Shown here piece after piece: positions 1 to 64,000 of a stretch of DNA of 64,000 nt. The notes beneath the pieces were generated by a model. The model was given only the letters and a program-made list of their open reading frames with translations, searched no databases and was not told the DNA's origin. A program made the translations under genes and the position numbers. Each line of letters starts with the position of its first letter. Position 1 is the stretch's first letter. The DNA is from Halogranum rubrum (GTDB lineage Archaea > Halobacteriota > Halobacteria > Halobacteriales > Haloferacaceae), in NCBI RefSeq assembly GCF_900114455.1, contig NZ_FOTC01000006.1, positions 62,001-126,000 on the forward strand. The letters are read 5' to 3'.

Positions 1-130
1 GCACCGTCGACCGGGCGAACACGACGTGTCTCAGCTTCAGCATCGGTAGAGAGGTTCGAAAACACGGTTCGACGAGAGTCGGTTGACAGTTACGAAACGA
101 GCGATACGAACGATACGACCGTAACGACGG

Positions 131-367
131 CTACCGTCGCTGCAACCAGAGGAGCGTGTAGACGGTCGCCCCGAAGAGGACGAGTGCCGTCCCCCAGACG
201 GCGAATATCGCGGCCCACACTCCAGTCTGCATGGCGAATCCGGCGAGGAACAAGACGAGACCGAACAACGCGATACAGAGTGTCACCGAGTGAGTGATAG
301 TTCCGATTACACCTTGCCTTCGAGTTACCCACTTGTTGGCTTCACTGGTTTCTTGTACGGAGCTCAT
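131..367 (-). CDS. small two-helix membrane protein
   Basis: A 78-residue protein with a short polar N-terminus and two hydrophobic segments (about residues 24-45 and 50-72). A longer reading to 478 exists, but the ATG at 367 sits about 25 bases downstream of a TATA-like element (TTTATAG around 390), which fits a leaderless haloarchaeal transcript. No family is recognised. It is transcribed away from the aldehyde dehydrogenase gene. Nothing is seen in bases 1-130. Confidence 0.6.
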   Translation of the reverse strand: MSSVQETSEANKWVTRRQGVIGTITHSVTLCIALFGLVLFLAGFAMQTGVWAAIFAVWGTALVLFGATVYTLLWLQRR

Positions 368-533
368 TGCTAGTGTGGTACGCAATAACACTATAAATCG
401 GTTGGGATTCGAGCGAGAGACGGACGATCGAGAGAGCGGTTCGCGAAGTATCGATACGTGAGACGACGGACAGAGCACGTTCTTGTCCCCACCAAAACAT
501 TCGTATGGGTGGAATTAGCACTACCATACGCAA

Positions 534-1985
534 ATGTCGACAGAGCACGGAATCTACAGCGACGGCAACTGGATAGAGTCGGAGTCGGGAGAGACCTTCG
601 AGGTCCGAAACCCGGCAGACACGGACGAAGTCGTCGGAACCTATCAGTCCGCGACGAGCGCGGATGCCGAGACGGCCATCGAGGCTGCAGTAGCAGCACA
701 GGACGAGTGGGCATCCACTCCGGGACCGGCACGCGGGGCGATACTGAAAGAGACGGCCGATATCTTGGAATCGCGAAAAGAGGAGTTGACCGAACTGCTC
801 ACCGCAGAAGAGGGGAAGACGCACGCGGAGGCCGGCGGTGAGGTCCAGCGCGCCATCGATATCTTCGGTTACTACGCGGAGAAGGCACGTGACCTCGGCG
901 GTACGGCGAAAGCCGCCAGCGCGGAGAACAAACAGCTCTACACCAAGCCCGAACCGCTCGGGACCGTCTCGTTGATTACGCCGTGGAACTATCCGATTGC
1001 CATCCCGGCGTGGAAACTCGCGCCTGCACTCGCCACCGGAAACACCGTCGTGTTCAAACCGGCATCGGTCGCACCGGGCGTCTCTCGGGCGCTGTTCGAA
1101 GCACTCGACGAGGCCGGACTTCCCAACGGTGTCGCGAACTACGTGACCGGGTCGGGCAGCGAAATCGGGTCCGTGTTCGCCGACCACGAGGACATCGACG
1201 CCGTCTCGTTCACTGGCAGTACGGCCGTCGGAACGAGCGTCGCACAACAGGCCGCAGACGACCTCAAGCGCGTCCAGTGTGAGATGGGCGGGAAGAACCC
1301 GACCGTCGTGATGCCGAGCGGCGACCTGGAGATGGCCGTCGACAGCGTCGCCACCGGCGCGTTCGGCGTCACCGGTCAAGCCTGCACCGCCTGTTCCCGG
1401 GCAATCGTCCACGAGGACGTGTACGACGACTTCCTCGACGCGATTGTCGACCACGCAGAGACACTCGAAGTCGGCGACGGCAGCAGCGGCGTCGACATGG
1501 GGCCGCACGTCACCGAGAGTGAACTCGAGGAGACTCTGGAGTACGTCGACGTCGGCATCGACGACGGCGCGACTCTCGAGACGGGCGGTGAGCGACTCAC
1601 GGGCGACGACTACGACGACGGCTACTTCGTCGAACCGACCGTCTTCTCCGACGTGACCCCCGAGATGCGAATCGCCCAAGAGGAGGTATTCGGCCCGGTG
1701 CTGGCCGTAATCTCGGTCTCCGACTTCGAGGAGGCCGTAGAAGTCGCAAACGGCGTCGACTACGGACTCTCGGCGAGCATCATCACCCAGGACCTCTCGG
1801 AGGCGAACCACTTCGTCGACGACGTCGAGGCCGGCGTCGCGAAGGTCAACGAGAAGACGACGGGACTCGAACTGCACGTCCCGTTCGGCGGCTACAAACA
1901 GTCTTCGACGAACACGTACCGCGAGCAGGGCGACGCCGGACTCGACTTCTTCACGTCGACGAAGACGGTCTATCTGAACTACTGA
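534..1985 (+). CDS. NAD(P)-dependent aldehyde dehydrogenase, probably 2-oxoglutarate semialdehyde dehydrogenase
   Basis: A 483-residue protein of the aldehyde dehydrogenase superfamily, full family length. Visible motifs are TPWNYP (about residue 149), the FTGST coenzyme loop (about 226), the general base Glu250 in CEMGGK, and the catalytic Cys284 in TGQACTACSR. Members of this group oxidise succinate semialdehyde or 2-oxoglutarate semialdehyde. The nearby uronate dehydrogenase, two acid-sugar dehydratases and DHDPS-type enzyme favour 2-oxoglutarate semialdehyde to 2-oxoglutarate as the last step of an oxidative sugar-acid pathway. That assignment is inferred from context. The ATG at 534 gives the usual N-terminus. 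Confidence 0.9.
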   Translation: MSTEHGIYSDGNWIESESGETFEVRNPADTDEVVGTYQSATSADAETAIEAAVAAQDEWASTPGPARGAILKETADILESRKEELTELLTAEEGKTHAEAGGEVQRAIDIFGYYAEKARDLGGTAKAASAENKQLYTKPEPLGTVSLITPWNYPIAIPAWKLAPALATGNTVVFKPASVAPGVSRALFEALDEAGLPNGVANYVTGSGSEIGSVFADHEDIDAVSFTGSTAVGTSVAQQAADDLKRVQCEMGGKNPTVVMPSGDLEMAVDSVATGAFGVTGQACTACSRAIVHEDVYDDFLDAIVDHAETLEVGDGSSGVDMGPHVTESELEETLEYVDVGIDDGATLETGGERLTGDDYDDGYFVEPTVFSDVTPEMRIAQEEVFGPVLAVISVSDFEEAVEVANGVDYGLSASIITQDLSEANHFVDDVEAGVAKVNEKTTGLELHVPFGGYKQSSTNTYREQGDAGLDFFTSTKTVYLNY

Positions 1986-2046
1986 CCGCTCTCGCCACGC
2001 GAAGCGTCGTCCCGATAGCCGGCGGCAGGAGACGTGAGCAGCGATT

Positions 2047-3084
2047 TCAAAGATGAGCACGGACGAACGGCCAGACACCGGCCGGATAGTAGCGGTGACC
2101 GCCGTCGCCTACGTGTAGTTCACAGGCGTCCGGCACGCCGGCACCGCGGTACACCGCTCGGATGCGCTCGAACGCTCGCTCCGTCCCGTCGATGGGGAAA
2201 ATCGAGTCGTCCGCGCCGGCGACGACGCGGAGCGGCCGTGGGGCGATTGCCCCGGCGATGTCCCATATCTCTCCAACCCGACGGATTCCGGGGACGTAGT
2301 TACAGACACAGTGATCGATAGGCACGAGAGAGTCGGCGAACGGACACACCGAGGCACACGGGGCGACGGGCGAGAGCCGTTCGTCGAGTGCGGCCGCGTA
2401 CAGCGCGACGACTCCTCCGCCGGAGTGGCCGGTGACGGCCAATCGGTCGGCGTCGAGAGCAGGGCGACGTTCTACGAACTCGATTAACTTCAGGGCGTCC
2501 CAGACGCGCTCTCCGACGAGTGTGCGCCCGACGAGTTGGAGGTTCTTCTGGAGGCGAGTACACTGTCGTCCATCCTCAGGTTGCTCCGGGTCCGCGAGTT
2601 CTCCGAAGGCTCGCATATCCGGGACGAGGGCGGCGTAGCCGCGCTCGGCGGCCTGTCGAGCGATGTCGCGTCGTTCGTCGACGATTCGTTCCTCGTCGCC
2701 GACGGTCGGCGACTCCCCCACGGCGAGTTCTTTACCGCTCTCGGCGTGTCCGTGGAGCGTGAGAGCGACCGGATACGGCGGGTCTTCGGTCGCTGGCAAG
2801 AGGAGGTAAAACGGAACGCGGAACCCCTGTTCGGTCTGAATACTCCACTTCTGTCGCTCGAAATCTTCGGTGAGCGTCGTCCCGTGACGTCGGAGAGCGG
2901 CGTCCGAGACGTCGCGTTCCCGAATCGCGGGGAACCCGAGGGCGGACTGCAACCCCTCACGAAGCCTCGTCTGCCACGCTTCGAACGCCGTTCCGGTCTC
3001 CCCGTCGTACGCGAACGGCCGGTCGTGAGTCGACAGTACATCTTCCATCCAGCGAGTGTAGTCGTGGTCGAACTCCCGGTCCAT
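2047..3084 (-). CDS. alpha/beta hydrolase, acetylxylan-esterase-like
   Basis: A 345-residue alpha/beta hydrolase. It has an oxyanion-type HGH motif (about residue 110), a GHSGGG nucleophile elbow (about 219), a likely acid Asp in GADDS near 290 and a late His in GDGGHRYYP near the C-terminus. Layout and length resemble dienelactone-hydrolase/acetyl-xylan-esterase relatives. No signal peptide is seen, so it is probably cytoplasmic. It is divergent from the SGNH hydrolase at 3185, sharing a 100-base promoter region. A role in deacetylating plant-derived sugars fits the neighbouring pathway but is inferred. Confidence 0.72.
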   Translation of the reverse strand: MDREFDHDYTRWMEDVLSTHDRPFAYDGETGTAFEAWQTRLREGLQSALGFPAIRERDVSDAALRRHGTTLTEDFERQKWSIQTEQGFRVPFYLLLPATEDPPYPVALTLHGHAESGKELAVGESPTVGDEERIVDERRDIARQAAERGYAALVPDMRAFGELADPEQPEDGRQCTRLQKNLQLVGRTLVGERVWDALKLIEFVERRPALDADRLAVTGHSGGGVVALYAAALDERLSPVAPCASVCPFADSLVPIDHCVCNYVPGIRRVGEIWDIAGAIAPRPLRVVAGADDSIFPIDGTERAFERIRAVYRGAGVPDACELHVGDGGHRYYPAGVWPFVRAHL

Positions 3085-3184
3085 GTGAATCTCTATCGTG
3101 AGTTCCGAGTCGACGCATTAGTCACTGTCGCTCGTTCGCGCGTCACGGCGAAACATACTTCGTCCGTATCGACGAAAGACGACC

Positions 3185-4201
3185 GTGCTACACGACTCCA
3201 TCGAGTTTCACAACGTCGAAGAAGCGCGAGCGCTCGACGACCACGACGGTCTCCTCCTCCAGCGAGTTCCGGAAAACGTCCGTACCGAGTTGAACGAGGG
3301 TGCACAGAACCGGATGTGCCATCCGGCGGGTGCAGAGATACGTTTCGTTCCGGAGGGGACGGTCCGTCTGGTCCTCTCGACACGCGTCCGCGAGAGTGTC
3401 GTCCGCGTCTTCTGGGGCCCCTTCCAGAGTCCCGAAGAGTTCGTCGTCGGTCCCGACCCGACCGAAATCGAGGTGACGTTCCCGGAGAAACTCGGCCGTC
3501 TCGACCCCGACCGAGTCGAGGAGTTGGCGTTCGACCCCCGCGTCTGTCGACTGCGGCTACCGGGTGAACATCGGGGCGGACACGTCCTGTACCACGGTGT
3601 CGACGGCGACGTGCGCCCGCCGCGCGCCGAAGAGCGACCGTCGACTCGCTACCTCGCGTACGGGACCTCGATTACCGAAGGGGAGGCCGCACTCGGCGAA
3701 CACCTCACGTACGTCTCGCAGACCGCCACTCGCCTCGACGCGGACCTGCTCAACCTCGGGTCCTGCGGGACTGCCTTCTGCGACGCCGCAATCGCCGACC
3801 ACATCGCCGCCCGTGACGACTGGGACGTCGCGACGCTCGCCATCTCGGTGAACATGGTCGACCGATTCTCGGTGGCGGAGTTCCGCGAACGCGCGGCGAA
3901 CTTGGTCGACACCGTCGCCGCCGCACACCCCGAGAGACCAGTCGCGTGCATCACGATATATCCGAACGGCCGCGACGTACTTGACGGTGAGGACGAAGAC
4001 GGACGTTGCGAACAGTTCCGTCAGGCGCTCAGAGACGTCGTCAGAGAGACGCCACACGACAACGTCACGCTGATAGAGGGACCGGACGTGCTCGACGGTC
4101 TCGGCGGACTCACGACCGACCTCACCCACCCCGGGGACGACGCGATGATACGGATGGGCGAGAACCTCGCCGAGCGTCTGAAGCCGCTTCTCGAAGAATG
4201 A
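3185..4201 (+). CDS. SGNH/GDSL-family hydrolase, probable carbohydrate esterase
   Basis: A 338-residue protein with an N-terminal beta-rich domain (about 1-150) and a C-terminal SGNH hydrolase domain. Block I is GTSITEG with the nucleophile Ser, block II is LNLGSCGTAFCD, block III contains SVNMVD, and block V is DLTHPGDD with the catalytic Asp/His. The two-domain layout is seen in SGNH esterases that deacetylate sugars. The start is GTG at 3185; no better ATG lies nearby. It lies head-to-head with the esterase ending at 3084 and just upstream, converging, of uronate dehydrogenase. Confidence 0.75.
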   Translation: MLHDSIEFHNVEEARALDDHDGLLLQRVPENVRTELNEGAQNRMCHPAGAEIRFVPEGTVRLVLSTRVRESVVRVFWGPFQSPEEFVVGPDPTEIEVTFPEKLGRLDPDRVEELAFDPRVCRLRLPGEHRGGHVLYHGVDGDVRPPRAEERPSTRYLAYGTSITEGEAALGEHLTYVSQTATRLDADLLNLGSCGTAFCDAAIADHIAARDDWDVATLAISVNMVDRFSVAEFRERAANLVDTVAAAHPERPVACITIYPNGRDVLDGEDEDGRCEQFRQALRDVVRETPHDNVTLIEGPDVLDGLGGLTTDLTHPGDDAMIRMGENLAERLKPLLEE

Positions 4202-4222
4202 AAAGAGGGTGAAGAGAGGGCG

Positions 4223-5062
4223 TTACGCCGGCGGTTCGTCCCACTCGCTGCCGTCGTCCTGCGGGTTGTATCCGATTTTTGAACGCGCGTGTTCGAGGTC
4301 GTACCATCGACTCCGGTTGTCGCTGACACCGCTGAAGATGTCGAACTCGACGGAGTCGTCCTGGAGACAGCAGTCTATCTCGTGTGCGAAGTCCCGCCGC
4401 GACTGCCACGTCGCCTTCATCCGGGCGACTTCCTCTTCGTACTGGTCGCTGCCGCGTTCCCACTCGCCGTCTTCGACACCCTGTTCCGCGTCGCCGTAGG
4501 GATGGTCGTTCTCCTCGTGGCGGACGCTGCAGATGCGAAGCGCGTAGAACCGCTTGGGGTACTCGTAGTTCTCGACGTAGTACCGACCGAGGTCCTCGCC
4601 GAAACTCTTCGAGGAACCGTAGTAGGAATCGGGTCGGACGGGGTCGTCGTGACCGACGACGAGGCCGTACCCGGGGTCGTAGAGTTCCGGACTATGCTCT
4701 TCTTCGTACATCCCCATGACGTGGTTCGTCGACCCGAAGACGAACGACTCTACCTCCGCCTCTCGGGCCGCCTCCAGTGCGTTGTACATCCCGAGGATGT
4801 TCGGTTCGAAGATGTCCATCCACTCGCCGTCGGTGAAGGGGTACGCCGCGAGGTGGACGACGGCGTCCTGCCCCTCGAAGGCATCACGCAGTTTCTCGTA
4901 TTCGGAGATGTCGCCGACGACGGTGTCGTAGCCGCCGTACGGATGGTCGTCGGGCCGGTCCGAACGGTTGTAGTACGTGAACTCGTACTCCTCTCGGTCG
5001 TGGAGATGGTCGATGATGGCGGTGCCGCAGCGTCCGTAAACACCCGTGACTAAGACGCGCAT
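4223..5062 (-). CDS. udh: uronate dehydrogenase-like NAD-dependent epimerase/dehydratase
   Basis: A 279-residue extended short-chain dehydrogenase. The Rossmann motif VTGVYGRCG (TGxxGxxG) is at the N-terminus and the catalytic YGSSK (YxxxK) near residue 148. Length and sequence style match uronate dehydrogenases, which oxidise glucuronate or galacturonate to the aldarolactone. The ATG at 5062 was chosen over a longer reading (5104) because the Rossmann strand starts there and a TTTATTAT box lies about 25 bases upstream. The dehydratases, DHDPS-type enzyme and semialdehyde dehydrogenase nearby complete the oxidative uronate route, which is the main support for substrate. Confidence 0.78.
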   Translation of the reverse strand: MRVLVTGVYGRCGTAIIDHLHDREEYEFTYYNRSDRPDDHPYGGYDTVVGDISEYEKLRDAFEGQDAVVHLAAYPFTDGEWMDIFEPNILGMYNALEAAREAEVESFVFGSTNHVMGMYEEEHSPELYDPGYGLVVGHDDPVRPDSYYGSSKSFGEDLGRYYVENYEYPKRFYALRICSVRHEENDHPYGDAEQGVEDGEWERGSDQYEEEVARMKATWQSRRDFAHEIDCCLQDDSVEFDIFSGVSDNRSRWYDLEHARSKIGYNPQDDGSEWDEPPA

Positions 5063-5129
5063 ACCTATACCGAGAGCGTTTCGATAATAAAACAACCGGG
5101 TCACCGAGTCTTTCGACGGCCCCCGTGAG

Positions 5130-5594
5130 TCAGTTCATCATCGTCGTCACCGGCCCGTCGAAGTTGAGGATGACCTGTTGAGTAGTGTCTCCGAACAGTA
5201 CCTTTCCCGTCGGCGACCGCTTCCGTCCGGCGATGAAGACGTGGTCACAGCCCTTCTCGTCTGCAGTGTCCAGGATGGCGGTACCGACGTCGTCGTCGTC
5301 GACGATACGGGTGGCGATTTCGTACTCCACGGTTCCCTCGGCGTGTCCGAGCGTCTCGTTTGCGAACTCGCGTGCAAACGTACGCGCCGCGTCGAGCGCG
5401 TCAGGTTCGCTGTACGTCGTCCCCTCCATCCGTTCGATGGACTCTAGGGCGTCGAAGTTCTCTTCGACTCGCTCAGGTGTGAGCCACGAGAACAGCACCA
5501 GTTCCGAGTCGGTGTTCTTCGTGAACTCCGCTGCTTCCTGCAGGAGCTTTCGGTGCGCGTCAGTATCGTCTACGACGACGAGTGCTCGTTGCAT
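5130..5594 (-). CDS. universal stress protein (UspA family)
   Basis: A 154-residue UspA-fold protein. The ATP-binding signature G-x2-x-G-x(9)-G is visible near the C-terminus as AGRKRSPTGKVLFGDTTQ. The N-terminus (MQRALVVVDDTDAH) is typical of haloarchaeal members. The start at 5594 is preferred to 5609 because a TATA-like CTTTTAGCTA lies around 5619-5628, about 28 bases upstream. It sits inside the sugar-acid cluster between uronate dehydrogenase and the first dehydratase; a specific role there is not evident. Confidence 0.82.
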   Translation of the reverse strand: MQRALVVVDDTDAHRKLLQEAAEFTKNTDSELVLFSWLTPERVEENFDALESIERMEGTTYSEPDALDAARTFAREFANETLGHAEGTVEYEIATRIVDDDDVGTAILDTADEKGCDHVFIAGRKRSPTGKVLFGDTTQQVILNFDGPVTTMMN

Positions 5595-5660
5595 GCTCAC
5601 ATTCGTCATGGGAGTATAGCTAAAAGTAGCTACCGCTTTACCGAGCGACTGCCGGGGGCT

Positions 5661-6791
5661 TCACGACCTGTACTGTTCGACTGCTGCTTCATCGACAGAG
5701 ACGCCGAGGCCGGGTTCCTGTGGCACGTCGAGGACGCCGCCGGTGGGGTCGAACGGCGTCTCCAGGATATCCGTTCGGAGCGGATTCTCACTCCGGTCGA
5801 ACTCCACCATCATCGGTTCCGGAACGTTTCGCGTGTTCGGATAGCGAGAGACGCTCGCGGCGAACTGGACGGCGGCGGCCAGTCCGACCGCGCTGTTCCA
5901 GATGTGGGGCCGAACGGCGACGTTTTCGGTAGTCGCCATATCCGCGATGAGTCGCGCTTCCGAGAACCCACCACAGCGACCGAGGTTGGGTTGGACGATA
6001 TCGACTGCTCGGTCGTCGATGAGGTGCTTGAACTCGAATCGGCCGTAATGCGCCTCTCCGGCGGCGATTGGCGTGTCGACGTGACGCTTGACCTCCCGAT
6101 AGCCGGAGTCGTTCTCTGGGGGTACTGGCTCTTCGATCCAGGTGATGTCGTACGGTTCGATCGCTTTGGCCGTCTTGATCGCCTGTCGAGGTCGGTAGTT
6201 TCCGTTCATATCCACCATGAGCGTCGCGTCGTCGCCGAGCACCTCCCGCGCCACTCGCACGCGTTCGGTGTCTTCGTCGACTCCCGTTCCGATTTTGATC
6301 TTCGCCGCCGTGAACCCCTCGTCGACGGCTGCTTGCATCGGCTCTTCGATCGGCCGGTCGGTCTCCGTGAAGTACATCGTCGACGCGTACGGAGTGAGCG
6401 TTTGACACTCCTCACCACCGAGCAGTCGGTGGACGGGACGACCGACCGTCTTGCCGATGATGTCCCAGCAGGCGACGTCGACCGCGCTGACGACGCTCTG
6501 GCTGAACACGTTGCCGGCGAAGTGATAGGAGTCGGTGTACGCGTCGTCGGCGAGCGATTCGACGTCGAAGGGGTCCATCCCGACGACGTCGTCTCGAAAG
6601 AGTTCCTCGAACGTAGCGTCGACGATGCGACCGGGTGCGAACGCTTCACCCCATCCGACGGTCCCGGTGTCGGTTTCGACCCGCAACAGTGTCGTCTCGC
6701 GCGTTCGACCGAATCCGCGTGCGTCACCGATTCCCTCTCCCTCGGGGCGCGTCGAACTGATCGGTATCACTTCGACATCGTCGATTTTCAT
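5661..6791 (-). CDS. enolase-superfamily (mandelate racemase/muconate lactonizing) acid-sugar dehydratase 1
   Basis: A 376-residue enolase-superfamily enzyme with an N-terminal capping domain and a modified TIM barrel. Visible catalytic elements are KIKIG (acid/base Lys), metal ligands in MVDMNGNY, WIEEPV and AGEAHYG, and RPHIWNS carrying the His of the mandelate racemase subgroup. Such enzymes dehydrate aldarates or aldonates. With uronate dehydrogenase on one side and a DHDPS-type enzyme on the other, glucarate or galactarate (or their lactone) is the likely substrate. A TATA-like GGTATAACT lies around 6815. Substrate cannot be decided from sequence. Confidence 0.85.
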   Translation of the reverse strand: MKIDDVEVIPISSTRPEGEGIGDARGFGRTRETTLLRVETDTGTVGWGEAFAPGRIVDATFEELFRDDVVGMDPFDVESLADDAYTDSYHFAGNVFSQSVVSAVDVACWDIIGKTVGRPVHRLLGGEECQTLTPYASTMYFTETDRPIEEPMQAAVDEGFTAAKIKIGTGVDEDTERVRVAREVLGDDATLMVDMNGNYRPRQAIKTAKAIEPYDITWIEEPVPPENDSGYREVKRHVDTPIAAGEAHYGRFEFKHLIDDRAVDIVQPNLGRCGGFSEARLIADMATTENVAVRPHIWNSAVGLAAAVQFAASVSRYPNTRNVPEPMMVEFDRSENPLRTDILETPFDPTGGVLDVPQEPGLGVSVDEAAVEQYRS

Positions 6792-6948
6792 ACGGAATTC
6801 ACCGAGTGAGACCAGTTATACCTTGTGCTGTAGCGCAGTTACAGCGCGTCCCGCGCCGCCACTACCGAATCGAGAACTGTGTGTCAGAATAGAGGTGTCG
6901 GCCCCTACACTGGCTGGTTGCGTCGCGACCGCCGACTCCGATACCGTA

Positions 6949-7887
6949 TCAGTGAACGAGATGGTCAATATCGTCGTCCAACTGGTAGTAGATCTCCTCT
7001 GCCTCGTCCGCCTCTTGCGGTGACAGTGAGCGTATCGGCTCTCGAACGTTTCCGCCGTGATATCCGGCGAGTTCGAGGCCCTTCTTGACCGCCGGGACGC
7101 TGATTGCACCTTCGAGCGTGTTGCGCTGTCCGGTCCGGTCACGGAAGTTCTGGTACGGGAGACAGATGTTTCGGAGTTTGCGGGCCCGTTCCCAGTCTCC
7201 GGCGGTGAGTGCGTCGAACAGTTCGAGTCCGACTTCGGGGCGGAAGTTGCTCACACCGGCGGAGAACCCTTCGATACCCTCTCCCCAGAAACTAACCGCG
7301 TACGGCTCTGCGAGTCCGTTGACCCAGACGACGTCGTCGGAACCGGCGGCGACCGCGGCACCGAGTTTGACGGGGTCTTTGATCGCATACTTGACCCCGA
7401 CGACGTTCTCGAGTTGAGTGAGGTCGGCCAGGAAGTCGACCGATGGTTCGAACGCTCGAATATACGGGACGAACGGTGTCTCCGTCACCGACGCTAAGTC
7501 GTCGAAGTAATCCAGGAGCCCTTGTTCGTGGACGTACGTGTGATCGGGTGGCATGATCATGTGAGCGTCGACTCCGAGACGGTCGTACGCTCGAATCAGT
7601 TCCTGTGCACTCGCCGTACTCCCACCGACGCCGGCGAGAACACAGGCGTCGGAAGGGAGTCCGTCGAGAGCCGCCTCCGTCACCTCGACACGTTCGTTCT
7701 GTGTGAGCGAGTGATACTCGCTGATGTTGGCGGCGGCGAGAAACGAACGTAAGCCGCTGTCGTAGAGCGACTGTGCGTTCTCCTCGATCTTCCAGTGTTC
7801 GATCTCTCCGTTTTCGTCAAACGGTGTAAGGAGTCCGGCGGCGACACCCCGCAGACGGTCCTTAACCTCGTCTACTGCTAGCGGCAT
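6949..7887 (-). CDS. DHDPS/NAL-family class I aldolase, candidate 5-keto-4-deoxyglucarate dehydratase
   Basis: A 312-residue TIM-barrel enzyme of the dihydrodipicolinate synthase/N-acetylneuraminate lyase family. The Schiff-base Lys is in VGVKYAIKD and the family Tyr in FVPYIRAF. The usual GTTGE phosphate/carboxylate loop is replaced by AANISEYHSLT, so the substrate pocket is unusual. The ATG at 7887 is preferred to the TTG three bases upstream. A TATA-like run (TTTTTTAAACTG) lies near 7910. In context it may decarboxylate and dehydrate 5-keto-4-deoxyglucarate to 2-oxoglutarate semialdehyde, or cleave a 2-keto-3-deoxy acid. Confidence 0.82.
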   Translation of the reverse strand: MPLAVDEVKDRLRGVAAGLLTPFDENGEIEHWKIEENAQSLYDSGLRSFLAAANISEYHSLTQNERVEVTEAALDGLPSDACVLAGVGGSTASAQELIRAYDRLGVDAHMIMPPDHTYVHEQGLLDYFDDLASVTETPFVPYIRAFEPSVDFLADLTQLENVVGVKYAIKDPVKLGAAVAAGSDDVVWVNGLAEPYAVSFWGEGIEGFSAGVSNFRPEVGLELFDALTAGDWERARKLRNICLPYQNFRDRTGQRNTLEGAISVPAVKKGLELAGYHGGNVREPIRSLSPQEADEAEEIYYQLDDDIDHLVH

Positions 7888-7999
7888 CAAAGAGGATATG
7901 TACGTATCAGTTTAAAAAACCACCGACCGTCAACAGTTCGCACACGTCACCACGCGAGCGCCGCGGCCGACGCTGTACAGCGACGGGACGTTGTTTGCT

Positions 8000-9253
8000 T
8001 CAGGTGTCGTCTTCGTATCGGAACTCTGTCCACGGACCGTCGACGAAGGGGTACTCCTCTACGACGTCGAGGTCGACGTCGAGACCGAGACCCGGGTCGT
8101 CGGACAGGGTCAGTACACCGTCGGAGACGGATGGCTGCCCCTCGATAATGTCGAAAGCCAAGTCGAAGGGATACATTCCGGGGTCTTGCTCAGCGTCGAG
8201 TACTGGGTCGTTCTCGAACACAGGGTATTCGAGCAGACGAACGTCGGGTGCGGCGGCGACGAGATGAGCGTTCGCGAGGAGACCGACCCACGTCCCGAAG
8301 TTGTGGGGGACGAACTCGACGTCTCGCCCGTGACAGAACTCGACTGCGTCCCAACAGCCCGTGTACCCTTGGTGGTGGCGAACGTCACCCTGTAGGAACG
8401 AGACGGCCTCGGTACGTCCCAGTTCGACGAGCCCCGCCGCCGACTCCTCGCTCTCGCCGCCGGCGAGGGGCGCGCCCGTCGCTGCGAGTTCTCTGTAGCC
8501 CTGACGGTCGTCCGGTTCGACCGGTTCTTCGATCCAGTACGCGCCCCGGTCTGCCGCGTGGGTGACCAGTTCGCGAACGGTCTCTCGGTCGTAGGCGTCA
8601 CGAACCTTCCACCACGTGTGTACGTCGAGCATGAACTCCGTCTCGTCGAGCGTCTCCGAGAGGAGGTCGACCGTTCGGCGGTCGGCGTCGGGGCCGATAC
8701 CCGGGCGATACTTGTAGCCCATGAACCCAAGATCCGCTATCGTCGCCGCCTGCTCGGCGTAGCCATCTGGTTCCATGTACATCCCCGCGCTCGCGTAGAG
8801 CGGTATCTCGGTGGTCGGGGCGGGATCATCGGGATCATCCGAATCGCCGAGAAGTTCGTAGATCGGTGCACCTACCTCTTTCCCGCGGATATCGTGTAAC
8901 GCGACGTCGATAGCCGAGATCGCTTCGTTCTGCAAGTGAGACGGGAGTCCGGCATCGGCAATCAGGTCGTGTGCATCGGCGATGTGTGCGAGCGTTTCGC
9001 CCTCTAAGGCGTCGGCCACGGGGCCGTTGACGAGGTCGGCGAACGTCCCCTGTGAGTCGCCTTCGAAGTACTCACGCATCGCAGAACTACTCGCACCGGC
9101 CGTCGAAACACCTCGCTCTCCGTCTCGCGTCTCGACGACGACGAGCACCACGTCTCGTTTGTGGAGCAAACGCGTTCCACCCGAGAACGAACGGTGCTGT
9201 GGTGGGGTGATCGGCGACGAGAGCGCGTAACCACGGATGTCAGCAATCTCCAT
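8000..9253 (-). CDS. enolase-superfamily acid-sugar dehydratase 2
   Basis: A 417-residue enolase-superfamily protein distinct from the one ending at 6791. It has YKYRPG (Lys followed by Arg at the usual KxK position), metal ligands in LDVHTWW, WIEEPVEPDD and AGGES, and VPHNFGTW with the His. It is longer than its neighbour, with insertions around 140 and a different barrel end, so it probably handles a different diastereomer or intermediate. The ATG at 9253 is about 22 bases below a TATA box (ATTTATACC near 9276), which rules out the longer reading to 9268. Confidence 0.83.
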   Translation of the reverse strand: MEIADIRGYALSSPITPPQHRSFSGGTRLLHKRDVVLVVVETRDGERGVSTAGASSSAMREYFEGDSQGTFADLVNGPVADALEGETLAHIADAHDLIADAGLPSHLQNEAISAIDVALHDIRGKEVGAPIYELLGDSDDPDDPAPTTEIPLYASAGMYMEPDGYAEQAATIADLGFMGYKYRPGIGPDADRRTVDLLSETLDETEFMLDVHTWWKVRDAYDRETVRELVTHAADRGAYWIEEPVEPDDRQGYRELAATGAPLAGGESEESAAGLVELGRTEAVSFLQGDVRHHQGYTGCWDAVEFCHGRDVEFVPHNFGTWVGLLANAHLVAAAPDVRLLEYPVFENDPVLDAEQDPGMYPFDLAFDIIEGQPSVSDGVLTLSDDPGLGLDVDLDVVEEYPFVDGPWTEFRYEDDT

Positions 9254-9351
9254 GGCAGCCACATACAAACACAGCGGTATAAATCACGTTGGTCGCGGAG
9301 AGCAGTGCCCGAAAGAGACGAGAGAGACGAGCGGTGGTCCGTCAAAGGACG

Positions 9352-10125
9352 TTACGAGAACTTCGTGTTGAGTTCGATGACGTTCGCCGCCCGGAGGACC
9401 GAGTCGGAGAGTTCGCCGTGAAGACGTTCGTCGGTGAACCGACTGGACGGACCGGAGATGCTGATTGCGCCGAGCACTTTCGGTCCGTTTCTGACCGGCG
9501 CAGCCACACAGCGAAGCCCTTCGATGTTCTCCTCGTCGTCAAGCGCGTAGCCCTGTTCGGCGATGCGGTCGAGTTCGGCGTACAGTTCTTCGCGAGACGA
9601 AATCGTCTTCGGCGTCTTCGAGACGAACTCCATCGTGTCGACGATTGCCTCCTGGTGGCTGTCAGGGAGATAGGCGAGTATCGCCTTCCCGAGCGAAGTC
9701 GAGTACATCGGCTGTCGAGTCCCGACGCGTGAAGCAGTTTCGACGGCCTGCTCACCTGTCGCTTTGCACAGATAGGCGACTTGACCGTACTCTTCGATTC
9801 CGAAGTGGGCGATCTCTCCCGTCTCTTCTACGAGCGACTCTACCTCGTTCTGAACGACTTCGTAGTTGCCTGCGTGGTCGCGGACGTGATTCGCCATATC
9901 CAGAATCTGGAGACTCAGTCGGTAGCCGTCGCCCTCGCGAACCAGTATCTCGATCTCTTCGAGCGTTCGCAAGTGGCTGTGTATGGTGCTCTTCGAGTGC
10001 CCCAGTTCGTTTGCTAACTCGGTCACGCCGACGTCGTTCTGGTCCTTGAGAACCTCGATGATATTGAAGGCTATCTTCACGGACCGAATCGTTCGACCGG
10101 GCCTGTTTCCCGTTTGGGGTGGCAT
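9352..10125 (-). CDS. IclR-family transcriptional regulator
   Basis: A 257-residue IclR protein. An N-terminal winged helix (about residues 15-75, with VTELANELGHSKSTIHSHL as the recognition unit) is followed by the IclR effector-binding domain (about 85-250), which includes LGKAILAYLP and CVAAPV motifs. It is the last gene of the minus-strand sugar-acid block and is divergent from the ThuA gene. TTTAAGTA around 10148-10155 is its likely TATA box. It probably senses a sugar acid and controls this cluster; that is inferred from position. Confidence 0.88.
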   Translation of the reverse strand: MPPQTGNRPGRTIRSVKIAFNIIEVLKDQNDVGVTELANELGHSKSTIHSHLRTLEEIEILVREGDGYRLSLQILDMANHVRDHAGNYEVVQNEVESLVEETGEIAHFGIEEYGQVAYLCKATGEQAVETASRVGTRQPMYSTSLGKAILAYLPDSHQEAIVDTMEFVSKTPKTISSREELYAELDRIAEQGYALDDEENIEGLRCVAAPVRNGPKVLGAISISGPSSRFTDERLHGELSDSVLRAANVIELNTKFS

Positions 10126-10516
10126 ATGCTAGCTTCGCTGTTACACTTACTTAAACCTGTTCCCGAGAGGGGAACCGATGATGTGGTGATTCGATGATAC
10201 GTAGTACGCAGTACGCAGATTCGGATCGGTGGAATCATTCCGTACGGCACTCCCACCAGACTAGCCTCGCAGTCAACCCCATAGCGAGACACGCCGCTTG
10301 CGGTTGTTTGGCACACTCGGGGAAACAGTCGGATCGAAGAGAATCGTTCACGCTCAGCGTTACAGCACTACAGATGTAACACCCACGTTCTCTCTAGACG
10401 AACGAAGGCGGTTCGTGCGGTCTGGTCAAACCGCTATCACGTCGAGCGTAGGCACGCCCGACACAATAACTGTAATACCACCCCGACACGTACACCGCTT
10501 CGATGAGGAAGCACCA
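10126..10516. other. 391-base divergent intergenic region
   Basis: It lies between the IclR gene (minus) and the ThuA gene (plus). A TATA-like box for the IclR gene is visible near 10150. The reading that extends the ThuA frame upstream to 10298 is not supported by any start signal or conserved sequence. No repeat or RNA gene was recognised. Confidence 0.5.
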
Positions 10517-11239
10517 ATGACGATCAATGTCACTGTGTGGAACGAGAACGTTCACGAACAAGAGGAACCAGACGTTGCAGACCGGTATCCCGACGGTATC
10601 CACGGTGCGGTCGCCGACGCTCTCGAAGCGGATCGATACAGCGTCCAGACGGCCACACTCCAGGAACCGGAGCACGGCCTCTCCGAGTCTGTCCTCGACG
10701 AAACCGACGTCCTCGTCTGGTGGTCCCACTGTGCGAACGACGAAGTCGACGACGACGTTGCAGATCGCGTCGTCGCGCGTGTACACGAGGGGATGGGGTT
10801 CGTCCCACTGCACTCGGGGAAGAACTCGAAACCGTTCAAACGGCTCATGGGAACGAGTTGTCGAATCAAGTATCGACACGGGGGTGAAACCGAGCGGATA
10901 TGGGTGGCCGATCCGGGCCATCAGATCGCCGACGGTTTAGACGAGTACTTCGAGATTCCATCGACCGAGATGTACGGGGAACCGTTCGACATCCCGGAAC
11001 CGGACCGAACGGTGTTCATCTCCTGGTTCGAAGGAGGAGAGGTGTTCCGTTCGGGTGTCTGTTACCGCCGTGGTCGCGGTCGCATCTTCGCGTTTCGGCC
11101 GGGCCACGAAGCGTATCCGATCTTCTACCAGTCGGAGGTTCGAAGAGTGATCTGTAACGCGGTCGATTGGGCGGCGCCGAACGAGGGAGCGACAGTGCGG
11201 TGGGGAGAAGTTGACTCCATCGAACGACTCGAAGAGTAA
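10517..11239 (+). CDS. ThuA-like domain protein (trehalose/sugar utilisation family)
   Basis: A 240-residue ThuA-family protein with a class I glutamine-amidotransferase-like fold. It begins MTINVTVWNE and contains VLVWWSHCAND, a conserved FVPLHSG strand-turn and a C-terminal RPGHEAYPIFYQ segment typical of the family. The ATG at 10517 was chosen because family similarity starts there. ThuA-like proteins occur with sugar catabolic genes and some act on keto-sugars, but the reaction here is unknown. It is the only plus-strand gene beside the IclR-controlled block. Confidence 0.8.
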   Translation: MTINVTVWNENVHEQEEPDVADRYPDGIHGAVADALEADRYSVQTATLQEPEHGLSESVLDETDVLVWWSHCANDEVDDDVADRVVARVHEGMGFVPLHSGKNSKPFKRLMGTSCRIKYRHGGETERIWVADPGHQIADGLDEYFEIPSTEMYGEPFDIPEPDRTVFISWFEGGEVFRSGVCYRRGRGRIFAFRPGHEAYPIFYQSEVRRVICNAVDWAAPNEGATVRWGEVDSIERLEE

Positions 11240-11445
11240 GAGCCCCGACTCCAACACCCCGTCGGCGCTGTCGTCGGACTGGGGTAATCGTCGGGTCGCT
11301 TCCTCATGGCTCCGCCTTCTGTTCCCACGTCGCGAACACGGAGCTAACACTGAGAAGTCGATAGCTTCGCTCCGGTCGACGTCTCTCGATGGTGACCCCA
11401 CCGTTTATATCCGAGTCTCCCATCTGGTGGAGTAGACATCAGGAT

Positions 11446-11814
11446 ATGGTTCGCTACGAAACAGTGGTCGACGACGGACAACTCTCTCTGGTCCACGAAG
11501 ACGAACGGATCGAAGTCGGGTCGATGGCTGCCGTCGCCGACCTCGTCGGTGGCGAGACGTACACGCTCACATATACTGACGCACAAGCGAGTACCGCGTG
11601 GCTCCAAACCGACGACGACAACGAACTCACCATCGACGTCCCGGACGCCGTCGAACGGTTGACTCACACGAGCGAGTTCGCGACACTCGTTCGAGACTGC
11701 CCTCTCGACGAGACGGGTGAAAGCGGTCACCCCCGGCGGACCGAACTGTTCGCGACGCTCCTGATGAAAATTTGGGACTCCAAAGGGAATCTAGATTCGC
11801 TCTCGGACGGGTAG
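11446..11814 (+). CDS. conserved-looking haloarchaeal protein of unknown function
   Basis: A 122-residue acidic soluble protein (MVRYETVVDDG...). No domain is recognised. The start at 11446 is supported by a TATA-like TTTATAT about 37 bases upstream, and codon use matches the neighbours. It has no signal peptide or membrane segment. It lies between the sugar-acid and metal clusters and no partner is evident. Confidence 0.6.
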   Translation: MVRYETVVDDGQLSLVHEDERIEVGSMAAVADLVGGETYTLTYTDAQASTAWLQTDDDNELTIDVPDAVERLTHTSEFATLVRDCPLDETGESGHPRRTELFATLLMKIWDSKGNLDSLSDG

Positions 11815-12153
11815 GTCTCGACTTCGGTCAACCACTGCGTTCGCTGGGCTGTGTAGTGTGGCTTATTAGCAATACTGGCGGCATTTTTTGTGTAGTACTT
11901 CACCACTCATCCACAGCTAGACTAGCAGTCAGAGTTCAGATCAGATAGTGAGAAATACGAACACAATTCGTAGTCAGCTTCGTTCCGGACGTTGAGGATG
12001 AGCGGTCCTCGTCGTTGTTGTGAACGCTTCGATCAACTGCCGATAGAGTGACGTTAGTATTGAACTTAGCGCACAATACTAATCGACAGAGGCGATTGAA
12101 TCATGTGACTGAGCCGAAATTTACACCAAGACTTGGTGCCGCCAAGTACCGAA
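11815..12153. other. 339-base AT-richer intergenic region
   Basis: The base composition is more AT-rich than the flanking genes and no gene is supported. Composition and position between two functional islands suggest decayed DNA. Confidence 0.4.
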
Positions 12154-12574
12154 TCAGAGCTCGACGTACGTCTCTTGGGCTTGCTCCCCACCGATTGCGT
12201 AGACAGTCCATGGTCCTTGTTTCGTCCCACCCATACCAGGCGTTCCGGCTGGCATCCCAGGGAGTGCGACGCCATCAATCGCCGGTTTCTCCGTGAGGAG
12301 CTTCCCGATTACCTGTGCCGGGACATGTCCTTCGACGACGTAGTCCTCCAAGACGAGCGTGTGACAGCTACGCAGGTCTTCGGGAACGTTATACTTCTCT
12401 TTGATGCGAACGATGTCTTCGGGGACGGTCTCGGTCAGTTTCCCGTCGATATTTTCACGCAAGTACGACGCGTACTTCCCAGTTACGAGCATCGGACGAT
12501 CCGAGGCATCCAGCAACACCGAATATACCGGCAGTCGCCAATGTGCGGACTGCAGTTCGCCGTGTAATGGGCAT
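12154..12574 (-). pseudogene. broken DUF411 metal-binding lipoprotein
   Basis: The body (frame 12154-12519) is clearly DUF411: it has LRSCHTLVLEDYVVEGHVPA, then LPGMPAGTPGMGG. Upstream, in another frame, an ATG at 12574 opens a twin-arginine lipoprotein signal (MPITRRTAVRT, lipobox GVAGC). A TATA-like TTTTATC lies about 25 bases ahead of it. The signal peptide frame runs into a stop soon after, while the body lacks the N-terminal Cys-Gly-Cys-Cys site expected just before KYASYL. A deletion with frameshift has therefore joined signal and body out of frame and removed the metal-binding cysteines. The intact relative would be an exported copper-related protein. Confidence 0.75.
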
Positions 12575-12978
12575 CGTCTATACTATCTTGGCAAGAGATA
12601 AAACACCTATCACTTGTGGGACGATGTACCATTGGTCTTGATTTTCGTCTCCGAAGCTCGCTTTATATGTGCCTTACTTTATTTCCTGATACTGCCTCTC
12701 AACACGCAGACGGTTGGTACGAGTGTTTTCTGAGTGATTCTCCGCCGTGTTCCAGATATTTTCCTTCGATTCTCCGCTTAGCTCTCACTCCGACCCATAC
12801 TATGTGAAGCCACTATTACGTTACTACGTGTGTAACGTAATAGCGTTGTATTTAAACTCTCCTCGAGAAAGCGATAATAGAGACGTCGGTCGCTTAGATA
12901 CCATCGGTTATCCGGTAACACCGTACATCTCCACAAGCGACACGACAAACCGTTCACCGAACTTCTCTCCGAGAATGA
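12575..12978. other. 404-base intergenic region, no gene seen
   Basis: It holds the probable promoter of the DUF411 remnant (near 12600). The rest is AT-rich with no credible gene, RNA or repeat. Confidence 0.4.
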
Positions 12979-13755
12979 TTAGTCGCCTGCTGTACTCTGT
13001 GATCCCATCTTCGCGGGGTTGCTCATTCCTTCTTTCACGCCGAAATAGACGAGTGCGACGTTGACGGGCCACGCAACGACAAACCCGACTGATAGGGAAA
13101 AGGCAAGTGCAGACCAGAAGAGGATGTCACCCATGTGCGCCTGACTTGCCAGTAGCAGATCCGTCCCGATGGCGAATATCTCCATGATGGTAATCGATGG
13201 CGTTTCGCTATAGAGTGCGTCAGCCATCGCCTCTTTGAATCCAACACCATCCTGCATGAGTGGACCAACAGTGAGTGCGAATCCGAACAGATACGCGAAG
13301 GTGAACGTCACCCCTGCAACGTACGCCGTCCCAAGTGCAAGGATCCCCTGAGCGAGCGTAATACCGACGACCTCACCGGCGCCACAGCCGGAGTAACAGT
13401 GTGCGGTCGACCGAAAGCCACGTCGCCACAGCGAATCGTGGGAAATCTGCGTCCGTCCCGTGTACCAGTAGATGAGCAATCCGAACGGACCGGAGTAGAG
13501 CACAACGAGCGACCACACTCCGCGCATCATCGAAGCAATCGCCTGATTGTTCTTCCGAAGATCCCACCACAGAACGCCAACCGAGACCAGGACGAGTACG
13601 GCCCAGATACCGACGACGGTCGGACTCGAGAGAATCGGGATAATCGCCTCTCGTGCTGGGGCGAACGCGTGCTCAATCTGCTTGGCGATGCCGGACAGCC
13701 AGCCACCGGACACCAATGGGACTGTCGTCTCGACGAGCGACTGCTGGACGAGCAT
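12979..13755 (-). CDS. DUF4396-family integral membrane protein
   Basis: A 258-residue protein with about six hydrophobic segments. The signature STAHCYSGCGAGEVVG near residue 120 is typical of DUF4396, where a His and paired Cys sit at a membrane boundary. The family has no firm function, but its members often lie beside metal or redox genes. Here it is at the edge of a copper cluster, so handling or reduction of a metal at the membrane is a reasonable inference. The ATG at 13755 gives a short amphipathic N-terminus before the first helix. Confidence 0.75.
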   Translation of the reverse strand: MLVQQSLVETTVPLVSGGWLSGIAKQIEHAFAPAREAIIPILSSPTVVGIWAVLVLVSVGVLWWDLRKNNQAIASMMRGVWSLVVLYSGPFGLLIYWYTGRTQISHDSLWRRGFRSTAHCYSGCGAGEVVGITLAQGILALGTAYVAGVTFTFAYLFGFALTVGPLMQDGVGFKEAMADALYSETPSITIMEIFAIGTDLLLASQAHMGDILFWSALAFSLSVGFVVAWPVNVALVYFGVKEGMSNPAKMGSQSTAGD

Positions 13756-14030
13756 ACTCGTCTTTACATACGTGTTTCTCTTTTACGTAGGTTGTGGCTC
13801 AGATTGCAAACCGGGAAACGTCACGGTCGTGAGAGACGTGTTGCTGACTGTGTACTCGCGACCTGTGGCCGACACTATAGAGAATTGTTGTGTTGAGTAG
13901 TGGGATAGAAACCCAAAACTACATCGGTCGGTGGCTACTACTTTGAGACGATGACTGCTGAAAACGGAAGGCAAGCTCCTGTCCCCGAAATGAGCTCTCG
14001 ACCAAACCGCTCTGAGACTCCAGTCCGATA

Positions 14031-15473
14031 ATGAAGTCGACATTGACTCGACGGCAGGCGTTGGCCACTGGTGCAATTGGATTCGCTTCCTTGTCTGGCT
14101 GCGTTGGGGTACCAACAATCGGTGATTCCGGGGGCTCAACACGCCCAGACATCACACCACTCCCTCCTGATTCGGCAGACAAAGCACAGACACTACGCGC
14201 GACAGCAGGTGAGTACAGTCCAACTGGAGAGTCACTACAGACATGGCTGTACGACGGCCAAGTCCCTGGTCCCGAGATTCGGATCCCCGAGGGATCGAGG
14301 CTCCGCGTGGACGTGACGAATGGTCTTCCCAACGATGCAGAGACGACCGTTCACTGGCACGGTGTCCCAGTTCGCAACCCGGCTGACGGCGTTCCGGGAA
14401 TCACACAAGATCCGATTGGCGCTGGTGAAACCTTCTCGTACGTCTTTGATGCGACGCCACCAGGGACGTACTTCTACCACAGCCACGTCGGGCTTCAACT
14501 CGAACGACAGCTACTCGGCCCACTCATCGTCGAAGAAGAGTCACCGCACGTCGAGTACGACCGCGACGTCATCGTCTTCCTGAACGACTACCTGACCACG
14601 GCTCCGAAGCCAGAATCGGAGTGGCGAAACGGTAGTAGTGGCTCTGGCGGAGGGATGGGAGGGATGGGTGGCATGAGTGGAGGAGGCGGGATGATGTCGA
14701 CGTGGCGGCCGCCGTACGCCGGCCATCTAGTGAACGGTCAGGGTCCGAGTTCACCCACAGAGTTCACCGTCTCCGAGAACGAACAGATTCGATTCCGGTT
14801 CATCAACGCGAGTGGTGCGACGACGTACCGCGTCGGTATCGGTGGGCACACGATGCGTGTCTCACACGCCGACGGCCGTCCAGTGAACCCCGTCGAGGTA
14901 GATTCGTTCGTCTTCGGGGCTGGAGAGCGATACGATACAATCGTCACGGCAGACGAACTCGGAACGTGGGGAATACAAGCCATCCCTGTCGATGGAAACG
15001 AAACGCCAGCCCGCGCAGTCCTGAAGTACGATGGTTCGGAAGCAACGACACCAACCGAACCGACGTTCGGCGGCCGTCAACTACGGTATAACGATCTACA
15101 GGCGCGTGAATCGCTCGACGCATTCAGCGGCAGTCCCGATAAACGATTCGAGTTAACGCTCTCTACAGGGTCCGAGGTTGGGTCGTGGGTCATCAACGGC
15201 CAACGGTTCCCCAACGCGGACTCACTTCCGATTCAGGAAGGTGACCACGTTCGCGTGCAACTCGACAACCGGAGCGCGATGCTCCACCCGATGCACTTAC
15301 ACGGTCACTTTTTCCGCGTCGGAGACGCCCTGAAAGACACCGTCATCGTCCCCTCTCACATGGGCAGTGTCACCTTCGACTTCGTCGCTGACAACCCGGG
15401 CGACTGGCTGTTCCACTGTCACAATGCGTACCACCTCGAAGGAGGGATGGCTCGTGTGTTCGAATATCGGTGA
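14031..15473 (+). CDS. exported multicopper oxidase with twin-arginine lipoprotein signal
   Basis: A 480-residue multicopper oxidase. The N-terminus has RRQAL (Tat) and a lipobox LSGC, so it is probably a lipid-anchored extracytoplasmic protein. The copper ligands are present: HWHG (about residue 107), HSH (about 149), HPMHLHGHFF (about 418) and HCHNAYHLEGGM (about 461). A Gly/Met-rich loop (about 206-223) resembles the Met-rich copper-binding inserts of copper-resistance oxidases such as CueO and CopA. It likely oxidises Cu(I) or another substrate outside the cell. It faces the DUF4396 gene head-to-head across about 275 bases. Confidence 0.92.
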   Translation: MKSTLTRRQALATGAIGFASLSGCVGVPTIGDSGGSTRPDITPLPPDSADKAQTLRATAGEYSPTGESLQTWLYDGQVPGPEIRIPEGSRLRVDVTNGLPNDAETTVHWHGVPVRNPADGVPGITQDPIGAGETFSYVFDATPPGTYFYHSHVGLQLERQLLGPLIVEEESPHVEYDRDVIVFLNDYLTTAPKPESEWRNGSSGSGGGMGGMGGMSGGGGMMSTWRPPYAGHLVNGQGPSSPTEFTVSENEQIRFRFINASGATTYRVGIGGHTMRVSHADGRPVNPVEVDSFVFGAGERYDTIVTADELGTWGIQAIPVDGNETPARAVLKYDGSEATTPTEPTFGGRQLRYNDLQARESLDAFSGSPDKRFELTLSTGSEVGSWVINGQRFPNADSLPIQEGDHVRVQLDNRSAMLHPMHLHGHFFRVGDALKDTVIVPSHMGSVTFDFVADNPGDWLFHCHNAYHLEGGMARVFEYR

Positions 15474-15547
15474 AGTATCTCGGGGGTTCTTCGCTGGTGA
15501 GTGTCGGTTCGAGGGGTTTGGAATCGGGTCTCTATCAACGGACCCTG

Positions 15548-16324
15548 TTATCGATTCTGAAGGAAGAGGTAGCCAAGCAGGAGAACGAAGAGCACCTGCA
15601 CGACCTTATCGAGCAGACCGAAGCTATCCAGATGGGGCATCCCTTCGACTATCCACAATGAAATTTGGGCCAGCGTAAACAGTGCTCCACTCGCGTAGAG
15701 ATGTTGACGATTGAATCCGGTAAAGAAGAGGACGATTCCGCCGATGAACCCTCCCCCAGCGAGCAGCATTATGACTTCACCGTGTTCTATGAACAGATAC
15801 AGATGAACAGCGGCCGTGAAGAGAGCCAACAACGCCACAGCAAAGTGAATAGCAGTCGCCTCGAACCCGTCACGATTCGAGGAAAGGTATCTGTACGTTG
15901 GGGCCGTCGCTACCGCACCGACGAGAAACAGTCCGCCAACGACGGATAGCCAGCTACCAAAGAGCCCCTCCTCACTGTGTCCATCGCCCTCGTGCGTGTG
16001 TCCATCGTCACCCTGCTGGGCGGAGTCGTTGTGAGGGGTCGTAGACGTGCCCGTCTCCTCACCGTCGTGAGCATGTTCGTCGTCGCCGTGTTGGGTAGAT
16101 GTTCCCGACTGTGGCGACGTCCCGTTGTGGTGGCTCCCAGCGGCTGAGGTCTGCGTCGACGCCTCGTCGTGGTGGCCCGTCTCATCGCTGTGTCCGGCAG
16201 TCGTCGTGGTCGGTGTTTCCGTCCCGTGTTCTTCGTCTGCGACCGCGATGCCCGATGAAATCGCCAACAGGACAACGCTCGCAACGAGCAGTACTCGGCC
16301 GATTCTTCGCCATTGGTCTGACAT
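15548..16324 (-). CDS. His/Asp-rich exported domain plus multi-helix membrane protein
   Basis: A 258-residue protein: a signal or first helix (about 10-29), then about 95 residues of low-complexity His, Asp, Thr and Glu sequence, then about five hydrophobic helices. The His-rich stretch should face outside and could bind copper or other metals. No family is recognised for the membrane part. The gene converges on the multicopper oxidase, and the metal-binding composition agrees with the cluster. Confidence 0.7.
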   Translation of the reverse strand: MSDQWRRIGRVLLVASVVLLAISSGIAVADEEHGTETPTTTTAGHSDETGHHDEASTQTSAAGSHHNGTSPQSGTSTQHGDDEHAHDGEETGTSTTPHNDSAQQGDDGHTHEGDGHSEEGLFGSWLSVVGGLFLVGAVATAPTYRYLSSNRDGFEATAIHFAVALLALFTAAVHLYLFIEHGEVIMLLAGGGFIGGIVLFFTGFNRQHLYASGALFTLAQISLWIVEGMPHLDSFGLLDKVVQVLFVLLLGYLFLQNR

Positions 16325-16472
16325 CCACAGCGGAATATTCTCTCGGAGAGATTAACTGGTGGTGCGTATTTTCAGCCAGTGCAACTACTGGTAAGCAGTC
16401 GTGAAAACGGAAGACAGTTCTCTCATCGTGCAGGCACGTGGCCAGTAAGGATATACAGGAGTATCCGTCACT

Positions 16473-16838
16473 ATGCGTATGCAGCAGGGCGGGAACACGA
16501 ACAATCAGCTTCTTACACTACTCGGTGACGACGCCGTCAGAGGGATTCTCGCAGCGACTGACAAAGAGCCGATGTCGGCACAGATGTTAGACGAGCACTG
16601 TGACGCGTCGCTCACGACCATCTATCGGCGGCTAGAAGACCTCCTCGAGCATCAACTCCTGCAGGTAGAGACAGCGGTTCGTTCCGACGGAAACCACTAT
16701 GGTCTCTACGAGGCGAACTTAGACCACCTCAACGTCACGCTCGAAAACGGCGATTTTGATGTCGAACTGGCCAGACGGGACGACGCACCAGACCGGTTCC
16801 GTGGCATCTGGGATGCAATGCAGGGGCGTGAGAAGTGA
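16473..16838 (+). CDS. winged-helix DNA-binding protein
   Basis: A 121-residue protein with an ArsR-like winged helix (about residues 10-75; MSAQMLDEHCDASLTTIYRR is the helix-turn-helix). The ATG at 16473 lies about 24 bases after a TATA-like GGATATACAGG. It overlaps the next gene by one base (TGATG). Haloarchaea carry many such HTH plus small membrane protein pairs; the signal sensed is unknown. In this position it could regulate the copper genes. Confidence 0.8.
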   Translation: MRMQQGGNTNNQLLTLLGDDAVRGILAATDKEPMSAQMLDEHCDASLTTIYRRLEDLLEHQLLQVETAVRSDGNHYGLYEANLDHLNVTLENGDFDVELARRDDAPDRFRGIWDAMQGREK

Positions 16839-17170
16839 TGCATCTCGGTCTCGTCGCCGCGAAACTAGTCGTTATCTTCCTCGGGTTGCTCATCGCGTAT
16901 CAAGGATTTCGGGCGTACCGTCGAGAGCAGAGCCACCGAATGTTGTTCGTCGCCGCCGGATTTGCGCTCATCACCGTTGGATCAGTCCTCGAAGGGGTAC
17001 TCTACGATATCGTCCACCTCTCGGTTTTCGTTTCGGGGATGGTCCAGACGGGGTTCGTCGCTGCAGGGATGGCACTGATACTCTACTCTCTGTTCGTGAC
17101 TCGCCAGTCGGTGCAAAGCGAACGCTCGGAATCCCGCTCGTCGAACGAGCAGCGGCACAGAGCAGATTGA
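16838..17170 (+). CDS. small three-helix membrane protein paired with HTH gene
   Basis: A 110-residue protein with three hydrophobic helices (about 6-24, 34-55 and 62-88) and a charged C-terminal tail. It is translationally coupled to the upstream winged-helix gene, with the ATG overlapping that gene's stop codon. A GTG three bases earlier is possible. The pair may be a membrane-signal/regulator unit, inferred from coupling only. Confidence 0.75.
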   Translation: MHLGLVAAKLVVIFLGLLIAYQGFRAYRREQSHRMLFVAAGFALITVGSVLEGVLYDIVHLSVFVSGMVQTGFVAAGMALILYSLFVTRQSVQSERSESRSSNEQRHRAD

Positions 17171-17325
17171 AGCACACACTGCTCCGTCGCCGACTCGGCA
17201 GTCGAGACGGTCGCTGTAACCACCGTTCGTGTTCTAATCGCTCAAAGAAGAAACCGAATTCAGGAAGTCGCACCCAAGTCGGCTGACGACTGAGCGCGAC
17301 GGCGTCACGATTCGATGGCCCGACT

Positions 17326-17682
17326 CTACGCCGACATCATGCTGCGACAGGATTCGGCACAGTCGCGGAGGACATCGGCACACGTCTGGCAGTGGTCGGC
17401 GTCGTGCTGGTCGCACTCTTCGGCACACTCTTCACAGACACCGGCACAGACCTCGGCCAGTTCCGTGCTGTAGTTCGAGTTACGTGCCATGAAGCGTGCG
17501 TGGAGCGAGGCAACGTCTGCAACGTCTCGACATAGCCGGATGCACTCTTCCATACCGTCTTCATCGATACACTGGTCAGCACAGTATTCACACGCCTGTG
17601 CTGCCTCCAGACAGTTCTCGATACAGTTGCGCTGTTCGTCGTCCAGATGCTCGAGTTCGGAAACCGTGTCTGACAGTGACAT
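17326..17682 (-). CDS. Cys-rich four-helix copper-binding protein (DUF326/Csp-like)
   Basis: A 118-residue protein with 15 cysteines spaced every three or four residues along predicted helices (for example ACEYCADQC and VCEECAEEC). This is the pattern of four-helix-bundle copper storage proteins (Csp), which hold many Cu(I) ions inside the bundle. There is no signal peptide, so it is a cytoplasmic member. Its place between the copper regulator and the HTH pair supports a role in buffering cytosolic copper. Confidence 0.88.
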   Translation of the reverse strand: MSLSDTVSELEHLDDEQRNCIENCLEAAQACEYCADQCIDEDGMEECIRLCRDVADVASLHARFMARNSNYSTELAEVCAGVCEECAEECDQHDADHCQTCADVLRDCAESCRSMMSA

Positions 17683-17856
17683 TGCGTCTAGTCTTACGCA
17701 CCGGTCCTTTTCTGCACTTCTGGCTTACAGCGTTCTGTCTCTCACTTTCTCACCGAACGAACCCGTCCTAACAGTCGCCGTCAGTTAATATTGTTCAGTC
17801 TCAACTCACGAAAACTGCCACAACCGGTTTTGGCAACCACGGAGAAGACCACACAC

Positions 17857-18456
17857 ATGGGGACACTGGACGATATCGATATGCAGATTCTTCAGCTCCT
17901 GGTCGAGGACTCACAGCAAACCTACGGAGAGATCGGTGAGCAAGTAGACCTCTCACCGCCAGCAGTCTCTAATCGAATTAGCCGATTACGAGAGCGAGGT
18001 GTCATTCGACGGTTCACGGTCGACGTCGACCGCTCGATGCTGACCGAAGCAAATGCAACCCTCCTCGAGATACAGGTTCGGCCGGACGACATCGATTCTG
18101 TCGTCGATGCACTACGGGAACTCCACAAAGTAGAGTATCTTATACAGACGTGCGATGCACGAGTCACGGCGTTAGTTCATCTATCGGGTACCGAACTCCG
18201 CGAGTACGTTAGTGACGCGCTCGAAGGTCACACGCTCCTCTCGTACGAGGTGCAGAACGTCGCCGAGGTTGACTGGAATCCGCAACTCGGGACCACTGGG
18301 TTCGAGGTGACGTGTGCAGAGTGCAAGAAATCGATTCACGGCGAAGAGGTGACGATTGAAACGGATGAACGGACGTACTATCTCTGTTGCTCGTCGTGTG
18401 AATCGCTGTTTCGGGATCGATACGAGCGACTCTCGCAAGCGAGCGACGGTTCGTAG
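17857..18456 (+). CDS. Lrp/AsnC-type regulator with C-terminal TRASH metal-sensing domain
   Basis: A 199-residue regulator. An N-terminal AsnC-type helix-turn-helix (MQILQLLVEDSQQTYGEIG onward) is followed by a Lrp-like ligand domain (about 60-140) and a C-terminal TRASH domain with CAECKKS and YYLCCSSC. TRASH domains bind copper or related metals through Cys; archaeal Lrp-TRASH proteins of this design control copper ATPase genes. The start at 17857 is chosen because family similarity begins at MGTLDDIDMQ. It is the best candidate master regulator of the island. Confidence 0.9.
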   Translation: MGTLDDIDMQILQLLVEDSQQTYGEIGEQVDLSPPAVSNRISRLRERGVIRRFTVDVDRSMLTEANATLLEIQVRPDDIDSVVDALRELHKVEYLIQTCDARVTALVHLSGTELREYVSDALEGHTLLSYEVQNVAEVDWNPQLGTTGFEVTCAECKKSIHGEEVTIETDERTYYLCCSSCESLFRDRYERLSQASDGS

Positions 18457-18575
18457 CGAAACCACCATTCCGACTTTCCACGTCGTGGCAGTCGAGACGA
18501 CGCGACGCATCCGAGACTAAGTCTCGGGTGGCAACGACCGTGTTGCTCTGCGTGTATTCACCGAGGAGAGAGTAA

Positions 18576-18797
18576 TCAACAGCAGTCGGGGTCGTTAGGA
18601 GACCACTCGCACGCGTCACCAGTCGTCAAGTTGTTTTCGTCAACGTAGGTCGAGAGACACGCGTAGTTGCAGAAGTACGTCGGCGAACCACAGTCGTCGC
18701 TACAGTCGCGCACACAGATCGGGTCGTGGTCGAAGATACGTAACCCGCAGTACGCACAGGCCTCGTCGGTGTCGGGAAGTTCGACGGTCGTAGACAT
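18576..18797 (-). CDS. 73-residue Cys-rich zinc-finger-like protein
   Basis: A small protein with ten cysteines in CAYC, CVRDC, CNYAC and a terminal DCC, resembling a TRASH/MYM-type or treble-clef metal site. A longer reading to 18953 is a frame extension; the ATG at 18797 starts the acidic, conserved-looking part. It is probably a metal-binding accessory factor, perhaps a chaperone or sensor partner for the adjacent TRASH regulator. Confidence 0.75.
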   Translation of the reverse strand: MSTTVELPDTDEACAYCGLRIFDHDPICVRDCSDDCGSPTYFCNYACLSTYVDENNLTTGDACEWSPNDPDCC

Positions 18798-18891
18798 ACC
18801 TACGCTACGGGCACGAATCAAAAACATATTTCGGTAGCCGACCAGCCGTACACTCCGATTCCAGGTCGAGAGACGCCAGAACGTGATAGAT

Positions 18892-19245
18892 TCACTCCGA
18901 GCGTTCGAGCCTGTTCTGACGCGCTTCGAACTCTTCGTCGGTGAGATCGCCACGGGCGTACGCCATGCGCAACTCCTCCAACGCAGGATTCCGAGACGAC
19001 TGTGAGTCCGTCACACGACGGAAGAGGAGGTACCCCCCGCCCAGAAGGACGAGGAGGAAGACCAGTGGGACGAGCATCCCGACGACTGGCCACCAGCCGC
19101 CGGTCGTTCCGTACCCACCCATCATACTCCCGTATCCCATCATCCCGCCGAACCCCATCCCCATCGTGAGTAGTGGGAGGGCGATGATCGCTCCGAGGAT
19201 GAGGAGGACGATGGTTGTGGTGTCGAGTTGGTTCGATGACGACAT
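18892..19245 (-). CDS. SHOCT-domain membrane protein
   Basis: A 117-residue protein: two hydrophobic segments (about 10-32 and 50-72) separated by a Gly/Met-rich loop (FGGMMGYGSMMGGYG), then a C-terminal SHOCT motif (ARGDLTDEEFEARQNRL). SHOCT domains are short oligomerisation or targeting modules. The Met-rich loop could bind Cu(I). It lies 6 bases downstream of the DUF302 gene on the same strand, probably as one operon. Confidence 0.82.
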   Translation of the reverse strand: MSSSNQLDTTTIVLLILGAIIALPLLTMGMGFGGMMGYGSMMGGYGTTGGWWPVVGMLVPLVFLLVLLGGGYLLFRRVTDSQSSRNPALEELRMAYARGDLTDEEFEARQNRLERSE

Positions 19246-19251
19246 CGTGAC

Positions 19252-19665
19252 TTAGACCTCCGACGCGGATTCGAGTTCGCGGCCGACAGTCGAGAGAACG
19301 CGTTCAAACCGGTCGTGGACCTCGTTTGCAATCGAGTCGAGCGCCTCGTTGTCGGCGATGCCGACGAGCTGTTGCGGATCGACCGCGCTCACCATGACCT
19401 CGCCGCCGTCGGTTTCGTAGACGATGACGTTGCACGGAAGGAGTGCGCCGAGTTCGATCTCTTCGTTCAGACCTTCGTGCGCGAGCGCCGGATTGCACGC
19501 ACCGAGGATACGATACTGTCGAAACTCCTCGCCGAGTTTCTCCTCGAGCGTCGCCTGCACGTCGATGTCACAGAGGACACCGAATCCCTCGTCCTTGAGC
19601 GCGTCAATCGTCGTCTCAACCACCTGGTTAAAGTCACCGGATACAGACTTTTGTATTGTGTACAT
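19252..19665 (-). CDS. DUF302 family protein
   Basis: A 137-residue DUF302 protein. The family hallmark strand-turn segments are seen (GFGVLCDIDVQATL, YRILGACNPALAHE, LLPCNVIVYE), including the conserved Cys in GACNP and LPCN. The family is soluble, about this length, and of uncertain function, though frequent in sulfur and metal loci. It heads the DUF302-SHOCT operon, and its start lies inside an inverted repeat (19654-19674). Confidence 0.85.
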   Translation of the reverse strand: MYTIQKSVSGDFNQVVETTIDALKDEGFGVLCDIDVQATLEEKLGEEFRQYRILGACNPALAHEGLNEEIELGALLPCNVIVYETDGGEVMVSAVDPQQLVGIADNEALDSIANEVHDRFERVLSTVGRELESASEV

Positions 19666-19674
19666 CGCACAATA
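19654..19674. promoter_or_regulatory. inverted repeat over the DUF302 start
   Basis: Perfect 7-base arms, TATTGTG and CACAATA, are separated by 7 bases and span the start codon at 19663-19665. A palindrome at a leaderless start could be a repressor operator, for example for a metal regulator. No second copy was found elsewhere in the island. Confidence 0.4.
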
Positions 19675-19761
19675 TAGTACACTAGTGGAGGACTTAACTG
19701 TGGGGTTCCGAAGCCGTTGTCACGGGTGAAGCCATCCACATTGGAATCGACGCCGAATGGG

Positions 19762-19851
19762 TCACTCGGCACGTTTCAGCTGTTCACGCCGCCGTTCGAA
19801 TTCATCGTCGGAAAGTTCACTACACGCGTAGCGCTCACACGCCTGAGAATC
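19762..19851 (-). pseudogene. SHOCT-domain remnant
   Basis: The last 29 codons of an otherwise meaningless frame read as a SHOCT motif (CSELSDDEFERRREQLKRAE) followed by a stop. The upstream part needed for a membrane protein is missing and the flanking sequence is AT-richer. It looks like the 3' end of a former copy of the SHOCT gene found at 18892-19245. Confidence 0.55.
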
Positions 19852-19967
19852 GCCGACACGTACGTTAACGAACGTTCCGTGGTTCGCTTTCGATTCCAAT
19901 TCTCCCAACGGCACCTCACTACCAGGGGTCAGGTAATATGATGGATAATGGCACCGAATAACATACC

Positions 19968-22301
19968 ATGAGCAACCATCCAGACAACGACCATTGCGAG
20001 GATACCTCGCAGAACCCCCACCCCTCGCCTCAATCCGAGGGAGCCGTCTACTGTTGTCGTGTCTGCCAGTTAGAAGCAGACGAGGAGATGCGAGCAACAG
20101 GCCGATCTTCTTCCGAACAGTACTCCCACTCATCGGAGCACGGAGATCACACTGCGGCGGGCGGGGCTACTACGGCACCCGAACACACGCAAGACAAACA
20201 CGAAACCGGAGACAGGCACCCTCCAGCCGAAACTGAACACGGCCCTCCTGTAGAGGCAGAGCACACTCACGACACTCGCAACGATGCGCACGGCCACGAA
20301 GGTGGACACGTAGACCACAAGGCCCACACCGACCATTCGGGCCACGAGAAGATGTTTCGCCGACGGTTCTGGGTGTCGCTGGTCCTCTCGGTTCCAGTCA
20401 TCTTCTTCAGCGAATTCATCCAGGATGTCTTCGGCTACACGGCACCGACATTCCCTGGGAGCGTCTGGATTACGCCCGTCCTCTCGGTGATCGTCTTCGC
20501 GTACGGCGGCGTGCCGTTCCTCTCGATGGCTCGTACCGAACTGAAAAACCGTGAACCGGGGATGATGATGCTCATCTCACTTGCCATCACCGTCGCGTTC
20601 GTCTACTCCATCGCCAGTCTGTTTCTCGAGGGGACGACGCCGTTTTTCTGGGAACTGGTCACGCTGATCGACATCATGCTGCTGGGCCACTGGATGGAGA
20701 TGCGGTCGGTCCGGCAGGCCTCCGGTGCACTCGACGAACTAGCGAAACTCATGCCCGACACCGCCGAGCGCATCACCGAAAGTGGGGACACCGAAGAAGT
20801 TCCTGTCTCCGAACTTTCTGAGGATGACGTCGTGCTCGTCCGTCCCGGTGCCTCGGTTCCTGCGGACGGCAAGGTCGTAGAGGGCGAGTCATCTGTCGAC
20901 GAGTCGATGATAACGGGTGAGTCCCGACCCGTGGACAAAGAACCCGAATCCGAAGTGGTCGCGGGGACGGTCAACCAAGACGGCAGTCTCCGCGTCCGTG
21001 TGACGAAGACCGGGGACGAGACGACTCTCGCAGGTATCATGCGTCTCGTCGATGAAGCACAGAAGTCGAAATCACGCACACAACTGCTTGCCGACCGTGC
21101 AGCAGGATGGCTGTTCTACATCGCGCTCGCCGTCGCAGGAATCACGGCTGTCACCTGGGTCGCCGCGGTGGGATTCAACATCGGCGTCCTCGAACGGGTC
21201 GTCACGGTCCTCGTCATCGCCTGCCCCCATGCGCTCGGCCTCGCCGTCCCCCTTGTCGTCGCCATCAACACCTCGACCGCTGCCCAGAACGGAATGCTCA
21301 TCCGCGACCGGATTGCGATGGAGGAGGCCCGAAACCTCGATACGGTGATGTTCGACAAGACGGGGACGCTCACGAAGGGCGAACAGGGCGTCGTCGGCAT
21401 CCAGACGGGGGACGGCTGGGACGAAGCGCGAGCGCTCGAGATCGCCGCTGGCGTCGAAGGCGACTCCGAACACATGATTGCTCGCGCGATTCGAACCGCC
21501 GCCGAGGAGCGGGGGGTTCAGCGAGCGAGCGTCTCGAGTTTCGAGAACCTTCGTGGGCTCGGTGTTCGGGCCGTCGCTAACGGTGACACAGTGCACCTCG
21601 GTGGGCCGAACCTGCTCGAGAAACTCGGAATCGACCGGTCCGACGAGTTCGTCTCCTTCGCCGATGAGGCAGGCTCGAACGCCCAGACCGTCATCTACCT
21701 CATTAGGCAGGAATCGGAGGTCGTCGCAGCCTTCGCCCTTGCAGACGTTATCCGCGAGGAGAGCCGACAAGCCATCGAGGCGCTACATTCGATGGGCATC
21801 GAGGTGGCGATGCTGACCGGCGACTCCGAAGACGTCGCAAAGGCGGTCGCTGAGGAACTCGGTATCGACCAGTACTTCGCAGAGGTGTTGCCCGAGGAGA
21901 AAGACACCAAGGTAGAGCAACTCCAGTCGGAGGGAAAACTCGTCGCGATGGTCGGTGACGGTGTCAACGACGCTCCTGCCCTGACGAGAGCAGACGTCGG
22001 TATCGCCATCGGCTCCGGAACCGACGTCGCTATCGAGTCGGGCGACATCATCCTCGTCGACAATAATCCCGTGGACGTGGTACGGCTCATTCGGCTCTCG
22101 AAGGCGAGCTATCGAAAGATGCAGGAGAATCTCGTGTGGGCGACCGGCTACAACGTCGTCGCCCTCCCGCTCGCCGCAGGGATTCTCGCACCCATCGGCA
22201 TCCTCCTGTCGCCGGCGATTGGCGCGGTGTTCATGTCGCTGTCGACGGTCATCGTAGCGATCAACGCCCGCCGACTCAAGGGGGTCGATCTTACTCCATG
22301 A
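19968..22301 (+). CDS. copB: CopB-type heavy-metal P1B ATPase (copper efflux)
   Basis: A 777-residue P-type ATPase. The N-terminus (about 1-125) has a CCRVC motif and a long His-rich stretch instead of HMA domains. The core shows TGES (about 316), the transmembrane CPH metal motif (about 418, [11 protein letters not shown]), DKTGTLT (about 464) and GDGVNDAP (about 662). CPH plus a His-rich N-terminus places it in subgroup P1B-3 (CopB), usually exporting Cu(II)/Cu(I) or Ag(I). It ends the copper island and is the likely efflux pump under the TRASH regulator. Confidence 0.94.
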
Positions 22302-22415
22302 GCACGACTGTTTCGGGTGGGTAGGTGACGGTTTGTGAGGCTGCTGAAGGGATACTGACAGGGACACACACGGAGCTGTTGTTCTTCAGCGGGTTTGGGC
22401 TTCTGGTGGGAATCT

Positions 22416-22431
22416 CCACGCTTCAGTGCGG
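22416..22431 (+). mobile_element. hairpin from an IS200/IS605-type (TnpB) element end
   Basis: CCACGCTTCAGTGCGG can fold with a TTCA loop (one mismatch) and is followed by GGAGGACGTCGA, the layout seen at the right end of haloarchaeal tnpB elements where the guide RNA scaffold ends. No tnpB gene is adjacent, so this would be a solo remnant. Recognition is from memory of such ends and not an alignment. Confidence 0.4.
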
Positions 22432-22492
22432 GGAGGACGTCGATTCGGTCGAGTTCTTCGACTTGGGGCGGTCGCATACCGAATCGGTCGGA

Positions 22493-23875
22493 CTACTCTT
22501 CTAGTTCGGACCAGACGTGCCGGAACTTCTCGCTTCGTTTCTCTCGTTGTGGAGGCTCGGATGCCGTTTCGACGGTTATGCGGCTAATCCCGTGAGTGCG
22601 AAGGAACGACTGGAGCTCCCGCTCGATATGCTTCCAGACTTTCTCCTCGGTTGCACCGGGGGTGACATCAAAACGGACCTGAAGTGTTGTGGGGGCTGTG
22701 CGGATGATCTGGGTTCGATGGACGCCCGGAACTTCTTCGACGACACTCGAGAGTGCAAGTGGGAAAATCGGGACCGCCTCTCCCTCGTCGGTTTCGAACT
22801 GGAGGACATCTCCTTGCCGTCCGCCGACCTCCATGATGGGGAATGCACTCCCGCATGGACACCGTTCTTCGTACATCGTGATGCTATCCCCGAGATCGTA
22901 CCGAACGAGCGGTTGCACTCGGTTCGAGAGGTTCGTGATGAGGACGGTGTCCGACGGCGTCCCTCGTTCGATCGGCTGATAGTTTTCATCGACCGGTTCG
23001 ACCACGACCCAGTCGATGTTGGCGTGGAGATTCCCGTGTTCACACTCGACGGCAATCGGGACGAATTCCGTCGCCCCATAGAGTTCTCGGACCACACAAT
23101 CGAAGCTGTCTCGGAGCATTTGCTTTTGGGTCTCAGAGATGGGTTCTGCCGTGGGGAGAACGAGTGCCGGACTGATGTCGAGACGGCCGTCTTGCTGACC
23201 TCGTGCCAACTCCACAAAGACGGTCGAGTAGCCTTCGAGGATGGCGGGCTGGTACTGATTCAGAGCAGAGATCAAGTCGTCGATCGGACTCTTCGGGGAA
23301 AAGAGTCGAAGGCGACGTGCTCCATAGACGGACTCTCGACGCATCATCTCGAGGCCGGCCGCACCGGCGAAGTGTCCGCCAGAAACGGCAATGAGTGCAA
23401 TACGGAGATTCTGCGTGACGAGCTTTGAGAGCGGCGAGATACCGACCATTGCGGGCACGACCCATCGATCACCCAGCACGTCTGAAATGGTCCATGCGGT
23501 CTCATCCTGGACGAAGATGCCCGGCTCCCCGGTCGTCCCAGACGTCGTCCAAACCGGATACATGCCGAGGTAGCGCTCGCCGACCTTCGTCTCGTCAGCG
23601 ACGAACGCGTCAATCTCGGCTTTGGTGATTGCCGTGTCCGTGACGACGTCGTCGAAGTGCTCCATGAGCATCGACTTCGTCACCGGCGGGTACTGTGTGA
23701 GGTCGCTTCCCTCGGGAACGTCGGCGTAGTGTTGCTTGTAGAACCGTGACTGTCTTCGAGCGAACGAGAGCATCTCAGCGAGACGCCGTCGCTGCCGAGC
23801 CTCTATCTCTGCACGGGTCGCTCCTCTGGCCCGCCAGGCGTCGAGCGTGACTTTTCCTCTCTCGATCGGTTTCAT
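22493..23875 (-). CDS. adenylate-forming ligase, phenylacetate-CoA-ligase/CapK-like
   Basis: A 460-residue member of the PaaK/CapK branch of AMP-forming enzymes. The ATP loop TSGTTGEPG, the YGATE motif and RYDLGD are visible, together with a Cys-rich CPCG segment (about 345) found in many PaaK-like proteins. It would activate a carboxylic acid as acyl-AMP, then possibly as a CoA thioester. No phenylacetate genes are nearby; it stands alone between the copper island and the VIT1 fusion, so its substrate is unknown. Confidence 0.82.
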   Translation of the reverse strand: MKPIERGKVTLDAWRARGATRAEIEARQRRRLAEMLSFARRQSRFYKQHYADVPEGSDLTQYPPVTKSMLMEHFDDVVTDTAITKAEIDAFVADETKVGERYLGMYPVWTTSGTTGEPGIFVQDETAWTISDVLGDRWVVPAMVGISPLSKLVTQNLRIALIAVSGGHFAGAAGLEMMRRESVYGARRLRLFSPKSPIDDLISALNQYQPAILEGYSTVFVELARGQQDGRLDISPALVLPTAEPISETQKQMLRDSFDCVVRELYGATEFVPIAVECEHGNLHANIDWVVVEPVDENYQPIERGTPSDTVLITNLSNRVQPLVRYDLGDSITMYEERCPCGSAFPIMEVGGRQGDVLQFETDEGEAVPIFPLALSSVVEEVPGVHRTQIIRTAPTTLQVRFDVTPGATEEKVWKHIERELQSFLRTHGISRITVETASEPPQREKRSEKFRHVWSELEE

Positions 23876-24001
23876 GGAACTGGTGGTGAAGCGCGTGGAA
23901 ATTCTTCCGAGTTTCCCGTCTCGTGATCCCTGTACAGTTCGTGCCGAACTGACTTTGTTCTTGGCCAGCCGACTCGGCCGTTATCTGACGGTCCGCATTC
24001 G

Positions 24002-25132
24002 TCAGCCGACGAGCGTCACCCCAATCAGGCTCCCGACACCATAGGTGAGAACTGCAGCAGCGAGTCCGATGCCGACCTGACGCAGTCCAGAATAGAGAAC
24101 AGAACGCCCCGTGAGAAGCGTGATGCCGGCTCCGATGACGAACAGTGCGACTGCACTCAGCACGAGACTCACGCCGACGGCGACCAGTCCGTTCAACACG
24201 AAGTACGGGAGGACGGGGACGATGGCACCGAGTGCGAAGAGCACGAACGACGTCGCGGCCGCTTCCCATGCTGAACCACCCAACTCCTCGGGATTGATGC
24301 CTAGTTCCTCGCGAGCAAGCGTGTCCAGGGCCATCTCCTCGTCGGCGATTAACTGCTCGGAAATCTCTCTGGCGCGTTCTTTCGAGAGCCCTTTCGCCTC
24401 GTAGATGAGCGCCAGCTCTTCTCTCTCCTCTTCGGGAATCTCGGCGAGTTCTTCGGCCTCGATACCGATCTGGCGTTGATACAGTTCCCGAGAGCTCTGG
24501 ACGGAGAGCCACTCACCCATCGCCATCGACCCCGACCCAGCGAGGAGCCCGGCGAGACCCGTAATCAGAATCGCCGTCGAATCCAGTGCCGCGCCGGCGA
24601 CGCCCATCACGAGACTCAAGTTGGAGACGAGGCCGTCGTTCGCGCCGAGAACCGCGGCACGGAGTGCGTTGCCGCTAGTCGCCCGGTGACGGCCTTCGAG
24701 CTGCGCGAGGATATCTCCTCGCACCCCTTGCCCAGGCGTTTCCGCGACCATCGTCAGGAGACGACCGTGTGAGCGTTCGTCGGCGGCCATCCCGGTTCCT
24801 ACGGCCTCCGGTTGAGTCGAATAGTCGTGCCCGCCGATGGCCTCTCCGGCTTGCATCGAGGATAGTACAAGTCCTGGCCCGAATCGACGAGCGAGCCACG
24901 CCAGTACTCTCGCTCTCCGAGACGGCTTGCCATCTCCTGGGTCAGAGCCAGCCTCCCGAATCTTCTCCGTCCAGAAGTCTGCGTGGGTTCGCTCCGTTCC
25001 GGCCAGCCGCCGGTACACTTCTGCGACCTGTGGTTGCGATTCGGCGTCCGCCATCGCCATGTAGACCGTCGCACTATCGATTTCGTCTTGCCGATTGCGA
25101 CGGTAACGTTCGATATCCTCTGGCGTAGTCAT
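24002..25132 (-). CDS. ferritin-like domain fused to VIT1/CCC1 metal transporter
   Basis: A 376-residue fusion. Residues 1-140 form a rubrerythrin/ferritin-like bundle with iron-ligand Glu and His residues ([27 protein letters not shown]). Residues 145-376 are a VIT1/CCC1-family transporter with [18 protein letters not shown] as its signature and about five helices. Comparable membrane-bound ferritin fusions export or store iron or manganese and protect against oxidative stress. It probably adds iron/manganese handling beside the copper genes. Confidence 0.9.
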
Positions 25133-25142
25133 ACCAGTGTAA

Positions 25143-25361
25143 TTGCGACGTAAGGTCTTAGTGGTGTATTCAGTGTGTCATCTGGATGGTTCCACCGCTG
25201 TTGGTGACGAACTCGAAGCGGAAGCAGACCGCCCGGATGGCGTTCCTTGTAAGGCGACAATCACAGTGAAAGAAATCAACGACAATCGTTACTACTACTG
25301 GCAGTGGAGAGAGGGTGAGTCGATCAAGTCGAAGTACAAAGGTCCAATCTCGGACGAATAG
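25143..25361 (+). CDS. small hypothetical protein
   Basis: A reading of up to 72 residues with a C-terminal RYYYWQWREGESIKSKYKG stretch, rich in aromatic and basic residues, which resembles small haloarchaeal proteins that read YYWxWREGGRxRSxYLG. There is no ATG; TTG at 25143 or a downstream GTG would be used. It is divergent from the VIT1 gene. It may be intact or a relic. Confidence 0.4.
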   Translation: MRRKVLVVYSVCHLDGSTAVGDELEAEADRPDGVPCKATITVKEINDNRYYYWQWREGESIKSKYKGPISDE

Positions 25362-25528
25362 GCGACACCCCTAAACGTGGCTTCCTTGGTGATGGCGTGG
25401 TTGGGAATCGATTGGTCGTCAAGAATCTTCATCCAACCGACTTTGCTGAATCGGACGTAAACGAACCTTTCACGGTCCCTCTTTTCATTGATATCGAACC
25501 CAGACTGGTTAGAAATATATATCGATGA

Positions 25529-25553
25529 GAACGTCGGAAACACGGGGGATGGG
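25529..25553 (+). repeat. origin-1 box downstream of orc1
   Basis: AGAACGTCGGAAACACGGGG is a copy of the box family found in the array at 26931-27719. It lies about 34 bases beyond the 3' end of the adjacent orc1/cdc6 gene, so that the gene is bracketed by boxes. Confidence 0.7.
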
Positions 25554-25586
25554 ACAGGACAGAAGACGCACTCTGGACTGTTGAGT

Positions 25587-26882
25587 TCAGTTGTCCGAAA
25601 GGTGGTTCGTCAGTGACGCAAAACGCGAATCTTCACGGATAATCTCATAGACGATCTCAGGCTCCTCAACGAGTCGGTTCAAGAGCGTAATCCCACCCGA
25701 GCGGCCGAGATTCTCCTTGCGGTTGTCGACGATCCCTAGGAAGGCGAGTTCTTTTAGGATGTCACGGAACCGTCGTTCCGAACGAACGCCTTGGTCGATG
25801 TTTTCACAGATATTCTGGTACTGGCGATACACGAGCTGGGTCGGGAACTCCTCTTGCTCCGAGTTCAACGAGAGAATTGCCAGTGCGAGCAACGATGCTT
25901 TCGCCTGTTGCGGAATCCCTTCGATGAGTTCCTTGAATCGATCTTTCTCAGCTTTCGTCCGTGCGTCTTGCACGTGCTGTTCAGTGACGTTGGCAGCATT
26001 GCGCTCGTAGGCGATGTTCCCGGCGTGGCGGAGAATGTCGATGGCTTTCCGTGCATCACCGAAATCAGAGGCTGCATACGCCGCACAGAGTTGGACCACA
26101 CCGTCTTCGAGGACATCGGGTTTGAATGCGTCACGACGATGCTGGAGGATCTCTTCAAGTTGGTCAGCATCGTAGGGGTGAAACGACAACTCCTTCGGCT
26201 GGAGGCTGCTTTTGACTCGCTCGTTGAGGTCGTCGGCCCACTCTATTTTGTTCGAAATCGCGATTACACCGATGCGGCAATCAGTGTTTCCTGACTCACC
26301 CGCTCGCGAGAGTTTCATGAGCAGGTTGTCGTCGGCCATCATGTCCGCCTCGTCGAGAATGATAATCACAACGTCATAGAGTTCCTCGAGTGTCCGCCAC
26401 AGACGTTTGTAGTAGGCAGCTGTCGAAAGCCCCCGTTCGGGGATATCGAAGCCAGTCTTCGAAGAATCATTGAACGAGCGAGCGAGTGTCGAAGCAGCCT
26501 GTGTTTCAGTGTTATCTGTCGAACAGTCGAGATACTGAAAGCCGATGTTGACGTCAGTGTGGGCGTTACTGACTGCTTGTGAGGAGACGTACTTCGAGAC
26601 GAGCGATTTCCCCGTCCCAGTCTTTCCGTAGACGATTACGTTCTCGGGCGAGTAACCCTGCACTGCTCCACGGAGCTCCTCGGACAACTTGCGGATTTCC
26701 TCGTCTCGTCCGACAATGCGCTCGAAACTCGGGATATGACTAATCTCGAGCAGACTCTTATTGGCAAAGATGGGGTCTTCCTGTCGAGAAAATATTTCTT
26801 TGGCAATGTTGACTTGTTCGTCATCTCGAGGATCCGCTGTCTCATCCGGCGCGGAGGTGTCCTCGGGCGAATCATCTTCCAT
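25587..26882 (-). CDS. orc1/cdc6: Orc1/Cdc6 replication initiator, origin 1
   Basis: A 431-residue Orc1/Cdc6 AAA+ ATPase. An acidic N-terminal tail (about 1-40) is followed by Walker A YGKTGTGKS (about 85), Walker B ILDEADMM (about 186), sensor 1 around AISNKIEW, the lid with DFGDARKAIDILR, and a C-terminal winged helix for DNA binding. The ATG at 26882 is preferred to a longer reading (26957); TTTAATATAG about 28 bases upstream is a likely TATA box. The array of boxes starts just upstream, so the protein probably binds its own promoter and origin. It resembles the orc gene at 54162 along its length. Confidence 0.93.
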   Translation of the reverse strand: MEDDSPEDTSAPDETADPRDDEQVNIAKEIFSRQEDPIFANKSLLEISHIPSFERIVGRDEEIRKLSEELRGAVQGYSPENVIVYGKTGTGKSLVSKYVSSQAVSNAHTDVNIGFQYLDCSTDNTETQAASTLARSFNDSSKTGFDIPERGLSTAAYYKRLWRTLEELYDVVIIILDEADMMADDNLLMKLSRAGESGNTDCRIGVIAISNKIEWADDLNERVKSSLQPKELSFHPYDADQLEEILQHRRDAFKPDVLEDGVVQLCAAYAASDFGDARKAIDILRHAGNIAYERNAANVTEQHVQDARTKAEKDRFKELIEGIPQQAKASLLALAILSLNSEQEEFPTQLVYRQYQNICENIDQGVRSERRFRDILKELAFLGIVDNRKENLGRSGGITLLNRLVEEPEIVYEIIREDSRFASLTNHLSDN

Positions 26883-26930
26883 ACACAAGCGGTAACAAAC
26901 ATCTATATTAAAACCAAGGGGTTCACCCGG

Positions 26931-27172
26931 ACCCCACCTTCCGACGTTTGACCACACTTTCAGCCTATCTCACGGTGGGATTCATCAGAATCCGCTGATG
27001 AGGGAGAATCGGGTGTGTTTCCGACGTTTTTTCTGTGGACACCCCGCGTTTCCGACGTTAATCATAGCTAGAGCGGTTCTACATCGGTTACTCGTGTTGA
27101 AATGTAACTCTAGGTGGATACCGTATTTCCGACGTTCAACTCGAACACCCCCACCCCACGTTTCCGACGTTT
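26931..27172 (-). repeat. origin-1 boxes, left half (minus orientation)
   Basis: Four to five boxes read on the minus strand: 26931-26949, 27011-27029, 27041-27059, 27120-27136 (core only) and 27146-27172. The minus-strand consensus is AACGTCGGAAACGTGGGG followed by TGGGGG in the best copy. The G-run after a GGAAAC core is the style of haloarchaeal origin recognition boxes. Confidence 0.85.
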
Positions 27173-27331
27173 CTACTGCACAAGTGTTATCCCACGGAGA
27201 ACTATTGCCAGGTATACAGTTATTACACTTCAGCGTAAATAGTTCACCAAGCTAGCTCAAAAGGGTTGCTAGAATGCTGTTGGCGGGTGAAAAGAAGAAG
27301 AGTTTTCAGATGGGGACCGATTCGGGGGCGT
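27173..27331. other. central AT-richer element of origin 1
   Basis: This 159-base stretch separates the minus-oriented boxes from the plus-oriented boxes. It is AT-richer than the flanks (for example GTTATTACACTTCAGCGTAAATAG and surroundings) and codes for nothing. By analogy with archaeal origins it is the probable DNA unwinding element. Confidence 0.6.
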
Positions 27332-27719
27332 TAACGTCGGAAACGTGGGGTGGGGGTTACCCGAGAATCCGTTCGAGGTTCATCCTTCGGACCGCCCCTT
27401 TCTCTTTGGGTGGTGTCGGGTCTTCGTGACGGTTCTCCTCTCGAGTCAAATTCGTTAGCGTTGCTGTCGAAGACTTGCGTTTGCTTGAGAGGTCGTATCC
27501 ATTGCGTCAGAACGTCGGAAACGTGGGGGGTGTGAGTCACTTGGTAAGGCCATTGCTTGCTTTCGATTAACGTCGGAAGCACGGGGTGTCTGCCCTGTGT
27601 CTGACACACGGGATCGTGTTTTCTTCTCAACCGACGATCGACTTCCATGTTAACGTCGGAAACGAGGGGTGGGGGTAGTCCCTAATTCCGTCAGAACGTC
27701 GGAAACGTGGGGGGTGGGT
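27332..27719 (+). repeat. origin-1 boxes, right half (plus orientation)
   Basis: Five boxes read on the plus strand: 27332-27357, 27510-27532, 27568-27589 (variant GTCGGAAGCACGGGG), 27651-27677 and 27694-27719. With the left half they make an inverted arrangement facing a central AT-rich element. Spacing is irregular, which argues against a CRISPR or plasmid iteron train. Confidence 0.85.
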
Positions 27720-27747
27720 CCGAGATAATCAGTCACACGAGAACCAC

Positions 27748-27823
27748 CTTGGGGTCTAGCCCCGAAGCGCCCACTTTATTCATAATGACCGCGAAAGCGG
27801 AAACCCGCGACTTTAGGCGCGGG
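27748..27823 (+). mobile_element. IS200/IS605-type end remnants (two hairpins)
   Basis: Hairpin one is CTTGGGGTCTAGCCCCGAAG (27748-27767). Hairpin two is CCCGCGACTTTAGGCGCGGG (27804-27823) followed by AGGAAGCCGAC. Both motifs are familiar from ends of haloarchaeal IS200/IS605 or tnpB elements; here only 36 bases separate them and no transposase remains. The element appears to have been deleted internally. Confidence 0.5.
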
Positions 27824-27910
27824 AGGAAGCCGACACCCATTACACAAACCACGTTCGATAGCAGGCCGATTCCCCGAAACCAATCCGAACCATGACAAAT
27901 ACTGACTCTC

Positions 27911-28063
27911 ATGTATAACGTACAGATGGTGGAGAATCCAAGCACTCGAACTCGCTTGATTCTTCGTTTTGGGTTCGTCGAGGCGATGTACGAGCGCAAC
28001 CGACTCCGCTCTGGGAGCTGGGAACAGGTGGCACTTCCGACGTCGGACCCCGACGCGCCGTGA
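27911..28063 (+). CDS. possible 50-residue protein
   Basis: A short open frame from ATG 27911 to TGA 28061-28063 with haloarchaeal-looking codon use and a basic then acidic composition (FGFVEAMYERNRLRSGSWEQ). No family is recognised and no clear promoter is seen. It may be a real small gene beside origin 1 or a fragment. Confidence 0.3.
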   Translation: MYNVQMVENPSTRTRLILRFGFVEAMYERNRLRSGSWEQVALPTSDPDAP

Positions 28064-28561
28064 GAATACGTCTGATTTAATGACAGTGTTTAAACGGAAA
28101 ATGTGGCCGGTAGTATTTTACTTCTCACTGATTATACAGCTAGTGCGACCACGAAGCATGTGGGAGGAGATTCGGGTCGCACAGCAGGCCAGATTGGACT
28201 GGTGCATGGTCTTCGACTGATGCACGGGAGTCTCACTTGCCCATCGAGACTCCCGGACACTCCTGTTCTCTTTGATTTCCCATACTTGACAGTGAGCCGC
28301 GCGTGAACAGCAGAACCGACACAAAATAACCGACACAGCCGCACAATGTCAAAGTTGTCGGGTAACAAGATGGAACGTTCTCAGCGTCTCAGATTTGGTG
28401 ACTCTTCGCCGGAGTAATTGAGAACGTCGTCGTGAATGCGGTTACAAGCACGAAGTCGGCGGTATTGAACCCTCTCACGAGTGGTTTGGGGGGTCGTTCA
28501 GATGATTTGGCGTTCCACTTCCTTCAAGAAGTTTTTATGTCCAACTCCACAACGCATTCCT
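28064..28561. other. 498-base intergenic region
   Basis: No gene is supported. A degenerate GTCGG core occurs just upstream near 28040 without a G-run. The promoter of the HtpX gene (TTTTTATG, 28528-28535) lies at the right end. Confidence 0.4.
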
Positions 28562-29392
28562 GTGCCACATCTCGGACTCAAGATACGGATGGCCGTCGTC
28601 GGTACCATCCTTGCTGCGTTCTATCTCGTCGTAGTCGCCGCCGCGATGGTCGTGTTTGGAACGGGAATCTGGCCCATCGCTATCCTCGGCAGTATCCTCT
28701 TAGTCGGCGTGCAGTACAAGGTCGGCAAGTGGGCGGCACTCCGTAGCGTCGGGGCCCAAGACATGCCCGAACAGCAGTATAGCTTCATCCACCGACGAGT
28801 GGAGGAACTATCCCAGGAGATGGGTATCGAGAAACCAGAGTTGAAGGTTGCCCGTATGGGTGTCCCGAACGCATTCGCCGTCGGCCGAAAAGGCGCCGGC
28901 GTCGTCGTCGTCTCCGAGGAACTCATTCAGTTACTCGACCAGGATGAACTCGAAGGGGTTCTCGCTCACGAACTCGCACACATCGCGAATCGTGACGTCG
29001 TCACGATGGTCATCGGGCAGGGAATCGCGTCTATCGTGGCTATCGTCGCCCAGTATCTCGTCCTCTTTACGGGTGACAACGATCTCGCGGACTTCTTCCT
29101 TGCAATCGTTGTTGGAAACATTGTCCAGTTCTTCGTCATGCTGTTCGTACTCGCAATCTCACGGTACCGCGAGTACGTCGCAGATGCTGACGCGAAGGGC
29201 GCCATCGGGAGTGGTGACCCATTAGCTCGCGCTCTGGAGAAAATCCAGCACGGTAACCAGCGCGCCCGCGAGTCGAAGGTCGACGAACAGGTGAGCGCAC
29301 TCTGTATCTTCGGTGAGAGCACCGGTCTGCTCACGAAGCTAGTTTCGACACACCCACCCGTCGAAGAACGCATTCAGCGACTCCGCTCGTAG
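28562..29392 (+). CDS. htpX: HtpX-like M48 membrane metalloprotease
   Basis: A 276-residue zinc protease. Two N-terminal helices precede the catalytic HELAH motif (about residue 137), two more helices follow, and the third zinc ligand is the Glu in REYVADADA. Members degrade damaged membrane proteins. A longer frame from 28481 exists, but the GTG at 28562 lies about 28 bases after a TATA box and opens MPHLGLKIRM, matching relatives. The next gene starts immediately after its stop codon. Confidence 0.88.
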   Translation: MPHLGLKIRMAVVGTILAAFYLVVVAAAMVVFGTGIWPIAILGSILLVGVQYKVGKWAALRSVGAQDMPEQQYSFIHRRVEELSQEMGIEKPELKVARMGVPNAFAVGRKGAGVVVVSEELIQLLDQDELEGVLAHELAHIANRDVVTMVIGQGIASIVAIVAQYLVLFTGDNDLADFFLAIVVGNIVQFFVMLFVLAISRYREYVADADAKGAIGSGDPLARALEKIQHGNQRARESKVDEQVSALCIFGESTGLLTKLVSTHPPVEERIQRLRS

Positions 29393-29629
29393 ATGCCTGG
29401 AATCCGTGAACTCCTCGCGGTTGCCCTCGGTCTCTGCCTCGGTGTGATGCTCGTTGTAGCGCCACGAACAGCACTCCGACTGTCCGTGTTTCTCGGGTCA
29501 CAACGTCGTCGTCAGGGGCGCTACGGGACAGACGCCGAGATCCCCAAAATGTGGGCATGGATCGTCCGTGCCCTGGGTCTCGTCTGTATCGCCATCGCTG
29601 CCTTCATCACTTCTCAAGCGTACGTCTAG
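29393..29629 (+). CDS. small two-helix membrane protein downstream of HtpX
   Basis: A 78-residue protein with hydrophobic segments at about 7-25 and 55-74 and a basic loop between them (SQRRRQGRYG). Its ATG directly follows the htpX stop codon, so the two are probably co-transcribed and translationally coupled. The family is unknown. Confidence 0.7.
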   Translation: MPGIRELLAVALGLCLGVMLVVAPRTALRLSVFLGSQRRRQGRYGTDAEIPKMWAWIVRALGLVCIAIAAFITSQAYV

Positions 29630-29657
29630 CAGTCCTGTCGGAGTTCTTGACTCTTGA

Positions 29658-29783
29658 ACCGATCTGATTGTCCTCGGAACTCACGGGGGGTCTGGCATCG
29701 ACCACCATCTCCTAGATAGCGTTGCTGAAACGGCGATTCGAACGGCAGAGGTTCCTGTGCTGGCTGTGCAGCTTGCTGAGTGA
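29658..29783 (+). pseudogene. C-terminal fragment of a universal stress protein
   Basis: The 41 codons after a TGA read LIVLGTHGGSGIDHH, then a conserved VAETAIRTAEVPVLAV end and a stop. This is the ATP-loop and last strand of UspA proteins. The first two thirds of the gene are missing, so it is a remnant. Confidence 0.65.
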
Positions 29784-29795
29784 CATCTCCTCCTA

Positions 29796-29896
29796 CGTAG
29801 GGTCTCACCGACGAGAATCATGAAGTCGGTGAAGTCGAGCAGCCACGGCGTCGCGACTGCCCACGCGAAGAACCGGTCACCGTCGAGACTTTCGAA
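29796..29896 (-). pseudogene. short coding remnant, possibly of a DoxX-like membrane protein
   Basis: On the minus strand about 33 codons with coding-like base use read DRFFAWAVATPWLLDFTDFM and continue LVGE. This resembles a helix-loop of DoxX-type proteins, but the stretch is too short to be sure. Neither a start nor an in-frame continuation is present. From here to 30170 no gene is seen. Confidence 0.3.
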
Positions 29897-30170
29897 TTAT
29901 GTCATCAGATTTAGTAGGAACCCCTCAGCGGAGGAACTACGGACAGTTCTATCTACTATTGAGAGCCAGTGAGCCGGGCTTGGGCTAGTGGATAAGCGAG
30001 CCAAGGCCGAAAGTAAACAACTACGGACATATTTGGCGGCAGCTGGTGCAGTCGGTACGACGAGTACAAAAGAGGTCCTTTGTACTGTCTAACTCCAAAC
30101 TCACAGACGCGTATCTCAACGCTTGAGAATCACAGATGCCATTTTTAACTTCAACATCTAATAGCTCATT

Positions 30171-32006
30171 ATGAAACAACCGAACCCTCTAACCGCTATT
30201 TTTACAGTATTTTTGGCCATAGCCCTCGTTATTGCATCTGCCGGTGTTTCAGCTGTCGCCCAGTCAGAGAGCGCAGTTGCGGATTGGTCGATGCTCCAGC
30301 ACGACGCTGCCGGCACAGGGTATAATCCGTCAGCAAACGGACCGACAGGAGAGGTCGGACCGCGATGGGTCGTTCACACGGACGGGCCGGCGTCGAACAT
30401 CCAGCCGAGCGTCGTCAACGGGACACTGTACGTTGGGAGCGGGAAGTACAGCGGTGGCGGTCGTGGAGTCTTGTTCGCTATCGACACCGAGTCTGGGGCT
30501 GTCGACTGGCGATCTGATCTCGGTGACAGCGTCCACACGACGGCCGCAGTCGGTGATGGTCGTGTCATCGTCGTCGTTCGCGACGAGGTGAACGAACGTG
30601 AGTTCGTTGACGATGAGTTCAGTCTAGTCGCTGTTGACGCCGATTCCGGCGAGGAACTGTGGCGAACGCCACTATCCGGTGAAGATGCCCAATGGGTTGA
30701 TGTCCAATCCGGAGTCGTCCTCGCTGAGGATCACGTTTACCTTTCGATATTCGAGGCGCGTGGCAATCCCGAGGACTCGGGTAGCGCGGTACTCGCGTTT
30801 GACGTGGTCGATGGGAATCAGGTGTGGCGACATGACACGACAACCAGTAGCTTCAGTATCCCCGCCGTCGCGAACGACTCGGTCTACGCGACGATCTCGC
30901 CGAACACCGGCGAGGGACCGTGGAGCGTTGTCTCGCTCAACGTGACCGGCGGGACCGTGCGCTGGACTACTGAATTCGCCAACGAGTACCGCGGCGTGCC
31001 GCCTCTGCCTGCCGGTGATCGAGTATACGTTCCGGGGCCGCAACTGGCCGCGCTTGACGCCGCGAACGGCTCAGTCGTCCGGACCTACAACGCTTCGGTC
31101 TACCCCAATTCACGGCCCGCGCTGGCCGAAGGCACGCTCTACTACGCGGCCGGGTTCGGCGAGTCGCTCACTGCGCTCGACCTTGACACCGGCGACACCC
31201 GCTGGACCACGGGGGTGACCGGCTACGAGATTACCGCATCGCCCACTGTCGGATCACGGCACGTCTACGTCGGGACGGTCGGCGGGACGGTTGAAGCGTT
31301 CGACCGTGAGACAGGCGATGCCGTCTGGACCGTCACGCTCGACGATCGATTCGGACTTGACACCTCACCGGTTGTTGTTGAGGACACCGTGTATGTCGGG
31401 CCGGCTCCGTTCCACGTCTATGCGCTCGCAGAGGGTGGGACCGCATCACCAGGAGGAGCGGTTGGCGGGTTCATCGACTGGTTGGCGGCAAACCCGCCCC
31501 TAAATGGACTGTTCATTGGACTACTGGCAGCGCTATTCACCGGACTCCTCGGCGGACTTGCACTGTACGGAGTTATCCGAGGGCTCCACTACTCTGACGC
31601 GCCACCACGCATCCTCGCCACGAAGCTGTTCAGACGGCCCTATGACCAGATCACGAGCGGACAGACGCTGGCTGCTCACTTGCTAGCGAGCATCGGGATC
31701 TTGCTGGCGTTCTCGATAGTCGGCATCTTGGTCACAGCACTCGGGGCCCTCATCGCAATCAATGTCGGCGGACTCCTCTCGTTTGCCTCCACCGGTGCGG
31801 GCGTGTTCGTTGTCCTTATCGTTCTCGTTGGGTCCTGGGCTGTCGTCTCGTATCGGTGGCTCCCGGCCAACGAGGCCCATCTCGACCGTGGTCTGGCTAC
31901 GGCCCGGCGCGAGTGGGCCCTCGTTCACGTGCTGTATGGCTTGGTCCTGCTGGTGTTCCCCATCGTGTATTTCCTGCTCTTCCTCATCGTCTTCCAACCG
32001 TTCTGA
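30171..32006 (+). CDS. exported PQQ-type beta-propeller with C-terminal membrane domain
   Basis: A 611-residue protein. A signal helix (about 8-30) is followed by a propeller of PQQ-like repeats (about 35-420) with recurring units such as LYVGSGKYSG, AVDADSGEELWRT and ALDLDTGDTRWTT. After a Gly-rich linker, about four or five C-terminal helices (about 440-610) follow. The propeller should be outside and anchored by the membrane part. PQQ cofactor binding is not implied; many such haloarchaeal proteins are structural or binding proteins. The ATG at 30171 follows an AT-rich leader. Confidence 0.82.
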   Translation: MKQPNPLTAIFTVFLAIALVIASAGVSAVAQSESAVADWSMLQHDAAGTGYNPSANGPTGEVGPRWVVHTDGPASNIQPSVVNGTLYVGSGKYSGGGRGVLFAIDTESGAVDWRSDLGDSVHTTAAVGDGRVIVVVRDEVNEREFVDDEFSLVAVDADSGEELWRTPLSGEDAQWVDVQSGVVLAEDHVYLSIFEARGNPEDSGSAVLAFDVVDGNQVWRHDTTTSSFSIPAVANDSVYATISPNTGEGPWSVVSLNVTGGTVRWTTEFANEYRGVPPLPAGDRVYVPGPQLAALDAANGSVVRTYNASVYPNSRPALAEGTLYYAAGFGESLTALDLDTGDTRWTTGVTGYEITASPTVGSRHVYVGTVGGTVEAFDRETGDAVWTVTLDDRFGLDTSPVVVEDTVYVGPAPFHVYALAEGGTASPGGAVGGFIDWLAANPPLNGLFIGLLAALFTGLLGGLALYGVIRGLHYSDAPPRILATKLFRRPYDQITSGQTLAAHLLASIGILLAFSIVGILVTALGALIAINVGGLLSFASTGAGVFVVLIVLVGSWAVVSYRWLPANEAHLDRGLATARREWALVHVLYGLVLLVFPIVYFLLFLIVFQPF

Positions 32007-32261
32007 GGGAAGCAGGCCCTCGGCGGTGCAGACTGCCAGAAGCACTCGGCTCTTCTCAATGGGGTCACCACGTCTGTGATACTGCGCGACTCCTCGTTCG
32101 TCGACTCGAGGTCTGCGACTACCAGTTTTGTGAAGACGCCGCGCCTCGTCCCGCGACGTTTCACAATCTTCGTCTCGTCTTTGCCGAATCGATGGCGAAG
32201 TTCCATCACCCGAGAGACGGTTTCGGGGTGGGGGGCTCTCGCCATTGCTGTTCGATGGAGA

Positions 32262-32606
32262 CTATCTCGACCTGCTACCGACTCTCATCGGGCGCATCAT
32301 TTCGTTGTCCTCGTGGAAGGTGTGCGTCGTATTCACCAGCGACACGTCGTACTCCTTCCCCGACTGATTGGGTTCCATCAGGAATGCGTCGTCCAGTGGG
32401 TTGGGAAGTTCGTTCACCCACTTGTTCATCTGCGATTCCGGGTCTCCCTCTAACATCTGGGCCGACTGCGCCCGAGCAAGGTGGACGCTCCAGGGTATCG
32501 CCGACAGGATTCCTGTCGCCGCGCCTGCTCGGAGAATCGATCGCCGACCGATTCCCGCTTGGTCGTTTTAAGAGTCTTTCTCCGTCGGCTGAGTTTCTTC
32601 GCTCAT
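32262..32606 (-). pseudogene. N-terminal fragment of a CotA-like multicopper oxidase
   Basis: From ATG 32606 the frame reads MSEETQPTEKDS, then an in-frame TAA, then a twin-arginine signal (GRRSILRAGAATG) ending in ARAQS. The mature part follows (LEGDPESQMNKWVNELPNPL, later THTFHED), which resembles the start of CotA-like oxidases (KWVxxLPxP and LHxDL). The frame stops after about 110 codons, well before any copper site. It is disabled by both a nonsense codon and a large 3' truncation. Confidence 0.65.
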
Positions 32607-32828
32607 TGATAGGTTCTCCGGGTCGGAAATGAGAATCACCGACCACTGTGGAGTTCGATACGTTTTGCGCCGATATAATTATCACCAATAATTGTGAAGA
32701 TCTATGTTAATAAGCGAAGAATGTTGGGACAATCACACAATACGTGCTAGGAGGGTTCACTGTTGCGTCGGAGTTAGCACCGTCTGATTACTGGGTCGAC
32801 CAGAGCCGAGAAATTGGATTGGAACTAG

Positions 32829-34094
32829 TTAGTCCTCTTCTGCTTCTGCGCCGACGATCACGTTATCTTTCACACCTTGCCGATACGAAGCGAGAAACTG
32901 GTTGGCTTGAGCTCGACCCTGTGTCTTGAGCTGCTCAATGAACTCCGGTCGGCGGTCAAGTTTCGAGGCCGGGGTCAGATTCCGTAATTCTTCGATCGGC
33001 TGGTCATCGCCTTCTTCGAGTTCAATCAGCCGAACTTTGATCGGCTTGTATCGTCTCTGGACATCTTCCGATTCATCATCTAGCGGCAGTCTCAATTTTC
33101 CTTCCTTCAACCACTTGTTCACTCGCCTGATGTGGTAGAGTTCCTGATAGAGTGAGAGGCTTCCTGCCAGTTCGTTCCGCCGATCGGCGATATCCTCGAG
33201 GTCGTCAAGCTCTCGCTCGTGGACCGTCGGATTGATACGTATAAGCCAGATCTCATCCGGTTTTTTGGTTCTGTCTTTGATTCCCCGTAACAAGTTTCTC
33301 ACCGGAGGATTCTGTGAGAAGAGGCCGTCCCAGTAGATGCGTTTATCATCATTCCCGAGCCGGACACCACTGAATAACGTCGGAACGGCGGCAGACGCAA
33401 CAACCGCGTCCAGTGTAAGCGGACGGCGAACATCCGTGAGCAGTTCCTGATAGAGGTACCGGAACGGCACCTCCTCGTTCGAGGCGTGTGAGGTGTGGGC
33501 ACCCTCCATCGCTCGCGTCGTCGGATTCCCCGAGTCCTCCGGCCAATCGGAGAAGATCTCGAAACTCCCGTCGATCGCGTCCACCGCGCTGACGTAGAGC
33601 CACGGTTGCTCTGGCGACTTCGGAGGTTCGTTTGACTCATCTTCTGGGAGGTCTTGGACCAACTCCTCAATCGCATCCTCATCGGCAATTCCCTCAAGAA
33701 TCGCGCGAAACCGTTCCTCACCTGCAGGGGTGAATGGATTGCGTTTCGGGGCGATCTGAGGGACGGGAAATCCCATTTCGGCGAAACGTTGCATCTGTAT
33801 AAGGCCTGTATTGGTGAGTTGTTCGACATATGTCTTCACCTTGATATCGTCCCACACCTGCTCCAAGAGCTCACGTGCCCGCTTGTCACCCGCTGTTGGC
33901 GTATTACCAGTTCGAAGGCCATACCACACGGCAAGTGAACAAACCGCCCCGCCCGACGTCCCGCTGAATGCCGTAATCCGATAATCTGAACGATGCTCTT
34001 CGAGGAGGCGGTCCAGCACCCCCGCGGTGAACGCGGTATGGCTGCCTCCTCCTTGACATGCGATGGCGACCTTCGTCTGGTCAGTCTCACTCAT
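32829..34094 (-). CDS. patatin-like phospholipase
   Basis: A 421-residue patatin-fold hydrolase. It has the oxyanion loop CQGGGSHTAFTAGVL (about residue 14), the nucleophile motif GTSGG (about 45) and the catalytic-dyad Asp in YWDGLFSQNPPV (about 264). There is no signal peptide, so it acts in the cytoplasm on lipids or acyl esters. Family members cleave phospholipid or neutral-lipid acyl chains. The C-terminal 130 residues are charged and unassigned. No operon partner is present. Confidence 0.88.
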   Translation of the reverse strand: MSETDQTKVAIACQGGGSHTAFTAGVLDRLLEEHRSDYRITAFSGTSGGAVCSLAVWYGLRTGNTPTAGDKRARELLEQVWDDIKVKTYVEQLTNTGLIQMQRFAEMGFPVPQIAPKRNPFTPAGEERFRAILEGIADEDAIEELVQDLPEDESNEPPKSPEQPWLYVSAVDAIDGSFEIFSDWPEDSGNPTTRAMEGAHTSHASNEEVPFRYLYQELLTDVRRPLTLDAVVASAAVPTLFSGVRLGNDDKRIYWDGLFSQNPPVRNLLRGIKDRTKKPDEIWLIRINPTVHERELDDLEDIADRRNELAGSLSLYQELYHIRRVNKWLKEGKLRLPLDDESEDVQRRYKPIKVRLIELEEGDDQPIEELRNLTPASKLDRRPEFIEQLKTQGRAQANQFLASYRQGVKDNVIVGAEAEED

Positions 34095-34698
34095 GGTGCT
34101 TCCTCACGTTGAGACAGCGTATTAACATATTTAAAACCGCATCCTAGTTGGTTACAAATTCAAGAGGAGTCTTCAGCGGATACGTACATCTCCCCGCGAC
34201 CAACGACCGCACTAGACCGGTGGCGAATCTCTCGTTGATGAATCTATCCTCTAAGTTCACCTATGGAAATTCTGCTAGCTCAACTATCCACCGCTGGCGA
34301 GCCTTGACTGATGTTGTCGACGTAGACGACCAATTTACCTCACTCTCAGATCTCGTGGTCTCAGGGTTGGTCTCTGTTCTCGATGTTTGTCGTTGTGTTG
34401 ACTCGCTATCCACGGAGAGATGACCTACCGGTAGTTATGGCCGACCACTCAGTCGCTGACGTCAGAAAAGCAATTAAACCCAATAGTAACAAAACCGATA
34501 TTTCCCCACTGGTATTCACCGCGTCGACTCGGTACCGACCGTGGAATGGTCGACGACCGATAGATTGCTCGTACAGGAGTTGACCTTCGTTCACCAGATA
34601 ACGATTAGCACGTATAGAAAGCGCCAATGAGAGTTGTACGTCGAGATCATCGGGAACGGCTACGGCTGTTGGTTAATCAGGACGTCTCTTGTAGGTTA
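34095..34698. other. 604-base region before the insertion sequence
   Basis: AT-rich, with several short frames on both strands (for example minus 34406-34627 with one hydrophobic stretch), none resembling a known protein. It is probably decayed DNA into which the IS inserted. The patatin promoter lies near its left end (ATATTTAAAAC, about 34124-34134). Confidence 0.4.
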
Positions 34699-34706
34699 TA
34701 GCTGGT

Positions 34707-35744
34707 CGCTCTTACGCAAAGCTACGGAAAAGTCAGTGCATTCCGCCGACGTCTAGCGGATATGTCTAAAACCCAGCCAGCCTTCGGCGGAATGCTTCGA
34801 AACCTAATCGACGACGGTATCTTAGAGCTTCGGACCGAGCCGCTCGACGCCCTCGTCGAGCGGCGTCTCAAGCAACTCTGGGAGCACACACCGTGCCCTC
34901 GCTGCGGAAATCGGACGATCAGAACGTGGGCGCACTCCGATCGTGTCTGGTGTCGCAGCTGCCAGTTCAAACCCGCCTATACCTACGGCACACCCTTCAG
35001 CGAGAAGGACCTCCCCGCAGGCGAGGTCCTTCTCGCGTTCATCCTCTACGCAGACACCTTGCTCAGCATCAATCAAATCGCGATTGTGCTTGACCGCGCG
35101 TACAACACGATTCACACAGCAATTCGTGACCTGGAAGCCGCGCTCGAGCGCGGCTTCCCGATTGTCTGGAACCGTCTCAAACGACCGCACAGCGGCCCGT
35201 TACAAATTGACGAGAGTGGCAAAGTCTGTTCAGGATACAAGGGCCAAGACCCGCCGCGGCCCGGACGGGCTCGCGGCGGGTCGTCTCGAACTGGACGCAC
35301 TCGATGGCAAGGACGTCACGGTGATCAACTGACGCTCGTCGCGGCCTGCCGCGACGAGCTCACTGTCATTCGCGCGAAGAAAGGAATCCGCTACGAGGGT
35401 GATCTTGGACCGGTAATTGAGGAGGCTGAAGACCTCTCCCAGCCACTGGGAGAGGTCTGGACTGATGGACTCCAAGCGTATCGCTGGATGGAGTACGACC
35501 ACCGGACGGTCGTTCACAAGGAGCGGTACGTTTCGCCGGACGGCGTCCACATCAACCAGGTTGAGTGCTTGTGGTCACTCTTGCATCCGTGGCTGCGGAA
35601 GTTCCGCGGCCTGTCCAAGCAGGGCTTGGAACAGGCCGCTCACACCTTCGGCTGCGTTCGATCCTTGAACAGGATCGGCGCGTCGCTGTTCGCACTCATC
35701 GATTGCTTCGCCCTCCATCGTTTCCGTAGCTTTGCGTAAGAGCG
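34707..35744 (+). mobile_element. intact IS1595-type insertion sequence
   Basis: A 1,038-base element with perfect 24-base terminal inverted repeats (34707-34730 and 35721-35744; left end CGCTCTTACGCAAAGCTACG...). It is flanked by an 8-base target duplication TAGCTGGT (34699-34706 and 35745-35752). It has a single transposase gene. Perfect ends and duplication indicate a recent insertion. Confidence 0.93.
34762..35739 (+). CDS. IS1595-family (ISXO2-like) transposase
   Basis: A 325-residue DDE transposase. An N-terminal zinc ribbon (CPRCGNRT...VWCRSC, residues about 45-73) is followed by a helix-turn-helix-like segment and the ISXO2-type catalytic domain: Asp in LQIDESG, Asp in VWTDGLQAY, and Asn/Glu in HINQVECLWSLLHPWLRKF. 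It fills the element almost completely; its stop lies within the right inverted repeat. No frameshift is seen, so it is probably active. Confidence 0.92.
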   Translation: MSKTQPAFGGMLRNLIDDGILELRTEPLDALVERRLKQLWEHTPCPRCGNRTIRTWAHSDRVWCRSCQFKPAYTYGTPFSEKDLPAGEVLLAFILYADTLLSINQIAIVLDRAYNTIHTAIRDLEAALERGFPIVWNRLKRPHSGPLQIDESGKVCSGYKGQDPPRPGRARGGSSRTGRTRWQGRHGDQLTLVAACRDELTVIRAKKGIRYEGDLGPVIEEAEDLSQPLGEVWTDGLQAYRWMEYDHRTVVHKERYVSPDGVHINQVECLWSLLHPWLRKFRGLSKQGLEQAAHTFGCVRSLNRIGASLFALIDCFALHRFRSFA

Positions 35745-35807
35745 TAGCTGGTACTCGGCGTCGACGTGGCACCAATTAACCAACACAATCAATTTTGTTG
35801 GTTAATA

Positions 35808-35850
35808 CCAATTCGTGGGAGGTTCGCTGCCATGAATTGCCTCGGGGTCA
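35808..35850 (+). mobile_element. partial IS200/IS605-type end
   Basis: ATTCGTGGGAGGTTCGCTGC followed by CATGAATTGCCTCGGGGTCA matches the left part of the same end motif seen whole at 57349-57371, but the second arm (AAGCCCCGAGG) is missing. It is interpreted as a truncated remnant. Confidence 0.4.
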
Positions 35851-35917
35851 ACAAAGAGTGGCAGACAGATATCTGAGTGCGATTTTGTCAGCATAATCCA
35901 CAAAACTTTTTATATAT

Positions 35918-36404
35918 TCAAGCGATCCAGTCTGCAGCCAACTGAGATTGTACTCTTGCCTGTGGTTCATAGTAAGGCAGTACGAGAGTTAGCCTCTCAT
36001 CGGCTAGTCTCCTGAATTCGATAGGATAGTTACTACCCTGTTCAGCCGCGAACTCGTCGAGAATTCCGGAGATGACGTCGATTAGCGACGAATATACATC
36101 ATACCAGAATCGGTGTCTCCATCTTTGGCGACAGAGGTTCGCCGTCAATTGTCTCGGACAATACAGCACGAGCGGCAAGTTGGCCAACCCGATTCCAAAC
36201 TGTCCAAGGTAAAATGTGTACTCTCGGTGCGTATGGTGAGGGGGGGAACAGATAACCTGTCCACTCGTCAGAGTCAGTCGTTGTAGCGAGACGATTTTCG
36301 AGAATGTCCCGCTTATAGAGGAGTGACTCCTTCCCAGGGCCGTTCTTCCGCACTTCGAAGGCGAGGGATGAGACGTCCTCGACTTCGTTGAGGATAGGGA
36401 TAGT
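35918..36404 (-). pseudogene. frameshifted gene of unknown function downstream of etfA
   Basis: Two adjacent minus-strand frames look coding. One (36099-36404, directly in frame after the etfA stop) reads VEDVSSLAFEVRKNGPGKES and continues for about 100 codons. The other (about 35918-36110) continues with SSLIDVISGILDEFAAEQGS to a stop. Together they would make about 160 residues but need a frameshift near 36105 and have no start codon of their own. Lower G+C than its neighbours suggests transferred DNA. No family is recognised. Confidence 0.45.
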
Positions 36405-37376
36405 TCACATGTCGGGGACGCTACCGCCGAACTCTTCGATGAGTGCTGGCACGACGTCGAAAAGGTCGTCTTCGATGCCGTAATCAGCAAGGTCGTAGAT
36501 TGGGGCGTTCGCGTCCGTGTTAATCGCGATTATCGTGTCCGCGCCTTTCATTCCGGCGACATGTTGGACTGCTCCGGAGATGCCGATGGCGATATACACG
36601 TCTGGTGTAACGACCTTCCCGGACTGACCGACCTGCCGGTTGGCTGGCAGCCACCCGTTGTCGACGACCGGACGCGAGGAGGACAGCGTCGCGTCGGTCG
36701 CCTCGACGAGTGCTTCAATAAGCGGTAGGTTCTCTTCTTCTTCGATTCCGCGGCCGATGGAGACCAAGACATCAGCCTCGCTGATGTCGACGTCGCCGCC
36801 AGCGGCTTCTTCGAAGCCGGTGACGGTGGACCGGATCGCGCTTTCGTCAATGGCAGCATCGAACGTAGAGATGTCGGCTTCACCCATACCGTCGGCCTGC
36901 GGCCATTCGGCGGGACGGATAGTGAGGGCTGCACGGTCGGCTTCGACCTCAATGGTCGTCTCGACTTTCCCACCATACTGCTCGCGGGTGACCTCGAGTG
37001 TCCCGTCGAACGAGTGAGCCACGGCATCAGTCACGAGCGGTAGGCTGAGTGCTTCGGCGACAGCTGGTGCATAGTCCAGGCCATTGACCGAGTGCGGTAT
37101 CAGTACATAGCTCGTGTCCAACTCGTTAGCGAGTTGTTCGAGTGCTTGTGTGTAGATGTCATGGTTGAACTCTTCTCCGTCAGATATCGTGTGGATTGCG
37201 TCCACACCGTCGCGGTTGACCTGGTCAGCGAACGTGTCCACATCTCCGCTGATGACGGCCGCGTGGAGCTTACCACCTGTCTCGTCGGCGAGTTCCCGGC
37301 CCGCGGAGATCATCTCGAATGAGACGTCACGCAGTTCGCCACGGCGGTGTTCCGTCACGATGAGGACGTCACTCAT
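36405..37376 (-). CDS. etfA: electron transfer flavoprotein alpha subunit
   Basis: A 323-residue EtfA/FixB protein. The N-terminal domain (about 1-190) is followed by the FAD-binding domain with VSIGRGIEEEEN (about 210), SRPVVDNGWLPANRQVGQSG (about 240) and the C-terminal TIIAINTDANAPIYDLADYG signature. It pairs with EtfB (4-base ATGA overlap) to carry electrons from acyl-CoA dehydrogenases to the quinone pool. Two such dehydrogenases lie in this island (45462 and 47811). Confidence 0.95.
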   Translation of the reverse strand: MSDVLIVTEHRRGELRDVSFEMISAGRELADETGGKLHAAVISGDVDTFADQVNRDGVDAIHTISDGEEFNHDIYTQALEQLANELDTSYVLIPHSVNGLDYAPAVAEALSLPLVTDAVAHSFDGTLEVTREQYGGKVETTIEVEADRAALTIRPAEWPQADGMGEADISTFDAAIDESAIRSTVTGFEEAAGGDVDISEADVLVSIGRGIEEEENLPLIEALVEATDATLSSSRPVVDNGWLPANRQVGQSGKVVTPDVYIAIGISGAVQHVAGMKGADTIIAINTDANAPIYDLADYGIEDDLFDVVPALIEEFGGSVPDM

Positions 37377-38167
37377 GCGTCGACAACTCCCTTGTTCCGC
37401 AGGAGGTCAGCAAGTTGTGCGGCTTCATCCTCGGGGCTACCGGTCCACATAGTCGTATCGCTCTCTGATTCAGGCTTGTACATAGAGGTCTGTGCTAGCG
37501 GACTCTCGACAACGTCCGCATCAAGACTTATGTCTTCCAGCGTCTGGACGTCCAGCGGTTTCCGCTGTGCTTGGCGGATACCACGCAAGCTGGCGTACCG
37601 CGGTTCGTTGATCCCCGATTGGATCGTCAGCACCGCAGGGGTTTCGATGTCTGTCACTTCCTCGACACCGCCTTCGAGCTCGCGGTGGACGGTTGCGACG
37701 CCACCGTCGACGTCCAATTCCAGTTTGTTGACGACAGCACCCCACTCGAAGCCAATTTTCTGGGCCAAGGAGACACCTGTCGCGCCGTTGGCTTTGTCAC
37801 CTGACTGAACACCGGAAAGCACGAGATCAGGGTTTTCTTCCTCAACGACCGCGGCTAGGAGGTCCGCTTTGGAGTTAATATCCAAATAGTCGGCGCTCTC
37901 AATGGCCTCATCCCACACGCGAACAGCGCGGTCGGCTCCTTTCGCGAGGGTCATCCGGATGGTCTCTTCGGACCGTTCCGGACCAATCGTCGCGGTGATG
38001 ACCTCAACGTCCTCTTCCTCCTCGCTGAGCTGGACGGCTTCCTCGACAGCGTAATCGTCCCACTCGTTGAGGTCGTATGTGAGATACTGCTCTGCGATTT
38101 CGTCGTCCGAAACCTCGAACTTGTCTTCGACTTCCGCCACTTCCGCTACCGTGACAAGGACTTTCAT
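37373..38167 (-). CDS. etfB: electron transfer flavoprotein beta subunit
   Basis: A 264-residue EtfB/FixA protein. The ATG at 38167 opens MKVLVTVAEVAEV; a longer frame to 38230 lacks support. Signature elements are DYAVEEAVQL, TLAKGADRAVRV and PDLVLSGVQSGDKANGATG, giving the AMP/FAD-binding face. It overlaps etfA by four bases, so the two are one operon. It is divergent from the TRAP receptor gene, with about 250 bases of shared upstream DNA. Confidence 0.94.
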   Translation of the reverse strand: MKVLVTVAEVAEVEDKFEVSDDEIAEQYLTYDLNEWDDYAVEEAVQLSEEEEDVEVITATIGPERSEETIRMTLAKGADRAVRVWDEAIESADYLDINSKADLLAAVVEEENPDLVLSGVQSGDKANGATGVSLAQKIGFEWGAVVNKLELDVDGGVATVHRELEGGVEEVTDIETPAVLTIQSGINEPRYASLRGIRQAQRKPLDVQTLEDISLDADVVESPLAQTSMYKPESESDTTMWTGSPEDEAAQLADLLRNKGVVDA

Positions 38168-38420
38168 ACTCGTCAGTGAGTCTCGATTCATGCTTGTTAA
38201 GTGTTTCCGACTACATGTTAGATGGACCAATACTGGGTCTCTGCAGAGTGGCCGGTACGAAGAGAAGCGGGTGTTGAGAATATCTACTGGGGGGTTACGA
38301 CATGGCGGCTGGTTGGAGTGTTCTCTCTTCAGTCAGGCATGACTGTTTCACCATGTCACTCTAGGTCTGTCATATTCATAATACAAGATTATTTATGATG
38401 TGAATGGGAACGAAGGTTCT

Positions 38421-39482
38421 ATGCGTGATAATCGCAATGCAGCTGGTATAGCCAGGCGGTCATTTCTCAGACGCTCGGTCGGCAGTGCTAGCGTAGTTGG
38501 AATGGCCGGAATCGCAGGATGCTTCGGTGACTCTGGCGGAACGAACGAGGACGCTCCTGGTGCCGATGGGGAAATGATAATGAAGACGGCCTCGGAGACG
38601 ACAGCCGCGTATTCGATGAGCCAGGTAATCTCCTCGGCAGTCAGCCAGAACTCAGACGTTACGGTCGACGCGCGACCAAGTCAAGGGACGAATCGAAACG
38701 TCTCCGAAGTGGTCCAGGGCAAGACAGAAATCGCGTACATCCAGAACTGGACAGCGAACAAGATTCGACAGGGTGAGAAACCGTTCGGCGACCTCGATAA
38801 GCAGCCGTATCAGGTCTTCCACCTGTACGATCTGGCGTGGTTTCTGGCGTCGGCGAACGACGGCTGGACCAGTGTGACCGATATCGAATCCGACTCGACG
38901 GTCTCGCCCACCCCGAGTGGCTCTGGGACCGCAGAGATGCTCACACACGCGCTCGACTTCGCAGTCGACGATTATGAACGAACCAGTGTCAGTTACGGTG
39001 ATCAGGCGGGTGCGATGAGCGAAGGTCGACTGGACGTCGGCGCCGCGACATACGTGAATCTCTCCATCGAGCCAAGCTGGCTCCAACAGATGAAGTCCAC
39101 TACTAGCCTCCGTGTGCTGGATTGGCCCGACAATGTCGTCTCGGAGCTACAAGATGACCCCGCAATCGTCGTCTCGGACATCGATATGAGCCAGTTCGAA
39201 GACTACGCACACACACCAGATACGCTCAGCACGCCGACGCTGGCGTACAACTTCATCGTCCGTGAGGACCACGACTACGACACCCTATACTCGTTCCTCG
39301 AGACTCTCTGGGAACAACGCAAGGGGCTGAAAGAGCAGACGGGACTCCTCGCACCGCTCTCCGAGGGGAATGCGTGGGTCAAGAACACCTACACGGGTAT
39401 CCCGTTCCATCCGGCAGCAGCAGACTTCTACCAGGAAAAAGGCATTTGGTCCGACAAGTTCGAACGCGGAAAAGAACAGTAG
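38421..39482 (+). CDS. TAXI-family TRAP transporter solute receptor
   Basis: A 353-residue substrate-binding lipoprotein. The N-terminus has a twin-arginine motif (ARRSFLRRS) and lipobox GIAGC. The mature part is a TAXI-type receptor (TASETTAAYSMSQVISSAV, QGTNRNVSEVVQGKTEIAYI). The ATG at 38421 is preferred to the GTG at 38400 because it lies about 28 bases below the TATA-like TTATTTATG. It is followed after 24 bases by the fused permease. TAXI systems import organic acids such as glutamate or 2-oxoglutarate; the substrate here is unknown. Confidence 0.9.
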   Translation: MRDNRNAAGIARRSFLRRSVGSASVVGMAGIAGCFGDSGGTNEDAPGADGEMIMKTASETTAAYSMSQVISSAVSQNSDVTVDARPSQGTNRNVSEVVQGKTEIAYIQNWTANKIRQGEKPFGDLDKQPYQVFHLYDLAWFLASANDGWTSVTDIESDSTVSPTPSGSGTAEMLTHALDFAVDDYERTSVSYGDQAGAMSEGRLDVGAATYVNLSIEPSWLQQMKSTTSLRVLDWPDNVVSELQDDPAIVVSDIDMSQFEDYAHTPDTLSTPTLAYNFIVREDHDYDTLYSFLETLWEQRKGLKEQTGLLAPLSEGNAWVKNTYTGIPFHPAAADFYQEKGIWSDKFERGKEQ

Positions 39483-39506
39483 GGTTGAGAAGACTCTTAT
39501 CAATTC

Positions 39507-41870
39507 ATGACCGAGACATCCAACGAAGCAGCAACCTCACCGGGCGACCTGCTCGGGGAACTCTCTGACCGCCCGCTCGCAGAGACGGTGTTGTTAGCTC
39601 TCGTGATCTTCCTTGCGGTCGCTCTGACGAGCTATACGATATTTTACGCCTGGGAGCGGCCGTTTACGCAGATCATTCACGGGATGGTCTTTCTGCACCT
39701 TGGGCTCTCGCTGTACTACTTGCATCTCGCATACGAGCGTGTCGTGAAGGGCACATCGGTAATCGATGGGCCAATCGTCAGCAGGTTCGATGAATCGGTT
39801 CAGCGTCTCGTTGCCCGCGTAGATACGGTAGTGTGTCTGGCCACCGTAGTCGTCTCAGCGTCCGTTGGGTATTACTTCGTCACGGGCTACAGCCGACTCA
39901 CGGGGGACGCGGTTCTCCTCGGCTACTCAACCATAGACCTCACACTCGGCCTCGTCGTCGTCGTCATTGCACTCGATGCCACGCGACGGGCGTACGGGTG
40001 GTCTATCGCACTGGTCGGTATCGCATCCGTCTTCTACGCACTGTTCGGGTCGGTGTTCCCTGGATTCCTCCAGCACACTGGGCTCAGTACGACCGACGTC
40101 GCCCTGTACGGTGCGACGCAGGTCGAACGGTCTGGTGTGTATGGGTTCATAACCCAGGCCGGTGCGAAGTACGTGGCCATCTTCATCATGTTTGCGGGGC
40201 TGGCCCGGGCCTACGGTATCTTAGATATCGTCCTTGACCTGAGCCAACAACTGGGGAAACGACTCCGGAGTGGGATCGTCCACGTCGCAGTCCTCTCTTC
40301 GATGGCCATGGGGTCAATCACTGGGAGTGCAGCAGCCAATGCCGCGACAACAGGGAGCTTCACCATCCCGATGATGCAACGCCAGGGAATCCGCGAGGAC
40401 TTCAGCGCGGCCATTGAAGCTGTCGCGTCCAGTGGTGGGCAGATCATGCCCCCGGTCATGGGCGTCGCCGCCTTCCTCATGGCCGACTTCGTCGGCGTTC
40501 CCTACGTCCGTATCATCCAGGCCGCTCTACTCCCGGCGCTCCTCTTCTACTTCAGCGTGGGCGTTGCCGTCCAATTCACTGTGCTCCGACACGGCTGGAC
40601 CAGCGACAGAGGCGAAGATACCGGGATATACGAGATCCTCTTCAGCAAGAGCGCGTTGGTCATCGTCGCGTACTTCGCGCTCGCTGGCGGGGCGTTCTAC
40701 GCAGTACGCCAGATCGGAGAACTGTCACTCGTTCTCTCGGGTAGCGCAACCATCGGTGTGCTCTTGCTCGGGCGGTTCGCCCATGGCGTTGTCACGACGT
40801 CTACTGAGAGTGGAGTGACTGAACTTCTTGATTCCATCGAGCAGTTCTTCCAGGCCCGGTACTTCCTCATCCCGCTGGCAGTGCTGGTCTACGCACTTGC
40901 GGTGATGCAACTGTCCGCACTGGCAACCGGGTTCTACACGGTGGTGACCCTTATTGCCGTCATGTACGTCCGCGACCTGACGCTACTGATCATCGGAGAC
41001 GAGTCTGAAGATTCCTGGGTTGCTGGAGCAGACGACGGGGTTTCCTCACCCCCCGGTCTCAGGAGCACCATCCCGAAGCAGTTGTTCGTCACGACGGTCA
41101 AGACCCTCCGCGGGTTCATGAAAGGGGCACTCGATATGGCACCCCTCGTGGGCGTCCTTGCTGCGATGGGCGTCATCATCAAGATGTTGACGCAGACGGG
41201 GCTCTCTGGGAAAATTAGCCTCCGAATGGTCGCGCTGGCAGGTGGCGTCCTGCTCGTTGCCTTGATTCTCGCGATGTTGACTAGCATCCTATTCGGTCTC
41301 GGAATGCCGACTCCGGCAGCCTACGTGCTGGTTGCGGCTCTGCTGACGTCACCGCTGCAGGAACTGGGTGTAGCTGAAATCACGGCTCACTTGTTCGTGT
41401 TCTACTTCGCGATGCTCTCGGCGATTACGCCGCCGGTCGCCGTCGGGGTTGCCGTTGCCTCACGCATTGCGGATAGCAGTTTCCTCGTCTCGGCGAAACA
41501 GGCGCTCCGAATCGGTATTGCAGGTTTCCTCATCCCGTTTGCTCTGGTGGCGAACGATAGCCTCGTCACCTGGACGGTGACCGGGACGCCAGTGGCCGCC
41601 TTCAGTGTGTTTATTGGTGTTGTCGCACTGACCGCCGTCACCATCGGGTTCGACGGCCGGCACGTGCTTGGAATTCCCCACCGGTTCGCCTATCTCGCCC
41701 TCACGTTGGTGGCTCTGTACGGACCTGTACTCTCGAAGTACATCGGACCGAGTACTGCGACGACGCTCCAAGTCGGGGCCGCGACGATTGCACTCGTCGG
41801 GTTGACGCTAGCCCAACTCGACCGTCTCCCCGACGTCGTCACACCCACCGCTGAGTTGCGCGATCGGTAA
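39507..41870 (+). CDS. TRAP transporter fused permease (DctQM type)
   Basis: A 787-residue membrane protein with about 16-18 helices: a DctQ-like N-terminal part and a DctM-like part with GSITGSAAANAATTGSFTIP (about 273), ASSGGQIMPPVMGVAAF (about 308) and the C-terminal LGMPTPAAYVLVAALL and AITPPVAVGVAVASR repeats. This fusion is typical of TAXI TRAP systems, driven by a sodium or proton gradient. It forms an operon with the receptor gene 24 bases upstream. Confidence 0.93.
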   Translation: MTETSNEAATSPGDLLGELSDRPLAETVLLALVIFLAVALTSYTIFYAWERPFTQIIHGMVFLHLGLSLYYLHLAYERVVKGTSVIDGPIVSRFDESVQRLVARVDTVVCLATVVVSASVGYYFVTGYSRLTGDAVLLGYSTIDLTLGLVVVVIALDATRRAYGWSIALVGIASVFYALFGSVFPGFLQHTGLSTTDVALYGATQVERSGVYGFITQAGAKYVAIFIMFAGLARAYGILDIVLDLSQQLGKRLRSGIVHVAVLSSMAMGSITGSAAANAATTGSFTIPMMQRQGIREDFSAAIEAVASSGGQIMPPVMGVAAFLMADFVGVPYVRIIQAALLPALLFYFSVGVAVQFTVLRHGWTSDRGEDTGIYEILFSKSALVIVAYFALAGGAFYAVRQIGELSLVLSGSATIGVLLLGRFAHGVVTTSTESGVTELLDSIEQFFQARYFLIPLAVLVYALAVMQLSALATGFYTVVTLIAVMYVRDLTLLIIGDESEDSWVAGADDGVSSPPGLRSTIPKQLFVTTVKTLRGFMKGALDMAPLVGVLAAMGVIIKMLTQTGLSGKISLRMVALAGGVLLVALILAMLTSILFGLGMPTPAAYVLVAALLTSPLQELGVAEITAHLFVFYFAMLSAITPPVAVGVAVASRIADSSFLVSAKQALRIGIAGFLIPFALVANDSLVTWTVTGTPVAAFSVFIGVVALTAVTIGFDGRHVLGIPHRFAYLALTLVALYGPVLSKYIGPSTATTLQVGAATIALVGLTLAQLDRLPDVVTPTAELRDR

Positions 41871-42002
41871 CTCGCTCCCGTCTTCCTTCTCCGACTTCGG
41901 CTTCTGCCCCGTCACCAATAGTGTCGCAGGGATTCCTGCTATGCCTCGATTTAAAGGGAAGTCAACTATTAACATAGTGGCGGTCCCACATCAGGTATCA
42001 GT

Positions 42003-43700
42003 ATGTCAAACGATTATACGGGTGCGGACCTGTTCGTTGACGCCCTCGAACAGTACGGCGTCAAACACGTATTCGGCAACCCCGGTACGACTGAAATCCC
42101 GGTGCTCGACGCCATCAGTACCGCCAGCCTCGACTACGTCCTTGGTCTCCACGAAGACATCGCCGTTGGGATGGCCGCCGGGTATGCAAGCACACGCCGA
42201 TACCACAGCCACCACGAGGACGACATCATGCCTGCCGGCGTCGTCAATCTTCACATCACCCCGGGTCTCGCACACGGCCTCGGCAACATCTACGGTGCGT
42301 CCTTCACCGGTGCTCCGTTGGTCGTCACCGCAGGGAACCACGAGCGGGACTTCCGTCACGAAGAGCCCCTGTTGCATGGTGAACTCGTCGAGATGGTCGA
42401 GCAGTTCACCAAGTGGTCGGCCGAAGTTCTTGATGTCGAAGCGCTTCCAACGATGCTCCGTCGGGCGTTCCGCGTCGCGCTGACACCCCCAACTGGCCCG
42501 GTCTTCCTGGCACTTCCACAGGATGTGATGCTTGAAGAGACCGACGCTGAGGAGATTGAACCCCTCGGACCGATTCCGAACGCAGGCCGTGGTGACGTTA
42601 CGCAGATCGAACGGGCAGTGGACCTGCTTGCCGACGCTGACGAGCCGCTACTGGTGGTCGGTGATCACGTCGCCCGGTCGGGAACGGATGCCGTCGGTTC
42701 CGCCGTCGCGTTCGCGGAGGCCGCTGGAGCGCGCGTCCACGCCGAGATGCTCTCCTGTGAGGTAAACTTCCCCAGCGACCACGAGCAGTGGATATCGCAT
42801 ATGCCACCCGATGAGAAGCTTGGGACGATGTTCATGGACACCGATACGATTGTGTTTGTCGGCTGTTCGACGAACACGACGCTGCTGAATCACGACAGCG
42901 ATATCGTGAGCCCCGAGACGACCTGTATCCACGTCGCCGACGACGCCTGGGAGGTTGGAAAGAACCACCCAGCCAATGCTGCGGTCATCGGTGACCCTGG
43001 CCTCGTCATGGACCAACTGGCGGAGCGACTCCAGGACCGGATTCCAGACAATGTCCGCAGAGAGCGCGTCGAACGAGTCCGAGAAGTCAAAGATTCGGTC
43101 AGTGGGACCATGCGTCGCATCAGTGAGGACGAGACGCCGGCGGGCAGCACCCGTGCCTCCAAGGCAGAACTCGTCGACGTCATGCGCGACATTGCATCCG
43201 ATGCGTACATTGTCGACGAAAGTATCACCGCGAAGTATCCACTGCTCATTCGCTGGCAGCTTCAACCAGAACAGTTCATCTCGAATAAGGGCGGTGGTCT
43301 CGGTTACGGCCTCCCCGCTGCCATCGGGGCCGCACTCGCCGAATCCATGCGTGAGAAGTCACGCGACGTTGTCGGCTACGTCGGTGATGGTTCGTACCTC
43401 TACTATCCACAGTCCATCTACAGCGCGACACGGTACGACTTGGACCTCACGGTGGTCATTCCTGACAACGGTAACTACCGTATCCTCAAGGACAACACGC
43501 AGAAGATACTCAGTGAGTCTGACGAGGATCATGACTACGTAGGAATGGACTTTAACCCGCCCATCGACTTCGTTAAGAACGCCGAAAGCCACGGCGCAGA
43601 AGCCTGTAGGGTTGAGACGGTCGAAGAAATACGGCCGGCACTCGGCGCGGCGCTCGACAGCGGCGGCGTCAACGTGGTGGACGTACTCGTCCACGACTAG
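42003..43700 (+). CDS. ThDP-dependent enzyme, benzoylformate-decarboxylase-like
   Basis: A 565-residue three-domain ThDP enzyme. It has GNPGTTE and LHE (activating Glu) in the N-terminal Pyr domain, NLHITPG (a His at the position of His70 in Pseudomonas benzoylformate decarboxylase), an SHMPP His near the second catalytic His position, and the ThDP motif GDGSYLYYPQ...PDNGNY in the last domain. It probably decarboxylates a 2-oxo acid, or acts as a related lyase or synthase. The gene follows the TRAP operon and precedes acyl-CoA synthetase, suggesting 2-oxo-acid uptake then decarboxylation. Confidence 0.85.
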   Translation: MSNDYTGADLFVDALEQYGVKHVFGNPGTTEIPVLDAISTASLDYVLGLHEDIAVGMAAGYASTRRYHSHHEDDIMPAGVVNLHITPGLAHGLGNIYGASFTGAPLVVTAGNHERDFRHEEPLLHGELVEMVEQFTKWSAEVLDVEALPTMLRRAFRVALTPPTGPVFLALPQDVMLEETDAEEIEPLGPIPNAGRGDVTQIERAVDLLADADEPLLVVGDHVARSGTDAVGSAVAFAEAAGARVHAEMLSCEVNFPSDHEQWISHMPPDEKLGTMFMDTDTIVFVGCSTNTTLLNHDSDIVSPETTCIHVADDAWEVGKNHPANAAVIGDPGLVMDQLAERLQDRIPDNVRRERVERVREVKDSVSGTMRRISEDETPAGSTRASKAELVDVMRDIASDAYIVDESITAKYPLLIRWQLQPEQFISNKGGGLGYGLPAAIGAALAESMREKSRDVVGYVGDGSYLYYPQSIYSATRYDLDLTVVIPDNGNYRILKDNTQKILSESDEDHDYVGMDFNPPIDFVKNAESHGAEACRVETVEEIRPALGAALDSGGVNVVDVLVHD

Positions 43701-43784
43701 CCTACGGTCAAATCGCGACTCCCATGTTAATTAATATTCTTCGAGAAAACTTTTGTACCGCGGTAGCAACAGCAGGGTACTGCA

Positions 43785-45353
43785 ATGACGAATCTCGTTA
43801 CAGCGGTCGCGGAGACTGTATCGGAGACACCCAACTCCGTGGCCATTTCCTTCGACGGCACCGAACAGAGCTACAAAACGTTCTGGGAGCGAAGTGGCCA
43901 GTTCGCGGCCGCGCTGAACGCCCATGGCATCGGCGAGGACGACCGCATCGCTATCTATCTCCCGAACCTCCCACAGTTCGTGACCGCGTTCTACGGCGCG
44001 CTCCGGACAGGTAGTATCGTCGTCCCGATGAACCCACAGTACAAGGCACGCGAGATCGGCCACCTGCTCTCGGACAGTAACGCGAAGGCCGTCGTCACGC
44101 TCTCAGAGAACGCCGCGGCAGTCTCCGAAGTCCAGCCCGACACGGACGTCGACACCATCGTCAGTATCGGTACAGAGGTTGAAGACGCGACCGACTTCGA
44201 AGCGTTCCTCGCAAACGAGACCGTGCCAGTCGTCGAGCGTGCTGACGACGACGTGGCTGTCCAGCCGTACACTTCTGGGACGACTGGAACACCCAAGGGC
44301 GTTCTCCTGTCGCACTACAATCTCGCGTCGAACACGCGGTCGAATATGACCCTGCCAGACCCACCTATCAGTCCGGAGGATAACCTCCTCGGGACGCTCC
44401 CGCTTTTCCACATCTATGGCATGTCTGCTGTAATGAATGCCGCTGTGTTCACGGGTGCAACCTACTACCCCGTAGCCGAGTGGGACCCACAGGTCGTCTT
44501 CGACCGAATCGAATCCGAGGGAATCACCGTGATGTACGGGGTACCAGCGATGTTCAACGACATGATAAACCAACCGAACGCCGACGAGGTCGACCTCTCC
44601 TCGCTCCGATTCGTCAACTCTGGTGGGTCGAGCCTTCCGATGGAGGTGCTAGAGACGTTCGAGGAACTGTTCGAAACGGCGCTGTTCGAGGGCTACGGGC
44701 TGACCGAGACGAGTCCCGTCACCCACGCGAACTGGCCCGGCGTCCGTCGGAAGGGAAGTATCGGCAAGCCCGTCGAAGCTGTCAAGGCGAAGATCGTGAA
44801 CCAGCACTTTGAGGAGATGCCCCGCGTCGAGACGGGCCCGGTCGACGAATCTGTGGTCGACCTCGACGAAGTGGTCGGCGAACTCGTCGTCTCCGGCCCG
44901 AACGTCATGCAGGGATACTACGGACTTCCGGAGGCCAACGAAGAGGCGTTCACCTGGGAGGACGGCACCCGCTGGTTCCACACAGAAGACCTGGGATACT
45001 GGGACGAGGACAACTTCTTCTACATCGTCGACCGCGAGAAGCACATGATCGTCACCGGGGGGTACAACGTCTATCCGCGCGAGGTAGAAGAGCTTCTCTA
45101 CGAACACGAAGCAGTCGCCGACGCCGCGGTTGTCGGGATCGAGGATGAGCGTCGTGGCGAGACGGTCAAAGCACTCATTGTCCCTGCACCTGGGGTCGAA
45201 CCCGGCAAGGACGTCACCGAGGACGAGATTAGACAGTATGCGCTAAACAACATTGCCGAGTACAAGCACCCACGAATCGTCGAGTTCTGCGACGAATTGC
45301 CACGCACGACGACAGGAAAGGTCCAGAAGTACGAACTCCGGAACGAGAACTGA
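43785..45353 (+). CDS. AMP-forming acyl-CoA synthetase
   Basis: A 522-residue ANL-family ligase. Motifs are YTSGTTGTPKGVLLSH (ATP loop, about 164), GYGLTETSPV (about 304), WFHTEDLGYWD (about 404), the hinge VDREKHMIVTGGYNVYP and the C-terminal catalytic Lys in TTGKVQKYEL. It activates a carboxylic acid to its CoA thioester at the cost of ATP. It provides substrate for the following acyl-CoA dehydrogenase. Acid chain length or aromaticity cannot be read from the sequence. Confidence 0.92.
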   Translation: MTNLVTAVAETVSETPNSVAISFDGTEQSYKTFWERSGQFAAALNAHGIGEDDRIAIYLPNLPQFVTAFYGALRTGSIVVPMNPQYKAREIGHLLSDSNAKAVVTLSENAAAVSEVQPDTDVDTIVSIGTEVEDATDFEAFLANETVPVVERADDDVAVQPYTSGTTGTPKGVLLSHYNLASNTRSNMTLPDPPISPEDNLLGTLPLFHIYGMSAVMNAAVFTGATYYPVAEWDPQVVFDRIESEGITVMYGVPAMFNDMINQPNADEVDLSSLRFVNSGGSSLPMEVLETFEELFETALFEGYGLTETSPVTHANWPGVRRKGSIGKPVEAVKAKIVNQHFEEMPRVETGPVDESVVDLDEVVGELVVSGPNVMQGYYGLPEANEEAFTWEDGTRWFHTEDLGYWDEDNFFYIVDREKHMIVTGGYNVYPREVEELLYEHEAVADAAVVGIEDERRGETVKALIVPAPGVEPGKDVTEDEIRQYALNNIAEYKHPRIVEFCDELPRTTTGKVQKYELRNEN

Positions 45354-45461
45354 GCAACCGCGCCGCTCCTGTTACTTGTCTCCTTGCTGTATGATGTTCG
45401 TCACTAGCCGCAGTGTTGCAGCATCAAAATCTCTTTCACACATAGTCTGTAATGGTATGCT

Positions 45462-46601
45462 ATGGCGTTCCAGCTATCGGACGAGCACCGTGCTATTCGG
45501 CAGGCTGTCCGTGAGTTCGGCGAGAACGAAATCAAACCAATCGCGCAGAAACACGACCAGGAAGGGACCTATCCGGAGGAACTCCGCAAGAAGGCAGCAG
45601 AGTTCGATTTCGTTGCTCCTCATATCCCGGTCGAATACGGTGGTGCAGGGATGGACCTCCTGGACGCTGTCCTCGTCACCGAGCAACTCTGGCGTTCGGA
45701 CCCCGGTATCGGCAGTGCCGTCAGCAGTGCCGGCTTCGGGACGAACATGATCATCAAGTACGGTGACGACTGGATGAAAGAGGAATGGCTCCCGAAGATC
45801 GCGGGTGGGGAGGCTGTCTCGTACTCTGCCATCTCCGAGCCGGCCCACGGCTCGAACGTCGCAGGAATCGAAACCCGTGCGGAGAAAGACGGCGACGAGT
45901 ACGTCCTCAACGGTAACAAGATGTGGATCACGAACGGGACAATCGCAGACGTCGGTGTCATGATGGCGAAGACGTCCATCGACGAAGGTCACCGCGGCAT
46001 CACTGCTTTCCTCGTGCCCACCGACCTTGACGGCTTCAACACCGAAAAGATCGACAACAAGCTTGGTATCCGTGCCTCTGACTTGGCAGAGGTCATCGTC
46101 GACGACGTGCGCGTCTCCGAAGAGAACGTCATCGGCGAAGTCGACAAAGGGTTCTACCAACTGATGGACTTCTTCGCCTCCGGCCGCACCCGTGTCGCCT
46201 CCCAAGCCGTCGGTGCCGCACAGGCTGCGCTCGACGCGTCGCTCGACTACGCCGGTGAGCGCGAGCAGTTCGGCCAGAAGATTGGGGAGTTCCAGGCCAT
46301 CCAGCACAAACTCGCCGAGATGGCGACCAATATCGAGGCAGCACGGTCGCTGACCTACCGCGCCGCATCACAAGTCCAGAACGGGGACGACCAGCTTGCA
46401 GCCAAGTTCGCCAGCATGGCGAAACTGTTCGCTTCCGAACACGCTGTCGACGTTGCTGACGAGGCCATCCAGGTACACGGCGGCGCAGGGTACGTTTCCG
46501 ACCACCCTGTCGAGCGCTACTACCGGGACGCTCGCATCACGAAGATTTACGAGGGGACCAGCGAGATCCAGAAGAACATCATCGCCGACCGACTCCTGTA
46601 G
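45462..46601 (+). CDS. acyl-CoA dehydrogenase
   Basis: A 379-residue flavoprotein. It shows AISEPAHGSNVAG, MWITNGTIADV, YAGEREQFGQKIGEFQAIQ, QVHGGAGYVSDHPVERYYRD and KIYEGTSEIQKNII, with the catalytic Glu in YEGTSE, as in short/medium-chain dehydrogenases. It introduces the alpha-beta double bond and passes electrons to EtfAB encoded upstream. It follows the acyl-CoA synthetase on the same strand. Confidence 0.94.
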   Translation: MAFQLSDEHRAIRQAVREFGENEIKPIAQKHDQEGTYPEELRKKAAEFDFVAPHIPVEYGGAGMDLLDAVLVTEQLWRSDPGIGSAVSSAGFGTNMIIKYGDDWMKEEWLPKIAGGEAVSYSAISEPAHGSNVAGIETRAEKDGDEYVLNGNKMWITNGTIADVGVMMAKTSIDEGHRGITAFLVPTDLDGFNTEKIDNKLGIRASDLAEVIVDDVRVSEENVIGEVDKGFYQLMDFFASGRTRVASQAVGAAQAALDASLDYAGEREQFGQKIGEFQAIQHKLAEMATNIEAARSLTYRAASQVQNGDDQLAAKFASMAKLFASEHAVDVADEAIQVHGGAGYVSDHPVERYYRDARITKIYEGTSEIQKNIIADRLL

Positions 46602-46670
46602 AGGCGTCACGATTCGTCTGACCTGCTATCGCTGCTTTCTGTCGGCTGTGTTTAAAGAAGAGTCGTTGGT

Positions 46671-47810
46671 TCAAGGAACGCGGAACTCGATGGCAATACC
46701 CTGGCCGTAACCGATACACATCGTTGAAAGCCCACGCTCGGCGTCGCGGCGGTGGAGTTCGTGAATGAGCGTCACGGGCAGGCGCGCACCGGAGGCACCC
46801 AACGGGTGTCCGATGGCGATGGCACCACCGTTGACGTTGAAGACGTCGTCATCGATGCCGAGTTCGCGCTGACAGTACAGCGTCTGACTCGCGAACGCCT
46901 CGTTAAGCTCGACCAGGTCGTAGTCGTCGATGGTCGTCCCTGCACGGTCCATGAGGCTTCTGACCGCGGGAACAGGGCCGATACCCATAATCTCGGGGTC
47001 GACGCCCGCGACGCTGTGGGCTCCGATCTCAGCCATGATCTCAAGGCCGTGCTTCTCGGCGAACTGTCTGGACGTGAGCATGACGGCGGCCGCCCCGTCC
47101 GAAATCTGCGAGGCGTTTCCGGGCGTGACCGTGCCGTCGTCTTTGAACACGGTGGGGAGGTCGGCGAGTTTCTCCGTAGTCGTTCCCGGGCGCAGGCCTT
47201 CGTCTTCCGTAACGACTTCCTGTCCGGTGTCGATGGGACGTATCTCCTCGTCAAAGCGACCCTCTTTGGTCGCCTTGACAGCGCGTTGCTGAGATCGAGC
47301 GCTGTATTCATCCTGTACCTCGCGACTGACGTCGAACCGCTCGGCGACGGCTTCAGCGGTCATCCCCATCTGGAGTGCATCGGTGTCGTACTGCTCACGG
47401 ATGGCAGGATAGGAGTCGATGCCTTGCTCGCGCTGTACCCGCGACATGTTCTCGACGCCACCAGCGATGATGCACTCACGCTGGCCAGCGCGGATGGAGT
47501 CAGACGCGGAGGTGATTGCCTGCGCTGACGACCCACAGAGACGGTCGATGGTCGTCGCAGGGACCCGCTCGCCGAGGTCAGACAGGAGCGCAATGACGCG
47601 TGCGAGGTTGTTCCCCTGTTCTTTAACCTGCTTCGCACAGCCCCACTGGAGGTCATCGACGTCTGCACCTGTCAGCCCGGTCTCGGCCAGTAATTCGTTC
47701 ACGAGGGGAATCGAGAGGTCCTCACTCCGGACTCCAGCGTACACGCCGCCTTGCTTCCCCTGCGGTGTTCGGATGGCACCGACGACTACGGGGTCAGTGT
47801 CTGTCACCAT
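46671..47810 (-). CDS. acetyl-CoA C-acyltransferase (thiolase)
   Basis: A 379-residue thiolase. The nucleophilic Cys is in DRLCGSSAQA (about 92), the catalytic His in IAIGHPLGASG (about 337) and the second Cys in TMCIGYGQG (about 367). NEAFASQ is also present. It cleaves 3-oxoacyl-CoA as the last beta-oxidation step. It is directly downstream of the glutaryl-CoA-dehydrogenase-like gene (its start at 47810 abuts that gene's stop), so the two are one operon. Confidence 0.95.
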   Translation of the reverse strand: MVTDTDPVVVGAIRTPQGKQGGVYAGVRSEDLSIPLVNELLAETGLTGADVDDLQWGCAKQVKEQGNNLARVIALLSDLGERVPATTIDRLCGSSAQAITSASDSIRAGQRECIIAGGVENMSRVQREQGIDSYPAIREQYDTDALQMGMTAEAVAERFDVSREVQDEYSARSQQRAVKATKEGRFDEEIRPIDTGQEVVTEDEGLRPGTTTEKLADLPTVFKDDGTVTPGNASQISDGAAAVMLTSRQFAEKHGLEIMAEIGAHSVAGVDPEIMGIGPVPAVRSLMDRAGTTIDDYDLVELNEAFASQTLYCQRELGIDDDVFNVNGGAIAIGHPLGASGARLPVTLIHELHRRDAERGLSTMCIGYGQGIAIEFRVP

Positions 47811-48974
47811 CTATTCGAATGCGGGGATGCCGGTAAGGTCGTGGCCGATGATGAGCGAGTGAATGTCGTGGGTTCCCTCGTAGGTGTACACCGTTTCGAG
47901 GTTGGTGATGTGGCGCATCGGCGAGTAGTCGGCCGTGATGCCGTTGCCGCCGAGCATCTCGCGGGCGACGCGGGACTGCTCACGTGCCATTCGGACGTTG
48001 TTGCGCTTCGCCATTGACACCTGTGTAGGCTTCAGGTCACCGCGCTCTTTGAGCTCCGCCAAGCGGTGGGCAAGCAATTGTGCGTTGGTGATTTGGGTCG
48101 CCATCTCGGCGAGTTTCTCCTGCTGAATCTGGAAGCCACCAATGGGCTTGCCAAACTGGTCGCGGTCGGTTGCATAGTCGAGTGCCGTCTGGAAACAGTC
48201 CATCGCGGCACCAACTGCGCCCCAGGCGATGCCGTAGCGTGCCTGCGTGAGACACGAGAGCGGCCCTTTCATCCCCTCGACGCCCGGGAGGACGTTCTCT
48301 TCGGGAACGCGAACGTCGTTAAGACCGATTTCACCCGTGATCGATGCTCGGAGTGAGAGCTTCTCGTCTATCTTGTTGGTCGACACGCCGTCCCACTCTG
48401 TCTCGACGAGAAAGCCACGAACCGGGTCGTCGTCCACCGACCGGTCTCTCGCCCAAACGATCGCAACGTCACTGATTGGTGAATTCGTAATCCAGGTCTT
48501 CGCGCCGTTCAGCACATAACCGTCTGCATCGCGTTCGGCGTGCGTCGCCATCGCAGAGGCGTTCGAGCCGTGCTCAGGTTCGGTGAGGCCGAAGCAACCG
48601 ACGGCTTCGCCGGTACCCAGTGCCGGTAGCCACTCATCCTTCTGTGCTTCAGAACCGAACGCGTGGATAGGGTACATCACGAGTGCTCCTTGGACGGACG
48701 CCATTGAGCGAAGCCCCGAGTCAGCGGCTTCGAGTTCCTGCATAAGCAGGCCGTAGGCCGTCTCGCTCAGATTTGGGAGCCCGTAGCCGTCCAGATTCGG
48801 CGCGTAGAAGCCCATTTCACCCATCTCGGAGATGAGATCCATCGGAAACGTGCCGTCGATCCAATGTTGGCCGATGTCGGGTTTGACCTTTTCCTCGACG
48901 AACTCACGTGCGGTATCGCGAACCATGCGCTCTTCTTCGGATAGCTCACTCTCCAGATCTACATAGTCGAGCAT
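47811..48974 (-). CDS. glutaryl-CoA-dehydrogenase-like acyl-CoA dehydrogenase
   Basis: A 387-residue acyl-CoA dehydrogenase. SVQGALVMYPIHAFGSE (about 94-110) and the C-terminal VYTYEGTHDIHSLIIGHDLTG are hallmarks of the glutaryl-CoA dehydrogenase branch; the catalytic Glu is in YEGTHD. Such enzymes dehydrogenate, and sometimes decarboxylate, dicarboxyl-CoA esters. It makes crotonyl-CoA-type products that the hydratase, hydroxyacyl dehydrogenase and thiolase here could process. A non-decarboxylating relative remains possible. Confidence 0.92.
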   Translation of the reverse strand: MLDYVDLESELSEEERMVRDTAREFVEEKVKPDIGQHWIDGTFPMDLISEMGEMGFYAPNLDGYGLPNLSETAYGLLMQELEAADSGLRSMASVQGALVMYPIHAFGSEAQKDEWLPALGTGEAVGCFGLTEPEHGSNASAMATHAERDADGYVLNGAKTWITNSPISDVAIVWARDRSVDDDPVRGFLVETEWDGVSTNKIDEKLSLRASITGEIGLNDVRVPEENVLPGVEGMKGPLSCLTQARYGIAWGAVGAAMDCFQTALDYATDRDQFGKPIGGFQIQQEKLAEMATQITNAQLLAHRLAELKERGDLKPTQVSMAKRNNVRMAREQSRVAREMLGGNGITADYSPMRHITNLETVYTYEGTHDIHSLIIGHDLTGIPAFE

Positions 48975-49153
48975 ACCTAACAGGTAAGATGCGACAATAT
49001 TAATAGTTCGGTCGAGGGCCTGTCGAAGACCCGTCCGCTGTCGACGGTTTGGAACTCACTCGTGTCGCAAACGATTCCTCTGGTTTCCCCTGAGCGTGCT
49101 TCTCACATTCGTACGAGGAAACGTTTTTGAGAGCTGCTTCTGTGGGACTTGGT

Positions 49154-50044
49154 ATGCAGATTGCAGTGTTAGGAGCGGGTAGTATGGGTCACGGAATCGC
49201 GCAGGTATCAGCTATGGGTGGTCATGACGTCGTACTTCGGGACATCGAAGACAACCTCGTCGCTGAGGGTATCGAGGGGATTCAACAGAACCTCACAGCG
49301 GGTGTCGAGCGTGACAAGGTGACCGAATCGGAGATGGAGGCGACGCTCAACCGACTCTCTGGGACGACCAACCTCGCCGACGCCGTTTCGGACGCTGACC
49401 TCGTCGTTGAGGCGGTCCCCGAGGACATGGACATCAAGCAGGACGTCTTCCAGGACGTCGAAGCGTCGGCCCCGAAGGATGCTATCATCGCCTCGAATAC
49501 CTCGTCGCTCTCTGTCACCGAGATGGCATCCGTACTGGAGCGCCCGGGCCGGACTATTGGTCTTCACTTCTTCAATCCACCACACATCATGGATCTAGTG
49601 GAGGTCATCATCGCGGAGCAGACGACCGGCGAGACAGAGGCCCGCGCCATTGAGTACGTCGAGAGCATCGAGAAAGAGGACGTTGTGGTCCGCGACACTG
49701 CGGGCTTTGCCACTTCGAGATTGGGGCTCGCACTCGGTCTGGAGGCCATTCGGATGGTCGAACAGGGCGTTGCCAAACCGTCGGATATCGACGCGGCGAT
49801 GCGCAAGGGCTACGGCTACCCGATGGGGCCGATTGAACTCGGTGACCATGTCGGTCTCGACGTGCGACTTCACATCGCAGAGTACCTGCGCGAGGAACTC
49901 GGAGAGCGTTTCAAACCACCGCAGGCACTCCGTCGCAAGGTTCGTGCCGGGAAACTCGGGAAAAAGACAGGCGAGGGATACTATGTCTGGGAAGACGGTG
50001 AGAAGGTCGGTATGAGCGGTGAGTGGGGGGAAGGAAATGAGTAA
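49154..50044 (+). CDS. 3-hydroxyacyl-CoA dehydrogenase
   Basis: A 296-residue single-domain enzyme. The NAD motif GAGSMGHGIAQ is at the N-terminus, SNTSSLSVTEM near 118, and the catalytic HFFNPP near 139 with a C-terminal helical domain (GYGYPMGPIELGDHVGLD). The ATG at 49154 is preferred to 49127 because the NAD fold starts there. It oxidises 3-hydroxyacyl-CoA to 3-oxoacyl-CoA. It overlaps the next gene by eight bases. Confidence 0.94.
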   Translation: MQIAVLGAGSMGHGIAQVSAMGGHDVVLRDIEDNLVAEGIEGIQQNLTAGVERDKVTESEMEATLNRLSGTTNLADAVSDADLVVEAVPEDMDIKQDVFQDVEASAPKDAIIASNTSSLSVTEMASVLERPGRTIGLHFFNPPHIMDLVEVIIAEQTTGETEARAIEYVESIEKEDVVVRDTAGFATSRLGLALGLEAIRMVEQGVAKPSDIDAAMRKGYGYPMGPIELGDHVGLDVRLHIAEYLREELGERFKPPQALRRKVRAGKLGKKTGEGYYVWEDGEKVGMSGEWGEGNE

Positions 50045-50849
50045 GTCTCTGACAGAGCAGTCGTACGAACTGCTCTCGGTGACAGTCGGCGAACACGCCG
50101 ACCGCGTGGGCACAGTCTCTATTGAGCGCCCGGACGCTCGAAATGCACTGAACGAACAGGTCCGTACAGAACTGAAGGATGCCTTCAACACCGCAGAGGC
50201 CGACGACGACGTTCGGGTCCTCGTCCTAACCGGTGGAGATGAGTCAAGCGCATTCGTCGCTGGTGCCGACGTCACCGAGCTACGCGAACGCGACCTAGTC
50301 GACCAACTCGAGGCGAGCAAGCGAGCACGCGTCTATGAAGCCGCAGATGAGCTGTCGATCCCGGTCATCGCTCGCATCAACGGGCACGCACTTGGTGGGG
50401 GCTGTGAGCTTGCACAGTCCTGTGACGTCCGCATCGCTCAGGAGGGTGTAAAACTCGGACAGCCGGAAATCAACCTGGGTCTGATTCCAGGCGGTGGCGG
50501 GACACAGCGATTGACCCGGCTCGTGGGAGAGGGTCAGGCGATGCGGCTCGTCCTCTCGGGCAAACTTATCGACGCTACTGAAGCGGCCGATATCGGGCTC
50601 ATCGACGTGGTTTGCAACGAAGACGATATCGACAATCAGGTGTACGACTTGGCGGGTGCGATGGCGGAGAAGAGTCCCATCGCGCTCGAACTCGCCAAGT
50701 CGGCTATTCGTAAGAGTTCTCGGCTGGGTCTCGATGATGGTATCGAATACGAATCCGAACTGTTCGTCCAGTTGTTCGCAACCGAGGATAAGAACGAAGG
50801 AATCGATGCGTTCTTGCAGAATCGTGAAGCCGAATTCTCTGGCGAGTAA
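50037..50849 (+). CDS. enoyl-CoA hydratase
   Basis: A 270-residue crotonase-fold enzyme. RPDARNALNEQ, FVAGADVTEL (oxyanion loop), NGHALGGGCELAQSCD (first catalytic Glu) and GQPEINLGLIPGGGGTQRL (second catalytic Glu) are all present, so hydratase activity is likely. The ATG at 50037 overlaps the dehydrogenase gene by eight bases and is preferred to 50019. It works with the preceding gene as hydratase plus dehydrogenase. Confidence 0.94.
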   Translation: MSKSLTEQSYELLSVTVGEHADRVGTVSIERPDARNALNEQVRTELKDAFNTAEADDDVRVLVLTGGDESSAFVAGADVTELRERDLVDQLEASKRARVYEAADELSIPVIARINGHALGGGCELAQSCDVRIAQEGVKLGQPEINLGLIPGGGGTQRLTRLVGEGQAMRLVLSGKLIDATEAADIGLIDVVCNEDDIDNQVYDLAGAMAEKSPIALELAKSAIRKSSRLGLDDGIEYESELFVQLFATEDKNEGIDAFLQNREAEFSGE

Positions 50850-51572
50850 ACGCGGGCCGGGAACTTGTTCGTCACACGGTTCTCTCAGCTGTCGAGTCGA
50901 TAGCTGGGAGTGAATCCCGAACGCCTGGATTGAGGTGATCGTTCCTTGGCAGCCGTTACGATACTCGTATGGTGGGCTAATCGTCACGGACCAAGATCTG
51001 GTTGGCGCGCTATCTTGTCCTTTCGAGAGAGAACGGTGGAAATGGAGTTCGTCTTGCTGATGGTTCTTTGTCCGACTGTTGCATAATCTGTGCCATTTAT
51101 CGCGAGTCGGCTGTCAAGATGTTTCTTATTAAGAAACGCATTGCTATCTTCCGTGGTAAGTGTTGACTATCTACAACCCAAATGTCCTGGACGGGATACG
51201 ACTGGAGGAGAAGTTGGAACCGAGACACTTCAGAGTGCGTTCGTAATTATGAAACAGTGAATCCGATACGAGAGAGTAGTATTCACTGAACAAACCATCG
51301 CAATAGGATTGATATTACAATACTAAGACTGTAACACTCGCTTCCTGAGAACTCACAATCAACCTCCGTCATACGAGTGTTCACTAAATTCCGGCCTTCA
51401 TCACGTCACAGAGACAGCCTGAGTTTCAGTGGCAGAATTTTAATCTGTGATCCACCGTATTGGAGAACTGAAAGTGAGGGATAGTAGGGGAGGGACGTGT
51501 TGGAGTAACCAATACATGCCCTCCCGAAGTAGGCGTAAAAGAGCAGAAAATCAACCAAGTATAGAATCTGCG
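50850..51572. other. 723-base AT-richer intergenic region
   Basis: It lies between the hydratase gene and the IclR gene, which converge. Short frames here match nothing recognised. No repeat family or RNA gene is visible. The lower G+C suggests decayed or recently joined DNA. Confidence 0.4.
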
Positions 51573-52364
51573 TTAAGAGTGGGCGAGGTTGAGCTCCAGT
51601 TCGTTTACACTCCGATGAATGAGGTCTGAGATCTCATTCTCCAGTTGTTCATGCTTCAAGCGGTGAGCAGGCCCAGCAATGGCAAACGCACCGAGGATGT
51701 TTTCATCTGAATCCACGATTGGGACGGCCACGGCACGCAGTCCTCTGGTGCTTTCACTTTCATTAATTGCGAATCCCTGTTTCCGTACTTTGTCGAGTTC
51801 GTCGAATAACGCTGTCTCAGTAGTAATCGTGTTCTCAGTCGCAGCTGTTAGACCGTATGTGTCGATGAGGCGTTGAACCTCTTCTCTGGGCATCTGCGCC
51901 AGCATGGCCTTCCCTGCGGCTGTGTGATGTATGTGAAACCGCTTCCCAACCCGCCCCTTTGAGAAGACACCCTGCATGCCAGTCTCACGATACAGAACTA
52001 CTGCTCGCCCGTGCTCTCTGACGGTGAACTGCGCTGTCTCACCGGTTTCCTCAGCGAGTTCCCGGAGTTTCTCCTGAATGAGCGTATTCCCTTCTATCTG
52101 GTTCCGGACGTCGGCGCCGATGTCGAGGAACCGAAGACCGAGGCGGTACGCTCTATCGTCTTTTGTGACGAAGTCGCCGGCTCGAAGTGTCGCCAGATGC
52201 TTGTGAACGGAACCCTTCGATAGTCCCGTCGCGTTCGCCAGTTCTGTGACTCCAGCGACTTCGCGCTCTTTCAGTTCTGAAATGATAGCGAACGACCGCT
52301 CGAGACTCTTCAGCGTTCGCCCATCGTCCGACGCTTCACACCCGTTATCGCCTGTATTTTCCAT
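51573..52364 (-). CDS. IclR-family transcriptional regulator, catabolic island
   Basis: A 263-residue IclR protein. The winged helix (TELANATGLSKGSVHKHL, about 40-58) precedes an effector domain with FHIHTAAGKAMLAQMP-like and LRAVAVPIVDS segments. It resembles the IclR gene at 9352 in layout but not closely in effector residues, so a different ligand is expected. It is probably the local regulator of the acyl-CoA genes; no operator is recognised. Confidence 0.9.
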   Translation of the reverse strand: MENTGDNGCEASDDGRTLKSLERSFAIISELKEREVAGVTELANATGLSKGSVHKHLATLRAGDFVTKDDRAYRLGLRFLDIGADVRNQIEGNTLIQEKLRELAEETGETAQFTVREHGRAVVLYRETGMQGVFSKGRVGKRFHIHHTAAGKAMLAQMPREEVQRLIDTYGLTAATENTITTETALFDELDKVRKQGFAINESESTRGLRAVAVPIVDSDENILGAFAIAGPAHRLKHEQLENEISDLIHRSVNELELNLAHS

Positions 52365-52809
52365 TGTGAGAGATTGACTCGCCCACCATAATAAAATTCA
52401 CTAATACGAAACAACTATGTTTGGGGTTGGTGACGAGCGTAGCAGGATTCGAAACACATCGTTTGTGGTGATCGAATCCCTGGCCCCTCTCAAAATACCA
52501 TCGTCATCCACGCAGCTAGATCCTCCCTTGTGTAACCACGGTTCACCTCGCAGAGTCTAATGGCAGGGTATAGGTTGCTAACACGCCCAATCTGATATGC
52601 TCCGGCGCGTCACAGTAGATTGGAAGAATACAGTCGCGTAGCCGTCACCACACTACTCAGCTCTGGGATCACCTACTGAGAGTACTCCTCTCTGGAATCT
52701 TGCTTCGGCCAGTGTTGCGTCGTCGAACCGAACTCAAATCTACCTATCAGTGTCTCGAAAGTGAAAACCTGTGCGCAGGGCTTCTATTCTTTCACTATAA
52801 GTTGAGCAG
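52365..52809. other. 445-base intergenic region
   Basis: It holds the promoter of the IclR gene at its left end. No gene is supported in the rest, which runs into the degraded transposase. Confidence 0.4.
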
Positions 52810-53269
52810 CTTGAGCAGGCTGTTCTGGACGGCCGTTGTTCGGGGAGACCTCGGAAGCTAATTAAGTCTTAACAGAAAAAGTTGGAGTAAGCGATTCAGC
52901 ACCACCAACTGAAGCTGAAGTCGACGCGCTGGCGTGGACACCGGTACTTCTCGACAGATTTCTTGAAGAAGTGTTCGATTTTACCTACTCGATCCCCAGC
53001 TGTCGGCAGTTGATGAATGGTTTGGAATTGGGTCACCAAAAGTCTCGTCAAACAGTCGCCGAAGCCAAGCCTGAAGATTGAGACGGGTTCCATGATGAGC
53101 CCAAAGAAAGCAACAAGAAATGGACGTCACTGTAGATTGCATCTACCAAACCAAGAAATACGTGCAGTTTGAGCTGCGTCCCGTGTGGTTTCCACGTGGT
53201 ATACGTCCTCATTGTCGCACTGTGCGAAGAATTCCAAAAATATCTGATTATAGATTCGACACGGATTGA
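52810..53269 (+). pseudogene. degraded IS630-family transposase
   Basis: Pieces of an IS630 transposase can be followed in order but in changing frames. They are LEQAVLDGRCSGRPRK (from 52810), then an in-frame stop. Next come EVDALAWTPVLLDRFLEEV and YSIPSCRQLMNGLELGHQKS (about 52910-53085), FHDEPKESNKKW (about 53092-53130), and QTKKYVQFELRPVWFPRG (about 53150-53205). ALCEEFQKYLII (53215-53250) lies in another frame. Several frameshifts, stops and an internal deletion make it dead. It sits beside origin 2. Confidence 0.75.
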
Positions 53270-53437
53270 ATATCCAGAGCTAGAGGATTCACGAGGTGAG
53301 TGGAAAGCTGTTGTACTGATGCCGGGGATCTGCCTCAAGCATAAAACGCGGTTCATCGGTGATCAATCAAGATTCGCCTTTGTGAGAACGCAGATACTTC
53401 TCGAGCAGCAGTCGGGATCTTCTCTCGGCAAGACAGA

Positions 53438-53520
53438 CACCCCTTATTGCCGCTGCAAATGTCGAACCCGTCTTTGCTCTCGAAGTAACTCGGAGACACA
53501 CCCCTCGTTGCCGCTGCAAA
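53438..53520 (-). repeat. origin-2 boxes, left half (minus orientation)
   Basis: Two boxes read on the minus strand, at 53438-53460 (TTGCAGCGGCAATAAGGGG) and 53498-53520 (TTTGCAGCGGCAACGAGGGG). They face the plus-oriented group at 53768 across about 250 bases of AT-rich DNA. Confidence 0.85.
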
Positions 53521-53767
53521 CGGCAAGGCGAAGGGCGGATGTATTAGTTAGAGATACATCGTGACCTCTCTATCCCGACAGAATTAAATACCAATGAGTC
53601 GAACCAAATCATACAAGAGTCACATAGCAACATCTAGGAGTGACTTCGGTCACGACACAGCGGTTCAACCGCTCTGTGTGTTTGTCTGGCGAGTTAGCCT
53701 TCTGCGCGTTCTACCTCGCTCAAACGGACAATTTCTCTAAGCAAGATCACCCGACACGCTCGCTCAG
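53521..53767. other. central AT-richer element of origin 2
   Basis: This 247-base non-coding stretch, with AT-rich runs such as GAATTAAATACCAATGAG, is flanked by inversely oriented boxes. By analogy with archaeal origins it is the probable unwinding element. No gene is supported. Confidence 0.55.
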
Positions 53768-54107
53768 TTTGCAGCGGCAACGAGGGGTGTGTGTGCTCGG
53801 CTGTATCACCGCAGATTCGCCCAAAGATATTCCACGTGAAGACGGGCGACCAACCACTTGCAGCGGCAACAAGGTCTTCTTCCAGCGGCAACGCAGGGCT
53901 ATTTGCAGCGGCAACAAGGGGTGTCAGACATATATCTGAGCAACGATTATTCAACCAACTCACTGTCCAGAACCAAGCGCTACAAGCTCTAATAAGCTGG
54001 ATTCAGTGTGGCTACCCCTTGCCACTTTGCTATTCGTGTCTTAATTGGCCGAGCAAGATCTCACTCATTTGCAGCGGCAACGTGGGGTGTTTCCAGCGGC
54101 AACGACC
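53768..54107 (+). repeat. origin-2 boxes, right half (plus orientation)
   Basis: Six boxes read on the plus strand: full copies at 53768-53790, 53902-53925 and 54068-54090 (TTTGCAGCGGCAACGTGGGG type). Shorter or variant copies are at 53858-53874, 53881-53898 and 54092-54107 (CCAGCGGCAACG). The last two lie directly upstream of the orc2 gene, where they could also control it. Confidence 0.85.
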
Positions 54108-54161
54108 TATGTTGTAATGCGAACATTGATACTCTCTCACGAGAGCACCATTCACAAACGG

Positions 54162-55364
54162 ATGTCGGACTCAATCGACTACTTTGGAGGGAACGATGCC
54201 ATCTTCCGAAACAAGGATCTCCTCCAAGTCAAATACCTTCCAGACGAAGACCGCATCATCGGTCGGAACGAACAGTTGAACGATCTGGGTTCGTCACTCC
54301 GACCTGCACTGAAGGGCCAGACTCCCAACCACGTCCTCATTTACGGCAAAACGGGGACAGGGAAGTCACTTTGTTCGAAGTTCATGGCTCGCCAGCTCAA
54401 AACTCGAGCCGCAGCAGACGACGTTCGTGTGGGGACCGCCTACGTGGACTGTTTTCAGGACTCGACTGAAACGCAGGCGGTCAAATCGATCGCCATCCAA
54501 CTGAACGACGACGCCGGTGGCGAACTCCGAATCCCCGCTGCTGGCTTGAGCACGGGCGACTACTATCGGAAGCTCTGGACTGTTGTCGACGATTACTACG
54601 ATGTTGTCATCGTCATCCTCGACGAGATCGACAAACTCGACGGTGACAACGTCCTCATGCAACTCTCGCGTGCAGTCGAGTCTGGCAAGCTCACTAGTAG
54701 TACGCTTGGGGTCATCGGTATCAGTAACAAGATTCAGTACAAGGACACGCTCAACGAGCGAGTCAAATCAAGCCTCTCTGAGCGAGAATTCGTCTTCCCG
54801 CCGTACGATGCAAACCAGCTGCGGGCAATTCTCGAGTCACGACAGGATGCGTTCCGAGACGGCGCGCTCTCTGATGCAGTGCCACCGCGCGTTGCTGCAC
54901 TTGCCGCTCGTGAACATGGTGACGCACGCAAAGCAATCGACATCCTCCGGTTTGCTGGTGAGATTGCAGAGGATGCAGGCGACAGCGTCGTCAGGGAAGC
55001 CCATGTGAACAAAGCCCACGAGCGAGAGGAACAGAATCGTGTCGCGGACCTCATCTCGAAGAGCACGCCGCACAGTCGCTTCGTCCTCATCGCACTCGCG
55101 AACATCGTCCAGCAACGCGGCGACGACGAAGCATGGGTCCCGACCAACGATATCTACGACGTCTACCGTACTGTTTGCAAGGGTGACGGAGCTGAACCCC
55201 TCAAGAAGCGCCGCATCCGAGATATCCTTTCTGAGCTCGAGTTCCTCTCGATTATCGACCAAGACCTTCGCGGTAAGGGGCAAGGACAGGGCAACTATAT
55301 GGTCAATCGTCTCTCCGAAGTCAAGCCGACAATCGTCATCAAGGCGTGTGCTGACGCCGATTAG
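54162..55364 (+). CDS. orc1/cdc6: Orc1/Cdc6 replication initiator, origin 2
   Basis: A 400-residue Orc1/Cdc6 AAA+ ATPase. Walker A YGKTGTGKS (about 58), Walker B VILDEIDKL (about 153), ISNKIQYKDTLNERVKSSL, HGDARKAIDILR and a C-terminal winged helix are present. The ATG at 54162 is preferred because the longer reading (from 54045) runs through origin boxes. It is similar in order and motifs to the orc at 25587-26882 but is paired with different boxes. The N-terminus lacks the acidic tail of that protein. Confidence 0.93.
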   Translation: MSDSIDYFGGNDAIFRNKDLLQVKYLPDEDRIIGRNEQLNDLGSSLRPALKGQTPNHVLIYGKTGTGKSLCSKFMARQLKTRAAADDVRVGTAYVDCFQDSTETQAVKSIAIQLNDDAGGELRIPAAGLSTGDYYRKLWTVVDDYYDVVIVILDEIDKLDGDNVLMQLSRAVESGKLTSSTLGVIGISNKIQYKDTLNERVKSSLSEREFVFPPYDANQLRAILESRQDAFRDGALSDAVPPRVAALAAREHGDARKAIDILRFAGEIAEDAGDSVVREAHVNKAHEREEQNRVADLISKSTPHSRFVLIALANIVQQRGDDEAWVPTNDIYDVYRTVCKGDGAEPLKKRRIRDILSELEFLSIIDQDLRGKGQGQGNYMVNRLSEVKPTIVIKACADAD

Positions 55365-55387
55365 TCTGGTTGTCATTCTGACATTGG

Positions 55388-55410
55388 TTGCAGCGGCAAC
55401 GAGGGGTGTG
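55388..55410 (+). repeat. origin-2 box downstream of orc2
   Basis: TTGCAGCGGCAACGAGGGGT is a full copy of the origin-2 box lying 24 bases beyond the orc2 stop codon. The gene is thus bracketed by boxes on both sides, as at origin 1. Confidence 0.8.
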
Positions 55411-55741
55411 CCGAGAATGTATCGTTGATCAGTCAAATCGACGGGTAGCTATCGATGAATCGTGTTGTACGCGCGCTCAAGCACAATCGAGATCTTTCTC
55501 CTTGAACTTCCGTAATGGCTTCTGGAACTGCTCTTTTACGTCGTTATCACCGTGCCCGGGGAGAATGCTCGAATGCCGGAACATTACACAGATATGAACA
55601 AAGAGTGGCCGGCTATAACAGCTATATTCCTTGATTGTGAAGATATAACTACGTCATCTGCAGCAACCAAGACTGGTCATAGATACTAAAGATTATCTGC
55701 AGGATTCGAACACAGAGCCCACTTCAAAAAGTGAGACTATC
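55411..55741. other. 331-base intergenic region
   Basis: No gene is supported. A 35-codon minus-strand frame (55477-55584) contains ILPGHGDND, reminiscent of the end of a metallo-beta-lactamase-fold protein, but is too short to call. Confidence 0.35.
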
Positions 55742-57130
55742 ATGAGACCGAACCAATTGAATCGAAGGAAACTCAAGTACCTAATTCGAGCGATATTTGC
55801 TACGCTCATTCTTGTCTCTGGAGCGACCGTTGTACAAGGATACATTACGTACTCAAGCGAAAGCGAAGAGCTTGATTCGAAGCAGAGTCGTACGCAACTA
55901 CAGCGTGGGTCACACCTGACTGTCGTCACGACGAGCGAACGCAGAACGGATGGGGAGCGAGATAACGCACTCATCGCCTACACAAAAACTGGCGATGTTG
56001 CATACTACAACGACAGCCATCGTGTGTACAACGACGTCGACCCTGTCGAAGGAACTCACTCGACAGTGCTGTATGTTGCTTCGAACCGTCTCGAACGAAA
56101 CGAGTGCAGTGCGACGACCGCCTGTTGGCAGAATATCGTTGAAGAAGTGAATTTAACCACCGGAGAGACAACACGGCACTACACCTTCATCACCGCGCTA
56201 GGGCGGGGCCAGTGGCACGATGTGGACCGCGTTGGTAATTCTCGCTTCCTCATTGCAGATATTGCGCTTGACCGGGCGTTCGTGGTAAATACGACAAGTG
56301 GGATTACTGAGTGGGAGTGGCACGCCCAAAATGAGTTTCCACTGTCGGGAGGGGGGCTGTTCCCAGGTGATTGGACACACGTGAACGACGTCGAACGCCT
56401 TAAAGACGGCCGCGTGATGGTGAGCCTTCGGAACCAAGACCAGGTCGTCTTCATCCACCCACAACACGGCTTGCAAGAGAACTGGACACTAGGGTCGGAG
56501 GATGATTACGACATACTGTACGAACAACACAACCCCGACTACATTCCTGCTGCGCGGGGAGGACCAGCAGTTTTGGTTGCCGACTCAGAGAACAATAGAG
56601 TGGTGGAGTACTGCCGGACAAACTCCGGAACGTGGAAACAATCGTGGAGTTGGGAAGACGAACATCTCATGTGGCCACGAGATGTTGATCGACTTCCAAA
56701 CGGACACACACTCATCACCGACTCAAACGGTGGCCGCATCGTCGAAGTCAACAAAAGTGGTGAGATTGTCTGGCAGGTTAAACTCAAGGGGGCCTACGAC
56801 GCAGAACGACTTGGAACGGGGGACGAAAGTACGGGTGGTCACAGTGTACAAGCTTCACTACCAGCTGATAGCACAGATGGCAAGTCGGAAGCAACGATTT
56901 CCCAAACCCCTTCCTCGAGTGTGACTGGCAAGGGGTTGGTGTGGTTCCGAAAGCTACTACCCCGCATGCTCATCAATCCGCTCTTGTACGTGCTACCTTC
57001 ATGGGTCGGATTCGTCGAATTCACTGCATTGCTCCTAGGGGGACTTACAGGAATCAGCTGGGCAACCGCTGAGCTGTGGTGGTCTCCCTGGTCAGTTCGA
57101 TTTAAGGTCACGCATCGGAGGAAGACATGA
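55742..57130 (+). CDS. membrane-anchored arylsulfotransferase-like beta-propeller
   Basis: A 462-residue protein. An N-terminal helix (about 14-36) is followed by a six-bladed-propeller-like region (about 60-350) with repeats such as NDVERLKDGRVMVSLRNQDQ, LVADSENNRVVEY and DVDRLPNGHTLITDSNGGRI, and a C-terminal pair of helices (about 410-445). This is the layout of haloarchaeal ASST-type proteins. A His in the WTHVNDV segment is at a plausible active-site position. Whether it transfers sulfate is not known. Confidence 0.72.
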   Translation: MRPNQLNRRKLKYLIRAIFATLILVSGATVVQGYITYSSESEELDSKQSRTQLQRGSHLTVVTTSERRTDGERDNALIAYTKTGDVAYYNDSHRVYNDVDPVEGTHSTVLYVASNRLERNECSATTACWQNIVEEVNLTTGETTRHYTFITALGRGQWHDVDRVGNSRFLIADIALDRAFVVNTTSGITEWEWHAQNEFPLSGGGLFPGDWTHVNDVERLKDGRVMVSLRNQDQVVFIHPQHGLQENWTLGSEDDYDILYEQHNPDYIPAARGGPAVLVADSENNRVVEYCRTNSGTWKQSWSWEDEHLMWPRDVDRLPNGHTLITDSNGGRIVEVNKSGEIVWQVKLKGAYDAERLGTGDESTGGHSVQASLPADSTDGKSEATISQTPSSSVTGKGLVWFRKLLPRMLINPLLYVLPSWVGFVEFTALLLGGLTGISWATAELWWSPWSVRFKVTHRRKT

Positions 57131-57141
57131 CGTGTCAGTGA

Positions 57142-57371
57142 CCCACGACTGACGTCGTGGGCTTGCGTGTGGGCGGGCCACCCCACAGAGGCAACTTAAT
57201 TGTCGGTGTTCCTCGGCCTCAACTCACGGAGTCAGTCGCGGAGTAGGTGGGTATGGCTTCCTGGAAGTCTTTCGCTCAAACTAACGTACTTGCTCTGGAG
57301 TTCACACATCGATAATGGTGGGACGGTTTCCACTGCAACCTGCGAACTGCCTTGGGGTCAAGCCCCGAGGC
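57142..57371 (+). mobile_element. IS200/IS605-type end remnants (two hairpins)
   Basis: A perfect 8-base-stem hairpin CCCACGACTGACGTCGTGGG (57142-57161) lies about 190 bases from GCCTTGGGGTCAAGCCCCGA (57349-57368; the right arm ends GGC at 57371). Both motifs are familiar at the ends of haloarchaeal IS200/IS605 or tnpB elements. No transposase remains between them. The downstream hairpin could also act as a terminator facing PolB2. Confidence 0.45.
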
Positions 57372-57419
57372 ACTCGCCTTCTTTCTCTGTCGACTCATCC
57401 ACGCTCTTCGAGTCCTCAT

Positions 57420-59528
57420 TCATCCCTCTCCAAATGTCTGCAACGAGATATCCTTATAGTCCGCTAAATACTGGGTGATATCTGCTTCACGCCACCCAAG
57501 CGGTGAGAGGACGCTTTCTGCGGCACGAATCAACTGCTTTCGATAAAACTCGATGTCGTACTCCTCAACCCCTTCTGTGGCGAGCGCAACACGGTCCGCT
57601 GTCTGCTTGCTATCATCGACGACGACATAGTCAACGTTCTGTCCCGGATTCCGACACAGCCCACGAGTCTCTGCGCGTTCCAACGCAGCGACGTTCCGCG
57701 TGGTCCGTGTATACTCATCGAGTGGTTTCGAGACACGATTTGTGATGACTAACTCCGATACGTCGAGAGTGCCAGCCTGCAACCGCTGGAGCCACCGCTT
57801 CAGTTGCTCACACACAGCCTTTACATCACGGTGTTCGTCGAGAGCCTCGATCATATCCTTCTGCGCAGTCGCGATGAACTGGGGGGTACTGCGCTGGCGA
57901 CATTCGATGCCGCGATACTTGTAGTCGTCCTCGGCAGCGACTTTGCCGAAGTATTTGGTGAGGGCGCCAGCCTCGGAATTCCGCAGTGGGACGAACGCAA
58001 TCCAGTCGTAGTGCGCCTCGTATTCCAATCGAATGCCAACGTCGGCGGTGACTATCTCGGTGATTTCAGCCAGTGGTGTCTGCTCTTCACCCTCAACAGC
58101 CGTCACCCACACCGAATCGACGATACCATGGACGACGCGCCAGCCGTTCGCTTCGAGTGTCTCCTTCGTATCTAGCAAGATTTCGCGAGCGAACGCGTTG
58201 ATTGCCTCGTGGCACTCGATCCGACCGAATTTTGCGTTCGAGAAGCCTTGATACCCGAAACACGAGACGAGGATCCACTTGATGGCGCTTGACCGGCCTT
58301 CTAATTCGACGATTCGTTCGGCGTCGTCAGTCTCCCGTAACTCGGTCTTCATCGTCTCACGGTCAGTGATGAGCGGTTCGAGCACGTCGGGGAGATATCC
58401 GCGTTCGTCACAGATACAGTATCCAAGGCCGGGAACATCCTCCCGACCAGCATGGCACTCACACCGAATTTTTTCAGGACTCACGTTCCGGCTCACGATG
58501 ATGTTGGGGTACAACGACGAGAAATCTAACTCGTGGACGTCCTCGTGTAGGCCGACATCGGGTGCGAACGTAAATCCGCCTCTGTCTGCTTCGTGGAGTT
58601 GCCGCATCGTCTTGAGCTGTTCGTGGCGCCACGAGTGCCACGGGACGAGCACGTTGCGACGCCGAGCCTCACGAATCTGCATCGCCGTGAGGATGGTCCC
58701 AATCGAGGCCCACGCCAGTTCCTGCAATGGCTTCCCGGACCGCTCGACGAGATCGATACAACCATCGAGATTCGACTGTGACCAAAAGAACGTGTTCGAA
58801 CGATCGACAATGGCCCGTCCCGGTACGTTGAAGCGAGCGGGCGAGTGGCCGACCCGCCCATAACTCGCGTAAGTTGACTCGCCAGCAAGTTGTTGCCACT
58901 CTGGGAGACGCCCTAACTGGAACTCGTCGAAATCGCAACTCTCGGCCGCTTGGTACAGTGCGGGCACCACCTCACTGGTGTTTAGCATCAGCACGTCAGG
59001 GTCAGTGTCTGTCACTCGCTGGGACAGCTTCGCGAGAACCGCTTCGGGGTCGCCTGACAGTCGTTCCTCATCAACCAGTAGCTTTGTGAGACAATCTGCT
59101 GCGAGGACCGACTCGTCAACGGCAAGTTCCATGACCGACAACTCTCGTTCAGGGATGGGCGATAGGTCTCGCTCCAGACAGTACCGGAACTCTCTGGAGA
59201 AGTCGACGTTGTAGAGGCGATAGTCGCCGGGCTTTGCCCATCCCGAGATCTCGTGTGCGAGCGTCGTCACGGCGTCGAGGCTGGTCACGTCGACGCGGAG
59301 GACGGACTCTGAGTCGTAGCGGAACCCGATACGTTTCTCAACAGTTCTCGCGTGGACGACGTCGGGATGGTCCCGGAGGGTCCCATAGAGGTCGACGAGA
59401 TCAGCGCGCCCGTGGACAGACACATAGAGCGTCGGCGTGTAGGAACTGTTACGGACGTACTCGGCCCCATCGTCGGTGAGCGTCCACTCAAGGACGTCGC
59501 CATCGCGGTAGTCGATTTTGAACGGCAT
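57420..59528 (-). CDS. polB2: family B DNA polymerase, PolB2 type
   Basis: A 702-residue family B polymerase. Motif A ELDFSSLYPNII (about 331), motif B KWILVSCFGYQGFSNAKFG (about 414) and motif C as GIVDSVWV (about 468) are seen. Motif C lacks the first Asp of YGDTDS but keeps the second, which is the essential metal ligand. The exonuclease part is degenerate (no clear DxE; LNTSEVVPAL where ExoII should have Asp). Archaeal PolB2 proteins carry such altered motifs and were thought inactive, though a crenarchaeal one is implicated in damage tolerance. It is last in an operon with a RecA-like gene. Confidence 0.9.
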   Translation of the reverse strand: MPFKIDYRDGDVLEWTLTDDGAEYVRNSSYTPTLYVSVHGRADLVDLYGTLRDHPDVVHARTVEKRIGFRYDSESVLRVDVTSLDAVTTLAHEISGWAKPGDYRLYNVDFSREFRYCLERDLSPIPERELSVMELAVDESVLAADCLTKLLVDEERLSGDPEAVLAKLSQRVTDTDPDVLMLNTSEVVPALYQAAESCDFDEFQLGRLPEWQQLAGESTYASYGRVGHSPARFNVPGRAIVDRSNTFFWSQSNLDGCIDLVERSGKPLQELAWASIGTILTAMQIREARRRNVLVPWHSWRHEQLKTMRQLHEADRGGFTFAPDVGLHEDVHELDFSSLYPNIIVSRNVSPEKIRCECHAGREDVPGLGYCICDERGYLPDVLEPLITDRETMKTELRETDDAERIVELEGRSSAIKWILVSCFGYQGFSNAKFGRIECHEAINAFAREILLDTKETLEANGWRVVHGIVDSVWVTAVEGEEQTPLAEITEIVTADVGIRLEYEAHYDWIAFVPLRNSEAGALTKYFGKVAAEDDYKYRGIECRQRSTPQFIATAQKDMIEALDEHRDVKAVCEQLKRWLQRLQAGTLDVSELVITNRVSKPLDEYTRTTRNVAALERAETRGLCRNPGQNVDYVVVDDSKQTADRVALATEGVEEYDIEFYRKQLIRAAESVLSPLGWREADITQYLADYKDISLQTFGEG

Positions 59529-59534
59529 GACTGG

Positions 59535-59804
59535 TTAGCGGAGCGTCAACGAGACGGCGAGTTCCTCGACCGTCGACTCCAAATCGTCGATTCGTTTCTC
59601 CTGTTCGAGTACGACTGAGACCAGAATCCGTACCTCGACCGACTGGTGATTCAGATAGCCTGCGGCATCGGCGTGTGCGCGGGCGTGTTCGAACAAGCGG
59701 TCAAAGTGATCTTGGTCGTGTCGACGGAGTGCACGGCGATAGGGGTGCCACCGCTCTTCGGTGGCCCGCAAGAGGTCTCGATAGGTTGAGTTAGTGCGAC
59801 CCAA
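59535..59804 (-). CDS. small conserved helical protein of the PolB2 operon
   Basis: An 89-residue acidic/basic helical protein (MGRTNSTYRDLLRATEERW..., then FDRLFEHARAHADAAGYLNHQ and a terminal coiled-coil-like stretch). It resembles a small haloarchaeal family that begins MGRTNPTYRD; function unknown. The start is TTG at 59804, supported by this resemblance, and gives a 14-base overlap with the RecA-like gene. Six bases separate it from polB2, so the three genes are one transcript. Confidence 0.7.
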   Translation of the reverse strand: MGRTNSTYRDLLRATEERWHPYRRALRRHDQDHFDRLFEHARAHADAAGYLNHQSVEVRILVSVVLEQEKRIDDLESTVEELAVSLTLR

Positions 59805-60468
59805 CGGTCGACACCTCCGGTTTCGTCGCTGCTGCAATGGCCGGATGACGGGTCTCAAGAACGCGCTGCCAGAACGCAATCGTCGTCTGGACGAGCCCAT
59901 CACCAATGGGATAGACCAGTGACTCGAATTCGTCGCCGACGAATCGGGGGCCGAACTTCGTCAGTTCACACGCAACGACGGCATCGACCTTGGCGCGGAG
60001 CGGCGCTGTGAGTACGTCCGTCCGGCACTGGGTCACCAAGATAGGGATTTCGTAGTCGGCTGCGAGGGTTCCAATCAACCTGGCTCCCGCCTCAAGCATC
60101 CGTTTGCGCTCGCCGCGTCTGAGGTCATCCGTGCGATAGAACGCATCGAACGATGGGAGGACGACAAGCGAAGTCTGTTCGTCTACTGTCTCAGTGAGGT
60201 CACGAAGCAGACTCTGATGTTGCCACGGCGTGAACGCCCGTGCGATGTGGACTCGGTCGAGCGTCCGCATACTCGGGGCGACCTGTGCGAGCGTCTGGGT
60301 CGTGCCGTGGCCCTTTGCATCGACCCAGACTGCCGGGCCATTCTCCAGAAGGATGTGATCGAGCACGAGCGATTGCAAGGCGCCTGTTGCACGCTGGTCT
60401 GCTTCGAGGAGCGTGACGCCAGCGTCGAGCGTCGGCAACTCGGGACTGTTGGATGGTCGGTGGGACAT
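59791..60468 (-). CDS. RecA/RadB-like protein with degenerate ATP loop
   Basis: A 225-residue RecA-superfamily protein. The core strand order is recognisable: VWVDAKGHGTTQTL at the Walker A position (no GKT/S), ARAFTPWQHQSLL as in RadA, a Walker-B-like SLVVLPSFDAFYR, and ILVTQCRTD. ATP binding is doubtful. It heads the PolB2 operon. RecA-like partners of damage-tolerance polymerases are known (bacterial ImuA with DnaE2), so an accessory role for PolB2 is plausible but inferred. The ATG at 60468 is preferred to the GTG three bases upstream. Confidence 0.7.
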   Translation of the reverse strand: MSHRPSNSPELPTLDAGVTLLEADQRATGALQSLVLDHILLENGPAVWVDAKGHGTTQTLAQVAPSMRTLDRVHIARAFTPWQHQSLLRDLTETVDEQTSLVVLPSFDAFYRTDDLRRGERKRMLEAGARLIGTLAADYEIPILVTQCRTDVLTAPLRAKVDAVVACELTKFGPRFVGDEFESLVYPIGDGLVQTTIAFWQRVLETRHPAIAAATKPEVSTVGSH

Positions 60469-60517
60469 CACACCTGTACCTTTCAGCAGGTGGATACATA
60501 GGCAAGACAGGGTTGGT

Positions 60518-60535
60518 TCCGATAGTTCCGATAGC
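60518..60535 (-). promoter_or_regulatory. tandem TATCGGAA element upstream of the PolB2 operon
   Basis: Read on the minus strand: CTATCGGAACTATCGGAA. It ends about 10 bases upstream of a TATA-like TATGTATC (near 60506), itself about 38 bases before the RecA-like start. The same tandem precedes the third orc gene. It also lies 6 bases beyond that gene's 3' end. Confidence 0.7.
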
Positions 60536-60540
60536 CGAAT

Positions 60541-61542
60541 TCAGCGGACTCGGTACGTCCGAGCACGCTTCTCGCCATCGGCGATGACGAGCTTGTAATG
60601 AACCATTTTCGAGAGGTAGTTTCGCATGGTACGCTTCGTCTTTGGATCGTCGACTTCGTCGGTGTATCGCTCGTAGAGTTCACCCGGATTCAGTTGGCCT
60701 TCAGTCTGTAAAATCTCGTAGAGGGCGCGTTGATGCTGGTTGAGTTTACTGACTGTTTGCTCCCGGACTTCGTCTTTCCCGCCGGGGATTGCCTCGTCGA
60801 GGATTTCGGTTGTTATTGTCTCTGTTCCCCGTTGGGTGGCCCGTCGAGCAGCGTTACGGAGGATGCCGATCGCGACCCGTGCGTCTCCCGCTGCAGCATC
60901 GGCGATTAAGGCCAGTTCTTGCTTTCCGATAGCGTTTTCCGATAATCCCCACCGTGCTCGGGCTTCGAGGATCGAGACGAGTTCGTCGAGATGGTATTTC
61001 TCGAATGGGATCCGAGTGCACGTCTGCAGCCGACTGGTGAGCCGGCCGTCCAACTGTGAGAAGAGGTCCTTCTCACGGTTTGCGAGGAGCACCATCGAGA
61101 CGTTGTGTGTCTGGTAGAGGTCGTACAGAACGCTTTTGTCTTCGAGTTGGTCGACTTCGTCGAGAATGACGACATATTGTGGGCCGTCATACTGATGAAG
61201 CCGTTCGAGGAGTTCGTCTTTCGGTGTCGATCGACGGTGGATATCGATCGTATTGTCGATGCCTTCGAGAACGCGATAGAGGACGCGAAAGCGGGTGTAG
61301 TCCTGCCAACAGTTGACGTATTGGGAGTTGATATCGAGGACGTTCTCGCGGAGTCGTTCGACTGTATACTGGGCGATACAGGTCTTCCCCGCACCAGAGG
61401 GACCGGTCAAGAGGGTGGTTTCGGCACTGTGACCGTCCATGATTGGGCGGAGGGCATTTGAGAGGTGGTTCACCTCTTGGTTCCGATGCTCGACCTCTCT
61501 GGGAGTGAACTCGGACTGGAGTACGCGAGCATCGGTTATCAT
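60541..61542 (-). CDS. third Orc1/Cdc6-like AAA+ protein, possible regulator
   Basis: A 333-residue Orc1/Cdc6-family ATPase: Walker A TGPSGAGKT (about 45), Walker B VILDEVDQL (about 125), LLANREKDLFSQLDGRL (sensor region), GDARVAIGILRNA lid and a C-terminal winged helix. It is shorter and clearly different from the two origin-linked paralogues. The ATG at 61542 has a TATA-like GTTTATCG about 30 bases upstream; the reading to 61749 is unsupported. It has no G-run origin boxes nearby, only the tandem TATCGGAA element, so it may regulate transcription. Confidence 0.88.
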   Translation of the reverse strand: MITDARVLQSEFTPREVEHRNQEVNHLSNALRPIMDGHSAETTLLTGPSGAGKTCIAQYTVERLRENVLDINSQYVNCWQDYTRFRVLYRVLEGIDNTIDIHRRSTPKDELLERLHQYDGPQYVVILDEVDQLEDKSVLYDLYQTHNVSMVLLANREKDLFSQLDGRLTSRLQTCTRIPFEKYHLDELVSILEARARWGLSENAIGKQELALIADAAAGDARVAIGILRNAARRATQRGTETITTEILDEAIPGGKDEVREQTVSKLNQHQRALYEILQTEGQLNPGELYERYTDEVDDPKTKRTMRNYLSKMVHYKLVIADGEKRARTYRVR

Positions 61543-61587
61543 ACGAGACGTGTTTGAGATGCAGGACGATAAACGGAAGCGGGTCGT

Positions 61588-61606
61588 TTCCGATAGTTCC
61601 GATACA
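61588..61606 (-). promoter_or_regulatory. tandem TATCGGAA element upstream of the third orc gene
   Basis: Read on the minus strand: GTATCGGAACTATCGGAAA. It ends about 13 bases upstream of the TATA-like box (about 61568-61575) of the third orc gene. Sequence, orientation and position relative to TATA match the copy ahead of the RecA-like/PolB2 operon. Confidence 0.7.
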
Positions 61607-61741
61607 GTCTCTCGAATCGTCGTCGCCGAGAGGGAACTCGTTGTGACGACAGATCGGCCAGAGCATTGGAAGTGGTGGTGTGTTTTGGGTGAGTGACCCA
61701 CATCGTTATCGGGTGATCTCTCCAAAGCGACCCCTACTTCG

Positions 61742-62155
61742 ATGGTCAAGGTTCCTGACTCATTGCGGTGTCTGTTTTCGGCGTCTGTGACCGAACACGA
61801 GGGGTCGTACAGGATCGAAGTTCCACGCGGGGAGATTGAAGAGAGTAAGTTCGATGTCGGTGAAGACTATGGTGTTGGCGTGCTCACGCACACTGCCGCG
61901 TCGTCGCCGAGTGACTCCCCCGACGCCGCCCCGAATACATCGCCAGATGCTCAGCAGGGTCCACCCGTTGAGGAGGGAGACGTCCGTGAGGTCATGATTG
62001 AGACGCTCGGTGAGCAGGGAGACGGCATCGCGAAGGTTGAACGCGGATACGTTGTAATCGTTGACGGCGGACAGCCTGGTGAAACTATAGAAATCGAGGT
62101 GCATACAGTTCGAGAGACCGTCACCTTCGCTGAGATTGTTGGGTCTGAACCGTAG
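61742..62155 (+). CDS. TRAM-domain protein
   Basis: A 137-residue protein. The N-terminal half (about 1-75) is a small strand-rich segment ending in a Ser/Pro/Asp-rich linker. The C-terminal half (about 80-137) is a TRAM domain (EQGDGIAKVERGYVVIVDGG, PGETIEIEV), a nucleic-acid-binding OB-like fold. Archaeal TRAM proteins bind RNA and can act as RNA chaperones. It is divergent from the third orc gene. Confidence 0.87.
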   Translation: MVKVPDSLRCLFSASVTEHEGSYRIEVPRGEIEESKFDVGEDYGVGVLTHTAASSPSDSPDAAPNTSPDAQQGPPVEEGDVREVMIETLGEQGDGIAKVERGYVVIVDGGQPGETIEIEVHTVRETVTFAEIVGSEP

Positions 62156-62280
62156 TGTCTGGTTGCAGGGTTCAGATTGACCGGTCTCAATGTACGAGTC
62201 CTCGTAAGCGCTTTTCAGCAGTAGTTGGCCGATTTACATCACACTCTATTGGATGAGCATCGTCTTTCCTGAACCGCTGA

Positions 62281-62871
62281 TTAGCGTTGCTGTAGCGGCA
62301 CTCGCGTCTTCTGTTCGATTTCAATACGGACTCGATAAGTGAACATCTCCCAGTCATTATCTGTCTGGAATTGTGACGCTCGTCCATCGAATCTCTCGGC
62401 GACGTAGTACGTGCCCGCACGTGAGAGGTCATCACCCCGAAGCTCGTAGCGTCTGCTAACAGTCTCCCCAACTCCGAGCGGTTTTGTTATCGGCGTTCCG
62501 TCCATCGACATCGACGCCCCGCCACGGCTGGCTTCGACACGGTCAGTAGCCTCGTAAGATTGCGAGAATAAGGTCGTCTTCCACGTTTCGTCGTCGGGCG
62601 TCGGCGACGACGCAACTGCGAGCACGCCAAACGGCCAGACGCCGTAGCTGCGGACTCGAACCGGTTCATCGCCGGTATTCTCCAGCGTGAGTACGAGTTC
62701 AGCAGGATGTTCGATAGTCGAATCAGTGACCGCGAGACGCCCCGACACCGAAAGAGGCCCTGCTGAGTCATCTGCAACGATTTCTGTGAGACGATACTCA
62801 GTATCGCCGAGACAGCCGGAGAGACCAACCACTGAGAGGGTTCCGGCCGCTACGAAGTCTCGACGCTTCAT
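62281..62871 (-). CDS. twin-arginine lipoprotein of unknown function
   Basis: A 196-residue exported protein. The signal MKRRDFVAAGTLSVVGLSGC has a twin-arginine motif and a lipobox Cys at about 20. The mature part is strand-rich, with an immunoglobulin-like LVLTLENTGDEPVRVRSYG segment. It overlaps the ABC ATPase gene by four bases (ATGA), so it belongs to that operon. Its role with the transporter is unknown. Confidence 0.8.
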   Translation of the reverse strand: MKRRDFVAAGTLSVVGLSGCLGDTEYRLTEIVADDSAGPLSVSGRLAVTDSTIEHPAELVLTLENTGDEPVRVRSYGVWPFGVLAVASSPTPDDETWKTTLFSQSYEATDRVEASRGGASMSMDGTPITKPLGVGETVSRRYELRGDDLSRAGTYYVAERFDGRASQFQTDNDWEMFTYRVRIEIEQKTRVPLQQR

Positions 62872-63623
62872 CGTTTATCGCCACCCTCATCTACGCGAGC
62901 GTCAGTGAGCTCCACGAATATGTCTTCCATTGTCGCGTCGGCGACCACTTCAGCTCCGTCCCGAAGTTCTCGAAGGGTTCCTTCAGCGACTAACCGTCCA
63001 TTGTGGAGAATGCCAATTCGGTCACAGACGAGTTCAACCTGCCCGAGGACGTGACTCGAAAAGAAAATCGCCGCTCCACGCTCAGCTTCCTCGGCGACGA
63101 TTTCACGGACGAGCCGGACACCATGTGGGTCAAGGCCGCTGAATGGTTCGTCCAAAATAAGCAACTCCGGCTCACCAACGAGTGCCATCGCAAGTGCCAA
63201 GCGCTGTTCCATTCCGGCAGAAAAGGTTCCAGCATTTTGGTCTACAGCGTCACCGAGTCCGACACGTTCGAGCAGGGCTTTCGGGTCGTCTGAGCCACCC
63301 TTTGTCTCGACGACGAGAGCAACGTGCTGGCGTGCAGACCGATCTGTATAGAGCCCATATCGGTCGGGGAGAATGCCGACTCGCTCGTGAACCTCGACCA
63401 CCTCGGTTCGTGGGTCACGCCCAAGGACACGCATCGTCCCCGACGTCGGTCGCAGATAATCGAGTAACAGTCCGATCGTCGTTGATTTTCCGGCCCCATT
63501 TGGGCCGAGAAAGCCATAGGTCTCCCCTTGTTTAACCGTCAGATTGAGACTCTCGACGACACGAACGTCGCCGTATTGTTTGGTCAGCCCGTCAACGTTG
63601 ATCGCTGTGTCTACGTCAGTCAT
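62868..63623 (-). CDS. ABC transporter ATP-binding protein
   Basis: A 251-residue ABC ATPase. Walker A GPNGAGKST (about 40), signature FSAGMEQRL (about 134), Walker B LLILDEPFSGLDPHG and the switch His in SSHVLGQVE are present. The sequence is of the CcmA/NosF type that energises ABC-2-like permeases. It overlaps the permease upstream by four bases and the lipoprotein downstream by four bases, forming a three-gene operon. Confidence 0.95.
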   Translation of the reverse strand: MTDVDTAINVDGLTKQYGDVRVVESLNLTVKQGETYGFLGPNGAGKSTTIGLLLDYLRPTSGTMRVLGRDPRTEVVEVHERVGILPDRYGLYTDRSARQHVALVVETKGGSDDPKALLERVGLGDAVDQNAGTFSAGMEQRLALAMALVGEPELLILDEPFSGLDPHGVRLVREIVAEEAERGAAIFFSSHVLGQVELVCDRIGILHNGRLVAEGTLRELRDGAEVVADATMEDIFVELTDARVDEGGDKR

Positions 63624-64000
63624 ATGGCATCACCACGTGTGAAGACTCGACGAGCGAGTCCCAACGGCACTGCCAGCCAGACAAGCAGTACGAGTATACT
63701 TCCTACAGGGTGGAGATACCACGGTCCAGGTCCACCGAACGCGGCTTCGACAACGAAGGCGTTCACCGACACACCGGGTGCAAGCTTCGTGTAGACGATG
63801 TGGAACAGCTCCGTCGAGTTACCGACACCGAGAAACCAGTTCGTTAGGACATTGTAGGCACCGTCAGGTGTCAATCGAAGCGCGAGAAAGAGCGGCCCAC
63901 TCGCCGGAGCATCGTATGGGTCGACCGGGACACCAGTGACAGCGGTGTAGATCGTCGTAACGATTTGACTCCAGAACAGCGTCACGAGTACGTACCCGAA
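63620..64000 (-). CDS. ABC transporter permease, partial (window edge)
   Basis: The last 126 codons of a membrane protein whose start lies beyond base 64000; the frame is open to the edge. At least one or two helices are visible, including the terminal WYLHPVGSILVLLVWLAVPL, after an extracytoplasmic segment. The four-base overlap with the ABC ATPase gene marks it as the partner permease, probably of the ABC-2 type with a large external loop. Confidence 0.75.
   Translation of the reverse strand, partial: FGYVLVTLFWSQIVTTIYTAVTGVPVDPYDAPASGPLFLALRLTPDGAYNVLTNWFLGVGNSTELFHIVYTKLAPGVSVNAFVVEAAFGGPGPWYLHPVGSILVLLVWLAVPLGLARRVFTRGDAI

Follow-up and report, generated by a model that had tools for sequence, protein, structure and literature searches.

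In the 64,000-nucleotide stretch of Halogranum rubrum DNA analysed here (the window), the PolB2 mutasome operon and the neighbouring gene for an Orc/Cdc6 paralogue are preceded by the same direct-repeat element, which, to judge from the sequences of related genomes, is a conserved promoter element tying the mutasome operon to the Orc paralogue across haloarchaea. We consider it probable that the RadA-like protein encoded at the head of the operon (iRadA) is a subunit of the PolB2 mutasome, that one element switches the operon and the Orc gene, and that the Orc protein is the most likely reader of this element, being autoregulated and probably acting as an activator after damage. No earlier report of the promoter repeat was found in the open-licence literature, a search that does not prove its absence, and the available text of the mutasome paper (PMC11791011) contains no mention of a shared promoter repeat.

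All genes concerned are situated on the minus strand, in the order Orc/Cdc6-like gene, iRadA, PPB2, PolB2. The Orc/Cdc6-like AAA+ gene (60541..61542, 333 aa), the proposed regulator, ends 72 bp upstream of iRadA (59791..60468, 225 aa), for which the ATG start is used here and a GTG at 60471 is possible. PPB2 (59535..59804, 89 aa, TTG start, N-terminus MGRT) overlaps with its start the end of iRadA by 14 bp, and the B-family polymerase PolB2 (57420..59528) starts 6 bp downstream of the end of PPB2. The preliminary description had let the RecA-like gene head the polymerase operon; it is indeed the first gene of the iRadA-PPB2-PolB2 series, but it is preceded in the same orientation by the Orc/Cdc6-like gene, which has a copy of the promoter element to itself. 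The two copies of this 17-bp direct-repeat element, TATCGGAACTATCGGAA, are identical: the one in the orc promoter (61588..61604) lies 45 bp 5' of the start codon, and the one in the iRadA promoter (60517..60533) 45 bp 5' of the GTG and 48 bp 5' of the ATG. In both promoters a TATA-like box is found 14 bp 3' of the repeat (TTTATC at 61568..61573 for orc, CCTATG at 60497..60502 for iRadA).

iRadA has a predicted RecA-type fold in which Walker A and Walker B are lost. It contains a Rad51 domain (Pfam PF08423, E 6.6e-8; score 32.5 bits, cut-off 22), its alignment profile finds RadA in the PDB at E 1.5e-12, and its AlphaFold model (mean pLDDT 84.3) matches Rad51-family chains with Z 16.9-18.4 over 167-183 residues and an rmsd of 2.5-3.2 among the best 50 rows of the fold comparison, such that the RecA-like core seen earlier at 59791-60468 is borne out, also by structure prediction. 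The same holds for the lack of a usable Walker A motif: G-x4-GK-[ST] is absent from the 225 residues, and according to profile alignment and model the P-loop position corresponds to loop 24-29 (DQRATG, codons 60382..60399), between strand 17-23 and helix 30-42. The position of the Walker B Asp is taken by Pro105 (codon 60154..60156) in all 53 aligned sequences, that of the window included. The protein consists of the core only, without N-terminal domain and without the P-loop Lys, and its ATPase site is inactivated.

Concerning the stretch KGHGTTQT (residues 52-59, codons 60292..60315, 3' of strand 46-50), which the preliminary description had taken for the ATP loop, profile alignments and AlphaFold model rule out this assignment, since they place it after the second core strand. 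When a 53-sequence profile including the window is aligned to the genome's own RadB, iRadA ENGPAVWVDAKGHGTTQ comes to lie on SGGTAVYIDSEGLSLDR, past the P-loop helix, and the stretch falls on RadB YIDSEGLSLD (probability only 62%); in the profile comparison with the PDB (E 1.5e-12) it falls on RadA WIDTENTFRPE (GSVIWIDTENTFRPE), i.e., on the strand after the P-loop helix.

A protein that has lost both ATPase motifs might be a decaying RadA or RadB pseudogene, and it would fit with this that iRadA exceeds PolB2 and Orc in dN/dS in all seven pairs compared and that its frame is shortened in one relative (L115). Yet the dN/dS values of these seven pairs (0.13-0.38; frames delimited by stop codons and filtered by windowed identity, possibly including a few non-coding codons) indicate constraint, weaker than in PolB2 and Orc, and many residues are invariant among the 53 sequences, which makes decay hardly credible. 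Against the two copies from the same genus dN/dS amounts to 0.23-0.25, rough values as dS is about 1; in the window pairs in general dS is near 1 or above.

The polymerase gene at the end of the operon is assigned to PolB2 by Pfam DNA_pol_B and by NCBIfam NF004418 (1090.7 bits against a cut-off of 692). Its DxD motif reads IVD (HGIVDS), as in PolB2 of the 60 relatives listed, the first Asp being replaced, and its D(K/R) motif is located at D241-R242, D241 being invariant in 14 sequences. A start codon followed by a GRT-type motif is present in 109 of 128 PPB2 ORFs (GRT itself in 108; TTG-GRT in the window). The window accordingly contains an inactivated RadA homologue, a PPB2 of about 90 aa beginning with MGRT, and PolB2, on one strand in the order iRadA-PPB2-PolB2, as described for the mutasome. 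Among the relatives, the operon includes iRadA at 54 of 61 loci; at 33 of 61 the upstream sequence fetched contains an Orc frame in the orientation of the operon, partial frames being counted. Low-scoring matches of the PPB2 profile at these loci derive from overlapping frames and were left out.

Makarova et al. (2014, PMC4104785) had predicted a single operon of inactivated RadA proteins, arCOG07300, and PolB2, close to which many euryarchaeal genomes have an arORC2 gene. The names iRadA and PPB2 were given by Timinskas et al. (2025, PMC11791011), whose model, likened by them to Pol V, combines PolB2 and iRadA with three copies of PPB2; the mutasome as modelled in print is a heteropentamer in which PolB2 contacts iRadA via a Rad51-like oligomerisation motif. 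Furthermore, Berquist et al. (2007, PMC1906834) described polB2 of Halobacterium and H. marismortui as divergent to a gene of the Orc5 clade, and orc4 and polB2 as dispensable in Halobacterium. In Haloferax volcanii, polB2 (HVO_A0065) is situated close to a radA-like gene (PMC7776575). We regard the 225-aa protein as iRadA and hence as that subunit of the archaeal translesion mutasome with PolB2 which has a Rad51 fold but no catalytic role, the complex being taken from the literature as a predicted one. iRadA would hold the polymerase, most likely via a Rad51-Rad51-like interface, and could not itself cycle ATP.

Alternatively, iRadA might function independently of PolB2 and mediate recombination without ATP in the manner of RadB. 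Its best NCBIfam match is RadB (TIGR02237, E 3.3e-8), though with 33.6 bits far below the cut-off of 172.4, and in one genome (L307, G283:C1:1396830-1397480) iRadA is located 171 bp after orc, the only polymerase match found there being of the replicative type. We consider such a separate function unlikely in view of the 54 of 61 loci with iRadA in the operon and of the published models with a PolB2-specific interface (PMC11791011). In three further genomes, copies of PolB2 contain an in-frame stop or are in pieces (G082:C1, i.e., L093; G080:C2; G274:C21), pointing to occasional loss of the polymerase.

The organization of the locus corresponds to that of the PolB2 mutasome as known from the Dpo2 operon of Sulfolobus in gene order, in the inactive RadA fold, in the MGRT start of PPB2, in a PolB2 without the first Asp of DxD, and in the orc/cdc6 neighbour; no difference was found for the window proteins. 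Since the gene trio and its reading are already published, the mutasome analogy is right but not new. The preliminary description had drawn its parallel to the bacterial ImuA/DnaE2 mutasome and had considered it convergent: that a damage-type polymerase has a RecA-superfamily subunit without ATPase function is indeed published, but the published parallel is Pol V, not ImuA/DnaE2. Both E. coli Pol V (UmuC, UmuD', RecA) and ImuA-ImuB-DnaE2 share with the window a translesion polymerase that has a RecA-superfamily partner in one operon or complex; the polymerase, however, belongs to family Y in Pol V and to family C in ImuA-ImuB-DnaE2, whereas that of the window is a B-family enzyme, and in place of a C-family DnaE2 with ImuB the other operon gene is PPB2-like. 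The RecA of Pol V is an active ATPase. Searches of Pfam and NCBIfam gave no match of PPB2 to the UmuD or ImuB family, no ImuA-named model is among the NCBIfam matches of iRadA at E <=10 (HMMER filters drop most above 0.1), and the fold-match rows listed for iRadA are all Rad51-family, with no bacterial RecA or ImuA among them, unlisted families being possible. As iRadA and ImuA both have a RecA-type fold, convergence can only mean convergent recruitment. On the whole, the preliminary description is partly confirmed, having correctly sensed a system that was already described and misplaced one motif.

In the 4.57-Mb genome, exact copies of TATCGGAACTATCGGAA are confined to the two promoters of the window, and the weaker sites with 2-3 mismatches (nine, compared to five in the reversed control) are taken as mostly chance. 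Allowing at most one mismatch, 61 matches are found in 44 of the 392 genomes of the order, and none in the reversed control. The loci fetched for these 61 matches yielded 57 distinct near-exact sites, 28 of which precede Orc (21), iRadA (6), or PPB2 (1); the remaining 29 precede none of these by the test used, although one of them (L065) lies before a broken orc frame.

Further sites were observed in other surroundings. The genomes of family f7 (L069, L070, L163, L164, L174-L177, L179) possess near-exact repeats upstream of an apparent inverted repeat, judged by eye, and in eight of the nine f7 loci a tyrosine-recombinase-like ORF is situated within 900 bp of the near-exact repeat (the one ORF searched gave Phage_int_SAM_1 at E 0.0028, below the cut-off); these loci are possibly damage-induced mobile elements. 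At L192 the repeat precedes both an orc gene (2555, minus strand) and a divergent gene (2968, plus strand; MKTAAIDIETTG...), a possible further target, the first 90 aa of which have no Pfam match at E <=0.01. The repeat, in exact, near-exact, or general form, is also found 44 bp before other genes (L171:1977, minus; L167:2670, L169:2753, and L052:1500, all plus), among them two for proteins without Pfam match in the stretch tested and one for a PadR-like regulator.

In diverged relatives the element takes the general form YGGAA-N3-4-YGGAA. In 61 loci (406,214 bases) the operon strand contains 75 instances of this form, compared to 9 in the opposite strand (reversed control 0 and 1), and it is found upstream of 61 of 109 iRadA and 53 of 73 Orc genes (pooled, non-redundant), compared to means of 0.62 and 0.18 and maxima of 4 and 2 in dinucleotide shuffles and to 1 and 4 on the opposite strand, both sets of counts being partly circular because the pattern was built from promoters within the counted set. 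For 80 named loci, some of them from the same genomes, the numbers are 70 versus 18 on the other strand. The promoter count covered 330 bp (iRadA) or 160 bp (Orc) upstream of the estimated start and left out duplicate proteins, records with less than 160 bp upstream, and weak anchors (fewer than 12 of 41 residues for iRadA, fewer than 11 of 30 for Orc), such that very diverged copies are missing from it. The modal distance between repeat and TATA-like box is 14 bp (37 iRadA and 40 Orc cases); 16 iRadA and 5 Orc cases have no TATA-like box by the pattern used. Repeats of the N4 type number 84 in the set compared within and across loci.

The general repeat is missing from 48 of the 109 iRadA and 20 of the 73 Orc promoters, many of which belong to a second PolB2 clade. 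There, orc promoters have a single TTTCCGGAAA site, and iRadA promoters exhibit a shorter repeat at some loci and none by the pattern at others. The genome of the window itself contains a PolB2 of this second clade (58% identity), which is accompanied by a separate iRadA and, 6 kb upstream, by an orc (G000:C10:42716-52168; L131, L190). Two loci (L084, L087) miss the exact general pattern but have a near form. In operons in which no iRadA was found, consisting of PPB2 and PolB2 only (L081-L083, L088-L090), the element precedes PPB2, and it is also present before operons without an orc gene in the fetched stretch. A metagenome-assembled locus named Candidatus Nanohalalkaliarchaeum (L269) has the general form, too.

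The spacing to the TATA-like box, mostly 14 bp across loci, speaks against taking the repeat for an origin recognition box and the cluster for a replicon origin, a reading suggested by the adjoining Orc-family gene and by the GGAAA(C) core of the repeat, which is reminiscent of archaeal origin boxes. The window promoters (orc, iRadA) contain one repeat each, in a single orientation, and operons without a nearby orc carry the element as well. PolB2 and iRadA would then take part in an alternative replication start, as suggested by Makarova et al. (PMC4104785); according to the literature (PMC3528665), however, an origin has ORBs in inverted orientation on either side of an AT-rich region, and in haloarchaea a G-string in addition, and we regard this reading as very unlikely.

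The candidate for a protein reading the promoter repeat is the Orc/Cdc6-like protein itself. It possesses a Walker A (GPSGAGKT) and a Walker B motif (ILDEVDQ) and a predicted C-terminal winged-helix region, and it matches 2qby_A (E 1.8e-42) and Cdc6_lid (E 2e-13). Its AlphaFold model (pLDDT 90.3) corresponds over the whole length to the DNA-bound Orc1 of Aeropyrum (2v1u_A; Z 26.2, 329 residues, rmsd 4.6), and the top two fold matches are DNA-bound Orc proteins.

That this protein reads the repeat is suggested by four observations. Firstly, orc genes unlinked to a listed polB2 have the repeat at the same place, e.g., in G171 (C5), G194 (C2), G190 (C2), and G166 (C26). Secondly, in 19 genomes below the PolB2 threshold the script found the repeat at 14 of 20 orc promoters, which are independent of the pattern building; in one of the 14 (L302) it lies outside the printed promoter. 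When searched more sensitively, four of these genomes (G210, G080, G274, G283) turned out to contain remnants of PolB2 or an unambiguous iRadA, and in the other 15, in which neither was found, 12 of 16 orc promoters have the repeat; two of these 15 assemblies (G127, G121) are less than 80% complete, such that the absence of the mutasome is unsure for them. Other matches of the PolB2 profile in this set (positions 314-469, frames of at least 900 aa) were taken as replicative polymerases, and weak matches of the iRadA profile in G061 and G077 (E about 1e-6) as other RecA-fold proteins. A repeat kept at orc where no mutasome genes are found is as expected of an autoregulated factor and thus points to Orc as the reader. 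Thirdly, 180 of 392 genomes have both Orc and PolB2, 52 PolB2 only, 42 Orc only, and 118 neither (Fisher p 1.8e-24, uncorrected for phylogeny; copies are undercounted, as the two screens scored no more than the 2 and 5 top candidates of each genome). Fourthly, the repeat copies of Orc and iRadA are more alike within a locus than across loci (130 versus a permuted maximum of 129 in 5000 permutations), in a comparison limited to the 18 loci where each of the two promoters has a repeat of N4 spacing, and confounded by shared descent.

A repeat common to two promoters shows co-regulation, not the identity of the binder, and the element could be real and shared and yet be read by another transcription factor, the Orc gene being only a co-regulated target. 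In favour of this, the repeat is at times found before genes other than the trio, for instance that for the PadR-like regulator and the tyrosine-recombinase-like ORFs. Against it stand the 12 of 16 promoters in genomes without a mutasome gene found, the predicted winged-helix region together with the DNA-bound Orc proteins as top two fold matches, and the precedent of Sulfolobus, whose Orc1-2 attaches to an element in the promoter of its own gene (PMC9738581). Another factor is a possibility we take seriously, but a doubtful one; Orc is the reader favoured here.

The element bound by Orc1-2 of Sulfolobus is ANTTTC, and the protein controls damage-response genes (PMC9738581); the hexanucleotide is located at -44 to -39 of the upsX promoter (PMC5817253), and Dpo2 is damage-induced in Sulfolobus (PMC7390963). 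The haloarchaeal arrangement resembles this system in the Orc-family gene, in an element on its own promoter, and in the position of the element upstream of the core promoter elements; profile, model, and fold comparison agree in that the window protein is an Orc/Cdc6 AAA+ protein with a winged helix. There are differences between the two: the haloarchaeal element is a direct repeat of YGGAA, with GAAACG instead of GAAANT, and its binding and the response to damage are proposed. By eye, neither ANTTTC (DDRE) nor GAAANT is present in the orc promoter of the window, which has CGGAACTATCGGAAACG.

Another motif, TTTCACTTTCA, was reported at radA1 and top6B in a UV study of Halobacterium (PMC2556686). 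It is likewise a tandem repeat upstream of the TATA box, but differs from the present element in sequence and in the genes concerned. As a shared element it was rejected, being found at one orc promoter (one genome, L157/L271); there, an orc of this family (L157:1437, minus strand; L271:4793) has TTTCACTTTCA in its promoter instead of the CGGAA repeat. In the main text of the two Halobacterium UV array papers (PMC2556686, PMC1224876) neither 'orc' nor 'polB2' occurs, and the latter study describes no evidence of a classic coordinated SOS response.

One direct-repeat element, usually 14 bp 5' of a TATA-like box, would switch the operon and the adjacent Orc gene together. The Orc protein would most likely read the repeat as an autoregulated regulator and would probably activate rather than repress, given the site just upstream of the core promoter; in haloarchaea, the signal for this switch may be damage. 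That the mutasome and Orc promoters have the element in common is a hint that archaea may possess an equivalent of the SOS switch of bacteria. In its widest form the proposal would be a haloarchaeal SOS-like switch, in which an autoregulated non-initiator Orc/Cdc6 paralogue reads YGGAA-N4-YGGAA, 14 bp 5' of TATA, both before the gene encoding it and before the PolB2 operon, some lineages adding further genes including tyrosine recombinases of apparent mobile elements; we give this extended version about even chances.

The mutasome being already known, it is in the shared element and the proposed regulation that the novelty would lie. They address the question of how euryarchaea, which lack LexA, switch on their DNA-damage genes, and now that the box, two of its target promoters, and a candidate for the regulator can be named, the question becomes directly testable in haloarchaeal models possessing polB2 and orc. 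If the proposal is true, an Orc protein would preside over an error-prone polymerase operon outside Sulfolobus, and one group of the many haloarchaeal Orc paralogues would gain a role besides origin binding.
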